This document shows positions 1-32,658 of a stretch of 32,658 nt of DNA, in pieces. The DNA comes from an uncultured Bacteroidota bacterium (GTDB taxonomy: Bacteria > Bacteroidota > Bacteroidia > B-17B0 > Aurantibacillaceae). Position 1 is the stretch's first letter; each line of letters starts with the position of its first letter. The position numbers and the translations under genes are program-made. Below the pieces are notes generated by a model, which was given only the letters and a program-made list of their open reading frames with translations, did not search any database and was not told the origin of the DNA. The stretch spans positions 66,686 to 99,343 of the forward strand of contig CAILKE010000016.1 in assembly GCA_903834765.1 (NCBI GenBank), read 5' to 3'.

Positions 1-1184
1 TCGCCATGTCGAATTATGATGAGTTTACCACCTGTTGGTGCTATTGCAATACTAGTTACTTCTCCGCCAAATACAGCGCGTGCATGTGAGCCTTTATTGG
101 AACATATTTCAACGCCATTATTATTCATAATAAATCCTTTGATAGCAGGATGCTCATATTCTCCGTATGGTTGACATATTACTCCTTTTGCAACAGGCCA
201 AGGTAGTTTTCCTCTGCTACTTACAAAGTCGGCACCAATAGCTTCAGCCTCTGCTGTGAGTTCTGGAGCAGCCGCTTTCTTTTCTGTTTCATTAATCTCT
301 GATTTTGATTTTGTTTCTATTTTTTCTTTTTTATTATTTTTTTCATTTTTTAACTTCTCTGCCTTTTCAGCTTTAGCAGCTTTCTCAGTTGCTATTTTAA
401 TTGATTCATCTAGTTTCCGTTTGATCTCGTCTTGAATTAATTTTTTGATGGCGATTTGTAAATTTTCAGCATCACGTTTTTTCTTTTCCAATTCGGCTTT
501 TAATTCTTTTTCCTGTTGTTGTAGTTCGCTTAAAACAATTTCTTGTTGATTTTTTTCACTATCTAATTGTGTTTTTTCTTCTTTTTCGTTTCCGAGTAAG
601 ATGTTTTTTTCGTGACGTTGTTCTTCCAATTCCTTTAATTTACTTGATAATACCTTTTGAGTGGCAATAATTTCATTAGCTTGTTTTTTTCGAAAGGCAG
701 CATATTGTTGAAAATATTTAATACGCATATATGCTTGGTTAAAATTTCCTGATGAAAATAAAAACATAATTTTAGTATAAGAATCTTGATTACGTTGAGC
801 GAAATAAATCATCTTGGCATATTCACTTTTCAGTTTATCTAAATTTGCTTTTAAACTATTTATTTCATTAACGTTTTGTTTAATCGTTGTATTAATGCCT
901 GATAATTCAGTGTTAATGGTGCTTATAAGCTCCTCGCGAACCTTAATTTTGGTATTGATTACAACAATGGTGTTGATTTGAGATTTTTTACTAGCCTTAG
1001 TTTGACTTAATTGAGTGTTTAGTTGTTTGATATCGTCATTCAACTTTTTTTGTTTTGACTTTAAATCTTTTTGAGAATTTTGCGTTTTAGTTTGGCCTAA
1101 AATGCTTTGATGATAGCCAATTAGAAAGATAAAGCAACACGCTAAGATGTTATTTCTGTTCTTTTTTAATTGGAATAGGTTCAT
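1..1184 (-). CDS. EnvC-like murein hydrolase activator, coiled coil plus LytM/M23 domain (3' end cut off)
   Basis: Likely controls peptidoglycan splitting in the periplasm, as EnvC-type proteins do by activating amidases. The chosen start is the ATG at 1184, which overlaps the end of the DUF4292 gene by 35 nt. It opens with a basic stretch and a hydrophobic signal segment (about residues 13-28). A long Lys/Glu/Gln-rich coiled coil follows (about 35-285), including an Ala/Lys-rich linker, and then a LytM/M23-type domain with the motifs LPWPVAKG and EHPAIKG. About 394 codons are visible and the last part of the domain lies outside the window. Where catalytic M23 enzymes have HxGxD, this protein reads NNNGVEI, so two zinc ligands appear replaced. 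That argues for a regulator rather than an active peptidase. It is the last visible gene of the operon starting at 4829. The family call is firm; the lack of catalysis is inferred. Confidence 0.85.
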   Translation of the reverse strand, partial: MNLFQLKKNRNNILACCFIFLIGYHQSILGQTKTQNSQKDLKSKQKKLNDDIKQLNTQLSQTKASKKSQINTIVVINTKIKVREELISTINTELSGINTTIKQNVNEINSLKANLDKLKSEYAKMIYFAQRNQDSYTKIMFLFSSGNFNQAYMRIKYFQQYAAFRKKQANEIIATQKVLSSKLKELEEQRHEKNILLGNEKEEKTQLDSEKNQQEIVLSELQQQEKELKAELEKKKRDAENLQIAIKKLIQDEIKRKLDESIKIATEKAAKAEKAEKLKNEKNNKKEKIETKSKSEINETEKKAAAPELTAEAEAIGADFVSSRGKLPWPVAKGVICQPYGEYEHPAIKGFIMNNNGVEICSNKGSHARAVFGGEVTSIAIAPTGGKLIIIRHG

Positions 1185-2061
1185 AATTTTTAGGTATGTT
1201 AAGTGTGAGCTTTTGTGGCTGATTAACGTCTATGCGAACATAGCTAATTTTAACGTTGACTTTCTTCTCTGCCTTTATCTCAATATTAACATTGCGTGGT
1301 GCAAAAACAGAGTCTTTACTTATAAAATTGTCATAAGTAGCATGGAAACTTCTATTTGTTGTTGCATCTTCAAATTCATTTTTTAAAATTTTAAATGTTT
1401 CAGGATTAAGCGTCATTGTTTGTAAAGAGCGTTTTAAAGAATCTTGTCCATTGTTAATGCGACGAAGTTTGCGTTTACGTTCTGTGCTTAACAAATAATG
1501 ACAATTTTCTCGATCGATAACTGGTTTTAGTTTATTATCATCGTCATCAAAATCGGCGCTATTTCCAAAAAGTGCAGCTTGTATCAAATCAAAATCCAAG
1601 TCAGCATTTAGCAGTTGATTTATATAATTAAAATCTCCTTTAAAGTATTGTTTTTTGACATATACTACCATTTTAACCGAGTCGCGAGTAATTAATATTT
1701 TAGCTATATCGATTAGTCCAGCAGCAGTAATAGAAATCCACATCGCGCTGTCTTTCCGTCCTTTCACACGTATGTCCAAACCATGGTCTTCTCCATCTAT
1801 AGTTGTTTCTACATCTGCTTTAGCATAAATCCAGGCATAATTCAATTCATTTTCTTTGATATGTTTTGTTAAAGCCTTTGCTGTTTTATAAGGCAAACGG
1901 CATTTGCCCAGCAAGGTGTCATCAGTTTGGTTTTTAGTTTCTATTATTTGTTGAGTATGTTTTTTAGTTTTACATGCTGATATTGCAACTAAGAGCATAG
2001 TTACAAAAACAATATAGAGTGGTGTTGAATGAATTTTATTCATATAATTTTTTTTCGACAA
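1150..2061 (-). CDS. DUF4292 family lipoprotein
   Basis: Envelope lipoprotein of unknown biochemical role. The N-terminus has a hydrophobic segment ending in AISAC, a lipobox-like site with the acylated Cys at residue 30, so the protein is probably membrane-anchored. The body (about residues 45-290) matches the Bacteroidota DUF4292 pattern: a lipoprotein-carrier-like beta-rich protein with GRKDSAMWISI near the start and late strands alternating Lys and hydrophobic residues. The ORF can begin at 2061 or at a second ATG at 2043. The second gives a more usual 24-residue lipoprotein signal and an 8-nt overlap with the upstream TPR stop, so translation is probably coupled either way. It lies between the TPR gene and the EnvC-like gene, an order I recall from many Bacteroidota, which suggests a shared role in cell-wall or outer-membrane maintenance. 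Confidence 0.8.
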   Translation of the reverse strand: MSKKNYMNKIHSTPLYIVFVTMLLVAISACKTKKHTQQIIETKNQTDDTLLGKCRLPYKTAKALTKHIKENELNYAWIYAKADVETTIDGEDHGLDIRVKGRKDSAMWISITAAGLIDIAKILITRDSVKMVVYVKKQYFKGDFNYINQLLNADLDFDLIQAALFGNSADFDDDDNKLKPVIDRENCHYLLSTERKRKLRRINNGQDSLKRSLQTMTLNPETFKILKNEFEDATTNRSFHATYDNFISKDSVFAPRNVNIEIKAEKKVNVKISYVRIDVNQPQKLTLNIPKNYEPIPIKKEQK

Positions 2062-3790
2062 TTTTCTTATCCAACCATTCAGAAGCAGTGCCGATTGTTT
2101 TTGCTTCTTTCCAATACATTAACGCATCCTCTTTTTTATCTAAATGGTATAATACATCGCCGTAATGTTCTAATATCACTGCATTTTTGGCCCCCATTTT
2201 AACTGCTCTGCTAAGCCATTCTTCGGCATCTTTATATCTTCCTAATTGGTATAATATCCATCCATAGGTATCAATATAGGAGCGATTGTTTGGAGCTAAT
2301 TCATTACTTCGCCTCGAATATTTTTCAGCTTTTTCTAAAGTGATTTTACGAAGAGATAAATAGTAGGCATAATTGTTTAAGATAGATGTATTATCTGGGT
2401 CTACTTTTAGTGCATTATCAAAGGATTTATCTGACTTTTCATAGTCTTTTACATAATTATATGATTCTCCTAAGTTTGAATAAAATTGTAAGAGTAAGGG
2501 GTTGTTATTATTTACAAACTCAATACCATCACTTAATGATTGAATTGCTTTATCATATTTTTTAAGTTGCATGTTTGCCACACCATTAAAATAGTAGGTT
2601 ATTGCTTGATTAGGAAATAACTCAATAGCTTCAGAACTATAAATTTCAAGGGAATCGAATGTTCCTAGTTCAGATTCAAGATACATTAATTGCGCCCAGC
2701 TTGAAAACTTTCCTTTATCCAGTCGAACCGCATAGGCATATTCATCACGAGCTTCTTTTATTTTTTTATCTCGGTATAAAAAATCACCATTTATGTTATG
2801 AGCATCCGATGAGTTTGGGTGCAGATTTAGCATAATTGAAACCAATTCATTTGCCTGTTTTTTATATGATTCATTTTCCTCTGATAACTGATAATAAGAA
2901 CCCAAAATTTTTAATTTCGTATCTGTGTCTAATTCAGGGTTTTCAAAAGCTGTTTTTATTTCTTGATAAAATTTTTCTTTATCATTAGTTGCTTTATAAT
3001 AATCTGCAAGTGCTAAATGTACCATTGGATTTTTAGGATCAATTTTTAATATTTCCTGATACACATCCATTGCTTTAGCAGCTTGATTATTTTCTTGATA
3101 AAATTCTGCTAAGTAGGTATAATACTTAGCGTCTAATGGGTTTATTTTTATTAATTTTTTTAATTCTGTTTCTGCCTCAGAATTTTTTTTGAGTTGTTTT
3201 AAGAGCTTGATTTTATTTAAAGTAAAAGCGTCATTTTGTCCAAATTTTTTCTCTAATTCATCGTAGGTTTTATAAGACTTCTCATAATTACCACCATACA
3301 TGCTTTCAGCGGCAAGTCCTTCGTAATATTCAGAGCGGTTTGGATATATTTTTATTAAACGGCTATAAACATCAGCTGCTTGTGTATATTGACCATTGTT
3401 ATGCAAACATTCTATATATAGTAATTGATACCATTCGTTTTTTAAATCAGAATTAGCGCATTCTTTAGCGAATTTTAAAGCAATTTCATAAAGGCCATTA
3501 AAGCGGTAAATGATTCCTAACTCATATTTTGCAGGCGCTGAGGTAGCATCAATTTTTAAACATTCTTTAAATAAATTTTCGGCAGTTTCCATGTTGCCTT
3601 TCATGCGCTCTTTACAACCATCAACAAAATAAAAGGCAAATTTTATTTGTGCTTGTTCGGTTAATCCTTTTGTTTTAGTTGATTTGTCAGGGTTGGCAGA
3701 GTTAGTGGTTTCTTTGGTTGATTTACACGATTCGTTAGTTAATGCTATACTTAGCAATATTATTACGAATATGTGTTTTTTAAAATTCAA
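2036..3790 (-). CDS. Tetratricopeptide-repeat lipoprotein
   Basis: A 584-residue scaffold protein made almost entirely of TPR helices. After a hydrophobic leader (about residues 5-18) there is a Cys at residue 22 in the context NESC, a relaxed lipobox acceptable in Bacteroidota. Successive 34-residue TPR motifs follow, recognisable by repeated A-x-x-x-Y and P-x patterns such as LKIDPKNPMVHLALADYY, ALKVDPDNTSILNNYAYYL and a terminal LYHLDKKEDALMYWKEA. TPR arrays mediate protein-protein contacts and no catalytic motif is visible. The gene starts 28 nt after the nucleotidyltransferase stop and overlaps the DUF4292 gene, so it is the second gene of a four-gene operon. It probably assembles partners at the periplasmic side of an envelope membrane; the partner is unknown. 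Confidence 0.85.
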   Translation of the reverse strand: MNFKKHIFVIILLSIALTNESCKSTKETTNSANPDKSTKTKGLTEQAQIKFAFYFVDGCKERMKGNMETAENLFKECLKIDATSAPAKYELGIIYRFNGLYEIALKFAKECANSDLKNEWYQLLYIECLHNNGQYTQAADVYSRLIKIYPNRSEYYEGLAAESMYGGNYEKSYKTYDELEKKFGQNDAFTLNKIKLLKQLKKNSEAETELKKLIKINPLDAKYYTYLAEFYQENNQAAKAMDVYQEILKIDPKNPMVHLALADYYKATNDKEKFYQEIKTAFENPELDTDTKLKILGSYYQLSEENESYKKQANELVSIMLNLHPNSSDAHNINGDFLYRDKKIKEARDEYAYAVRLDKGKFSSWAQLMYLESELGTFDSLEIYSSEAIELFPNQAITYYFNGVANMQLKKYDKAIQSLSDGIEFVNNNNPLLLQFYSNLGESYNYVKDYEKSDKSFDNALKVDPDNTSILNNYAYYLSLRKITLEKAEKYSRRSNELAPNNRSYIDTYGWILYQLGRYKDAEEWLSRAVKMGAKNAVILEHYGDVLYHLDKKEDALMYWKEAKTIGTASEWLDKKIVEKKLYE

Positions 3791-3818
3791 ATGAAACCGT
3801 TTAATCTGATGAATTTAA

Positions 3819-4829
3819 TTAAAATAAAATAGTTGTATAATCGCTTAAACTAACATCTAAGCCTTTACCTTTTAGCTCCGCACCTTCGCCAATCATACTA
3901 TTAACAATAATTGTATTACTTAGTTTAGTATTTGTTTGCACTATGCTGTTTTTAATAATAGTGTCCGTAAGTATACAATTTGCACCAATTGAAGCATGAG
4001 GGCCAACAATAGCATTTTTTAATACCACATTATCGCCAATGTAACAGGGCTCAATAATCACAGAATTTTCGCTCACAATATTTTTACCTTTTAATCGGGG
4101 AGTGCCTTTATCAAATTCTAACACACGTTGATTAGTGTATACCGTTGCGTCTTTGTTTCCGCAATCTAACCATTCGGTTACTTTTCCGGGAGTGAATGCA
4201 ATGCCTTTAAGCTTCATGTTCTCTAGGGCATTGGTCAATTGGAATTCTCCTTTTTCAGTTATATTGTTGTCTAATAAATATTGTAATTCTTTTTTTAAAT
4301 TTTCGCCATCTTTAAAATAATAAATGCCAATAATAGCGAGGTTACTTACAAAAGTGGTAGGTTTTTCAACGAAGTCAGTAATTACACCGGCATCGTTTAA
4401 TTTTACTACACCAAATTGGCTAGGATCTTCAATGCTTTGAACCCAAATAACTCCTTCTTGATTAGTATCCATCACGAAATCGGCTTTGAATAAAGTATCT
4501 GCAAAGGCTACAACCGTTTTTCCCTTGATAGTATCCTTAGCGCACATAATGGCGTGAGCAGTTCCCAAAGCTTTTTCCTGATAACAAATGGTGCCTTTAG
4601 CACCTTGCGATTCGGCAATTTTAATCAGATTTTCTTCAACTTCTTTTCCAAAATCAGAACCAATAATAAAGGCAATTTCTTCTACTTTTTCGCCACAAAC
4701 TTTGGTGATATCTTCAACTAATTTTTGTACGATGGGTTTTCCGGCTACATTAATTAAGGGCTTAGGAACTGTAAGGGTGTGCGGACGCATACGTTTACCT
4801 TTTCCTGCCATTGGTATAATAATATTCAT
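3819..4829 (-). CDS. Sugar-phosphate nucleotidyltransferase with C-terminal left-handed beta-helix
   Basis: Makes an NDP-sugar from a sugar 1-phosphate and an NTP in the cytoplasm. The N-terminal Rossmann-like transferase domain begins IIPMAGKGKRMRPHT and VPKPL, the nucleotide-binding signature GxGxRxxPxT...PKP. Further family features are AFADTLF (metal and substrate site) and VEKP. From about residue 250 to 336 the sequence becomes hexapeptide-like (ENSVIIEPCYIGDNVVLKNA), typical of left-handed beta-helix tails of the GlmU/RmlA-like group. The sugar cannot be told from sequence. The length of 336 aa is usual for standalone Bacteroidota members. It is the first gene of the envelope operon, so its product may feed cell-surface glycan or peptidoglycan assembly. 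A perfect TAnnTTTG box lies about 35 nt upstream. Confidence 0.88.
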   Translation of the reverse strand: MNIIIPMAGKGKRMRPHTLTVPKPLINVAGKPIVQKLVEDITKVCGEKVEEIAFIIGSDFGKEVEENLIKIAESQGAKGTICYQEKALGTAHAIMCAKDTIKGKTVVAFADTLFKADFVMDTNQEGVIWVQSIEDPSQFGVVKLNDAGVITDFVEKPTTFVSNLAIIGIYYFKDGENLKKELQYLLDNNITEKGEFQLTNALENMKLKGIAFTPGKVTEWLDCGNKDATVYTNQRVLEFDKGTPRLKGKNIVSENSVIIEPCYIGDNVVLKNAIVGPHASIGANCILTDTIIKNSIVQTNTKLSNTIIVNSMIGEGAELKGKGLDVSLSDYTTILF

Positions 4830-4863
4830 ATTTATTTAATTAGATATTGTCTGGTATATCAAA

Positions 4864-4871
4864 CAAATATA
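4864..4871 (-). promoter_or_regulatory. Candidate Bacteroidota -7 box for the envelope operon
   Basis: Read on the minus strand this is TATATTTG, a full match to the Bacteroidota housekeeping -7 consensus TAnnTTTG, 34 nt before the nucleotidyltransferase ATG. The nearest TTTG that could serve as a -33 element (4897-4900) is 25 nt away, longer than usual, so support rests mainly on the -7 box and its position. Confidence 0.4.
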
Positions 4872-4950
4872 ACTGAAAATTATAGTTTGAAACGGTCAAA
4901 GAAGCTAAAAAAGTTAATAATTATCACAAAGTGAATGTGTGTAAAACAAC

Positions 4951-5196
4951 TTATGCTGTTGTTTTTTTATAGCTTTTAAAAAGTCCAATAATAGCAACAA
5001 TGCTCCATGTTCCTTCTAAAATAATAAACGGCAATGAATCTAATAAAATACTGCCATAACAAGCAAAAGCTCCGCCCACAATGTTTAATAACAAATATCC
5101 TTTATGGTCGGTAGTTACTAATTTAAAAATGTTCAATAAAAATGCTGCTAAGATAAGGGATACTCCTATGGTGCTGATTAGTGTGGTGAAGGTCAT
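4951..5196 (-). CDS. Small integral membrane protein, CBU_0592-like
   Basis: An 81-residue membrane protein of unknown function. The start is set at 5196, where ATG overlaps the aroA stop in the arrangement ATGA, a classic coupling junction. A longer frame to 5244 would run inside aroA and is less likely. Three hydrophobic segments are visible: ISTIGVSLILAAFLLNIF, LLLNIVGGAFACYGSILL and IILEGTWSIVAIIGLF, followed by a basic Lys-rich end. The pattern of short loops, a GGAFACYGS stretch and a Glu in the last membrane segment resembles the CBU_0592-like domain, common as a standalone small protein in Bacteroidota. No enzymatic motif is present. Coupling to aroA implies co-expression but not necessarily related function. 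Confidence 0.7.
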   Translation of the reverse strand: MTFTTLISTIGVSLILAAFLLNIFKLVTTDHKGYLLLNIVGGAFACYGSILLDSLPFIILEGTWSIVAIIGLFKSYKKTTA

Positions 5197-6446
5197 GCTT
5201 TTAGTATTTCGATGTGGATGCCAATTAATTTTAAATCGTCCCAAAAAGTTGGATAGGATTTTGAAACAACATCAGCATCTTCAATTAATACTGTATCGTA
5301 AATTAAACAAAGAGGTGCAAATGCCATTGCCATGCGATGATCGGAATAGGTTGATATCGCTTCAGTGATACCTTTTTTTATATTCGATTGTAATTGATAG
5401 GAAATTGAATGATCAGTGATTCCTAAATCAAATCCGAATTTATGTACTTCATTTTGAAGCGCCATAATTCTATCAGTTTCTTTCACTTTCAAGGTTTGTA
5501 ATCCTGTAAAATGAAAAGGGATATTTAATCCTATGCAGCTTACGACTAATGTTTGTGCTATATCTGGACAATTAATAAAATCAAAATTGAATTCTGAAAT
5601 AGAGTATTGTTTTTTAGTAATAATAATTTGATTGTTTTCGAAAACAGTTTCTACTCCAAACTGCTTATAAATAATAGCGCATAAAGCATCAGCCTGCAAA
5701 CTTTTTTTGAACAAGCTGTTTAATGTAAGTGATGTGTTGGTATCTGATAAAGCAACTAAACTATAAAAATAAGATGCGGCACTCCAATCACTTTCTATTG
5801 CATAGGTTGGTTTATTGTAAGAGTATGGAATCGGCTTAACTGTAATTGTATTTTCACTCCAATTGATATCTGCACCAAACTCTTTCATCATTTCAATGGT
5901 CATGGTGATATAAGGTAAAGATACTAGATTGCTTTGAAGAGTAAGCTCTAATCCATCTGTAAAATAAGGGGCTACAAGCAACAAAGAAGAAATATATTGG
6001 CTACTGACATTGCCATTTATAGTTGCTGAACCTCCTTTTATCGACGTTCCATTTATAAGTAGCGGTGGATAACCTTCTTGATTTTCATAAGAGATAGATG
6101 CGCCAAGTTGTTTTAATACATCAACCAAATCAGCAATGGGACGTTGTTGCATGCGTTCAGAACCTGTTAGATGCCAAATCCCATTTTGTATAGAAAGAAA
6201 AGAAGTTAAAAAACGCATATCAGTTCCAGCATGTCCAATATCAATCGAGTTAGAGGTTCCCTCTTTAATATGATTTAAAGCAGCTTGTAAATGTTTCGTA
6301 TCATCAGAGTTTGATAAATTAGAAATTGTAAATGATAGTCTGGAAAGCGCTTGTATTATTAATACTCGGTTGCTTAAACTTTTGGAACCCGGTAAGCTAA
6401 TAGTGCCTTTAAGAGGTAAGTTGGGTTTATGTAAGGAGATAATCAT
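5193..6446 (-). CDS. aroA: 3-phosphoshikimate 1-carboxyvinyltransferase (EPSP synthase)
   Basis: Catalyses transfer of the enolpyruvyl group of PEP to shikimate 3-phosphate, the sixth step of the shikimate pathway to aromatic amino acids, in the cytoplasm. The start at 6446 gives MIISLHKPN and 417 residues, fitting the family (about 420-430); an earlier ATG at 6497 would overlap hemL and adds an atypical leader. Seen motifs: LPGSKSLSNR (phosphoshikimate-binding Lys22, Ser23, Arg27), HAGTDMRFL (corresponding to the family's NAGTAxR), ESDWSAASY, KVKETDRI and YSDHRMAMAF near the C-terminus. The NAGTA-type motif reads HAGTD, a divergence often seen in Bacteroidota enzymes. The gene is divergent from hemL with 62 nt between start codons, and its stop overlaps the next gene. 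Confidence 0.93.
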   Translation of the reverse strand: MIISLHKPNLPLKGTISLPGSKSLSNRVLIIQALSRLSFTISNLSNSDDTKHLQAALNHIKEGTSNSIDIGHAGTDMRFLTSFLSIQNGIWHLTGSERMQQRPIADLVDVLKQLGASISYENQEGYPPLLINGTSIKGGSATINGNVSSQYISSLLLVAPYFTDGLELTLQSNLVSLPYITMTIEMMKEFGADINWSENTITVKPIPYSYNKPTYAIESDWSAASYFYSLVALSDTNTSLTLNSLFKKSLQADALCAIIYKQFGVETVFENNQIIITKKQYSISEFNFDFINCPDIAQTLVVSCIGLNIPFHFTGLQTLKVKETDRIMALQNEVHKFGFDLGITDHSISYQLQSNIKKGITEAISTYSDHRMAMAFAPLCLIYDTVLIEDADVVSKSYPTFWDDLKLIGIHIEILKA

Positions 6447-6452
6447 TTTCAA

Positions 6453-6460
6453 CAAAAATA
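6453..6460 (-). promoter_or_regulatory. Candidate -7 box for aroA
   Basis: Minus-strand TATTTTTG matches TAnnTTTG exactly. It sits only 6 nt before the aroA ATG, which would give an almost leaderless message. The only nearby TTTG (6475-6478) is 14 nt away, shorter than the usual -33/-7 spacing, so this is tentative. Confidence 0.25.
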
Positions 6461-6482
6461 CTGTATTTAGTATGCAAACAAC

Positions 6483-6490
6483 TATCTTTG
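6483..6490 (+). promoter_or_regulatory. Candidate -7 box for hemL
   Basis: TATCTTTG matches TAnnTTTG and lies 18 nt before the hemL ATG at 6509, a plausible position for a short leader. No clear TTTG lies at the expected -33 distance. It overlaps the divergent promoter region of aroA. Confidence 0.3.
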
Positions 6491-6508
6491 AACTCAAATT
6501 TTTTTACT

Positions 6509-7786
6509 ATGCAAAATCAAGAATCAGTTAAGTTATTTGAAAAAGCAAAAGCTTTTTTTCCTGGTGGTGTAAATTCTCCAGTTCGAGCTTTTCGAAGTGT
6601 TGGAGGAACACCAGTATTTATTGAAAAAGGAAAAGGCTCGCATATTTGGGATGCTGATGGAAATGAATATATAGATTATTGTGCGAGTTGGGGCCCTTTA
6701 ATTTTGGGACACGCGAATGACAATGTATTGAACGCAGTTGATAAAACCATGCGCAACGGCACATCATTTGGTGCACCCACACGATTAGAAAATGAATTAG
6801 CTGAATTAATTTTAACGTTTAATTCTTATATCGAAAAAATCCGTTTTGTAAGTAGTGGCACAGAGGCAGTAATGAGTGCCATTCGTTTAGCAAGGGGGTA
6901 TACAGGAAGAAATAAAATTTTAAAATTCGAAGGTTGTTATCATGGTCATTCCGATTCGTTATTAGTTAAGGCAGGCTCAGGCTTGGTAACTTTTGGAAAT
7001 ACTTCGTCTGCGGGAGTGCCCGAAAGTTTTGTTAAGGAAACCATTGTTGTCCCTCTTAATAATAAAGAAGCGGTTGAACAAGCATTTGCTCAATTTAAAG
7101 ACGAGATTGCATGTGTGATTATAGAACCAATCCCCGCAAACAATGGTCTGTTATTACAAGAAAAAGAATACCTTCAATTTTTACGAGATATCTGCACAAA
7201 AAATAATACACTACTTTTATTTGATGAGGTGATTAGTGGATTTAGAATTTGTTTTTGTGGTGCCGCTGGCTACTATAATATTAAGCCTGACATTATCACT
7301 TACGGAAAAATTATTGGTGGTGGCTTCCCTGTTGGAGCATATGGTGCGAGCAAAGAAATTATGTCATCCATTTCGCCAGAAGGGAATGTGTATCAAGCGG
7401 GAACATTAAGCGGAAATCCGGTTGCGATGAGTGCCGGCATTGCGCAATTAACTGAATGTTTAAAGCCGAATTTTTATCAAGATTTAGAAACTAAAACAAA
7501 TACGCTTATTGCTGGTTTATCAAAAAACACCAAACATAACTTTAAAATATTTTCAGTTGGATCTATTTTTTGGTTAGCATTTACAGATAAAAAAAATATT
7601 AGTTGTGCCGAAGATATTGATGCGGATAGCATGAAACATTTTAAAGTATTATACCATTCATTACTAGATAATGGTATTTATAGTGGACCTTCAGGCTACG
7701 AGGTTGGCTTTATGAGCGAGGCACATACACAAGAAGATATAGATAAAACAATAAAAGCATTTGAAATTGCCTTTGAAAGTTTGTAA
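6509..7786 (+). CDS. hemL: Glutamate-1-semialdehyde 2,1-aminomutase
   Basis: PLP-dependent enzyme that converts glutamate 1-semialdehyde to 5-aminolevulinate, the committed precursor of heme and other tetrapyrroles by the C5 route. The start at 6509 gives MQNQESVKLFEKAKAFFPGG, the usual family N-terminus; the in-frame ATG at 6488 adds only seven atypical residues. Seen features: GGVNSPVRAF, the PLP-phosphate region SSGTEAVMSAIRLARG, FEGCYHGHSD, LLFDEVISGFR and the Schiff-base Lys267 in ITYGKIIGGGFPVGAYG. Length is 425 aa, normal for the family. GFRICFCGAAG is more Cys-rich than usual but outside the catalytic core. Divergent from aroA. No other heme-pathway gene lies in the window. Confidence 0.94.
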   Translation: MQNQESVKLFEKAKAFFPGGVNSPVRAFRSVGGTPVFIEKGKGSHIWDADGNEYIDYCASWGPLILGHANDNVLNAVDKTMRNGTSFGAPTRLENELAELILTFNSYIEKIRFVSSGTEAVMSAIRLARGYTGRNKILKFEGCYHGHSDSLLVKAGSGLVTFGNTSSAGVPESFVKETIVVPLNNKEAVEQAFAQFKDEIACVIIEPIPANNGLLLQEKEYLQFLRDICTKNNTLLLFDEVISGFRICFCGAAGYYNIKPDIITYGKIIGGGFPVGAYGASKEIMSSISPEGNVYQAGTLSGNPVAMSAGIAQLTECLKPNFYQDLETKTNTLIAGLSKNTKHNFKIFSVGSIFWLAFTDKKNISCAEDIDADSMKHFKVLYHSLLDNGIYSGPSGYEVGFMSEAHTQEDIDKTIKAFEIAFESL

Positions 7787-7816
7787 CATGATATTATCTT
7801 AACATGATATTATCTT
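7785..7816 (+). repeat. Perfect 16-bp tandem duplication after hemL
   Basis: AACATGATATTATCTT occurs twice back to back (7785-7800 and 7801-7816). The first copy contains the last two bases of the hemL stop codon. It may be replication slippage or a paired binding site; nothing in the sequence decides between these. Confidence 0.85.
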
Positions 7817-7887
7817 AATATTATGTTAATTTAAAAAATCAATGCATTTCTTAATATTTACTTAACTTTAGGTTTGGGCTTAAATTG

Positions 7888-7895
7888 TACATTTG
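7888..7895 (+). promoter_or_regulatory. Candidate -7 box for the response regulator gene
   Basis: TACATTTG fits TAnnTTTG and ends 17 nt before the ATG at 7913. A TTTG at 7873-7876 is only 11 nt upstream of it, too close for a standard -33 element. Confidence 0.35.
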
Positions 7896-7912
7896 TGACG
7901 ATACTATAACTT

Positions 7913-8602
7913 ATGAGTACAGATAATAGTTTATACAAAATATTACTTGTTGATGATGAACAAGACATTCTTGATTTTTTATGTTATAACTTAAAAAAAG
8001 AAGGTTATCAAGTTCTAACTGCATTAAATGGAAAAGATGCGATTGCTTTAGCTAAAAAAGAAATCCCTCATTTGATAGTACTTGACGTCATGATGCCTGA
8101 AATGGATGGTATTGAAACTTGTCGTGAAATTAGAGAAATAAAATCATTGAAAGAAGTGATGGTCGCTTTTCTAAGCGCTAGAAACGAAGATTATTCTCAG
8201 ATAGCAGGTTTTGAAGTTGGTGCTGATGATTATATTAATAAGCCTATTAAGCCAAGAGTATTTGTTAGTCGTATCAAAGCATTATTACGAAGATATGCGC
8301 CTGAACAACAACAAACATTACAAATAGATTTAGGTGGTATTCGTATTGATAAAGAAAAGCACATGGTGTATAAACTTGATCAGGAAGTTGTATTGCCTAA
8401 AAAAGAGTTTAAATTATTGTCTTTATTAGCTAGTAAACCCGGTAAAGTTTTTACACGCGAGTTTATATTAGAACAAGTGTGGGGCGATGAAGTAGTGGTA
8501 GGCGACAGAACGATTGACGTTCATATCAGAAAACTGCGCGAAAAATTAGGAGATGATTTTATCAAAACCATCAAGGGTATTGGTTACAAGTTCGAGTTTT
8601 AA
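7913..8602 (+). CDS. PhoB/OmpR-family response regulator transcription factor
   Basis: Two-component output regulator: a receiver domain phosphorylated by a sensor kinase, joined to a winged-helix DNA-binding domain. Residues 9-125 form the receiver with acidic pocket D14/D15, phospho-acceptor Asp58 in LIVLDVMMPEMDG, the switch residue in AFLSARNE and the conserved Lys in INKPIKPR. Residues about 135-229 are the OmpR-type effector, with VLPKKEFKLLSLLASKPGKV, EQVWGDEVVVGDRTIDVHIR and the final IKGIGYKFEF. Length 229 aa is standard. Members of this group in Bacteroidota are often paired with a PhoR-like kinase, but the next gene here is convergent and unrelated, so the kinase must be elsewhere. 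The regulon cannot be deduced. Confidence 0.92.
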   Translation: MSTDNSLYKILLVDDEQDILDFLCYNLKKEGYQVLTALNGKDAIALAKKEIPHLIVLDVMMPEMDGIETCREIREIKSLKEVMVAFLSARNEDYSQIAGFEVGADDYINKPIKPRVFVSRIKALLRRYAPEQQQTLQIDLGGIRIDKEKHMVYKLDQEVVLPKKEFKLLSLLASKPGKVFTREFILEQVWGDEVVVGDRTIDVHIRKLREKLGDDFIKTIKGIGYKFEF

Positions 8603-8625
8603 TTTCAATAAAATAATTTTTAAAT

Positions 8626-8665
8626 ATAAGTGTTAATTTAATTTACGTTAACACTTATTTTTTTG
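8626..8665. terminator. Bidirectional terminator between convergent genes
   Basis: An 11-bp perfect stem (ATAAGTGTTAA at 8626-8636 with TTAACACTTAT at 8648-8658) with an 11-nt loop is followed by a T run on the plus strand. It lies between the convergent response regulator and thioredoxin-like genes and overlaps the latter's stop codon. Confidence 0.7.
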
Positions 8666-9668
8666 TGGATGATTCACTATAAGTTTTAATGTAATCTTGC
8701 CAACTAGTAACTTTAAATTTATCTTCAGCAAAGTAGTGTAAAATAGGCATTAGCGCTTTTGGAGTTAAAAACACATTTAATGCATCTACCGTATTTTCTT
8801 TTTCGTCAAGCACGGCAATAGTGGGAAATTGTAATTTGTTATTACTTGCTTTCATCGCAAAGGTGTGTAAAGGATAGCCGTTTACTAATTGCTTAAAACA
8901 CTTTTCACCTTTAAAAATAATGGTATCGTTGCTTTCAGCATCAAAATTTACGATATAATAATTTTTGTTGATGTAAGCCGCAATTGCTGAATCCTTTAAT
9001 GTGGTGGCATTTTGAACCTTACATGAATTACAAAATCCAGCTGAAATAGCCACAAGTATTTTTTTTGGTTTCTTTATTTGTAGTTTTTCTATTTCTTCAA
9101 TAGTATTAAATTTTAATTTACCTTTTGAAAATATGGTATCATAAAAAGTATGTTCAAATTGTTTAGAAAAATCCTCATACGCTGTTGATTTAAAAATATT
9201 CTCAACAGTATAAATTAATAATGGCTCAATTTTTTTATCTTCTAAAAATCCTTGAGTTAATAAATTGTATTCAAAATTATTAGTAACAAACATGGTAGAT
9301 GGATAACTTAAACTTGTTCCTAAAAATTTGATTGCTAATTCGTGCGGTGTTTTAGGTGATTTAGAGGTTGGTTTATAAACGACACCGTTGTATTCAATTG
9401 TATCTTTTGTTTCTGCATCAAACTTAACCGGATAAAAAAAGGTATTGATGTAATTGGCTATATTTGGATTTGAATAAGTTGTTTTCATCATGTGCTTGCA
9501 CCAACCACACCAATCTGTATATATATCAATTAATAATGGTTTAGGTTGCTTTTTATTAAGTTCTTGGGCTTCTTTAATAGTAAGCCATTTCACCAATCCT
9601 TCTTCTTTTTGTGCAAAAGATAGATTAGATAAACATAACATTACAATAATAAATTTTAACGGTTTCAT
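8655..9668 (-). CDS. Exported protein with two thioredoxin-like domains
   Basis: Likely a periplasmic thiol-disulfide protein. The start at 9668 gives a clean signal peptide (MKPLKFIIVMLCLSNLSFA, cleavage near residue 19); the longer frame to 9767 would overlap the divergent neighbour. Domain 1 (about 30-160) has the redox motif TDWCGWCKHM with Cys54 and Cys57, and a cis-Pro region SYPSTMFV around residue 123. Domain 2 (about 190-320) has SAGFCNSCKVQN (Cys213, Cys216) and FPTIAVLDEKEN. Both domains share a matching segment, FDAETKDTI and FDAESNDTI, pointing to internal duplication. The second motif, CNSC, is unlike standard thioredoxins and may have a different redox potential or role. No obvious partner sits beside it. 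The fold is secure; the physiological role is open. Confidence 0.82.
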   Translation of the reverse strand: MKPLKFIIVMLCLSNLSFAQKEEGLVKWLTIKEAQELNKKQPKPLLIDIYTDWCGWCKHMMKTTYSNPNIANYINTFFYPVKFDAETKDTIEYNGVVYKPTSKSPKTPHELAIKFLGTSLSYPSTMFVTNNFEYNLLTQGFLEDKKIEPLLIYTVENIFKSTAYEDFSKQFEHTFYDTIFSKGKLKFNTIEEIEKLQIKKPKKILVAISAGFCNSCKVQNATTLKDSAIAAYINKNYYIVNFDAESNDTIIFKGEKCFKQLVNGYPLHTFAMKASNNKLQFPTIAVLDEKENTVDALNVFLTPKALMPILHYFAEDKFKVTSWQDYIKTYSESSTKK

Positions 9669-9723
9669 ATTACAAAAATGATTTTTTTTTAGTATAATTG
9701 CATCTAATATAAAAACTAAAACT

Positions 9724-10668
9724 ATGATAAAAAAATTACTTTCTATTGTATTAATTGCAACTGCCATGATGGTTAATGCACAATCTTTTACAGCAACCTA
9801 TAGCTTTGTATCAACGACTACTGTATCAGGCACTACAGATCCTTCAACTCCTCCAACTGCAACTGGCCTTACATTTGGTTCGTTTTCAGCTGTAGGTACA
9901 AGTACTGCTAATCAATCTACTGGTCGTTTTTCTTTTAATGGTTGGCCTTTAGCTACCTTATCAGGATCTACCTCTGCAGTTACATACACTGATATGGGCG
10001 GAGCTATTGACTTAAATAAATATTATGAAGTAGTTTTAACACCTACATTGGGTTATCAAGTCACTTTAACTAGTATGGATTTTACTGGAAGAAGAACAGC
10101 AACAGCTCCAAGAAGTTTTGCAGTTAGAGGAAGTGTAGATTCTTATAGCGCAAATTTAAATGCTTCTATTGCAGGAACAGGAACCGTTATAACGCTTGCT
10201 GGAACTAATGAATTTTGGTTTAGTGTGGATGGAAATACTAGTTATTTTACTGGAAATACAATCACGTTTGGAAGTGCTTATGTTAATCTAATTAACCCAA
10301 TAAATGTTAGAATTTATGCGTGGAATGCTGAACAATCTGGAGGTAATTTTACTATTGATGATGTAACATTTAATGGAAATGCTTCTTTAGCTACAAGTAT
10401 AGCAACTCTACACTTTGATTTAAATTCTAATTTCAATATTTACCCTGTACCTAATAATGACGGTATAGTTTATATCGAAAATAAAAACGCTCAAGAATTA
10501 TCTAGTATTGATGTCGTAGATGTTTTCGGAAATGTTGTATTATCTAGCAAAAACGAAACAGCTTCTAAAATCAAATTAAATTTAGCTGAAGTTTCAAACG
10601 GTAATTATGTTGTAAGAATTAATACTGTAAACGGCACAACAACTAAAAAATTAGTGATTGTAAAATAG
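9724..10668 (+). CDS. Secreted T9SS-sorted protein of unknown function
   Basis: A 314-residue exported protein. Residues 1-19 are a signal peptide (MIKKLLSIVLIATAMMVNA). The middle (about 20-225) is Ser/Thr/Gly-rich and beta-strand-like, with no catalytic motif that I recognise; it resembles the jelly-roll type domains found in many Bacteroidota surface proteins. From about residue 238 it has a type A T9SS C-terminal domain: NIYPVPNNDGIVYIE, then IDVVDVFGNVVLSS, then GNYVVRINTVNGTTTKKLVI. This means export by Sec, crossing of the outer membrane by T9SS, and attachment or release at the surface. The gene is divergent from the thioredoxin-like gene with 55 nt between starts, and is closed by a strong terminator. 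No T9SS machinery gene is in the window. Confidence 0.82.
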   Translation: MIKKLLSIVLIATAMMVNAQSFTATYSFVSTTTVSGTTDPSTPPTATGLTFGSFSAVGTSTANQSTGRFSFNGWPLATLSGSTSAVTYTDMGGAIDLNKYYEVVLTPTLGYQVTLTSMDFTGRRTATAPRSFAVRGSVDSYSANLNASIAGTGTVITLAGTNEFWFSVDGNTSYFTGNTITFGSAYVNLINPINVRIYAWNAEQSGGNFTIDDVTFNGNASLATSIATLHFDLNSNFNIYPVPNNDGIVYIENKNAQELSSIDVVDVFGNVVLSSKNETASKIKLNLAEVSNGNYVVRINTVNGTTTKKLVIVK

Positions 10669-10687
10669 TTGCAGAATCTAAAAATTG

Positions 10688-10720
10688 AAAGCCTTTGATA
10701 GCATGTCGAAGGCTTTTTTT
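10688..10720 (+). terminator. Rho-independent terminator of the T9SS-sorted protein gene
   Basis: A perfect 8-bp stem, AAAGCCTT (10688-10695) with AAGGCTTT (10709-10716), encloses a 13-nt loop and runs into a T tract. It lies 20 nt after the stop at 10668 and just before the convergent YdcF-like gene ends. Confidence 0.8.
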
Positions 10721-11375
10721 ATTTTTTGAAATCAATGTGTTTTCCCATTGTGCCTCTTAACCTGTACCATTTGCTTTGTGTTTCGACAATTGATTTAAAA
10801 TTTAAAAGCTCGTAAGGTTGGTAGTCAATTTCAGGAGTTTCTTGAGGCAGTGTTTTTAGTGTATCAAAAATCACTGGTAGAAATTTTAAGGACTTTAATC
10901 TTTTTTTTCCAAAGCGATATGTCATTCGTGTTTGAAAAGGATCCGTTGCTAAGGCTATGTTTTCATAACCTAATGATTTAGCTAATTGATAGCCAAACCA
11001 AACATTTTCGGTGGTGTGTTGTGCTTTATCTTCTATAATAATGTCTTCTGCAGGAACTCCAAATTTTACAGCATAAAGTTTCATTATTTCTGCTTCGATA
11101 TATGGAGAATACACAGCACTTCCACTCATTATTATTTTACTAGTTAATCCGCGTTTGTATAAATGCACTGCCCAAACTACCCGCATCGTCATCGTCATAT
11201 CCCAGTGAGGAGCTATAAAGGGAACCCCAGGCACTATAACAGCATCATATTTTTTATGAGCTAATAAGGCCCTTTTTGTAAGTTTATTAGCGCCTGGATG
11301 AAATAATAAACAGGAGTTAAATGTAATTGAAATACTCAAAAAAATAAATATTGTAAACTTTTTTTTTAGCAACAT
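10719..11375 (-). CDS. YdcF/SanA (DUF218) family lipoprotein
   Basis: A 218-residue envelope protein of the DUF218 superfamily, whose characterised members act in envelope-barrier and cell-wall functions with no clearly settled chemistry. A hydrophobic leader ends at FNSC (Cys22), a probable lipid-attachment site. The DUF218 core begins YDAVIVPGVP, where members usually have a D-x-I-V-V-L-G pattern. It continues with KIIMSGSAVYS, YIEAEIMKLYAVKFGVP, IIIEDKAQHTTENVWF (the family's E-x-x-S/A-x-x-T-x-E-N motif) and LATDPFQTRMTYRFGK. The motif order and length fit the family well. The gene stands alone, between the convergent T9SS gene and the divergent recQ gene. Substrate is unknown. Confidence 0.83.
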   Translation of the reverse strand: MLLKKKFTIFIFLSISITFNSCLLFHPGANKLTKRALLAHKKYDAVIVPGVPFIAPHWDMTMTMRVVWAVHLYKRGLTSKIIMSGSAVYSPYIEAEIMKLYAVKFGVPAEDIIIEDKAQHTTENVWFGYQLAKSLGYENIALATDPFQTRMTYRFGKKRLKSLKFLPVIFDTLKTLPQETPEIDYQPYELLNFKSIVETQSKWYRLRGTMGKHIDFKK

Positions 11376-11404
11376 GGTTATGATAAATTGAAATTATCTA
11401 AACC

Positions 11405-11412
11405 TAAAGATA
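11405..11412 (-). promoter_or_regulatory. Weak candidate -7 box for the YdcF-like gene
   Basis: Minus-strand TATCTTTA matches TAnnTTTG at all but the last defined base and lies 29 nt before the ATG. No matching -33 element was seen. Confidence 0.2.
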
Positions 11413-11536
11413 CCACTTCTTTTACCAGCTTTGAATAATTTTATTGTTTATTTATTTTCGTTAATTTAACTGTTATATAAATTTTTCTACCATAGTAAAA
11501 TAATGAGTATTTTAGAATCATCCAAATTATTAGCAA

Positions 11537-13447
11537 TTGCAATCAAAACAAGATATTTATTTTTTATTAAAAAAGCATTGGGGCCACAATTCCTTTCGCG
11601 CTTTGCAAGAAGAAATTATTTTATCTGTTCTTGACAATAAAGATACATTAGCATTATTACCTACAGGTGGCGGAAAATCAATATGTTTTCAAATACCAGG
11701 TTTAGCAATCGGGGGTACGTGTTTAGTAATTTCTCCCTTAATTGCACTCATGAATGATCAGGTGCAAAACTTAAAAAATAAAGGAATTTCTGCAGTAGCT
11801 ATTACTTCAGTAATGAATGCTAAAGAAATTGATATTGCTTTAAATAATGCGGCTTATGGTCATGTGCAATTTTTATACGTATCTCCCGAACGCATTGAAA
11901 ATGAAAATTTCCGACTGAAGCTATCTTATCTACCTATAGGACTTATTGCTATTGATGAAGCGCATTGTATCTCTCAATGGGGTTATGATTTCAGACCAAG
12001 CTATTTAAAAATTGCTGAACTTCGTCAATACTTTCCAAATGTGAGTATGATTGCTGTTACGGCAAGTGCAACAAAAGAAGTTGTTGCTGATATTCAAGAG
12101 AAATTAGAATTTAAAAAGCCTCAGGTATTCAGGCAATCGTTTGAAAGAAAAAACATTCGATACGTTGTTCAGAATGAAGAAAATAAATATGAACGTCTAA
12201 TTAAAATTATTAAAAATATTGGAGGAACAGGAATTATATACGTTCGTAATCGAAAAAAAACGGAAGAAATAAGTCAATGGTTAAACCAACAAAAGATGAG
12301 TGCTTCGTTTTATCACGCTGGTATTAAAGCGAATGACAGAGCAATGATCCAACAAAATTGGATTGACAATAAACAACAAATTATTGTAGCTACAAATGCC
12401 TTTGGAATGGGTATAGATAAGCCCGATGTGCGTTTTGTGGTCCATTTAGATTTACCTGAAAGTTTAGAAGCATATTTTCAAGAAGCTGGAAGAGCTGGAC
12501 GTGATGAGAAGCCTGCATATGCTATTTTATTATGTAATGCACATGATATACATTCGCTAAAAGAACAATATGAGCAAAAAACGCCTACCATTGAGCAGAT
12601 TAAACAAACGTACCAAGCTATTTTTAATTTTTACCAAATACCTGTAGAAAGCGGAGAAGGATTATCTATCACATTTAATATGGATGACGTTGCTCGGAAT
12701 TATAATTTGAAGCCAGTGATGATTTATAATTCCATTAAGTGTTTAGAAAAAGAAGGCTATTTTTCTTTACTAGATGCAGGATATGAGCCCTCAAAAGTAA
12801 TGGTGAAAATGGGTAAAGAAGATTTATATAATTTTCAACTGAAACATCAAAAGCATGAGCCATTAATAAAAGTATTATTACGCAGTTATGGCGGTTTGTT
12901 TGAGCAATATATTCACATTAAAGAAAAAGATTTAGCGTTTCGAACTAAAATTTCCGAATACGAATTACAAAATCAATTAGAGTATTTGAATACCCAAGGT
13001 GTTATTTCATTTATCCCTCAAACAACATTACCAAAATTAATATTCTTGCAAAATCGCCTCAATCTTAAGTTTGAAGACATTCGATTAATTAATTATCCTA
13101 TTCTCAAACAAAAAGCATTAGCGCGAATTGACAGTGTGATTCTATATGCAACAGAAAAAAACACCTGTAGAAATCGCATACTACTTTCATACTTTAATGA
13201 AACAGAATTTAAAGATTGTAATTATTGTGATGTATGCATTGATAAACATAAACAGCAGCAAGAAATACATAATACCATCAAACCTCAAGTGTTAACTTTA
13301 TTAAGTAAAGGTTCACTAAAGTTTGAAGCAATCATTGATGCTTTATCAACCATTAATAGTAAGCACTTATCAGTAGTGATAAATGATTTAATTGATGATG
13401 AAATATTATCTGTGCATACTGATGATACTATTTATATAAACAACTAA
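11537..13447 (+). CDS. recQ: RecQ-family ATP-dependent DNA helicase (probable UUG start)
   Basis: A superfamily 2, 3'-5' DNA helicase acting in recombination and repair at stalled forks. Motifs in order: ALLPTGGGKSICFQ (Walker A, Lys47), SPLIALMNDQV, IDEAHCISQWGYDFRP (Asp140, Glu141), MIAVTASAT, GTGIIYVRNRK, ATNAFGMGIDKPDVR and QEAGRAGRD. A RecQ zinc-binding element follows, with CRNRILLSYFNE and CNYCDVC. No HRDC domain is evident, as in the shorter Bacteroidota RecQ paralogues. The frame has no ATG before the conserved LLKKHWGHNSFRALQEEI; the only upstream candidate is TTG at 11537, because a stop lies two codons earlier. An ATG at 11503 is in another frame. UUG initiation, or an unrecognised frameshift or sequence error, is therefore implied. 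The methyltransferase gene follows 11 nt later. Confidence 0.9.
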   Translation: MQSKQDIYFLLKKHWGHNSFRALQEEIILSVLDNKDTLALLPTGGGKSICFQIPGLAIGGTCLVISPLIALMNDQVQNLKNKGISAVAITSVMNAKEIDIALNNAAYGHVQFLYVSPERIENENFRLKLSYLPIGLIAIDEAHCISQWGYDFRPSYLKIAELRQYFPNVSMIAVTASATKEVVADIQEKLEFKKPQVFRQSFERKNIRYVVQNEENKYERLIKIIKNIGGTGIIYVRNRKKTEEISQWLNQQKMSASFYHAGIKANDRAMIQQNWIDNKQQIIVATNAFGMGIDKPDVRFVVHLDLPESLEAYFQEAGRAGRDEKPAYAILLCNAHDIHSLKEQYEQKTPTIEQIKQTYQAIFNFYQIPVESGEGLSITFNMDDVARNYNLKPVMIYNSIKCLEKEGYFSLLDAGYEPSKVMVKMGKEDLYNFQLKHQKHEPLIKVLLRSYGGLFEQYIHIKEKDLAFRTKISEYELQNQLEYLNTQGVISFIPQTTLPKLIFLQNRLNLKFEDIRLINYPILKQKALARIDSVILYATEKNTCRNRILLSYFNETEFKDCNYCDVCIDKHKQQQEIHNTIKPQVLTLLSKGSLKFEAIIDALSTINSKHLSVVINDLIDDEILSVHTDDTIYINN

Positions 13448-13458
13448 TTATTTAATTA

Positions 13459-14175
13459 ATGACAACTCAATCAACTGGAATATTATATTTACTGCCTGTT
13501 AGCCTTGGTGAATGTGACTTGACTCGTGTTTTACCTAAATACAACTTTGAGATAATTAATTCATTGAGCTATTTTATCGCTGAAAATGCTAAAGACTGTA
13601 GAGCATTTTTAAAACAATGTTCTTATCCAGAAATCAGCAGAGCAGAGTTATCTTTAATTAATCAGCATAGTAATAAAGATGAATTATTATCCTATTTACA
13701 ACCTTTGTTGAAAGGCGAAAACATTGGATTAATGAGTGATGCAGGTTGCCCCGGAATTGCAGATCCAGGCGCTGATGTTATAAAATTAGCTCATCAAAAA
13801 GGCATTAAGGTTGTGCCTTTAGTTGGACCAAGTTCTATTGTACTATCCATAATGGCAAGTGGATTTAATGGCCAAAACTTTGCATTTGTTGGATACTTAC
13901 CAATCGAAAAAATAGAAAAAGCTAAGCGCATCAAGGAATTAGAGCAATTGTGTGTTAAGAATAAACAAGCGCAATTTTTTATAGAAACGCCTTATCGAAA
14001 TGGCAGCGTGTTTGAAGAATTACTAAAAACATTACAGCCCACTACACAATTATTAGTCGCCACACACATCACATTAGATGATGAAAGCATAGAAGTAAAA
14101 CCAATTTCTGCTTGGAAAAAAATTTCTCCCCCAAATTTCTCCAAAAAGCCTACTGTTTTTGGCATTTATTTTTAA
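13459..14175 (+). CDS. SAM-dependent methyltransferase, RsmI-like (tetrapyrrole methylase fold)
   Basis: Probable methyltransferase of the tetrapyrrole-methylase fold, related to RsmI, the 16S rRNA C1402 ribose 2'-O-methyltransferase. At 238 aa it lacks the C-terminal extension of standard RsmI. Seen features: TGILYLLPVSLGE at the start, in place of the usual YLVATPIGN; SLINQHSNKDE, echoing the family's HN-N/E motif; LLKGENIGLMSDAGCPGIADPGADV (SAM-site glycine loop); and VVPLVGPSSIVLSIMASGF followed by FVGYLP and FFIETPYRN. The substrate may be rRNA, but this short Bacteroidota paralogue is not characterised to my knowledge. It lies 11 nt downstream of recQ and is probably co-transcribed with it. 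Confidence 0.83.
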   Translation: MTTQSTGILYLLPVSLGECDLTRVLPKYNFEIINSLSYFIAENAKDCRAFLKQCSYPEISRAELSLINQHSNKDELLSYLQPLLKGENIGLMSDAGCPGIADPGADVIKLAHQKGIKVVPLVGPSSIVLSIMASGFNGQNFAFVGYLPIEKIEKAKRIKELEQLCVKNKQAQFFIETPYRNGSVFEELLKTLQPTTQLLVATHITLDDESIEVKPISAWKKISPPNFSKKPTVFGIYF

Positions 14176-14350
14176 TGTTTTTAACACAGATTATTTTTTA
14201 ACATATTGCGCATAAGCCTTTATAGATAATGGTTTCGGTATTTTACTAAAAATTTAGACTCATTTCGTCGAAAAATTTTTTTTTTGGTCTCGTTTTTTTT
14301 GAATTATCAGATGCATGGTTTATTTTCATCGCAACTAAACAAATAGTATC

Positions 14351-17300
14351 ATGAAGAAATTAATTACATCAACTTTACTGGCCTTTTCAGTAATAACTGG
14401 ATTGGCGCAAGTGCCAGCTCACAGAACTTGTGGCACAATGGATTATCATAATTATTTGATGCAAACGCGAAAAAATTATGCAACTGATTATGCACAGTAT
14501 AATCAAATGATTGATCAGTATATCCAAAATAATCAGGCGTCATTAAATGCAAACGCAAAAAATGCGAATATTACAATTCCAGTTGTTATACACGTTTTGT
14601 ATAATACAGCCGTTCAAAATATTACAGACGCTCAAGCGATTTCACAATTTGCTGTATTGAATAACGACTTTCAGCGTTTAAATGCAGATAAAGTTAATAC
14701 ACCATCAACTTTTACCGCCGTAGCCGGAGGTGTTGGTATAACCTTTTGTTTAGCTCAACGCACACCGAGTGGAACTGCAACAACGGGTATCATTCATAAG
14801 TCTACAACCTTGACTTCTTTTACAACGGATAATAAAATTAAATCATCAGCTCAAGGTGGGGATGATCCTTGGGATGTTACTAAATATGTAAATATATGGA
14901 TAGGTAATTTAAGTGGAGGAATATTAGGGTATGGAGAATTTCCTACAGGAACACTGAGTAATACTTACGGTTTAGTGTTAAATTATACAGCTACAGGAAC
15001 TTCAGGAACAGCAGCTTTTCCTTTTAATAAAGGAAGAACAGGAACACATGAGTTTGGCCATTGCTTTAATTTAATTCATATTTGGGCTGATGCTGGACAG
15101 TGCGGTGCATCAGATCAATGCTATGATACACCTCCTCAAAAAGGAGGAACAGCAGCACCAGCAGGCTGTAACTATGGTTCACCAACTTATCCTTTATATC
15201 CTAATACCTGCACTCGTCCTCATGGAATTGGCGGTGCAAGTATGACTAACGTAAATGGGGATATGTTTATGAATTATATGGATTATACAGATGATGCTGC
15301 AATGAATATGTTTACACAACAACAATGTGTAAGAATGTTAGCAGTTGTATCTAATGCGCCATGGAATGTATTGGCAAGTTCAAATGGATGTACTCCTGTT
15401 ACTTCTTATTCTTTAGATGCGGGAATAACAAGTATTATTAAGCCTGCTAATGCAGTTGCAACCTGTGTCAATTCTGTTACACCAAGTGTCGTTTTAACTA
15501 ATGCTGGAACAGCCACTTTAACGAGTGTAAAAGTATTATATAAGATGGATGCGGCTGCAACTCAAACATTAAATTGGACGGGTTCATTAGCTGCAAATGC
15601 AAATGCAACGTTAACGCTGAATGCCTTTACGGGATTAACATCAGCAGCACACACATTTTCAGTATGGGTATCTGCTCCAAATGGTGGTGTTGATCAAGGA
15701 CCAACTAATGATAGCCAATCTTCTACATTTACTGTAACCGTAGCTGGAACAGGTGCGGCATTGCCATTTACCGAAGGATTTGAGGCAACTACCTTTCCTC
15801 CAACAAACTGGACACTTATAAACTCAAATACAATAAATGCTGCAAATACTTGGACGCGTGTTGCTAATACAACTGGTATTCCAGTTACTCCTGCATCTAC
15901 TGCTGCGGCTCGTATGGATAATTATACAGGTAATACTGATATTACGGGGCAGATTAATGCATTACGATCCCCGGCATTAAGTTTTGTTGGCGCTAATAGT
16001 TCATTGAATGTCCGTTTTGACGTGTCTCATAAACAATATGATAACACTACAAGCGATTCATTGAACGTTTATATTTCTACAGATTGTGGTGGGACATGGG
16101 TAAAGCTTTATGGTAAAGGTGATAAATCAACCCCTTCATTAATTACATCTGTAGGAACAATGACCACTGCTTATACACCAACAGCTAACGCGCAATGGCG
16201 CAGAGACAGTGTTTCACTTGCCGCTTATGTTGGACAGCCAAGTGTTTATTTAAAATTTGAATCATATAGTGGTTGGGGAAATTATTTGTGGTTAGATAAC
16301 ATTAATGTTAAATATATTTCTACAACTCTTCCTCCTGTAGCTAGCTTCTCGGTTTCTTCTCCAAAATGTGTAGGTAGTCCAATCACATTTACAGATTTAT
16401 CTACAAATTCACCAACAAGTTGGGCATGGACTTTCGCAGGAGGAACGCCATCAACATCGACGTCTCAAAATCCTAGTGTTACCTATACTGCCGCAGGTAC
16501 TTATACAGCTACTTTGCGCTCTGCGAATAGTTCAGGTACAAGTACAGCGGTTTCTCAAACTATAGCAATAATAGCAAAGCCAATAGTAGCTTCAACATCA
16601 GCAACAACATGCGTTGGTAGTTCAGCCACAATTAGTGCAACAGGCGCTTCAACGTATGCATGGAACACAGGCGCAACAACTGCAGCATTAACAACAACAC
16701 CAACAGCTAATACATCCTATACAGTAATCGGAACAGCGGCTACTGGATGTACAAATTCGGCAGTTGGAACTATTTCAGTTACAAGTTTACCAACAGTGGT
16801 AGCCAGTAGCGCAACTATATGTAATGGTAGTTCGGTATTATTAACTGGTAGTGGCGCATCAACCTACTCTTGGAGCACAGGTGCTATCACTTCAACTATT
16901 TCTGTATCACCAACAACTAATACTACTTATACAGTTACAGGTACTGCTTCTTCAGGTTGTAAAAAAACAGCAGTTGGTTCGGTAACCGTAAACGCATTAC
17001 CAACTGTATCAGCAACATCTGCAACAATTTGTGCGGGTTCAGCAGGAACATTAACAGCAAGTGGTGCATCAACCTACTCTTGGAATACTGGTGTTAATGG
17101 CTCAAGTTTATCAGCTAGCCCAACCGCAAACACCAATTATACAGTTGTTGGCTCATCAACTTCAGGTTGTACAAATTCAGCAGTTGGATCAATCATTGTT
17201 CGAAATCTCCCTGTAATTGCAGTTAACTCTTCAAGTATATGTGCTGGATCAACGGCAACATTAATTGCTTCAGGCGCTTCAACGTATTCATGGAATACAG

Positions 17301-18538
17301 GTGCAACAACTGCAGCATTAACTGCAACACCAACAGCTAATACATCTTATACAGTAATCGGAACTGCTACTAATGGCTGTAAAAATTCAGCAGTTGGAAC
17401 TATTTCAGTTACTAGTTTGCCATCAGTTGTAGCTACTAGCACAAGTATTTGTATCGGTAGTTCGGCATTATTAACAGTTAGTGGCGCATCAACCTACTCT
17501 TGGAGCACAGGCGCTGCCACTTCAACAATTTCTGTATCACCAACAGCTAATACTACTTTTACAGTTACAGGTACTGCTGCTTCAGGTTGTAAAAAAACAG
17601 CAGTTGGTTCGGTAACCGTAAACGCATTACCAAATGTAACCGCAACTTCTGCAACAATTTGCGCAGGATCAACAGGAACATTAACAGCAAGTGGTGCATC
17701 GACCTATGCTTGGAGCACTGGAGCCACTAGTCCAAATTTAGTTGATAATCCTACTTCAAATACTTCATATACTGTTGTTGGTACATCTTCAGCTGGTTGT
17801 ATTAATTCTGCAACAGGGTATATCGTTGTAGGAACTGCTCCAGTAATTTCGGTTAACTCTTCAACTATATGTGCTGGTTCAACAGCAACCTTAAACGCTA
17901 GCGGTGTTAACTCATACACTTGGAGTTCAGGTGCAAATACATCATCGATAACGGATAATCCAACAGTAACAACAGTTTATACAGTAAGTGGTAATTTATC
18001 AGGATGTGCAACTGGTGCATCAGAAACCGCAACTATTACTGTTAATAATTTACCTGTTGTATCATTAGCACCTATCAGTCAGTTGTGTATAAATAGCTCT
18101 CCAGTTGCGTTAATAGGAAGTCCAACTAATGGCACTTATACAGGCACAGGAGTTAGCGGCTCTACTTTTGATCCTTCTATCAGTGGTGCTGGAACATTTA
18201 ATATTATGTATTATTATACAGATGCTAATAATTGCAGTAATTTTGCAAGTCAGCCAGCATCAGTAGGTTTATGCACAGGCGTTTCAGAAGCATTTAATGC
18301 AGCAGCAATTTCAATTTTTCCTAATCCAGCAAAAGATGCGATATATGTGAATTTAAATTCATTGTCATTTGATAACACAACAATAGAGTTGTATGATGCG
18401 ATTGGTAAATTGGTATTAAGTCAAAAAGTAGTTGATACAATTTCAACACTTTTAATTTCCGATTTATCAAAAGGAATGTATTCTATTAGAATTGTAATGG
18501 ATTCAAATCAAGTTGTGAAACGTATTATCAAAGAATAA
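14351..18538 (+). CDS. Secreted M43 (cytophagalysin-type) metalloprotease with PKD, seven 70-aa repeats and T9SS domain
   Basis: An extracellular zinc endopeptidase of 1395 residues. Order: signal peptide (1-19); M43 catalytic domain to about 345 with zinc site HEFGHCFNLIH (His233, Glu234, His237, His243) and Met-turn NYMDY (Met310); a CARDB-like beta domain (about 352-470); a jelly-roll/MAM-like domain starting LPFTEGFEATTFPP (about 475-657); a PKD domain (about 661-743) with WAWTFAGGTP and AGTYTATLRS; seven repeats of 70-71 residues (744-1234), each with two Cys and a SGASTYSW-like core; a linker; and a type A T9SS sorting domain (about 1315-1395) starting ISIFPNPAKDAIYV. The third metzincin position before the last His is Asn240 rather than the common Gly, a known but less frequent variant. 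It stands alone; its own terminator follows. The substrate is unknown. Confidence 0.9.
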   Translation: MKKLITSTLLAFSVITGLAQVPAHRTCGTMDYHNYLMQTRKNYATDYAQYNQMIDQYIQNNQASLNANAKNANITIPVVIHVLYNTAVQNITDAQAISQFAVLNNDFQRLNADKVNTPSTFTAVAGGVGITFCLAQRTPSGTATTGIIHKSTTLTSFTTDNKIKSSAQGGDDPWDVTKYVNIWIGNLSGGILGYGEFPTGTLSNTYGLVLNYTATGTSGTAAFPFNKGRTGTHEFGHCFNLIHIWADAGQCGASDQCYDTPPQKGGTAAPAGCNYGSPTYPLYPNTCTRPHGIGGASMTNVNGDMFMNYMDYTDDAAMNMFTQQQCVRMLAVVSNAPWNVLASSNGCTPVTSYSLDAGITSIIKPANAVATCVNSVTPSVVLTNAGTATLTSVKVLYKMDAAATQTLNWTGSLAANANATLTLNAFTGLTSAAHTFSVWVSAPNGGVDQGPTNDSQSSTFTVTVAGTGAALPFTEGFEATTFPPTNWTLINSNTINAANTWTRVANTTGIPVTPASTAAARMDNYTGNTDITGQINALRSPALSFVGANSSLNVRFDVSHKQYDNTTSDSLNVYISTDCGGTWVKLYGKGDKSTPSLITSVGTMTTAYTPTANAQWRRDSVSLAAYVGQPSVYLKFESYSGWGNYLWLDNINVKYISTTLPPVASFSVSSPKCVGSPITFTDLSTNSPTSWAWTFAGGTPSTSTSQNPSVTYTAAGTYTATLRSANSSGTSTAVSQTIAIIAKPIVASTSATTCVGSSATISATGASTYAWNTGATTAALTTTPTANTSYTVIGTAATGCTNSAVGTISVTSLPTVVASSATICNGSSVLLTGSGASTYSWSTGAITSTISVSPTTNTTYTVTGTASSGCKKTAVGSVTVNALPTVSATSATICAGSAGTLTASGASTYSWNTGVNGSSLSASPTANTNYTVVGSSTSGCTNSAVGSIIVRNLPVIAVNSSSICAGSTATLIASGASTYSWNTGATTAALTATPTANTSYTVIGTATNGCKNSAVGTISVTSLPSVVATSTSICIGSSALLTVSGASTYSWSTGAATSTISVSPTANTTFTVTGTAASGCKKTAVGSVTVNALPNVTATSATICAGSTGTLTASGASTYAWSTGATSPNLVDNPTSNTSYTVVGTSSAGCINSATGYIVVGTAPVISVNSSTICAGSTATLNASGVNSYTWSSGANTSSITDNPTVTTVYTVSGNLSGCATGASETATITVNNLPVVSLAPISQLCINSSPVALIGSPTNGTYTGTGVSGSTFDPSISGAGTFNIMYYYTDANNCSNFASQPASVGLCTGVSEAFNAAAISIFPNPAKDAIYVNLNSLSFDNTTIELYDAIGKLVLSQKVVDTISTLLISDLSKGMYSIRIVMDSNQVVKRIIKE
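16580..18052 (+). repeat. Seven in-frame 210-bp repeats arranged as ABC-ABC-D
   Basis: Units start at 16580, 16790, 17000, 17210, 17420, 17630 and 17840; six are exactly 210 bp and the last 213 bp. Each encodes P-x-V, S-x-x-IC-x-GS, SGASTYxW, then YTVxG and a Gly-Cys pair. Units 1 and 4, 2 and 5, and 3 and 6 resemble each other more than their neighbours, down to long identical DNA blocks, for example around 16952 and 17582. A 630-bp three-unit block was therefore duplicated. Confidence 0.9.
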
Positions 18539-18554
18539 TATTAAACTTATCAAT

Positions 18555-18594
18555 AAAAAGAGGCTGTCTCAAAAAGTGAGATAGCCTCTTTTTT
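18555..18594 (+). terminator. Rho-independent terminator of the M43 protease gene
   Basis: AAAAAGAGGCTGTCTCA (18555-18571) pairs with TGAGATAGCCTCTTTTTT (18577-18594), with a single G-U pair and a 5-nt loop, ending in a T tract. It lies 17 nt after the protease stop. Its left arm doubles as one end of the surrounding inverted repeat. Confidence 0.8.
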
Positions 18595-18670
18595 ATTTGG
18601 ACCCCTATCAGAGTCAAAAGTCGTTTAAGCGATTCTCAGCGAATTCATTTTACTTTTGAGACAGCCTTTT
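18555..18670. mobile_element. IS-end-like inverted repeat pair, MITE or IS remnant
   Basis: AGGCTGTCTCAAAA (18561-18574) recurs inverted as TTTTGAGACAGCCT (18654-18667), 79 bp apart. I recall this type of sequence as a terminal repeat of Bacteroidota insertion sequences, but cannot name the family without a search. A second nested pair, TCAAAAGT (18613-18620) and ACTTTTGA (18652-18659), is present. No transposase fits inside, so this is either a deletion derivative, a MITE, or a terminator plus a solo end. Confidence 0.5.
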
Positions 18671-18688
18671 AGTTTATTATATTTACTA

Positions 18689-19147
18689 CTAGTCTTCCCA
18701 ATAATCAATAATTAAGCCATCAGACGGGCTAATGCCGATGGTGCGTTTTTCGATGCCGAAATTAAGAATAAGTGCATCATCTATATACTCGTCTCCTTCT
18801 TTACTCAGATCAATTGATTCGATGGTTTCTCCAATAACATCTACCCACATTTTAGTGGTGGATGCGTCAATAGGAATCATTCGGATTTTATCACCAAACT
18901 CTAATTTAAGTGTTGCTTTTTCTTCCTCGAAATTAAAATCATCAATGATGTTAATACCCGAACTTTCGTCGTTACAAGTAATTACTAAAGTTGTATCATC
19001 AGTAAAGTGAAGCTCTACATTATCAATTAATTCAACAGATTCGGAAGGGTGCAATTTATTTACCCAAAAATAAATAAGCAATTTTTTTAATGTTTTTCCT
19101 TCAGCAGAAGTTAATAATTTGAGTTGATGATTAGTAAAAAAAGGCAT
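18689..19147 (-). CDS. Uncharacterised acidic cytoplasmic protein
   Basis: I do not recognise this 152-residue protein. It has no signal peptide or membrane segment and is strongly acidic, with Asp/Glu-rich stretches such as IIDDFNFEEEKATLKLEFGD and the end DGLIIDYWED. Alternating hydrophobic and charged residues suggest a mainly beta fold. The sequence starts MPFFTNHQLKLLTSAEGKTLKKL, with a basic helix-like beginning, then turns acidic. No catalytic, metal or nucleotide motif is evident. It lies 49 nt downstream of the ACMSD-like gene in the same direction, so the two could be co-transcribed, but nothing links their functions. Codon use looks like that of its neighbours. An immunity-type or stress protein is possible, without direct support. 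Confidence 0.65.
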   Translation of the reverse strand: MPFFTNHQLKLLTSAEGKTLKKLLIYFWVNKLHPSESVELIDNVELHFTDDTTLVITCNDESSGINIIDDFNFEEEKATLKLEFGDKIRMIPIDASTTKMWVDVIGETIESIDLSKEGDEYIDDALILNFGIEKRTIGISPSDGLIIDYWED

Positions 19148-19196
19148 TTTTTTATTTTATGAAACTATTAAATTAAAGAATTATTTATGTTAGCAT

Positions 19197-20186
19197 TTAC
19201 ATGGATAGCCAAGCTTTGGCAGCATCTCCCATAATTATTTTTTTTGTATCGTCAGATAATGGTGCTTCGCGCACTAAAGTACCTGGAACTGCTTCTCCTA
19301 GAGGAAATGGATAATCGGAACCCTGTACCACCTTATCAGCACCAACTAAATCAATAATATATTGCAACATTTTATGATCGCATACATGTGAATCAACCCA
19401 AAATTTACCTAAGTATTTTTTGGGATTAAATTTATTGTCAATAGCAACTAGGTCAGGTCGGCAATCCCAACCATGTTCAATGCGGCTGATGGTAGGCAAA
19501 AACGAACCTCCTCCGTGTGCGAAACATACTTTTAGATTTGGAAATTTTTCAAACACGCCGCCAAAGATCATACTACAAATTGCTCTACTGATTTCTGCCG
19601 GCATACCAACTAACCATGGTAACCAGTATTTAGTCATGTGTTCTTGACCCATCATTTGCCAAGGATGAACTAAAATAGCAGCATTTGTTTTTTCGCATGC
19701 TGCCCAAAAATCATGAAACTGCGGTTCGCCTAAATTAATATTGTTAATGTTACTGCCGATTTGAACGCCTTTAAAACCAAGGCTCATTGCTCTTTCTAAT
19801 TCCTGAACAGCTAATGCTGTATCTTGCATAGGTACTGTTGCTAAACCAATAAATTTATCGGGATGATTGTTGACGGTTTGTGCAATATCATCATTTAAAA
19901 ATTGAGAAATTTCTAAGCAATCTTTTGGTTTGGCATCGTAACTGAACATAACAGGAATGGTACATATTACCTGCATATCAGCTTGATGTTCTTTCATTTG
20001 CTTTAAGCGCACTTCTGCATCCCAACAATTTTCTTCGATCTCTCTAAAGCGCTTGTCTCCTTGCATCATCCATGCCTTTCCTTGTATGTGATGATCTAAT
20101 TGTATGAAATTACCATACCCAAATTTTTTTGTAAAATCAGGAATATGCTTCGGTATAATGTGGGTGTGTGTGTCAATTGTAAACAT
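19197..20186 (-). CDS. ACMSD-type amidohydrolase (2-amino-3-carboxymuconate-6-semialdehyde decarboxylase)
   Basis: Closest in pattern to ACMSD, the zinc decarboxylase that diverts 2-amino-3-carboxymuconate 6-semialdehyde of the kynurenine pathway away from quinolinate. Seen: metal ligands His7 and His9 in TIDTHTH; REIEENCWDAEVRL; IPVMFSYDAKPKDCL; GVQIGSNIN; LVHPWQMMG with a metal His; KYWLPWLVGMPAE; the catalytic-His motif VCFAHGGGSFLPT; RPDLVAIDNKFNPKKYLG; and the last metal Asp in QGSDYPFPLGE. These correspond in order with the animal enzyme, and the 329-aa length fits. The usual HPWDM reads HPWQM here, a nearby substitution. No other kynurenine-pathway gene lies in the window, so a related amidohydrolase activity cannot be excluded. 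The minus-strand box TACTTTCG, one mismatch from TAnnTTTG, sits at 20191-20198. Confidence 0.86.
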   Translation of the reverse strand: MFTIDTHTHIIPKHIPDFTKKFGYGNFIQLDHHIQGKAWMMQGDKRFREIEENCWDAEVRLKQMKEHQADMQVICTIPVMFSYDAKPKDCLEISQFLNDDIAQTVNNHPDKFIGLATVPMQDTALAVQELERAMSLGFKGVQIGSNINNINLGEPQFHDFWAACEKTNAAILVHPWQMMGQEHMTKYWLPWLVGMPAEISRAICSMIFGGVFEKFPNLKVCFAHGGGSFLPTISRIEHGWDCRPDLVAIDNKFNPKKYLGKFWVDSHVCDHKMLQYIIDLVGADKVVQGSDYPFPLGEAVPGTLVREAPLSDDTKKIIMGDAAKAWLSM

Positions 20187-20310
20187 GCTACGAAAGTATA
20201 AATTTTAAATGATTTTAAGTAAGAGTATTTATTGGTTAATTAATTGGTGATATATTATTTGGCGAAAGATTTGTAACTTATTTCAAAAAGAGTACTATTA
20301 CCATTAGGTA

Positions 20311-20330
20311 AACAATTTATGCTAATTGTT
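20311..20330. other. AT-rich hairpin upstream of phoH-like gene
   Basis: AACAATT (20311-20317) and AATTGTT (20324-20330) form a 7-bp perfect inverted repeat with a 6-nt loop. It sits 98 nt before the PIN-PhoH start, in the divergent region 20187-20428. It could be an operator, but short AT-rich palindromes also arise by chance. I see nothing else definite in this spacer. Confidence 0.3.
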
Positions 20331-20428
20331 AATCAGTATAAACACAACTCTGTTTATTAGTTTAAATAGTAGCGAATTTAAAATCATCGTAAAAAAATAA
20401 ATTTATATAATTATTTAATACATTCTAT

Positions 20429-21778
20429 ATGGCAAAGAAAGCTCCTGCAAAAAGTACCGAACAAAAAATATTTGTTTTAGATACGTCAGTTATTATTTAT
20501 GATCATACAGCAATTAAAAATTTCCAAGAACACGATGTGGTAATCCCAATCACTGTTTTAGAAGAATTGGATAACTTTAAAAAAGGGAATGACACTAAAA
20601 ACTTTTCTGCGCGAGAGTTTACGAGATATGTTGATATCATGTCTGGAAATAACTCCTTGCAAGATTGGACACCTATTAATGGTAAGTCACATGGGCGTTT
20701 TAAAATAGAAATGCATACGTCTGCAAAATTAGATGCTGAGAAAATATTTGGCGAAAAAAAAGCAGATCATAAGATTTTAAATTCAGCAATTTATACGGCT
20801 GAAATGAATCCAACTAAAAAAGTAGTTTTAGTTACGAAAGATATTAATTTACGTATTAAGGCTAAATCGCTAAATGTTCACGCCGAAGATTATACAACTG
20901 GAAAAATATTAACGATTGATGAATTATATACTGGTCGTTCGGTTGTAAATTCTGTAAATCCAGCAATTATTAATACCATTTACGAAAAAGGAGCTTGTCC
21001 GTTAAAAGATGTTGTAAAAAAAGATGAGCCTTTAGCCAATCATTATTTCGTTATAAAAAACAATAATGCCTCAGTTTTAGGCCGATACCAGCAAAGTAAT
21101 AAAACGATGCAACGTGTAACTAAAACAGCAGCGTTTGGTATCATTCCTAAAAATGCGGAGCAAAGTTTTGCATTGGATGCTATTATGAATCCAGCAATAC
21201 GCTTGGTAAGTATACAAGGTGTGGCAGGTACTGGTAAAACGTTATTGTCATTAGCGGGAGCATTAGAGCAACGTCGCGATTACCATCAAATTTATATTGC
21301 TCGACCTATAGTTCCATTGAGTAATAAAGATATAGGTTATTTGCCAGGTGATATTACATCTAAGCTAAATCCTTATATGGAGCCACTGTGGGATAATTTA
21401 AAATTCATCAAAAGTCAGTTTTCTGAAAAGGATAAAGAATTGAAGCAAATCAATGAAATGATCGAACACGAAAAAATTGTGATTTGTCCTTTAGCCTTTA
21501 TTCGTGGACGTAGTTTAAGTAACATGTTTTTCATTGTAGATGAAGCACAAAACTTAACACCACATGAAGTGAAAACAATTATTTCTCGTGCAGGGGAAAA
21601 CACCAAAATTATTTTCACTGGCGATATTTATCAAATTGATACACCATATTTAGATGCTCAAAGTAACGGTTTAAGTTATTTGATTGAGAAAGTAAAAGGT
21701 CAACCGTTGTATGCACATATTACCTTAGAAAAAGGCGAGCGTAGCGAATTAGCTAATTTAGCGAATGATTTATTATAG
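20429..21778 (+). CDS. PIN domain-PhoH family ATPase (PhoH2 type)
   Basis: A fusion of an N-terminal PIN ribonuclease-fold domain and a C-terminal PhoH P-loop ATPase, the architecture called PhoH2; characterised members unwind and cleave RNA. The PIN domain (about residues 13-150) begins FVLDTSVIIYD with the first acidic residue, followed by VLEELDNFKKG and VLVTKDINLR, which carry the other expected acids. The PhoH domain (about 235-449) has Walker A GVAGTGKT (264-271) and Walker B FFIVDEAQN with Asp371 and Glu372, then KIIFTGDIYQID and a terminal LEKGERSELANLANDLL. Length 449 aa matches the family. It stands alone between divergent and downstream spacers and ends at its own hairpin. Cytoplasmic; the RNA target is unknown. 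Confidence 0.92.
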   Translation: MAKKAPAKSTEQKIFVLDTSVIIYDHTAIKNFQEHDVVIPITVLEELDNFKKGNDTKNFSAREFTRYVDIMSGNNSLQDWTPINGKSHGRFKIEMHTSAKLDAEKIFGEKKADHKILNSAIYTAEMNPTKKVVLVTKDINLRIKAKSLNVHAEDYTTGKILTIDELYTGRSVVNSVNPAIINTIYEKGACPLKDVVKKDEPLANHYFVIKNNNASVLGRYQQSNKTMQRVTKTAAFGIIPKNAEQSFALDAIMNPAIRLVSIQGVAGTGKTLLSLAGALEQRRDYHQIYIARPIVPLSNKDIGYLPGDITSKLNPYMEPLWDNLKFIKSQFSEKDKELKQINEMIEHEKIVICPLAFIRGRSLSNMFFIVDEAQNLTPHEVKTIISRAGENTKIIFTGDIYQIDTPYLDAQSNGLSYLIEKVKGQPLYAHITLEKGERSELANLANDLL

Positions 21779-21814
21779 ATTATGTTATAAGATTAGTTCT
21801 GATTAATAAAGTTT

Positions 21815-21858
21815 AAACCACGTAAATACATAGTAAAATATAGCATTTACGTGGTTTT
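21815..21858 (+). terminator. Probable terminator after the PIN-PhoH gene
   Basis: AAACCACGTAAAT (21815-21827) pairs perfectly with ATTTACGTGGTTT (21845-21857) across a 17-nt loop, ending in four T. It begins 37 nt after the stop codon. The long loop and short T run make it a moderate-strength call. Confidence 0.6.
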
Positions 21859-21917
21859 GTCGTTTGGTTTCAGTTTCGGTTTTCATTTAGTATTGAAGCT
21901 TAAAATAACTTGTATCA

Positions 21918-21927
21918 CCCTATAGGG
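21918..21927. promoter_or_regulatory. Palindrome CCCTATAGGG in the plsX leader
   Basis: A perfect 10-bp GC-capped palindrome, 79 nt before the plsX start, in otherwise AT-rich DNA. It may be a binding site for a regulator of lipid synthesis genes; no known operator consensus was matched. The rest of 21779-22006 holds the terminator and no gene. Confidence 0.3.
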
Positions 21928-22006
21928 GTTAATAACTTTAGGCTTAATAAATTGTATTTTTACGCAATATTTTGTTGTTTAGACGATTGAATTTGATGAA
22001 TAACGT

Positions 22007-22945
22007 ATGAAAATCGGATTAGATATAATGGGTGGAGATTATGCTCCAAAAAACTGTTTAGACGGCGCAATTATGGCTCTTGAAGCTTTACCTAAGCATG
22101 TGAGGATTGTATTGATTGGAGATAGCGAACAAGCAAAAAACTACATTAAAGAACAAGGGATAGCTGAAGATACATTTGATTACGTTCACACAACTGAGGT
22201 GATACAAATGGGTGAGCATCCCACCAAAGCAATTGCTCAAAAGCCAAATAGTTCTGTTGCCGTTGGATTTAAATTATTAAAAGAAAACGGATTACAATGC
22301 TTTGCAAGTGCTGGTAATACTGGTGCTATGCTCGTAGGTTCTATGTTTTCGGTGAAAGCTATTTCAGGTGTTATTAGGCCTTGCATCACTTCTATTTTAC
22401 CAAAAATAAATGGTGGCTATACTGTGTTATTAGATGTTGGTACAAATGCTGATTGTAAACCTGATGTGTTATATCAATTTGCCATACTAGGTTCTATTTT
22501 TGCCAAAGAAGTATATAAAGTGGAAAATCCAAAAGTGGGATTATTAAACATAGGCGAAGAACCCGAAAAGGGAAATTTAGTAGCTCAAGCAGCATATTCA
22601 TTAATGAAAGATACTAAAGACTTTAATTTCATTGGTAACGTAGAGGGCTTAGAAGTATTTGAAGAGAAAGCTGACGTCATTGTGTGCGAAGGTTTCACAG
22701 GGAATGTATTATTAAAAACTGCTGAAGCTTTTTATTCGATGTCAAAAAGACGTAATATAACTGATGAGTATTTCGAAAAATTTAATTACGAATTATATGG
22801 TGGAACTCCCATCTTAGGAGTTAACTCAAACGTTATGATTGCACATGGTAAATCTAGTGCAGTAGCTTTTAAAAACTTAATGGTGTTAAGCAAAGATATA
22901 GTAGAAGCCAACTTAAACGAAAAAATAAAAACCGTGTTTCAATAA
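22007..22945 (+). CDS. plsX: Phosphate acyltransferase PlsX
   Basis: Converts acyl-ACP and phosphate to acyl-phosphate, the acyl donor for PlsY in the first step of phospholipid synthesis; peripheral to the cytoplasmic membrane. It starts MKIGLDIMGGDYAPK, the family's hallmark GGD beginning, followed by AIAQKPNSSVAVGFKLLKE, FASAGNTGAMLVGS, LLDVGTNADCKPDVL, GLLNIGEEPEKGN and IVCEGFTGNVLLKTAE, all in the expected order. The length of 312 aa is within the family range. Its stop overlaps the fabH start by one base (TAATG), so the two genes form a translationally coupled pair. This plsX-fabH order is widespread in bacteria. rpmF, often upstream in other species, is not present here. Confidence 0.94.
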   Translation: MKIGLDIMGGDYAPKNCLDGAIMALEALPKHVRIVLIGDSEQAKNYIKEQGIAEDTFDYVHTTEVIQMGEHPTKAIAQKPNSSVAVGFKLLKENGLQCFASAGNTGAMLVGSMFSVKAISGVIRPCITSILPKINGGYTVLLDVGTNADCKPDVLYQFAILGSIFAKEVYKVENPKVGLLNIGEEPEKGNLVAQAAYSLMKDTKDFNFIGNVEGLEVFEEKADVIVCEGFTGNVLLKTAEAFYSMSKRRNITDEYFEKFNYELYGGTPILGVNSNVMIAHGKSSAVAFKNLMVLSKDIVEANLNEKIKTVFQ

Positions 22946-23949
22946 TGATAAAAGCTGCAATTACAGCCGTTGGAGGCTATGTTCCTGATTTTGTAATGAC
23001 AAATGACGAGCTTGCCAAGTTTGTAGATACAAATGATGAATGGATTACCTCTCGCACAGGTATTAAAGAACGTCGTGTTTTAAAAGAACCAGGAAAAGCA
23101 ACATCAGACATGATGGTATTTGCTGTGGAAGAGTTATTACGCAAGCGAGGCATCAGCGCTTTAGATATTGATTTGGTAATTGTTGGAACAATCACAGGCG
23201 ATTTAATTTTCCCGAGTACTGCCAATATTATTTGCGATAAAATTGGCGCGAAAAACGCATGGGGTTATGATTTGGCTGCCGCTTGTTCAGGATTTATTTT
23301 TGCATTAGCAACGGGTTCTCAATTCATTGAAACCGGTAAATACAAAAAAGTAGTAGTAATTGGTGTTGATAAAATGAGCGCGATTCTTGATTACGAAGAC
23401 CGTACAACCTGTGTGATATTTGGTGATGGAGGTGGCGCTGTGCTATTAGAACCTACAGAGGATGGAAACGGCATTCAGGATTTTATTTTAAAAAGTGATG
23501 GCTCCGGCCGTAAATATTTATATCAAGCAGCTGGTGGTTCCTTAATGCCGCCAACACACGAAACGGTTGAGAAACGTTTGCATTTTGTGCATCAAGAAGG
23601 ACAAGCTGTATTTAAAAACGCTGTTGTTAATATGGCGGAAGTAAGTGCCGACATCATGACTAAAAACCACCTAACGGCAGATGACATTGCTTGGTTAGCA
23701 CCACACCAAGCAAACAAGCGTATTTGCGAAGCAACAGCTAATCGCATGGGTTTAAGTCCTGATAAAATGATGATGAATATTGAACGCTATGGTAACACCA
23801 CAGCTGGGACTATTCCTTTGTTATTATGGGACTATGAAAAGCAACTTAAAAAAGGGGATAATATCATTTTATCGGCTTTTGGTGGAGGGTTTACATGGGG
23901 CTCCATTTGGCTTAAATGGGCCTATGATGGCAGTAAAGTAGGGAAGTAA
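22945..23949 (+). CDS. fabH: Beta-ketoacyl-ACP synthase III
   Basis: Condenses acetyl-CoA (or another primer) with malonyl-ACP to start type II fatty-acid synthesis in the cytoplasm. The complete catalytic triad is visible: Cys114 in DLAAACSGFIFAL, His254 in APHQANKRI and Asn284 in RYGNTTAGTIPL. Other family landmarks are NDEWITSRTGIKERR near the N-terminus, IFGDGGGAVLLEP, and the closing GGGFTWGSIWLKW. Length 334 aa is typical. It is coupled to plsX by a TAATG junction, which links fatty-acid initiation with phospholipid synthesis. A hairpin 23 nt after the stop probably ends the transcript. Primer preference (straight or branched) cannot be read with confidence from sequence. Confidence 0.95.
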   Translation: MIKAAITAVGGYVPDFVMTNDELAKFVDTNDEWITSRTGIKERRVLKEPGKATSDMMVFAVEELLRKRGISALDIDLVIVGTITGDLIFPSTANIICDKIGAKNAWGYDLAAACSGFIFALATGSQFIETGKYKKVVVIGVDKMSAILDYEDRTTCVIFGDGGGAVLLEPTEDGNGIQDFILKSDGSGRKYLYQAAGGSLMPPTHETVEKRLHFVHQEGQAVFKNAVVNMAEVSADIMTKNHLTADDIAWLAPHQANKRICEATANRMGLSPDKMMMNIERYGNTTAGTIPLLLWDYEKQLKKGDNIILSAFGGGFTWGSIWLKWAYDGSKVGK

Positions 23950-23971
23950 TATATTTTAATAGATAATTTGG

Positions 23972-24010
23972 ATGTCAGTTTGTGTCTCGCAGACTGACAT
24001 TTTTGTTTTA
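23972..24010 (+). terminator. Probable terminator after fabH
   Basis: ATGTCAGT (23972-23979) pairs with ACTGACAT (23993-24000), extendable by two more pairs after one mismatch, and is followed by a T-rich stretch. It separates plsX-fabH from groES-groEL. Confidence 0.65.
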
Positions 24011-24060
24011 ATGCCGTCAAAAAACGGTAATATTGTCCCTCTTAGTTTAAAAATTGGGCA

Positions 24061-24077
24061 TTGGCACATTTTTAGAC
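24061..24077 (+). promoter_or_regulatory. Weak sigma-54-like element upstream of groES
   Basis: TTGGCACA carries a full -24 element (TGGCACR). Ten bases after the GG, where -12 should read GC, the sequence reads GA, so the second half is poor. It lies about 47 nt before the groES ATG. No CIRCE inverted repeat (the HrcA operator) was found here. Confidence 0.2.
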
Positions 24078-24123
24078 AGTAGGCAACCGTAAAAAATTAA
24101 TTAATCAAAAAATCACATAAATC

Positions 24124-24414
24124 ATGGCAAAATCAAGTGCAAATGTAAGCGTTAAGCCTTTAGCCGATAGAGTATTGGTAGAAGCAGCTCCAGCAGAAAC
24201 AAAAACAGCAGGTGGATTAATTATCCCTGATACTGCAAAAGAAAAACCAATGAAAGGTAAAGTATTAGCAGTAGGAAATGGTAAAGTAGATGAACCAATG
24301 ACTGTAAAAGTTGGTGACACAGTTTTATACGGAAAATATGCAGGTACTGAAATCCAAGTTGATGGTAAAGACCTATTAATTATGCGTGAAAGCGACATAT
24401 ACGCGATTATCTAA
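24124..24414 (+). CDS. groES: Co-chaperonin GroES
   Basis: The 10-kDa lid of the GroEL chaperonin, forming a heptamer that closes the folding chamber in the cytoplasm. The protein starts [20 protein letters not shown], where most homologues start a few residues later with VKPLxDRVLV, so it has a short N-terminal extension. Visible features are the mobile loop [18 protein letters not shown], with the hydrophobic GGLII that contacts Gro[25 protein letters not shown] and the closing [13 protein letters not shown]. The length is 96 aa, normal. groEL follows after an 89-nt spacer with alternative hairpins. Presumably heat-induced, though I saw no CIRCE site upstream. Confidence 0.96.
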
Positions 24415-24428
24415 ATATTATTTCTGGT

Positions 24429-26141
<1,713 letters not shown>

Positions 26142-26154
26142 TCATCATTTAGAT

Positions 26155-26209
26155 TGTCATTTCGAGATGTCACACTGAGCGAAGGCGAAGTGGAGTCGAG
26201 AAGTATCAG
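26155..26209. repeat. Dispersed palindromic intergenic repeat (REP-like)
   Basis: The element after groEL contains GAGCGAAGGCGAAGTGGAG flanked by TTTCGA and TCGAGA, with CACT/AGTG arms inside, so it can fold into an imperfect hairpin. This GAGCGAAG-x-CGAAGT pattern is one I recall as a common dispersed intergenic repeat of Bacteroidota genomes. It is GC-richer than its surroundings. No second copy lies in this window. Confidence 0.55.
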
Positions 26210-26233
26210 TTGAACACAAATAATATAATTTAA

Positions 26234-26265
26234 AAAAACGCCTCACATTTATGTGAGGCGTTTTT
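26234..26265. terminator. Strong bidirectional terminator between groEL and the lipoprotein gene
   Basis: AAAAACGCCTCACAT (26234-26248) and ATGTGAGGCGTTTTT (26251-26265) form a 15-bp perfect stem with a T tract on both strands. It serves both groEL and the convergent gene ending at 26287. Confidence 0.9.
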
Positions 26266-26286
26266 GTTTTGACAGGGGAATTAAAA

Positions 26287-26739
26287 TTAGTTTTCGTTAA
26301 TAATTTTTGTTGGAGCTGTTGTGGTATTTTTAACAGAGATTTTAAAAGTATAAATTATTTTATTGTCGTCTTCATCATGCTCTTTTTTTCCATTATGGTT
26401 TTCGCAATTACCATGATGACCTCCCTTACCGCCTTCTTTTTCAGGCTCTTCAAATGAAGTAACCTCAACTTCATCAACTCCTGAAAAATTTAATTTTGGA
26501 GAGTAATTAAATAAAGTTGCCTCATTAACTTTATCTAATTCACTTACTAAAAATGATTGAGATTGTTTTGTGATTGATAAATCCGTCTTTTCTGTTCCAA
26601 AGTTATATTGATATGAATTATTTGCATCAATAGTTACATCGACAGTTTGATAAGTAGTTACGCCTTGTTTGTGTTTTTTACAAGATTGAAATGCCAAACT
26701 AGATAATAGCACTGCGCCTAAAAAGATTTTTATTTTCAT
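26287..26739 (-). CDS. Small lipoprotein with His/Gly/acidic-rich segment
   Basis: A 150-residue protein that I cannot assign to a family. A lipoprotein signal ends at LAFQSC (Cys20), followed by a basic KKHKQ. The middle (about 30-95) looks beta-rich, with VDVTIDANNSYQYNFG and a second strand-rich part around LFNYSPKLNFSGVDEVEV. Residues about 99-125 are extremely rich in Glu, Gly, His, Asn and Asp (GGKGGHHGNCENHNGKKEHD), which could bind metal ions; this is inference from composition. The C-terminus returns to strands (IIYTFKISVKN). Probably in the periplasm or outer-membrane leaflet. It is convergent with groEL and downstream of the giant T9SS gene's end, with 167 nt between its start and that gene's stop. 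Confidence 0.65.
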   Translation of the reverse strand: MKIKIFLGAVLLSSLAFQSCKKHKQGVTTYQTVDVTIDANNSYQYNFGTEKTDLSITKQSQSFLVSELDKVNEATLFNYSPKLNFSGVDEVEVTSFEEPEKEGGKGGHHGNCENHNGKKEHDEDDNKIIYTFKISVKNTTTAPTKIINEN

Positions 26740-26906
26740 GATAATTTAATTTTAATTAAAACTACATCATTTTTTTTATATTCAATAAAAATATGAAGAT
26801 AATTTCAATAAATGAGGTGAATCTGATGAATTCAAAGTTGTATTTAAATTACATGAATGAATTTTTATCTGCTTAAAGTATTTGTAATTCTAATGAAAAA
26901 ATTAAT

Positions 26907-29900
26907 TTACTCTTTTACAAATTTCCCAATCTTTAATAATTGACCTTTTTCATCATATAATTTTATAAAATAAAGACCATTGCTAAATGATGATACATCA
27001 ATAGAAGCAGCAGCCTCTTTATTTAAAACTATTTGCCCAACACTATTTATAACTTTAATTGTTGCATATTTTATTGAACTTTTAATATATAATTGAGTAG
27101 ACGTTGGATTGGGGTAAACCTCAATATTTTGAAGTGATGCTAAATCTTCAATGCCAACAGTTGATACTAAATTTAAAGTCACTACAATAGTTGTATCACC
27201 GCAAGAACCTGCGCCAACTATACATCTAAATGTTTGATTGTTGTTACTAGAACCAACGTTGCTTATGGTTAATGTGGGTGTATTAACCCCGCTATACTGA
27301 CCAGCATTACTTAAATTTTGAAAGCCTAGCCCTAAATTTGTTTGCCATTGTAATGATGCGCCAGCTGTTGCTGATACAGTAAATACAGCACTTGTGCCCG
27401 AAAGAACCGATTGATTTGTTGGCTGAGAGGTTATTGCTGAATTAGGATCAACAGTTACAGTTAGTGTTTGTGGTGACGAAGCGCAATTTTGAGAAGAATA
27501 GCCTGTTACCGTATATGTGCTTGTGCTTATGGGGCTTACTATTGCTGAACCGCCTGAATATGAATATGTAATTGCACCACTTGAAGTAATGGTGTAACTA
27601 TTACCTGAACAAATTGTTCCATTAGAGACTGAAATAATTGGCGTTTGATTAACAGTTACGCTTAACGTTTTTGTATCGCTGCAATTATTAGATAAACCTG
27701 TAACTGTATAATTAGTGTTTATGTTTGGTGTTACTGAAATAGAGTTCGTTGTTGCTCCATTATCCCAAATGTAGCTTGTTGCACCACTTGCATTAATAAC
27801 TGCATTTGATCCTGAACAAATTGTAGCACTATTAACGGCAACAGTTGGAGTTTGATTAACATTTACGTTAACGGTTTTTGTATCACTACAGCCATTAGTT
27901 GTTCCAATAACAACATAGTTAGTATTTACAATAGGTGATACATTTAAAGAAGGAGATGTTGCTCCTGTATTCCAACTATAACTTACAGCACCACTTGCTA
28001 TTAAATTTGTAGAATTACCCGAACAGATAGTAGCATTGCTAATAGCTAAAGTTGGCGTTGCCTTTACAGTAACACTTACTGTTTTTGTGTTTATACAACC
28101 GTTAGTAGTGCCAGTAACTGTATAATTAGTGTTTACGTTTGGCGTTACTGAAATCATTGACGTTGCAGAACCTGTGTTCCAACTATAAGTAGTGGCGCCA
28201 CTTGCCGTTATGTTTGCAGAATTACCTGAACAGATAGTAGCGTTACTTACTGCAACTGTTGGAGTTGCGTATACAGTAACATTAATTGTATTTGAAGTAG
28301 CAGAACAATTATTGTTATTAGTAATTGTTACTGCATAATTACCAGCTACTGAGGCCGTATAACTTGATAGTGTTGCTGCACTGATATTTGTACCATTATT
28401 TTTCCATTGATAAGTTAAACCTATTCCCGTATTGGCATTTAGTACCAATGAATTTCCCTGACAGAAAGTTGCTGAACCACTTGTTGTTACACTTGCTATT
28501 GGTAAAGCATTAACAGTTAATGTTTGGTTACCCGCAGCATTACCAAGTGTATTTGAAATGTTAACCGCACCCGTAACAGCCACAGATGGAGTGATGGTTA
28601 TAATTGTTGAAGATACGACTGTGAATGGTACGCTGTTAGATCCAACACTAACTGAAGTAACACCTGTAAAGCCCGCACCCGTAATCGTTATTGTTTCATT
28701 TACACAAGCAGTGGTTGAAGAAATAGATGCTACTGTTGGCGGATTACCTGAATTAAACAAATCGGTGGTTGCAAAAAATGGCTGATACCTCCTTTGAATT
28801 ACTTTAAACTTACCACCTATATAAGCCTTGTCTGGTGCTAAATAAATTACCCTCACTATATCGTCAGGTTGCGGTATCCAATAGCTGACTCTATTTGATA
28901 GTGTTTTAATTACAGCGGCATTATCTATTGTCTGACCACAATTTGCATAACTAAAACCACCCCCTGAGTATAATGATGAATCAGCAGTAGCGAGTGCATT
29001 TACAGTGGTAGTGTTTGCAATACCGGTATTTAGTGAAGTAATGGTATTAGTAGTTACATTAAATTCTGCTAAACTATTAATAGCAGTATTACTTATGGAT
29101 GTAAAATTACCACCTATATATAATTTATTGCCTTTAACAGCTAATGCATTTACTGTGTTATTGGCATTAGGATCAATTGCAAGTAAACCGCTTGTTGAAA
29201 TTCGATAGGCTGCTACCCTATTTCTTGTCTGACCACCTATACTAGTAAACACCCCACCAATAAATAAAGTATCTCCACTGATAGCTAAAGCATTTATATT
29301 ATTGTTTGCAGTAGGGTTAAAAGCAGATGCTCCACCAGTTAAAGTAGATAATGAAGCAATTTTTGCACGAGCACCTCCACCAATATTAGCAAATGCTCCC
29401 CCAACAAATAGATTATTTCCTGAAAGGGCCAAAGCATTTACAGTCCCGTCTGCATTAGGATTCCAACCTGTGGCAATTCCTGTAGTGCCATTTACTTGGG
29501 CAATTCTGTTTTTGGAAATTGATCCGTTTACTGTTGTAAAGTCGCCACCCATATACAAATAGTTGCCATCCGCATAAACTGAACGAACTATGTTGTTGGT
29601 ATTCGCATCAAAGGTTAATAAAGAACCAGTGGTGGCATCTACTGCAGCTACATTGTTTCGCGCACTGGCACCTACAATGCAAAATGTGCCACCTGCAAAA
29701 ATATTCGTACTGTTGGTTGCCATTGATAGCACATTATAATTTGTTCCTTTTATACCTACTACATTAGGGTTCCAAGCATTAGCTGCACCCGAGCTAACAT
29801 TCAGGGAAGCCAAACGGCTACGAGTAGCACCCCCTATGTTTGAAAAACTACCTCCAGCAATTAAATTTCCGTTTAAAACAGACATTGAATAGACTGTACT

Positions 29901-31784
29901 ATCTGCATTAGCATTAAAACTGTTAGCTAACACATTAAGGTAATTTAACCCCGCAATATAGTTTCTTGCAGCACCACCAATAGTGGTAAATTTACCAGCA
30001 GTATATAATACATTGTTGTAAAATGCAAAATCATGTATACGGTTATTTGCAGCAAAATCATAAGGATCAATTGTAAAACCTGGCAATGTATATCCAGCAC
30101 CTCTTCCCTTTGCAACTCCCGAAATATTTGTAAAATCACCACCCACATATAATTTAGTACCGTTAACCAACAGTTTGTAAACTGCGGCATTAGGGTTAGG
30201 TGCCCAAGTAGTAGCTTGTAAATAGGTGGTATCAAGCACACCCAAATAATTTCGGGTTGCCCCGCCAATAGAGGTAAAATTACCACCCAATATTATTTTA
30301 TCGGCATAAAGTTGCATGGTTCTGACTGTGTTGTTACAGTATGCGTTCCAGAATAATGGAGTACCTGTTGTTTTATCAATTTTTGCAATATAATTATTTA
30401 CTAAACCTTTAATGGTGGTAAATGCACCTCCTACATATAAATTTGAACCATACATAGCAAGTGTATAAACAGCTCCGTTAGGAACAGGTTTAAAATTAAC
30501 ATCTACCGAACCATTTGCATTAATATGCGCAAGATTAGATACTGTATTATAATTACCAACTCTGTTAAATGTGCCCCCAATATACCATCCTCCATTACCA
30601 TCTGGCAGGGTAACATTCACAGTACCATATACTCTTGGCATGGTTGTATTGGCTGCACCACTAATCTCACTAATTTGTGCACTACTACCAGTAACTGGAC
30701 CCACAGCATTAAAATCTCCTCCATAATATACTGAGTTACCATTGCGATGAATAGTATATACCTCGCCATTAGGTCCGACCCAATTGTCTTGAGCACCAAT
30801 GGTAGAAACGTTTAGTGAAGCTGTGTAGTCTTGATTACCGGTAAAAGAAGTATTGGTAACTTGACAAGTATAAGAACCTGAGCTGCAAACTGTAATAGAT
30901 TGAGTTGTTTCCCCTGTTGACCATAGGTATGTTTCACCACTAGCTGCTGCTGTAAGAGTGACACATTCCCCATTTATTAATGGGTTAGAAGTGGAAGAAG
31001 TTATTAATGGTGAAGACTCGTAAAACTCTATTTCTCCAATTGATAAAGAATTTACCGTTTGTGAACAATTCCAGTTATAATAGCGATCATAAGGGGGTGT
31101 ACTATTTATTTTATAGGAAGCATTTATAGTTTGCGTAAATGCTTGAATGCTTGGAAAATAAATTCTAAAGAATCTTGAAGCTTTGTTATCAATTGGAATT
31201 GAAAAATCAATATTTTGTCCAGAAATAACCAAGGAAGTGTCTTTTATTTGTTGCCATGGTCCAAAAACTGAAGCACCTGTGAAAATTTGAATTTGAAAAG
31301 TACTTGATGAAGGGGTGTTAAATTGAAAACTAGTGTAACCTGTGCCAAGTCCACCGATGCAACTTCCTGAATATGTTGAACAATAAGTATTAGAACAAGC
31401 CAGACCAGAAGGACTTGTAATACAACCGGAAGCTATACCGCATGCCTTTAATATTACTTTTGAATTTATAATAGTTCTTTGAATATCTAAAATCATCTCG
31501 GAGCCAGATGCAAAATACCCTTTCTGTAAATTCCAATTCATACATTGGCTTGAAAAAGTATTATCTATAGCTCCTGAAGATGTTTTTGCAGGTGAACAGC
31601 AACCAGAGTAGCTTCCAGATAAAAGAGCTGGAGTTGTAAGATTACCATCAAAAAGCTGAGAAGGATTTGAAGGTAAGGACCCAATACCGCTGACATAAAA
31701 ACTAGTTTGGTTTGGAATAAGTGTTTGACCATTTATTATAAGCTTTAAATTTATTACTAAAAATAATATTAGATTTTTTTTCAT
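26907..31784 (-). CDS. Giant secreted T9SS-sorted protein with 14 DUF5122-type propeller repeats and Ig-like repeats
   Basis: A 1625-residue surface or secreted protein. The start at 31784 gives a direct signal peptide (MKKNLILFLVINLKLIINGQ); a longer frame to 31829 is unlikely. Order: F5/8-type-C-like galactose-binding domain (about 20-255, ending SLSIGEIEFYE, rich in Cys); an Ig-like domain (255-328); 14 repeats with the core Y-x-GG-x-F-T-x-I (about 330-1010), typical of DUF5122/delta-60 beta-propellers; an IPT/TIG domain (about 1015-1093); an Ig-like domain; four 69-residue Cys-containing repeats (1174-1448); an Ig-like domain with SQPTNQSVLSGTSAVF; and a type A T9SS domain starting IEVYPNPTSTQLYI. 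No catalytic motif is seen, so binding or adhesion is the likely role. It starts 14 nt after the stop of the PD-(D/E)XK gene. Confidence 0.88.
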   Translation of the reverse strand: MKKNLILFLVINLKLIINGQTLIPNQTSFYVSGIGSLPSNPSQLFDGNLTTPALLSGSYSGCCSPAKTSSGAIDNTFSSQCMNWNLQKGYFASGSEMILDIQRTIINSKVILKACGIASGCITSPSGLACSNTYCSTYSGSCIGGLGTGYTSFQFNTPSSSTFQIQIFTGASVFGPWQQIKDTSLVISGQNIDFSIPIDNKASRFFRIYFPSIQAFTQTINASYKINSTPPYDRYYNWNCSQTVNSLSIGEIEFYESSPLITSSTSNPLINGECVTLTAAASGETYLWSTGETTQSITVCSSGSYTCQVTNTSFTGNQDYTASLNVSTIGAQDNWVGPNGEVYTIHRNGNSVYYGGDFNAVGPVTGSSAQISEISGAANTTMPRVYGTVNVTLPDGNGGWYIGGTFNRVGNYNTVSNLAHINANGSVDVNFKPVPNGAVYTLAMYGSNLYVGGAFTTIKGLVNNYIAKIDKTTGTPLFWNAYCNNTVRTMQLYADKIILGGNFTSIGGATRNYLGVLDTTYLQATTWAPNPNAAVYKLLVNGTKLYVGGDFTNISGVAKGRGAGYTLPGFTIDPYDFAANNRIHDFAFYNNVLYTAGKFTTIGGAARNYIAGLNYLNVLANSFNANADSTVYSMSVLNGNLIAGGSFSNIGGATRSRLASLNVSSGAANAWNPNVVGIKGTNYNVLSMATNSTNIFAGGTFCIVGASARNNVAAVDATTGSLLTFDANTNNIVRSVYADGNYLYMGGDFTTVNGSISKNRIAQVNGTTGIATGWNPNADGTVNALALSGNNLFVGGAFANIGGGARAKIASLSTLTGGASAFNPTANNNINALAISGDTLFIGGVFTSIGGQTRNRVAAYRISTSGLLAIDPNANNTVNALAVKGNKLYIGGNFTSISNTAINSLAEFNVTTNTITSLNTGIANTTTVNALATADSSLYSGGGFSYANCGQTIDNAAVIKTLSNRVSYWIPQPDDIVRVIYLAPDKAYIGGKFKVIQRRYQPFFATTDLFNSGNPPTVASISSTTACVNETITITGAGFTGVTSVSVGSNSVPFTVVSSTIITITPSVAVTGAVNISNTLGNAAGNQTLTVNALPIASVTTSGSATFCQGNSLVLNANTGIGLTYQWKNNGTNISAATLSSYTASVAGNYAVTITNNNNCSATSNTINVTVYATPTVAVSNATICSGNSANITASGATTYSWNTGSATSMISVTPNVNTNYTVTGTTNGCINTKTVSVTVKATPTLAISNATICSGNSTNLIASGAVSYSWNTGATSPSLNVSPIVNTNYVVIGTTNGCSDTKTVNVNVNQTPTVAVNSATICSGSNAVINASGATSYIWDNGATTNSISVTPNINTNYTVTGLSNNCSDTKTLSVTVNQTPIISVSNGTICSGNSYTITSSGAITYSYSGGSAIVSPISTSTYTVTGYSSQNCASSPQTLTVTVDPNSAITSQPTNQSVLSGTSAVFTVSATAGASLQWQTNLGLGFQNLSNAGQYSGVNTPTLTISNVGSSNNNQTFRCIVGAGSCGDTTIVVTLNLVSTVGIEDLASLQNIEVYPNPTSTQLYIKSSIKYATIKVINSVGQIVLNKEAAASIDVSSFSNGLYFIKLYDEKGQLLKIGKFVKE
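27441..28265 (-). repeat. Four in-frame 207-bp Ig-like repeats
   Basis: Units start at 28265, 28058, 27851 and 27644, an exact 207-bp spacing. Each encodes TP-x-(V/L/I), S/N-x-TICSG, SGA, then Y-x-VxG, and two Cys. They match the 70-residue units of the M43 protease at the pattern level, so both belong to the same module family. Confidence 0.85.
28750..30795 (-). repeat. Array of 14 propeller-blade repeats with GG-x-F core
   Basis: The cores, in order, are YYGGDF, YIGGTF, YVGGAF, ILGGNF, YVGGDF, YTAGKF, IAGGSF, FAGGTF, YMGGDF, FVGGAF, FIGGVF, YIGGNF, YSGGGF and YIGGKF. Spacing is about 45-50 residues. Between cores the pattern N-x-(I/L)-A-x-(L/V), then W-x-PN, then V-x-x-L recurs, as in DUF5122/delta-60 repeats. 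Confidence 0.8.
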
Positions 31785-31797
31785 TTTATTTAGTTGG

Positions 31798-32436
31798 TTA
31801 ATTATTAACATTATTATTTTTGAACTCATAAATATTCCACATTTTTTTTCTGCCTTTAAATAAGCGCAATGCTATAACTACATTATGTTTTATGACGCAT
31901 TCTAACATTTTTTTACTCATTCCAAACTCCAATTTCCTTTCTAAATCTTTTTTAGAGCCAGTATATATAAAAACAGCATTTTTAAATTGTAAAGCGGAAA
32001 GCTTGTAAAACAATAATTTTTGTATATCATTAATAATATTAATTCTACTTGCACCATCCATTTTTAACTCAGCAACCAACAACTGATTATCTATATTATC
32101 CTGACCAGTATGAAAAACAATATCAGGAGAAATTTTTTTTGGATGAAAATCCCCAATACATAAATTGTTAATAATAGCTGAAGGCATTTTGGTTTTCTCT
32201 AAATGAAGTTTTATGTGTTTCACTAAATCCGTATGGATTCTTCCAACTTCATAATATCCATTATCCTGTAATTTTCTTAACTGATGGTAAAGTTCTGCAT
32301 TAAAAACACGCTCAGGCTTTTGTAAAATATTTTCATTACCTAAATGTCTCATTTGAAAATATTCTTCACCAACCTGATTTAGTCCGGCAATTAAAAAATT
32401 TTCAGATGGTGTTAATGTTTGTTTTTCGACTATCAT
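31798..32436 (-). CDS. PD-(D/E)XK nuclease-fold protein of unknown role
   Basis: A 212-residue protein without signal peptide, so cytoplasmic. The region ISPDIVFHTGQDNIDNQLLVAELKMD carries Pro104-Asp105 and, after a hairpin, Glu123-x-Lys125, the PD...(E)xK arrangement of restriction-endonuclease-like folds. An upstream Glu48 in VFNAELYHQLRKL could complete the metal site. A helix follows with DIQKLLFYKLSAL, again as in the fold. This is pattern-based; I do not recognise a specific family, and methylase or helicase partners that would make it a restriction system are absent. The C-terminus is basic, with FKGRKKMWNIYEF. It lies 14 nt upstream of the giant T9SS gene in the same direction. DNA or RNA cleavage is inferred; it could equally be an inactive relative. 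Confidence 0.65.
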   Translation of the reverse strand: MIVEKQTLTPSENFLIAGLNQVGEEYFQMRHLGNENILQKPERVFNAELYHQLRKLQDNGYYEVGRIHTDLVKHIKLHLEKTKMPSAIINNLCIGDFHPKKISPDIVFHTGQDNIDNQLLVAELKMDGASRINIINDIQKLLFYKLSALQFKNAVFIYTGSKKDLERKLEFGMSKKMLECVIKHNVVIALRLFKGRKKMWNIYEFKNNNVNN

Positions 32437-32658
32437 ATTATTTTGTTAAAAATCAGGACCGAGCAAAAAAGACTATAAATTACTTTTACAAATAATTTTT
32501 TCAAAAAATCAATAACAATGTTAATTTTAATAGTTAAAAAATATTGTTTATACGAGGTATAATAAATTCTTATATATAATACCGGTAACGTTATCTTTTG
32601 GGCTTGGGTGATAGTTAGGATTAGGATGAAAACGAGGACGGGACTCGGTTTAGGGTTA
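32437..32658. other. Gene-free window end with an abrupt GC-richer tail
   Basis: No ORF, RNA gene or hairpin that I can support. Bases 32437-32580 are very AT-rich. From about 32581 the composition shifts to G-rich on the plus strand, with short iterations (TTAGGAT followed by TAGGAT) and an end reading TTTAGGGTTA. This could be an intergenic repeat or a contig-end artefact. Confidence 0.4.

Follow-up and report, generated by a model that had tools for sequence, protein, structure and literature searches.

Copying in three-unit register within the Ig-like stalk of a predicted T9SS-targeted M43 metalloprotease from an uncultured Bacteroidota bacterium

Results

The window, a 32,658-nucleotide stretch of contig CAILKE010000016.1 from an uncultured member of the Aurantibacillaceae, carries a gene whose product matches the Pfam families Peptidase_M43, PKD_4, PKD, Ig_7 and Por_Secre_tail above their cut-offs. 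HExxHxxxxxH is the zinc-binding motif of M43 metallopeptidases. The features outside the repeats are as follows.

14351..18538, + strand: T9SS-targeted M43 metalloprotease of 1395 aa bearing a stalk of tandem Ig-like domains, encoded in a single ORF (ORF and Pfam)
14861..15349, + strand: M43 catalytic domain, aa 171-333 (PF05572, 54.1 bits; cut-off 23)
15047-15079, + strand: zinc motif HEFGHCFNLIH, aa 233-243 (HExxH at aa 233)
16331..16570, + strand: PKD domain, aa 661-740 (PF18911, 43.2 bits)
18314..18535, + strand: T9SS type A C-terminal sorting domain (PF18962, 49 bits; cut-off 27)

The sorting tail is also matched by TIGR04183 (47.3 bits, cut-off 23; aa 1322-1395), the protein matches PF19081 (Ig_7, CHU_C-associated Ig-like) at 36.6 bits against a cut-off of 27.3, and the host genome encodes a PorU sortase (NF033707, 1260.7 bits; cut-off 420). 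From these matches the product is predicted to be, probably, a surface protease, in which a rod of seven Ig-like domains of ~70 residues would most likely set the catalytic head at a distance from the membrane surface of the outer envelope. The proposal of the initial annotation that stalk length sets the distance from the cell surface is plausible in view of the sorting tail and PorU. Passages of PMC5445135 describe both A-LPS anchoring and release for T9SS cargo in Porphyromonas gingivalis, and CHU_C and Por_Secre_tail are treated as anchors in part of PMC8286594.

A predicted model of units 3-5 (pLDDT 97.2) superposes on three-domain segments of GhpA in PDB 9flw (Z 12.8, rmsd 3.8 over 208 residues) and, with an rmsd of 3.1 over 209 residues, in 9g8b and 9flx. 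GhpA (grappling hook protein A, Aureispira sp.; 9flw, 9flp and others), known to us here from the titles of the fold-search entries, offers the nearest solved folds to the modelled stalk. It was absent from the sequence-profile matches at E 0.01, which were 9ncf_S (Ig-like domain protein) and 9c2d_S (tail protein). Numerous unrelated Ig folds, such as Hoc, NCAM and titin, also score Z 8-10; the fold shared with GhpA says nothing of a common function.

Between 16580 and 17839 lie six 210-bp units in one reading frame that align without gaps, followed by a more divergent seventh; Tandem Repeats Finder places an array with a 210-bp period at 16850-17718. The closest relative found (G001) has a four-unit array, A-B-C-D, against seven units here, and its units match their expected counterparts in the window. 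The units, all on the + strand, are listed with their nucleotide identities.

16580..16789, + strand: unit 1, type A (79.0% to unit 4; 77% to G001 unit 1)
16790..16999, + strand: unit 2, type B (91.0% to unit 5; 77% to G001 unit 2)
17000..17209, + strand: unit 3, type C (3' part, 17090-17209, only 61.7% to unit 6)
17210..17419, + strand: unit 4, D/A hybrid (D-like over its first 60 bp, at 85% to unit 7; remainder A-like)
17420..17629, + strand: unit 5, type B (91.0% to unit 2; 77% to G001 unit 2)
17630..17839, + strand: unit 6, type C (71.9% to unit 3; 78% to G001 unit 3)
17840..18052, + strand: unit 7, type D, terminal (82% to G001 unit 4)

Judged by these similarities, the array reads A-B-C-(D/A hybrid)-B-C-D, and the terminal type D is conserved among the arrays compared. 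The initial annotation had described six in-register units forming two matching triplets 630 bp apart and had predicted that 1/4, 2/5 and 3/6 would be the closest pairs. The pair identities agree: at 79.0, 91.0 and 71.9% (75.7, 84.3 and 64.3% in protein) these are the top three of the 15 pairs among units 1-6, the other 12 lying at 56.2-64.8%, a ranking with a combinatorial chance of 1/455 if units are exchangeable. Weighing the other way, shuffling the order of all seven units and taking the best of all lags gave only p 0.056; seven units permit few arrangements. Codon permutation reproduced the high-identity tract at lag 630 in 0 of 10,000 trials, which shows the tract to be non-random. The long identical stretches reported between units 2 and 5 hold as 91.0% identity, with the longest identical run at this lag limited to 54 bp (16950-17003, almost wholly within unit 2).

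Similarity at lag 630 is concentrated in a tract of ~444 bp that begins, at ~16641 within unit 1, and ends inside units rather than at their borders.

16641..17084, + strand: strongly shared tract, copy 1 (maximal-scoring lag-630 segment; 89.9% identical to +630)
17271..17714, + strand: strongly shared tract, copy 2 (lag-630 partner of copy 1)

We took uniform similarity along the block as the mark of a single clean event and found it uneven, with 89.3% identity over 450 bp against 61.7% over 120 bp (17090-17209). A second high segment at 17213-17264 follows, and together with 16641-17084 it spans 624 bp, near the period. Synonymous divergence repeats the contrast: pS is 0.65 for the 3'-terminal 120 bp of units 3 and 6, exceeding the divergence between species, and 0.20 (25/126) for the shared block (Fisher p 2.8e-6, from rounded counts). 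On this evidence 17090-17209 and its partner would be older than the split between the species. A search of the assembled genome for a donor of the odd C end gave, outside the gene, a best match of only 69% over 91 bp, a result that speaks against late overwriting by a paralogue. Within unit 4 the A-like part is 77-97% identical to unit 1 in 30-bp steps, and the D-like stretch has a pS of 6/17, no different from the 25/126 of the block (Fisher p 0.21). Site patterns over the D-like 61 bp (unit 4 = unit 7 at 4 sites, unit 4 = G001 at 0, unit 7 = G001 at 5) slightly favor an old internal D unit.

To date the copying we compared both window copies with the one copy in G001 across 450 bp, where the copies agreed with each other at 74 sites and with G001 at 21 (copy 1) and 18 (copy 2), or 53/9/9 at third codon positions. 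Within the block dS was 0.23 between the window copies and 0.92/0.93 to G001, and between the two genomes elsewhere it was 0.79 from the catalytic domain to the PKD domain, 0.79 for RecQ and 0.71 for PhoH, values that are based on 17-126 synonymous sites and are near saturation where high. The site patterns and the dS contrast together place the copying after the split from G001, and we regard it as very likely, from these comparisons, that copying in three-unit register post-dates the species split by whatever route it came about. The claim of the initial annotation that a three-module block was duplicated is thus retained as three-unit-register copying in this lineage. Its further statement that the block was duplicated as a unit is not supported, given the ends of units 3 and 6 (pS 0.65 vs 0.20), the hybrid unit 4 and a whole-unit tree in which only 2 and 5 come out as sisters while units 1 and 3 each group with a G001 unit, with weak SH-aLRT values; nor is a recent origin supported, a dS of 0.23 between copies being far from strain level.

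In the unit tree, the D units (12 terminal, four internal) group in a single clade (100/99). Internal D-type units occur in four related genomes (G003, G004, G006 and G013) and in G001b, the tandem paralogue of the G001 gene, where the internal D is 86% identical to its own last unit; it is a young, lineage-specific copy and hence by itself no proof of an ancestral internal D. Unit number ranges from 3 to 13 across 12 genes including the window gene (one genome per species), and three paralogues carry zero units, so that the catalytic module stands without a stalk.

Other stalks of the genus also show a three-unit periodicity. A second gene of the same genome has triplets too; their unit types are found again in related genomes, and their origin is separate from that of the window A-B-C. 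For 53 further arrays selected for their similarity to the window protein, the separation of the best-matching pair was three units in 21 arrays, against 8.3 expected, and four units in 1, against 6.6 expected. Seven of these 21 belong to an eight-member N-terminal group. Once arrays are weighted by group, 10.9 of 33 remain where 5.4 would be expected; the excess may come from selection with a period-3 query together with shared ancestry. In 30 Ig_7 arrays, from 40 regions hand-picked among the matches listed, distance 3 was not enriched (4 vs 4.5 expected), distances 1, 2 and 5 being best in 13 (6.1), 8 (5.3) and 5 (2.8). Likewise, among 40 regions of the window's own family, hand-picked among the matches listed, distance 3 was best in 2 of 9 arrays (expected 1.5) with a 70-aa profile and in 3 of 33 (expected 5.1) with an iterated profile. 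With no distance-3 excess in either hand-picked sample, we rejected the idea that Ig_7 stalks in general follow a three-unit period. We likewise rejected the notion that close copies avoid adjacency, as a misfolding argument would have it: in 7 of 21 distinct arrays the top pair was adjacent, close to the ~5.5 of random choice. Adjacent best pairs were more frequent than expected in the other samples, with 17 of the 53 arrays (expected 11.6), 13 of the 30 (6.1) and 14 of the 33 found with the iterated profile (6.9). That three Ig-like domains form a structurally favored step, for example one helical turn of the rod, strikes us as unlikely; if true, growth and homogenisation by threes would keep domain faces in register. 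The counts from the 53 arrays and the triplets of the second gene speak in its favor, the lack of an excess in the samples chosen by the Ig_7 model against it.

Discussion

We favor, at a probability of roughly 0.45, gene conversion in three-unit register onto an already longer array. The ancestral array would have had more than four units, including an internal D-type unit as in the relatives, and non-reciprocal exchange would have laid A3'-B-C5' over D3'-B-C5', which would yield the hybrid unit 4 and leave the old C ends different. The cost of this reading is that the ancestral array must have been longer and must have contracted in G001, which makes more steps than simple duplication, and the D-like stretch that bears on it is short.

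We prefer conversion only slightly over a clean tandem duplication. A single 630-bp tandem duplication, the model of the initial annotation, is a real contender at rather less than even odds if it is taken to have come about through unequal crossing-over between A-B-C-D arrays, with breakpoints within D and A (~16641/17271). It accounts for the hybrid unit in one step and for G001 being exactly three units shorter, and the two segments of high similarity at lag 630 (16641-17084 and 17213-17264) together span 624 bp, although that span is also expected under conversion. It would need a later replacement or fast divergence of the ~120 bp ending unit 3 or 6, yet 17090-17209 (61.7% at lag 630) has a synonymous divergence above that between species, and the search for an outside donor in the assembled genome produced nothing better than the match of 69% over 91 bp. 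Improbable, in our judgment, is the fusion of two A-B-C-D arrays through loss of the DNA between the first D and the second A of tandem M43 genes. Such genes do stand at the locus in relatives, two in G001 and three in G005, the second in G001 being preceded by DNA matching window 14096-14175 (RsmI gene tail), and diverged paralogous arrays would account for the patchy similarity; but a large deletion is required, and neither the reading frames nor the window genome (G000), where there was one match, revealed traces of another M43 gene next to the one described here. Since the product of fusion is identical to that of duplication, sequence alone cannot tell these two apart. Related arrays do end contigs, as where the G001 contig stops inside the G001b array, but a short-read assembly artefact is hardly credible for copies that differ by ~10% in the shared tract, share no identical run longer than 54 bp and lie within a 99-kb contig with the frame intact through all units.

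Growth by blocks of domains has precedent. In the method figure of Bjorklund, Ekman and Elofsson 2006 (PMC1553488) a three-domain unit is duplicated and the closest similarity then lies between domains three positions apart, and parts of that survey, of 24 proteomes with more repeats in eukaryotes, report that expansion is often mid-array and that arrays of IG domains are mostly extended by a single domain, perhaps two, per step. The window array resembles the block duplication pictured there in having its top similarity at lag 3 (>1) and in mid-array growth that kept the terminal D, and differs from what those parts describe in its step of three, its setting in a bacterial T9SS stalk and a copied tract that breaks inside units. 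It also resembles Periscope Proteins, as portions of Whelan et al. 2021 (PMC8201768) present them, in its N-terminal head, variable-length Ig-like stalk and C-terminal surface-targeting signal, whereas the head here is a protease rather than a ligand-binding domain and the length variation is seen between species, with one genome each. Against the identity threshold given there (tandem repeats of >50 residues at >=80% identity) the array falls short, adjacent units 1-6 being 50-61% identical in protein and the 210-aa block copies ~75% on average. Of 119 genomes sampled in the class, at least 112 have Ig_7 matches above cut-off; the units here are ~70 aa, against a median unit of at least 75 aa in 29 of 30 Ig_7-selected arrays. 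Judged by title or abstract opening, none of the papers listed on higher-order repeats in bacterial surface proteins or on gene conversion and repeat number dealt with this repeat family.

Domain block duplication and variable-length stalks are already known kinds of change, and the mechanism here is ordinary. What the locus adds is a dated, base-resolved case of a surface stalk altered by recombination between units three apart, with hybrid units and patchy similarity as the outcome, so that a neat ABC-ABC dot plot need not imply one clean duplication. The catalytic module, stalkless or with 3 to 13 units in relatives, offers a natural series on the role of stalk length.

The protease gene and probable export of its product

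The array lies in a single gene, whose product is predicted to carry, besides Ig-like units in tandem that match Ig_7, domains of the M43 metalloprotease and PKD families and a sorting tail for type IX secretion. A second large protein of the window and a hairpin beyond the protease stop codon were also observed.

14351-18538: M43 protease gene, 4188 bp
16580-17839: Ig-like units 1-6 of this gene; unit 7 follows at 17840-18052
18555-18571 and 18577-18593: arms of the hairpin just past the stop codon; the first arm recurs inverted at 18654-18670
26907-31829, minus strand: second large protein, combining a DUF5122 beta-propeller with Ig-like repeats and carrying a sorting tail for T9SS

The element at 18555-18670 has partial matches at five other sites in the genome and looks like a repeated terminator-type element; at its position the closest relative found (G001) carries an additional Ig-repeat gene of 895 aa. 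Export of the protease by the type IX route is credible, because the genome (3.6 Mb, 79 contigs) encodes a PorU sortase (1260.7 bits against a cut-off of 420) and, at E 0.001, the Por_Secre_tail family has 130 matches in it, a few of them under the curated cut-off. For Porphyromonas gingivalis, PMC5445135 describes cargo anchored at the surface once the tail is cleaved. Within the best 80 of 585 matches to the catalytic part, the five highest-ranking ones that carry a name are metagenome-assembled Bacteroidetes bacteria.

Triplet structure of the array

The initial annotation suggested that a three-unit block had been duplicated recently as one, which would leave units 1/4, 2/5 and 3/6 as the closest pairs. 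The units measure exactly 210 bp from 16580, in frame throughout, and the triplet structure is real, since these pairs share 79.0%, 91.0% and 71.9% nucleotide identity against 56-65% for the other 12 of the 15 pairs among units 1-6. The likeness is uneven, with third-position identities of 65.7% (1/4), 90.0% (2/5) and 57.1% (3/6). Shuffling the order of the seven units gave p 0.056 for the best lag, a weak result because the possible orders of seven units are few. Permuting codons in the tract shared at a lag of 630 bp gave 0/10,000. The top segment at this lag (16641-17084) is 89.9% identical and the second (17213-17264) 88%, while the interval between them (17090-17209, the 3' 120 bp of unit 3, or C end) is 61.7% identical to its partner in unit 6. 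With unit types named after the four-unit array of G001, the window array reads A-B-C-(D/A hybrid)-B-C-D: the first two 30-bp steps of unit 4 are D-like (87 and 83% to unit 7, where unit 1 reaches 50 and 57%), and those beyond are A-like (90, 90, 97, 77 and 93% to unit 1).

Arrays in related genomes

The window protein had a match in all 41 genomes searched (own included), many of those listed matching the repeats only; when the catalytic part served as query, E 1e-100 was passed in 13 of 20 genomes of the genus (own included). A one-unit profile was used to dissect M43 genes with complete arrays from 12 genomes including the window's, and counted 7 units in the window's genome, 4 in G001, 7 in G006, 6 in G024, 8 in G013, 6 in G005, 6 in G009, 13 in G003, 11 in G004, 3 in G015, and 4 each in G014 and G018. 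G023 (13 units detected, at wider spacing) was excluded from later unit comparisons and G024 from the tree; the M43 genes of G012, G017 and G019 are interrupted by contig ends. RsmI is followed by M43 in 8 of 19 stretches compared (G003, G004, G005, G009, G012, G013, G014, G017), and within the DNA fetched no M43 gene lies beside RsmI in five more (G002, G006, G007, G008, G016).

The dS between G001 and the window is 0.71 for PhoH and 0.79 for RecQ, both neighbor genes, and 0.79 for the M43 catalytic-to-PKD region, which makes the G001 gene a fair candidate for an orthologue or co-orthologue. A second, 5'-truncated M43 copy (G001b) lies upstream of the complete one, and the DNA between the two (stretch L061, contig G001:C86, ~6700-6621) matches the tail of the RsmI gene at window 14096-14175 and looks like the scar of a whole-gene tandem duplication. 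In the complete G001 array, unit 1 resembles window unit 1 (77%), unit 2 units 2 and 5 (77, 77%), unit 3 units 3 and 6 (76, 78%) and unit 4 unit 7 (82%).

Dating and mechanism of the copying

Across the shared block, taken as 450 bp, the two window copies agree against G001 at 74 sites, whereas copy 1 agrees with G001 at 21 and copy 2 at 18; for the 120-bp C end the corresponding counts are 2, 14 and 22. The block dS is 0.23 between copies (0.13 for units 2/5 alone) versus 0.92-0.93 to G001, and the C end has a pS of 0.65 between copies (block versus C end, Fisher p 2.8e-6 on rounded counts). Together these contrasts indicate that the block was copied after the split from G001 and that the C end was either not copied or later replaced. 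In the whole-unit tree the only window units joined as sisters are 2 and 5 (100/99). Units 1 (94/58) and 3 (99/41) each fall with the G001 unit of the same number, both on weak SH-aLRT support, a topology in line with a mosaic of copied block and uncopied or replaced C end.

The tree covered 76 units of the 12 arrays; its bootstrap had not quite settled, and the letter composition of the G006 rows is odd. Every terminal unit (12) falls in one clade (100/99) together with four internal units (G003 unit 5, G004 unit 5, G006 unit 4, G013 unit 4). Thus the terminal domain type is retained while the remaining array grows, or is copied inward. The partial unit preceding B-C-D in G001b is D-like too; over 108 bp it is 86% identical to the last unit of G001b and 64% to that of the window array. 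This is a separate copying event, again at a lag of three units, and it postdates the species split.

We lean slightly towards gene conversion (probability about 0.45), in which ~444 bp would have been converted onto an array already longer than four units, over a 630-bp tandem duplication followed by one later replacement, itself a serious contender. A search of the genome outside the gene found no close match that could have supplied the C end, which we count for conversion, and the internal D units of relatives count for it as well. So does the D-like start of unit 4, which does not clearly postdate the species split (unit 4 = unit 7 at 4 sites, unit 4 = G001 at 0, unit 7 = G001 at 5); this start is too short to decide the route (Fisher p 0.21). 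Against conversion stands its need for a longer ancestral array and a contraction in G001. Fusion of two tandem genes is improbable, and an assembly artefact is unlikely given copies that differ by ~10% and share no identical run longer than 54 bp.

Is a three-unit step special?

Of the 21 distinct arrays in a first survey (22 rows), 8 had their best pair three units apart, the window gene among them. A follow-up test, fixed beforehand, drew 53 arrays from 60 further regions, hand-picked from the match list of a period-3 query and with many orthologues among them, and found the best pair three apart in 21 versus 8.3 expected, a count that 0/20,000 simulations reached; distances of one, two and four gave 17 (expected 11.6), 14 (9.9) and 1 (6.6). 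Weighted by N-terminal group, three apart stood at 10.9/33 versus 5.4 expected. Samples selected with the Ig_7 model showed no excess, either in the class (4/30 versus 4.5 expected) or in the window's family (2/9, expected 1.5; 3/33, expected 5.1), and a three-unit period as a general rule was therefore rejected. Within the genus the period is real in places, one further case being in the window's own genome.

L389 (contig G000:C25), 2590-7719: 1710-aa protein, triplets across at least 11 of 13 units (observed in L022)

Unit pairs 6/9 and 7/10 of this gene are 96% identical, and its shared tract (558 bp, lag 633) is shorter than the period, as in the window gene. A quick tree that included relatives from G003, G004 and G017 (~39% alike over the first 500 residues) has few columns and many unresolved forks; in it, the gene's third-position units cluster across species (SH-aLRT 96), as do second-position units (91), first-position units form no resolved group, and window units 1-6 cluster apart (99). 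A partial G001 gene has lag-3 pairs at 73, 81 and 78%. At least two origins of three-unit super-repeats are thus probable in the genus.

Other array forms were observed. A 3980-aa open frame (L228, contig G016:C33, 3606-15545) has 41 Ig-like units in succession, with identity raised at lags 3 and 6; in other families of the class, the best pair lies five apart in L286, L287, L291, L296 and L297, and mean identity is highest at lag 5 in L304.

Predicted structure and the stalk

Units 3-5 were modeled with a mean pLDDT of 97.2 and a pTM of 0.74 (65 sequences, five from the window). Two invariant cysteines are present in every unit, C11 and C57 being those of the first. The best solved matches come from the Aureispira grappling-hook protein GhpA: the three modeled domains superpose on segments of it (for example 9g8b and 9flx; rmsd 3.1, 209 residues). 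Many further Ig folds match at Z 8-10, and the sequence profile did not recover GhpA, matching two other chains instead. The superposition supports a stalk-like role for the array, not a shared function.

Duplication in blocks and variation in stalk length are both already known. Duplication of several domains together, often mid-array, was described in 2006 (PMC1553488), where IG families are reported to expand mainly by one or two domains; Periscope Proteins have stalks of variable length as a regulatory device (PMC8201768), although the window array falls short of their 80% identity criterion. Some M43 genes end straight in a sorting-type tail, two in G005 (738 and 742 aa) and one in G019.

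L161 (contig G005:C21), 4567-9509: stalkless M43 pair, lying directly before a third, six-unit M43 gene
L074 (contig G019:C33), 306-2516: stalkless M43 gene, 737 aa

The tandem M43 genes of G005 offer a natural comparison of the protease with and without its stalk.
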